From assembly GCA_030595135.1 (NCBI GenBank), contig JAUVDU010000059.1, positions 1 through 7,866 of the forward strand: a stretch of DNA of 7,866 bases. Reading direction: 5' to 3'. Position 1 is the stretch's first letter, and every line of letters begins with the position of its first letter. The notes beneath the pieces were generated by a model. The model searched no databases and was not told the origin of the DNA. It saw only the letters and a program-made list of their open reading frames with translations. This DNA comes from Deltaproteobacteria bacterium. GTDB lineage: Bacteria > Desulfobacterota > Anaeroferrophillalia > Anaeroferrophillales > Tharpellaceae. Below, piece after piece: positions 1 through 7,866 of the stretch. Position numbers and translations under genes: made by a program.

Positions 1-1322
1 GACCAACTATGAAACCATTGATCAAAGCGCAAAGCCAGAACCACCGCCAGGCGGCGCTTGACTTGTCGCGAACGCAAAATCCTACAGATATGATCGCTAA
101 TTTGCCCGGCAACCCTCTCCTCCACCGCCTCCACTCCCCAGCTGTCAAGGATCTCACCCAGTGGCTTACGGCCTAGAGGCCCCATAAATTCTTGAATAAT
201 CTGCGAAAGTCGCTCGCTCCATGACCCCGTGGTCAGATGGCCGAGCAGTTTCTTTTTAATAAAACCCCAGCCCCGGCTGACCCGGGTAAAAGAGAGGCGT
301 CCGGAGAGTTGGGCCGGTGACATAGCCAGCAGGGCGGCCAGACGTTCGGCCAACAAATTAAAAACCTTCTCCTGCCACTCCGACTGCTGCATAGAGATTG
401 CCAGATCTTTAGCAACATCATCAACCAAGTGGTCGATTTTATCTTTGATCTCTTCGTCCGACAAGGCCAAGCTCGTAACCAGGCGGCGCCAGAATCCCAT
501 ATTATCTATATAAACATTGATTCCCTGATGAATTTTTCTCTTCAAACGCAACCTGATATCCGGATCATAAAGCAGACGGCTGAAATGAACCATCAGATTG
601 GGTAATTCCCGGTGCAACTCAGTCAACAAGGCGGTCTGCAGGTCGGCGGGCAAAATTTCACCCAAAGGCTTTTCAGAAGCGAGTAGTAACTCTCCTAAAC
701 GGTCTATTTCGGTCTCAAGCCAGTCTTGCAACGGTTGTGATTGTAAACCTTCATGGATCATAAGCGGCAACTTTTTAAGTAGCTGTTGCCGCATTGGATC
801 CGAAATCAGATGGTCAAGATCGGCAGCCAACAGATGACGGATCAGCTCGGTAACCGGGGCATGTAAAAGCCGGCGCAAATCGGGATGCGTAACCGCCCAG
901 TCGACAACCTGGTAAGCCGGGCGCCGGCCGCGCCCCCACCAAGCCCGCCAGGTCGGTTGTAAAGTTTCAGGAATTAAGGTTGCCGGAGTCCCGAAATCGG
1001 TTTCAATAAATTTGTTAAAACGCTCAGCCACCCAGCGATAAAGAGCGTCATCAACCGCCGTGCTCTGCAAGCGCCCGAGAATAACTTCACGGGTCAAAAG
1101 ATGATCACCAACCATATCAGCAATACGAACTGCCAACTCCCGGCGCCGGGCCGGAATAATTCCCGGCGTCAGGGGAATAGGCAAACCCAAAAGATATTTT
1201 TTTGTCAAAGGGCGAAAAAGCATACGGATGGCAAGATAGTTGGTAAAATAACCGATTATAGCCCCGGCAATCGGGGGCACTACATAGGGCCACCAGGTAA
1301 AATCTTGCAGAGAGAGTAACAA
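1..1322 (-). CDS. DUF445 family (YheB/YjiN-like) membrane protein, C-terminus cut by the window edge
   Basis: The minus strand is open from a TTG at 1322 to the left edge (440 codons, no stop), so the C-terminus is outside the window. The N-terminus carries the hallmark of DUF445 proteins: a hydrophobic segment at about residues 12-36 with GYFTNYLAIRMLF (24-36), then an RP, then PLTPGIIPARRRELA (50-64). The rest is long, charged and helical, with alternating Leu/Arg/Glu runs typical of the family. The usual C-terminal membrane segment is not seen and presumably lies further left. Biochemical function is not established for this family; members are membrane anchored with a large soluble helical domain. 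The TTG start is preferred because an in-frame TAA (1325-1323) directly abuts it, an AAGGAG sits 9 nt upstream, and the next ATG (residue 34) would remove the conserved membrane segment. It is divergent from coaBC. The family call is firm; the role is unknown. Confidence 0.85.
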   Translation of the reverse strand, partial: MLLSLQDFTWWPYVVPPIAGAIIGYFTNYLAIRMLFRPLTKKYLLGLPIPLTPGIIPARRRELAVRIADMVGDHLLTREVILGRLQSTAVDDALYRWVAERFNKFIETDFGTPATLIPETLQPTWRAWWGRGRRPAYQVVDWAVTHPDLRRLLHAPVTELIRHLLAADLDHLISDPMRQQLLKKLPLMIHEGLQSQPLQDWLETEIDRLGELLLASEKPLGEILPADLQTALLTELHRELPNLMVHFSRLLYDPDIRLRLKRKIHQGINVYIDNMGFWRRLVTSLALSDEEIKDKIDHLVDDVAKDLAISMQQSEWQEKVFNLLAERLAALLAMSPAQLSGRLSFTRVSRGWGFIKKKLLGHLTTGSWSERLSQIIQEFMGPLGRKPLGEILDSWGVEAVEERVAGQISDHICRILRSRQVKRRLAVVLALRFDQWFHSW

Positions 1323-1331
1323 TTAATAAAT

Positions 1332-1337
1332 CTCCTT
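1332..1337 (-). promoter_or_regulatory. Shine-Dalgarno AAGGAG deciding a TTG start
   Basis: On the minus strand AAGGAG (1337-1332) lies 9 nt upstream of TTG (1322-1320). The reading frame is closed immediately before the TTG by TAA. An ATG at 1342 is in another frame that stops within about 20 codons. The site therefore fixes translation initiation of the DUF445 gene at a rare TTG codon. Confidence 0.7.
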
Positions 1338-1365
1338 GTCATAGAGATAAAATTGCGTTACAACT

Positions 1366-1520
1366 TTGATGGCGTCGTAAAAAGTTCCGATATCCTGCGA
1401 TGATGTGGTTTCCCAGACACTCGACATACTACATGTATGGTCTCGCGCCTGGAAAACCACATCACCTTGTCTATCGAAATTTTTACTTAGCCATCCCGAA
1501 ACTTTTTACGAGGCCATCAA
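1366..1520. repeat. Nested imperfect inverted repeat (REP/MITE-like palindromic element)
   Basis: Outer arms 1366-1389 and 1497-1520 are inverted copies matching at 22 of 24 positions (left arm begins TTGATGGCGTCGTAAAAAG). Inner arms 1401-1416 (TGATGTGGTTTCCCAG) and 1449-1464 match at 15 of 16. The centre is CATAC-TACAT-GTATG (1425-1439). Spacing between inner and outer arms differs on the two sides (11 and 32 nt), so this is not one uninterrupted hairpin. It occupies most of the 267-bp gap between the divergent DUF445 and coaBC genes and codes for nothing convincing. From memory, motifs like ACTTTTTACGA..CCATCAA recur as dispersed palindromes in deltaproteobacterial genomes; this window has one copy only, so dispersal cannot be shown here. 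No transposase and no clear target-site duplication are visible. Confidence 0.7.
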
Positions 1521-1589
1521 CTTCATCTTAAACCTAATCCAATTATTTCTCATCGTCAACAACCATAACCTCTTAACCGGAGATTATTC

Positions 1590-2795
1590 ATGCTGCACGG
1601 AAAAGAGATCCTGCTTGGGGTCACCGGCGGAATCGCCGCCTATAAATCGGTATTGCTTTTAAGAGAACTTACTAAAGAGGGCGCCAATGTCAATGTTATT
1701 ATGACTAAGAGCGCCACCGAATTTGTCGGCCCCCTGACTTTTCAAACCCTCTCCGGCAATCCGGTGACAACCGACATCTTCACCCTTTTTGCCTCTTCTG
1801 AAATTGGTCACGTCGCTCTCGCCACCCGGGCTGATCTTCTCGTGATCGCCCCGGCTACAGCCAATATCATCGGCAAAATTGCCAATGGTATTGCTGATGA
1901 TTTTCTCAGTACGATGGTCATGGCAACCCTGGTACCGGTACTTTTTGCCCCGGCCATGAATACCAATATGTGGGCCAGTCCGGTAGTACAGAGAAATATT
2001 ACCAGCCTTAAAGAGATGAACTACCACTTTATGGATCCGGCCGAGGGTGAACTTGCCTGCGGCGTCATTGGCCGGGGAAAACTGGCCGATATCGACGCGA
2101 TCATGGATGAAATTAAAGCTCTCTTAAGTCCTGATGATCTCAAAGGTGAAAAGATTTTGATCAGTGCCGGGCCGACTGAAGAGGCGATCGATCCGGCCCG
2201 CTGCTTAACTAACCGCTCTTCCGGCAAAATGGGTTACAGTCTGGCCGCCGTTGCCCGCCGACGTGGGGCCGAAGTTATTCTGGTGGCCGGGCCTTCCGCC
2301 GAATTTGAAACCTGGGGTATCAAAGTGGTGCAGTGCAATACTGCAATTGAGATGGCTCAGGCGATTGATGATAATCTTGAAGGGGTGACTTCAGTTATTA
2401 TGGCGGCGGCGGTGGCGGATTTCAGACCGGCCAATCAGGCCGCTGAAAAAATTAAACGAAAGGGTAATTACTGTCTTGAACTTGAACCAAATCCCGACAT
2501 TCTGGCCGGTCTTGGCCGGCGCCCCGACAAACCCTTCCTCGTCGGTTTTGCCGCTGAAACCAGTGAACTCCTGACCCATGCCAAGGATAAGATAAAACGC
2601 AAAAATCTTGACATGATTGTGGCCAACGACGTCACCGCCACGGGCGCCGGTTTTGGTGTTGATACCAATATCATTAAAATTATCGACCGAGATGGGCAGA
2701 TGACCGATTTCCCCCTAATGAGCAAGGAAAAAGTCTCCGGTGTGATCCTCGATCATATAATTGAGCTTAAAAAACAACGCCGCTTACGCGGCTAG
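1590..2795 (+). CDS. coaBC: Bifunctional phosphopantothenoylcysteine decarboxylase / phosphopantothenate-cysteine ligase
   Basis: This cytosolic flavoenzyme makes 4'-phosphopantetheine for coenzyme A: the CoaB half joins cysteine to 4'-phosphopantothenate with CTP, and the CoaC half decarboxylates the product using FMN. Residues 1 to about 180 are the CoaC flavoprotein domain, with GGIAAYK (13-19), the catalytic His (H74, in GHVALATRADLL), PAMN (121-124, N124 being the active-site Asn) and ACGVIGRG (156-163), whose Cys157 is the equivalent of the E. coli flap cysteine 158. Residues from about 186 are CoaB: ISAGPTEEAIDP (191-202), TNRSSGKMGY (207-216), AAAVADFRP (272-280), EKIKRK (286-291, with the CTP-binding lysine), NPDIL (301-305) and VGFAAET (318-324). 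The 401-aa length matches full two-domain enzymes and no key residue is missing. GGAG lies 7 nt before the ATG. The uracil-DNA glycosylase gene follows by 12 nt, suggesting co-transcription. The promoter must lie in or beside the inverted repeat upstream; none was clear. Confidence 0.97.
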   Translation: MLHGKEILLGVTGGIAAYKSVLLLRELTKEGANVNVIMTKSATEFVGPLTFQTLSGNPVTTDIFTLFASSEIGHVALATRADLLVIAPATANIIGKIANGIADDFLSTMVMATLVPVLFAPAMNTNMWASPVVQRNITSLKEMNYHFMDPAEGELACGVIGRGKLADIDAIMDEIKALLSPDDLKGEKILISAGPTEEAIDPARCLTNRSSGKMGYSLAAVARRRGAEVILVAGPSAEFETWGIKVVQCNTAIEMAQAIDDNLEGVTSVIMAAAVADFRPANQAAEKIKRKGNYCLELEPNPDILAGLGRRPDKPFLVGFAAETSELLTHAKDKIKRKNLDMIVANDVTATGAGFGVDTNIIKIIDRDGQMTDFPLMSKEKVSGVILDHIIELKKQRRLRG

Positions 2796-2807
2796 GTATT
2801 ATAAACT

Positions 2808-3455
2808 ATGTCGGAAATTAATCAGGATCTAATGCAGCTCAAGGCCCACATTGAACGCCAACGGGAGTTAAAAAATCCCGGGGTGCTTAAGCCGAAACGC
2901 GACCCGGCCAAAGCTTTGGCCGAAATTCGTAAAGAGCTGGAAGAATGTCAACTTTGCCCTCTACATACAACCCGCAATCAGTTGGTTTTCGGCGCCGGAG
3001 ACCCTGATGCTGACCTTATGTTTGTCGGCGAAGCTCCGGGAGCCGATGAGGATCGCCAGGGTGAACCCTTTGTTGGCCGCTCCGGTCAACTTTTGACCAA
3101 GATTATCGCCGCTATGGGTAAAACTCGAGACCAGGTCTATATCGGCAACATTATTAAATGTCGCCCCCCCGGCAATCGCAATCCCGAATCGAATGAAATT
3201 GCCGTCTGCTCTCCTTTTCTTGATCGTCAGATTGAAGTTATTCAACCCAAAGTAATCTGCGCTCTCGGCACCTTCGCCGCCCAAACCATGCTTAATACCA
3301 ACATCTCAATCGGCAAACTCCGAGGCCGGGCCCACCCTTATAAAGATTACTGCCTGCTGGTACCGACCTTTCACCCAGCCTACCTTCTCCGCAGCCCCGG
3401 CAAGAAACGAGAGACCTGGGAAGATATGCAAATGATCATGAAACTTCTAGCGTAA
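2808..3455 (+). CDS. Family 4 uracil-DNA glycosylase with 4Fe-4S cluster
   Basis: It removes uracil from DNA, as produced by cytosine deamination or dUTP misincorporation, starting base excision repair. The 215-aa protein shows family 4 (UdgA-type) motifs: GEAPGADED (74-82) for the uracil pocket, PFVGRSG (87-93), [13 protein letters not shown] (114-126) and HPAYLLR (189-195) with the conserved His189. Four cysteines, C47, C50, C118 and C134, have the spacing of the 4Fe-4S ligands in the Thermus enzyme (CxxC, about 68, then 16 residues). About 45 residues precede the first ligand, longer than in compact thermophilic enzymes and rich in Lys, Arg and Glu. The ATG has only a weak AGG about 11 nt upstream, inside the coaBC stop region, so translation may be coupled to coaBC. 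Some databases label this family 'phage SPO1 DNA polymerase-related'; that name is historical and there is no phage context. Its 3' end overlaps the convergent rhomboid gene by 9 bp. Confidence 0.94.
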
Positions 3456-4283
3456 AAAATAGAAACAGGATTGAAAGGCGGCCCAGCAAAGAACCGCCAA
3501 CGTAATCAGGACAACCAGCAGAGCGAGTTGACGGATAATCCGGCCGGCTGGCCGGCGTTCCTGGTAACCCAACAGTGCCGCCAATACCAGACCGCCGAGC
3601 AGGCCACCACCATGCCCCCAATTATTGATTGATGGTAAGAACAGACCAATAAGCACCAAGCCGATAATCCAACCTCGAACTTGCTCGATAACCAAACTAC
3701 CGAACTCCCCTCCCCGACTTTTTCCATAATAGAGCAGAGCTCCGATCAAACCACAGATTGAGGCCGAAGCCCCGATCGTAAACATGATTCCGGCTAGAGT
3801 TGAAATGTAAAATCCAATTACGCCGCTGACCATGTAGATAATCAGAAAACGGTGCAGACCAAAAATATCTGCCGTAATCCGTCCCAACTGATTTAAAGCC
3901 ACCATATTAAAGAGGAGATGGAGCAGACTGCCATGCAGGAATGAGGCCGATATCAGGGTCCACCAACGATGCAGATGGAAAATCGGCATCGTCCCGGTCG
4001 CCCCGACCATAAGCAGGGACTGGTTTCCGGGGGATAGAAAATTGAGCGGGTTATGCAGGCCCCCGAGCTGAATCGGAGCCAAGAGCAAAGTCAGGAGATA
4101 AAAGACAACATTAATAATAATCAGGGGTCGGACAATTTCACTCGGCGTAGCACTCCAGCGCTGGAAAAGATCCGGCAGCCGCTTACCGGGGCGTTTCAGA
4201 CCACAATAGGGACAATATTCTTCATTACGGCTGATCAATTTACGACAGCCCGGACAGAGGATCGAATTACGTTTTTCTCTCAT
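3447..4283 (-). CDS. Rhomboid family intramembrane serine protease with N-terminal zinc ribbon
   Basis: This predicted inner-membrane protease cleaves transmembrane substrates; the substrate is unknown. Residues 1-30 form a zinc ribbon with two CxxC knuckles (C10, C13, C24, C27) facing the cytosol. A first membrane helix spans about 53-70. The rhomboid core follows: RWWTLISASFLHGSLLH (106-122), the HLLFN motif (H122 and N126, oxyanion region), GASAS (171-175) with presumed nucleophile Ser173, and NWGHGGGLLGG (221-231) with presumed catalytic His224. A last hydrophobic helix lies at about 252-270, giving about seven helices. The usual Gly after the catalytic Ser (GxSG) is Ala174; the dyad itself is intact. 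The ATG lacks a good Shine-Dalgarno. It lies 32 nt downstream of the PerM-like gene on the same strand and is probably read from that transcript. The family is clear; activity is inferred. Confidence 0.92.
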   Translation of the reverse strand: MREKRNSILCPGCRKLISRNEEYCPYCGLKRPGKRLPDLFQRWSATPSEIVRPLIIINVVFYLLTLLLAPIQLGGLHNPLNFLSPGNQSLLMVGATGTMPIFHLHRWWTLISASFLHGSLLHLLFNMVALNQLGRITADIFGLHRFLIIYMVSGVIGFYISTLAGIMFTIGASASICGLIGALLYYGKSRGGEFGSLVIEQVRGWIIGLVLIGLFLPSINNWGHGGGLLGGLVLAALLGYQERRPAGRIIRQLALLVVLITLAVLCWAAFQSCFYFLR

Positions 4284-4315
4284 TTAATATTTTACCAATA
4301 ATTTTCTTTAATTAA

Positions 4316-5389
4316 TTAAAGCAACCGCTTACCGTAAGTTTGGTGATAAATTTCAACCATGCTTAAGAAAGCGATAGTTATCAGAGGGCCAAAAATAATC
4401 CCGAGCAGACCGAAAGTTGCCAGACCGCCAAAAATCGAGATGAATATCAAAAGGATATGAATCTTGACCCGATCACCAACCAATTTTGGTTTAACCAGAT
4501 ATTCAACAATCAGCGAAAGGACACCAAAGGAGGCGAGAAAGGCTATCCCTCTACCGGTTTCTCCAATGAGCAGCATATAGGCTCCGATCGGAATGAAAAC
4601 TACCGAAATACCGATGAAAGGGATGAAGGCAAAAATCGCCATAACCGTCCCCCAGAGGATCGGGGATTTTATATTAAAAAAGGCCAGACCAACTCCCCCA
4701 AGAACTCCCTGGACAATAGCCGCCATACCATTACCGACAACCATTGCCAGAGTCATGTCATTAATTTTACACAACAACAGCTCTTCCTGCTTTCGCGGCA
4801 ACGGTGAAAGAGCCAAAAGATACTCTTTAACTTTTAAACCATCAATCAGCAGAAAGTAGACAAAAATAATCAACAAGACAAAATGGAAAGAGAAGGTCAT
4901 TATCTGACCAGCCAGTACCCTGGTCCAGTTGTAAACCCATAAACCGGCCTCTTTGCTCAAGCGAATAATGTCATTCTGTAAATTGGTAAGATTATAATCG
5001 ATTCCAAGGCGCTCTAAGAGATCAGTCAGATACGTGACCTTGTCGGAGTGGGCCGAAATCAGTTGATTAAGTGAATCAAGCGTCAACTCCCGACGCAGAT
5101 AACCATAAAACTCGGCAACTTCAACCGAGAGAGAGGTTATGAGAAAAACCAAAGGCACAAAAAGCCCTAAAAAGATCGCTAAACAGATCAGACTGGAAGC
5201 CATCCAGCTGCGACCGTCACAAACTTCAACCAGTTTTCGGTAAAATGGATGACACAATCCGACCAGAATCAGGGAGAGAATCAGGGTGGTAAGGAAAGGC
5301 GTTAACATCCAGACAAAGAGGCCAACAGAGAACAGAAGGGCCATAAAGAAGACAACTACTTTATAGACTGACGGTTTATCCTCAACCAT
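4316..5389 (-). CDS. AI-2E / PerM family transporter-like membrane protein
   Basis: This 357-aa polytopic inner-membrane protein belongs to the family of E. coli TqsA (autoinducer-2 exporter), PerM and YdiK. Other members act as Na+/H+ antiporters, so the substrate cannot be named. Hydrophobic segments lie at about residues 11-29, 31-46, 63-87, 163-184, 219-238, 246-275, 283-299 and 310-346, with a soluble loop at about 90-155 as usual in the family. Family motifs include SPILWGTVMAIFAFIPFIG (242-260), EYLVKPKLVG (296-305) and the C-terminal GGLATFGLLGIIFGPLI (321-337). The ATG at 5389 is chosen because GGAG lies 8 nt upstream (5401-5398). The frame extends to a TTG at 5419, but that start would place this ribosome site inside the gene. 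The rhomboid gene follows after 32 nt. Its promoter should lie within 5400-5490, and no strong candidate was seen. Confidence 0.9.
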   Translation of the reverse strand: MVEDKPSVYKVVVFFMALLFSVGLFVWMLTPFLTTLILSLILVGLCHPFYRKLVEVCDGRSWMASSLICLAIFLGLFVPLVFLITSLSVEVAEFYGYLRRELTLDSLNQLISAHSDKVTYLTDLLERLGIDYNLTNLQNDIIRLSKEAGLWVYNWTRVLAGQIMTFSFHFVLLIIFVYFLLIDGLKVKEYLLALSPLPRKQEELLLCKINDMTLAMVVGNGMAAIVQGVLGGVGLAFFNIKSPILWGTVMAIFAFIPFIGISVVFIPIGAYMLLIGETGRGIAFLASFGVLSLIVEYLVKPKLVGDRVKIHILLIFISIFGGLATFGLLGIIFGPLITIAFLSMVEIYHQTYGKRLL

Positions 5390-5488
5390 TTGAATCTCTC
5401 CGAAATCAGGTGTAATCAAAAAAATAGCACTTTAGAGAAAATACCACAGGTAGAAAGGAAAAACCAGCTTTTGCTTGATAATTTTAGC

Positions 5489-5517
5489 TTGACATGAGCA
5501 GATAATTGATCTATTAG
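5489..5517 (+). promoter_or_regulatory. Sigma70-type promoter of the aroF-pheA operon
   Basis: A perfect -35 box TTGACA (5489-5494) is followed after 17 nt by TATTAG (5512-5517), a 4-of-6 match to TATAAT. The start of transcription would fall near 5521-5525, giving a leader of about 280 nt before the aroF ATG at 5804. This is the best promoter in the 414-bp gap between the divergent PerM-like gene and aroF, and it is correctly placed to transcribe the leader peptide and both terminators. Confidence 0.65.
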
Positions 5518-5520
5518 TGC

Positions 5521-5565
5521 ACCGTTTAGCGGACGATAGTAAAATCAGATCCGCAAAATATCGGT
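5521..5565 (+). other. Possible hairpin at the 5' end of the aroF leader RNA
   Basis: Nested complementary segments can pair: ACCG (5521-5524) with CGGT (5562-5565), GCGGA (5529-5533) with TCCGC (5550-5554), and GAT (5535-5537) with ATC (5544-5546). It would sit right at the predicted transcript start. It could protect the 5' end, mark a protein-binding site, or be chance. Internal loops are uneven, so the call is weak. Confidence 0.3.
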
Positions 5566-5598
5566 AAAATAACTTAATTAACCAGGAAACACATTAAA

Positions 5599-5679
5599 AT
5601 GATCCGCTCTCTTTCCGCCCTTTTCTTTTTTTGGTTTTATTTTAGCAGAGATAAGGATAGGTTTGCCTGGGGCATTTAA
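5599..5679 (+). CDS. Aromatic-rich leader peptide of the aroF-pheA attenuator (26 aa)
   Basis: A short frame from ATG 5599 to TAA 5677-5679 encodes 26 residues, too short for usual gene callers. Residues 9-15 are FFFWFYF, seven aromatic residues in a row, and residues 22 and 24 are Phe and Trp, so 9 of 26 are aromatic. An AGGA (5584-5587) lies 11 nt upstream of the ATG, and the predicted promoter lies 82 nt upstream. It is followed by alternative RNA hairpins and two intrinsic terminators before aroF, an aromatic biosynthesis gene. This matches the logic of known leader peptides such as PheL of E. coli, whose Phe codons stall ribosomes when charged tRNA-Phe is scarce. The mix of Phe, Trp and Tyr suggests it senses all three, with Phe dominant (five of the seven clustered codons). 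The peptide itself probably has no function after synthesis. Translation is inferred. Confidence 0.82.
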   Translation: MIRSLSALFFFWFYFSRDKDRFAWGI

Positions 5680-5721
5680 GAGTTAGAAACTCATATAAAT
5701 CAATAAAGCCGAGGGTAAACC
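5660..5721 (+). promoter_or_regulatory. Proposed ribosome-sensitive anti-terminator hairpin (disrupts terminator 1)
   Basis: Segment 5660-5673, inside leader peptide codons 21-25, can pair with 5708-5721: 12 of 14 positions pair (two G-U wobbles) around a 2x2 internal loop. The enclosed RNA folds further: 5674-5678 with 5696-5700, and GAGTT (5680-5684) with AACTC (5688-5692). This structure takes the left arm and loop of terminator 1. A ribosome stalled at the aromatic codons (5623-5643) would reach to about 5655 and leave 5660-5673 free, whereas one at the leader stop (5677) would cover it. The pairing is read directly from the sequence; the mechanism is inferred. Confidence 0.55.
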
Positions 5722-5737
5722 AACCCCCGGCTTTTTT
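5705..5737 (+). terminator. Intrinsic terminator 1 in the aroF leader
   Basis: AAGCCG (5706-5711) pairs with CGGCTT (5728-5733), and GGG (5713-5715) with CCC (5724-5726) across one A/C mismatch. Pairs 5705-5734 and 5716-5723 extend the stem, leaving a 6-nt loop. Six Ts follow from 5732 (the first ones pair), then C and four more Ts. It lies 26 nt after the leader peptide stop. In the attenuator it would be the 1:2 hairpin, acting as a terminator or pause site. Confidence 0.75.
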
Positions 5738-5755
5738 CTTTTAAGGGCCGTGGGG
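5724..5755 (+). promoter_or_regulatory. Proposed second anti-terminator (links terminator 1 right arm to terminator 2 left arm)
   Basis: The right arm of terminator 1 (CCCCCGGC, 5724-5731) is complementary to 5747-5755 in the left arm of terminator 2, with a single bulged T (5751): eight G-C pairs. Two G-U and two A-U pairs (5732-5735 with 5743-5746) extend it to a 7-nt loop. It excludes both terminators. It could form only when 5724-5731 is released, for example by the upstream 5660-5721 pairing. This is the 2:3 pairing of a classical attenuator. Confidence 0.55.
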
Positions 5756-5782
5756 GAGAACAATCCTCACGGCCCTTTTTTT
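5743..5782 (+). terminator. Intrinsic terminator 2 (main attenuator) just before aroF
   Basis: GGGCCGTG (5745-5752) pairs perfectly with CACGGCCC (5768-5775). A G-U and two G-C pairs extend the stem inward to a 9-nt loop, two A-U pairs extend it outward, and seven Ts (5776-5782) follow. It is a strong intrinsic terminator on the plus strand ending 7 nt before the aroF Shine-Dalgarno AAGGAG (5790-5795). Since the only convincing plus-strand promoter lies upstream of it and no other gene ends there, it must regulate aroF-pheA rather than end an upstream gene. Confidence 0.88.
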
Positions 5783-5803
5783 ATTCAATAAGGAGATTAC
5801 ATC

Positions 5804-6868
5804 ATGACTATTCGTACCCATGACATTAATATCAAAAGCTTCGAACCATTGATCGACCCTAACACATTCAAAGAGGAGTTGCCGCTGACTGAAGCCAGCC
5901 GGAAAACCGTAATTGAAGGACGGCGTCAGATCGAAGATATTCTTGCTCACCGTGACCAGCGCTTGCTGATGATCGTCGGCCCCTGTTCGATTCACGATGA
6001 AAAGGGGGCTTTAGAATACGCTGAACGACTGGTAAAACTGCAAGCTGAAGTTGCTGACACCATGCTCCTGGTAATGCGGGTCTATTTTGAAAAACCCCGG
6101 ACGACGATCGGCTGGAAAGGTCTTCTCAACGATCCGCACATGAACGGTAGCTGTGATATGTGTGAAGGTTTGCGCCGAGCCCGGCGGATTCTTATGAAAA
6201 TAACCGGGATGGGACTGCCGACGGCGACCGAAATGCTCGATCCGATTACTCCACAGTACTTGGCCGGACTGGTTTGTTGGTCGGCCATCGGTGCGCGCAC
6301 CACCGAATCCCAAACCCACCGGGAAATGGCCAGTGGTCTTTCGATGCCGGTCGGCTTCAAAAATTGTACTGATGGCAGTTTAAGTAAAGCGATCCACGCC
6401 ATGATTGCGGCCCAGGCTCCGCAAAGTTTCATCGGCGTCGATCCCGACGGTAAAACCTGCATCGTTTCAACCACGGGAAATCCCTGGACTCATATGGTTT
6501 TACGTGGCGGCCAACGACCCAATTATGATTCCGTCAGTATTGAGGAAGCATGTCAGAAATTAGTCGATGAGGGGCTCAAAGAGACTATTGTCGTCGATTG
6601 TTCACATGGCAATTCACGCAAAAAACATCAAGGACAGGAGCGGGTTTTAAAAGACGTAATAGGTCAACGCTTGGAGGGCAATCAGGCCTTGGTCGGGATG
6701 ATGTTGGAGAGTAATCTTTACGAAGGCAATCAACCTTGTAGTGAAAATATCGAGGAGTTGGCCTATGGGGTTTCAGTAACCGACGAGTGCATCTCCTGGG
6801 AAACCACTGAGAAATTGTTACGCTGTGCCCATAAACGGATGAAAAATCAATCTCTGATGGCAGCTTAG
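5804..6868 (+). CDS. aroF: 3-deoxy-7-phosphoheptulonate (DAHP) synthase, AroF/AroG/AroH type
   Basis: The enzyme condenses phosphoenolpyruvate with erythrose 4-phosphate to DAHP, the first committed step of the shikimate pathway, in the cytosol. The 354-aa protein aligns end to end with the E. coli type I-alpha enzymes. Metal ligands are present: C61 in GPCSIHD, H268 in CSHGNS, E302 in MLESN and D327 in SVTDECISWE. Substrate motifs include RVYFEKPRTTIGWKG (92-106), GARTTESQ (163-170) and PVGFKNCTDG (182-191). The allosteric region is intact (P150, S180). Position 211 is Gly (in FIGVD), as in tyrosine-sensitive E. coli AroF, where phenylalanine-sensitive AroG has Ser; this suggests tyrosine inhibition, and the symbol reflects that. 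AAGGAG lies 8 nt before the ATG. Expression is probably controlled by the upstream attenuator. pheA follows after 11 nt, with the Shine-Dalgarno overlapping the aroF stop. The function is certain; the effector is inferred. Confidence 0.97.
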   Translation: MTIRTHDINIKSFEPLIDPNTFKEELPLTEASRKTVIEGRRQIEDILAHRDQRLLMIVGPCSIHDEKGALEYAERLVKLQAEVADTMLLVMRVYFEKPRTTIGWKGLLNDPHMNGSCDMCEGLRRARRILMKITGMGLPTATEMLDPITPQYLAGLVCWSAIGARTTESQTHREMASGLSMPVGFKNCTDGSLSKAIHAMIAAQAPQSFIGVDPDGKTCIVSTTGNPWTHMVLRGGQRPNYDSVSIEEACQKLVDEGLKETIVVDCSHGNSRKKHQGQERVLKDVIGQRLEGNQALVGMMLESNLYEGNQPCSENIEELAYGVSVTDECISWETTEKLLRCAHKRMKNQSLMAA

Positions 6869-6879
6869 GAGAGAAAAAA

Positions 6880-7866
6880 ATGTCGGAACTTGATATTTTA
6901 CGCGAAGAGATCGATAATCTGGACAGCGATGTTCTAGAGCTCATTAATCACCGTCTCGAACTGGCTCGAAAAATTGGCCGAGAAAAACAGGGCCAAGGTC
7001 TTTCTACGCTTAATAACGCCCGTGAAAGTCTGGTTCTACAACACCTTGAAAAACGCAACCAGGGACCTTTGACGCAAATCGCCCTGCATCTGATTTTTAA
7101 AGAGATCATGGCCGCAGCCCGCGAGCTTCAAAGTCAGCATAAAATTGCCTTTCTGGGGCCTGAAGCCTCTTTCACCCACTTGGCCGCTTTAGGCCATTTC
7201 GGTGGCTGCTCAGTAATGATGCCGCAGGCCAACGTTGCCGAGGTTTTTCAGGCGGTGGAGAAAGGGCAATGTCACTACGGCATGGTACCTGTGGAGAACT
7301 CCATTGAAGGTTCGGTCAACCATACCCTGGATCTATTTTTTACTTCAGAGCTGAAGATCTGTGCTGAACGCTATCAAACGATTTCACATGATCTGCTGGC
7401 CGCCGGCGATATCCCTCTAGAAAGTATCCGCACGGTCTACTCGCATGCCCAAGCCTTTGCTCAATGTCGGCAGTGGCTCAGACGTCACCTGCCCGGTGCC
7501 ATATTGACCGAATGTGGGAGCACTGCTGAAGCCGCCAGGCGGGCCGCTGCGCAACGCGGCCAAACCGCCGCAATTGCCGGATCTGCTGCCGCCGAGCTCT
7601 ATAATCTCAAGGTCGTCGCTCCTAAAATTGAAGATTTACCCGGCAACACGACTCGTTTTCTGGTTCTCGGCAAAGAGGACAGTCCTCCTTCAGGCCAAGA
7701 TAAAACCTCACTTCTTTTTGTCACCCCACACCTGCCCGGCGCCCTGCACCACGTCCTGACACCAATGGCTGAATATGGTGTAAATATGGTCAAGCTGGAG
7801 TCTCGGCCAACCCGTAACGAGAAATGGAGCTACTTTTTTATTGCTGATTTCGAAGGTCACCGTGAG
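6880..7866 (+). CDS. pheA: Bifunctional chorismate mutase / prephenate dehydratase (P-protein), C-terminal end cut off
   Basis: It converts chorismate to prephenate and then phenylpyruvate, the phenylalanine branch. The frame runs 329 codons to the window edge without a stop; family length suggests a few tens of residues are missing. Residues 1 to about 85 are an AroQ-type chorismate mutase with LREEIDNLD (7-15), HRLELARKIGREK (24-36) and a conserved RE (48-49). The dehydratase follows: IAFLGPEASFTHLAA (89-103), MVPVENSIEGSVNHTLDLF (135-153), SHAQAFAQC (188-196), ECGSTAEAA (211-219) and the catalytic TTRF (257-260) in PGNTTRF. An ACT domain begins near 276 with PGALH (286-290) and ESRP (307-310), the motifs that bind phenylalanine for feedback inhibition. 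AGGAG (6867-6871) overlaps the aroF stop codon and lies 8 nt before the ATG, so it is operonic with aroF and shares its attenuator. Confidence 0.96.
   Translation, partial: MSELDILREEIDNLDSDVLELINHRLELARKIGREKQGQGLSTLNNARESLVLQHLEKRNQGPLTQIALHLIFKEIMAAARELQSQHKIAFLGPEASFTHLAALGHFGGCSVMMPQANVAEVFQAVEKGQCHYGMVPVENSIEGSVNHTLDLFFTSELKICAERYQTISHDLLAAGDIPLESIRTVYSHAQAFAQCRQWLRRHLPGAILTECGSTAEAARRAAAQRGQTAAIAGSAAAELYNLKVVAPKIEDLPGNTTRFLVLGKEDSPPSGQDKTSLLFVTPHLPGALHHVLTPMAEYGVNMVKLESRPTRNEKWSYFFIADFEGHRE

Follow-up and report, generated by a model that had tools for sequence, protein, structure and literature searches.

The stretch of DNA analysed here (the window, 7,866 nt) carries on its plus strand an aroF gene coding for a DAHP synthase, the first enzyme of the shikimate pathway, followed by a pheA-like gene that runs into the window end (Table 1). 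Both genes are recognized by NCBIfam models above their cut-offs, in agreement with the DAHP synthase-P-protein operon of the original prediction; in the N-terminal part of the pheA-like protein, chorismate mutase models match below their cut-offs. Between a predicted promoter and aroF, the DNA encodes a short leader peptide and two hairpins, each followed by a U-tract, that we call Terminator 1 (T1) and Terminator 2 (T2) and whose strands are numbered here as arms 3 to 6. The closest long open reading frame (ORF) upstream of the leader (4316-5419) lies on the minus strand and is directed away, and T1 and T2 therefore do not serve it.

Table 1. Features of the aroF leader region and downstream genes in the window
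Feature	Position	Strand	Details
Predicted sigma-70-type promoter	5489..5517	+	TTGACA 5489-5494, 17-nt spacer, TATTAG 5512-5517
Leader peptide ORF MIRSLSALFFFWFYFSRDKDRFAWGI	5599..5679	+	ATG 5599, 26 codons, stop codon 5677-5679
Regulatory codons FFFWFYF, predicted stalling site	5623..5643	+	TTC TTT TTT TGG TTT TAT TTT; stalling presumed
Arm 2 GGUUUGCCUGGGGC	5660..5673	+	Predicted 5' half of the antiterminator; within the ORF, just 5' of the stop codon
T1 hairpin, arm 3 : arm 4	5705..5734	+	U-tract after the hairpin
Arm 3 GCCGAGGGUAAACC	5708..5721	+	3' half of the antiterminator = T1 5' arm plus loop
Predicted relay hairpin, arm 4 : arm 5	5725..5755	+	T1 3' arm and U-tract with T2 5' arm, 12 bp
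T2 hairpin, arm 5 : arm 6	5743..5777	+	U-tract after the hairpin
aroF ribosome-binding site	5790..5795	+	AAGGAG, read from the sequence
aroF, DAHP synthase of aroFGH (Ialpha) type	5804..6868	+	NCBIfam TIGR00034, NF009395 above cut-off
pheA-like chorismate mutase/prephenate dehydratase	6880..7866, cut by window end	+	NCBIfam NF008865 above cut-off

The elements named in the original prediction are all found in the sequence. The 26-codon leader with its FFFWFYF run is there, preceded by a weak Shine-Dalgarno sequence; it reaches seven aromatic residues (F, W or Y) out of eight, and an ORF with at least five out of eight occurs in 18 of 2160 shuffled upstream regions. The promoter predicted ahead of the leader is visible as two hexamers, and an exact TTGACA is found at a similar distance in 13 of 14 close leaders including that of the window, a count somewhat biased by taking the best-scoring site. 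A strict consensus promoter scan did not report this promoter, whose -10 element is without the final T. As for the two intrinsic terminators, the second placed just 5' of the aroF ribosome site, both hairpins and both U-tracts are present; an inverted-repeat scan recorded T2 on the plus strand and T1 only on the minus strand, the plus-strand T-run of T1 being read from the sequence. By sequence and structure, a predicted intrinsic terminator thus lies between the leader and the first gene. The RNA from the leader to aroF folds with a z-score of -4.24, and none of 200 shuffles was equally stable.

We consider it likely that a ribosome-mediated transcription attenuator controls the aroF-pheA operon. 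From the arrangement of the leader we infer that it is translated, that ribosomes stall on it, that tRNAs are sensed and that transcription terminates, as well as the kinetic order of events, and we propose the following. When aromatic tRNAs are charged, the ribosome would reach the stop codon and cover arm 2, arm 3 would pair with arm 4 to form T1, and RNA polymerase would terminate; polymerases slipping past T1 would meet T2 as a fail-safe. When decoding is slow, the ribosome would be held at the aromatic codons, leaving arm 2 free to pair with arm 3. The freed arm 4, together with the T1 U-tract, would then capture arm 5 during its synthesis, and T2 would thereby be delayed or blocked too. 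T1 would be the main gate and T2 a second one, both opened by the same stalled ribosome. Judging solely by the codons, the signal would be the charging of the Phe, Trp and Tyr tRNAs.

A search for the aroF protein gave a match in 19 of 59 genomes, counting that of the window. The 14 aligned close leaders, drawn from the genus, family and order of the window, are those of 13 full-length aroF orthologues (the window's among them) and of one broken copy. The aromatic run (WFYF) and T1 are both kept in 14/14, which is the opposite of the pattern, terminators kept and aromatic run lost, that the original prediction had named as evidence against itself; the bases coding for WFY are even invariant across this alignment. 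T2 is present in 12 of the 14, L012 and L030 being without it. In L030 (G004:C95), the broken copy, only residues 3-69 and 161-352 of aroF align, with too little DNA between them; its leader is intact though without T2, and a deletion or an assembly fault are both possible for its aroF.

Among relatives at large, a rule asking for an ORF with at least 5/8 F/W/Y within 400 nt upstream was passed by 22 of 110 loci, two of the 110 having too little upstream sequence. The 22 comprise the 13 orthologues, the duplicates L031 and L032, as well as L034-L036, L015, L081, L082 and L088. The genus and the family also possess a second DAHP synthase (about 47-49% identical), and no 5/8-aromatic ORF was found ahead of it in 11/11 loci with enough upstream sequence. 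L015 (G038, another family of the same phylum) has an IFFWYF ORF and a terminator-like hairpin before a DAHP synthase gene, and is missed by both covariance models described below.

We then consider the antiterminator, formed by arms 2 and 3. For a modelled stalled ribosome and RNA made up to the T1 loop, arm 2 of the window pairs with arm 3; with a ribosome modelled at the stop codon, T1 forms (under assumed footprints). Once the RNA extends to the T1 end, the plain minimum-energy fold of the stalled state is T1 in 12 of the 14 close leaders, which means that the antiterminator must win by forming first. When arm 5 is included, the antiterminator is again the stalled-state fold in 11 of the 12 close leaders carrying T2.

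Conservation of this pairing was assessed on two alignments. Across 17 leaders, arms 2 and 3 are paired in 88.2% of cells as compared with 26-52% when slid, and T1 is paired in 95.6% of cells. Across 89 leaders, a curated set fitted to the structure, arms 2 and 3 are paired in 87.1% of cells versus 35.9-46.2% when slid by one to three columns, and 84 cells show changes on both sides of the pairing versus a shuffled mean of 24.7, with 0/500 shuffles as high. Eight of the 79 first-round loci described below were left out of this set, L174, L176, L177, L185, L186, L188 and L194 for a doubtful leader or gene and L182 as a duplicate of L195. Applied to the 89 leaders, the check on covariation suggested in the original prediction came out positive for the antiterminator, although in the first 17 its covariation was not clearly beyond column shuffles (28/500). 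Since it covaries and uses the same arm 3, the antiterminator is predicted to be mutually exclusive with T1.

The geometry of the leaders is also that expected of a ribosome acting on arm 2. The last aromatic codon ends a median of 10 nt 5' of arm 2 (17 nt within the genus of the window), and from the last base of arm 2 to the start of the stop codon the median is 9 nt. In our model, this spacing would let a stalled ribosome expose arm 2, and one that has reached the stop codon would cover it. An ORF with at least 5/8 aromatic residues is present in 88 of the 89 curated leaders, L152 being the one without a closed ORF by the rule used. In the densest eight residues of these 88 leaders, Tyr is found in 88, Phe in 84 and Trp in 51, with all three together in 51. 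The aromatic run is kept in class and is variable in order and codon. Moreover, the frame in which arm 2 is read relative to the leader ORF varies, all three being used (48, 24 and 16 of 88), which indicates that its conservation is of RNA and not of peptide. Altogether, the aromatic run seems to be kept for what is decoded and arm 2 for its pairing partner.

These observations bear on another way in which an aromatic leader peptide might act, namely a TnaC-like arrest in which the nascent aromatic peptide itself stalls the ribosome on a free amino acid. Such a peptide has a precedent in TnaC, known to stall in response to free tryptophan. We nonetheless find arrest highly improbable here: F, Y and W differ in order and number from one leader to the next, nothing in the peptide beyond the aromatic run is kept as a fixed motif, with arm 2 translated in three frames, and the controlled genes are biosynthetic, for which shortage and not excess would be expected to induce.

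We now turn to the second terminator and to the attenuator in which it takes part. In the window, in the stalled state and with arm 5 made, the best fold is the antiterminator together with the 12-bp hairpin of arms 4 and 5. Of the 12 close leaders with T2, 11 show both pairings and no T1 when the stalled state is folded to the end of arm 5, the pairing of arm 4 with arm 5 using 5-8 of the nine arm-4 bases (9/12 leaders by a stricter cut of six); in L011, T1 still folds. This pairing is stronger than that with all 116 unrelated terminator arms in nine of the 12 leaders, and in the other three 6, 6 and 10 of the 116 do as well. Outside the window's family, T2 was found in 52 of 139 distant members by the T2 rule used, and the segment from arm 4 to arm 5 folds with at least 8 bp in 52/52 of these, pairs being counted over the whole segment.

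The two arms also change together. With one representative for each of 24 families, a design in which kinship between families stays in, the native pairing of arms 4 and 5 has a mean energy of -17.66 kcal/mol as against -15.23 kcal/mol when arms are permuted, and 0/5000 permutations were as good. Matched changes are visible in the arms themselves: ACGGC faces GCCGU in ten representatives, AUGGC or AUGGU faces GCCAU in seven, GUGGC faces GCCAC in one and GCGGC faces GCCGC in one. Among the other five, two pair via G-U, two are unreadable by motif and L257 has mismatched arm cores. A control pairing, arm 3 with arm 6, also beats permutation, less clearly (11/5000), a result that an origin of T2 by duplication of T1 would predict.

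This last result leads to a simpler reading: a plain attenuator with one terminator, in which the antiterminator competes with T1, T2 is a T1 copy acting only as a constitutive fail-safe, and the complementarity of arms 4 and 5 is a by-product of the duplication. We see in it a real possibility, if not a probable one. The arms of T1 and T2 are indeed alike, and two of the 14 close leaders do without T2. In addition, T2 alone is more stable than the hairpin of arms 4 and 5 in 12/12 close leaders (-24.8 vs -19.1 kcal/mol in the window), and among the distant members the latter equals or exceeds T2 in stability in only 13 of 52, T2 being the stabler fold in 39. With T2 thermodynamically preferred, a relay could work only kinetically, by the order of synthesis. 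Against the simpler reading, a strong constitutive T2 would close the operon in the ON state too. Furthermore, the pairing of arms 4 and 5 tracks the changes in the T1 arm across the 24 families and is better kept than that of arms 3 and 6, and the 52 distant members with T2 all fold the segment from arm 4 to arm 5 with at least 8 bp. A duplicated T1 could give part of this signal; we nevertheless regard a two-terminator relay as plausible, and the comparison of leaders suggests that the two terminators are probably wired together.

The leader is part of a much larger family. We built two covariance models, R1 from the 17 leaders and R2 from the 89. In the window's phylum, R1 matches 102 of 395 genomes and R2 matches 206 of 395, a count that includes the genomes from which R2 training rows came; at least 104 of the 206 have no R1 match. 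In the window's genus, 10 of 13 genomes have exactly one R2 match, the aroF leader, and the other three have none. Beyond the phylum, R2 found no match in 151 genomes from the phylum to which L081 belongs (titled Chloroflexi) or in 200 from that of L045 (titled Pseudomonas); both of these searches contained no positive genome, the run of the same model on the window's phylum serving as the positive control. Among 49 genomes with other aroF relatives, R1 matches three, all of which had supplied training sequences. These 49 genomes come from 50 of 80 aroF-relative loci, less L047, 28 lower-rank loci and L031 and L032 of the window's family having been left out, and they include some titled Deltaproteobacteria or Geobacter, so that they are not purely an outgroup. 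The phylum-wide spread of this predicted leader family is thus well supported.

We examined which genes follow the leaders. R1 gave 117 matches, of which 11 belong to the window's family, 79 were examined (19 loci and the 60 best by E-value) and 27 weaker ones were left aside. As a held-out comparison, 60 matches were hand-picked among the R2 matches listed that are absent from the R1 list, their families overlapping with those used in training; all 79 and all 60 are counted in what follows. In the first round, 75 of 79 matches have an aromatic-rich leader and 65 of 79 precede a gene of the aromatic pathway: ADTH synthase (29), DAHP synthase Ibeta (14), shikimate kinase (11), DAHP synthase Ialpha (5), aminotransferase (3), and chorismate mutase/prephenate dehydratase, dehydroquinate synthase II and a TrpE-like protein (one each). 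The remainder are substrate-binding proteins (3), MBL-fold proteins (2), acyl-CoA ligases (2), an isopropylmalate synthase (1), genes without class (4) and contig ends (2). In these counts, the classes ADTH synthase, shikimate kinase, aminotransferase, DAHP synthase Ibeta, dehydroquinate synthase II and ligase stand on one representative each scanned with NCBIfam, DAHP synthase Ialpha and chorismate mutase/prephenate dehydratase on the window's genes, and TrpE, isopropylmalate synthase, MBL-fold and substrate-binding protein on a reading of the sequence.

The held-out matches agree with this picture. A leader with at least 5/8 F/W/Y is found in 59 of 60, which, together with the close leaders, supports the aromatic attenuator of the original prediction, and 56 of 60 precede a gene of the aromatic pathway (29 DAHP synthase Ibeta, 18 ADTH synthase, 8 aminotransferase and 1 shikimate kinase). 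Two of the others lie before a substrate-binding protein, one runs off the contig and one has a gene without class. We conclude that one predicted RNA family precedes non-homologous first enzymes of the aromatic pathway.

Could such leaders arise by chance, as T stretches of AT-rich DNA that read as Phe beside ordinary terminators? Phe codons are T-rich, the region is AT-rich and the model itself favours T-rich runs. The enrichment for pathway genes is invisible to the model and yet holds in the held-out set; this, the covariation of the antiterminator on 89 leaders and the 11 second DAHP synthase genes that have no such ORF make chance a practically negligible explanation.

A structured leader conserved before a biosynthetic operon might also be an RNA that binds a metabolite or a tRNA (riboswitch or T-box), its ORF being fortuitous. 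We regard this as extremely improbable: the leader families of Rfam 15 and the T-box gave no match above threshold in the window and 20 relatives, and the 5/8-aromatic ORF accompanies all but one of the curated and all but one of the held-out leaders. Rfam was also rejected as a means of identifying the leader, with nothing above threshold and a below-threshold list that looks like chance.

The reading that we retain refines the original prediction: the leader is a member of a phylum-wide family, and its two terminators look wired to each other. In its full form, it states that one module, present in half of the phylum's sampled genomes, would gate the entry to aromatic synthesis irrespective of the enzyme at that step (DAHP synthase Ialpha or Ibeta, or the archaeal-type ADTH synthase), and that in many copies, including the window's, it would be a six-arm relay of two terminators in which one stalled ribosome opens both gates. 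For this combined statement, we hold the case to be evenly balanced.

An attenuator of aroR-aroF in Corynebacterium glutamicum, a bacterium of another phylum, was reportedly described by Neshat et al. in 2014; Camakaris (1980) is said to be the source of an earlier suggestion of aroF attenuation, and Vitreschak et al. (2004) reportedly surveyed attenuators in proteobacteria. According to the excerpts at hand, the C. glutamicum leader resembles that of the window by its Phe-Tyr-Phe codons before a DAHP synthase gene, and differs from it in that its stated run has no Trp codon and that no second linked terminator is described there (PMC11802643, PMC4046766). In the same bacterium, the excerpted account is that Phe shortage raises aroF transcription and Tyr shortage does not, both codons being present (PMC11802643). 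With this precedent, the sensing of total aromatic flux that the original prediction read into the mixed run need not follow from it.

Other known leaders share parts of this design. The available part of PMC8632094 describes the uORFC-13-1 motif of Acholeplasma aroF, which likewise has an upstream ORF with Phe codon(s) and a terminator; its 24 representatives come from a single genus and from environmental sequences, whereas the window's family has F, W and Y, several genes and a phylum-wide range, the two being compared by description only. The E. coli pheA (pheL) and trp (trpL) leaders likewise combine regulatory codons with controlled termination (PMC11802643) but carry codons for one amino acid and control end-branch genes. 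In the same review, E. coli aroF and aroH are given as being under TyrR and TrpR (PMC11802643). Leader RNAs predicted for aroF/aroH in Shewanella and a hypothesis of aroF-tyrA attenuation in E. coli also appear in excerpt, with no mixed aromatic leader or tandem terminators described in those parts (PMC2659441, PMC8632094). Topologically, the closest system is the his attenuator of E. coli and Salmonella, in which, in the portion available, chained stems BC and DE oppose AB, CD and EF, much as the pairings of arms 2 with 3 and 4 with 5 oppose the others here (PMC10989985). Only EF is described there with uridines after it, whereas in the window both T1 and T2 have a U-tract, and the U-tract of T1 is itself part of the hairpin of arms 4 and 5 (PMC10989985). 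The window thus departs from a his-type arrangement in which only the last hairpin terminates.

Attenuation of DAHP synthase genes is therefore a known kind of control (aroR, uORFC-13-1 and the suggestions for Shewanella and E. coli), while a leader family of this span and a relay of two terminators appear to be new. In the open-access literature, we found no description of this leader family, and nothing on leader-peptide attenuation in connection with Desulfovibrio, Geobacter, tandem terminators or shikimate kinase; an attenuator survey makes no mention of aroF or aromatic (PMC2965389).

For a phylum known here mostly via metagenome assemblies, these results propose a control of the aromatic pathway that can be put to the test. 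The placement of a single RNA family ahead of non-homologous first enzymes would mean that regulation tracks the pathway step and not the gene. For annotation, a leader match indicates an aromatic gene downstream, as the held-out matches illustrate. If the relay is true, it would offer a simple design for a tight switch, with two serial terminators in the OFF state and one event that removes both in the ON state.

Several loci of this search deserve mention in their own right. Aromatic-rich short ORFs with a terminator-like hairpin also precede aroF in L081 and L088 (titled Chloroflexi), and, given that R2 has no match in that phylum, these leaders are perhaps of independent origin. Short Phe-rich leaders (e.g. 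...FGFFFFD) lie before ABC-type substrate-binding-like proteins in L168, L185, L186, L256 and L263, and might mark an aromatic amino-acid transporter. In L144 and L147, aromatic leaders stand about 300 nt before an acetate-CoA-ligase-alpha-like gene, a long gap that makes the link uncertain; the gene downstream of L144 matches TIGR02717 below cut-off. Aromatic leaders lie close before an MBL-fold-like gene in L140 and L188 (two genomes), L140 being without an NCBIfam match.

The presence of T2 differs between downstream genes, 10 of 11 attenuators having it before a PLP aminotransferase and 0 of 12 before a shikimate kinase. At the aminotransferase loci, which include L130 (PRK06836 family), L151, L180 and L232, the leader suggests an aromatic aminotransferase. 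Finally, tandem matches to the aromatic attenuator, about 240 nt apart, occur in two genomes of one genus: L195 and L182 (G026:C248:762-865 and 1006-1104), both ahead of one ADTH synthase gene, and G062:C288:5410-5510 and 5650-5747.
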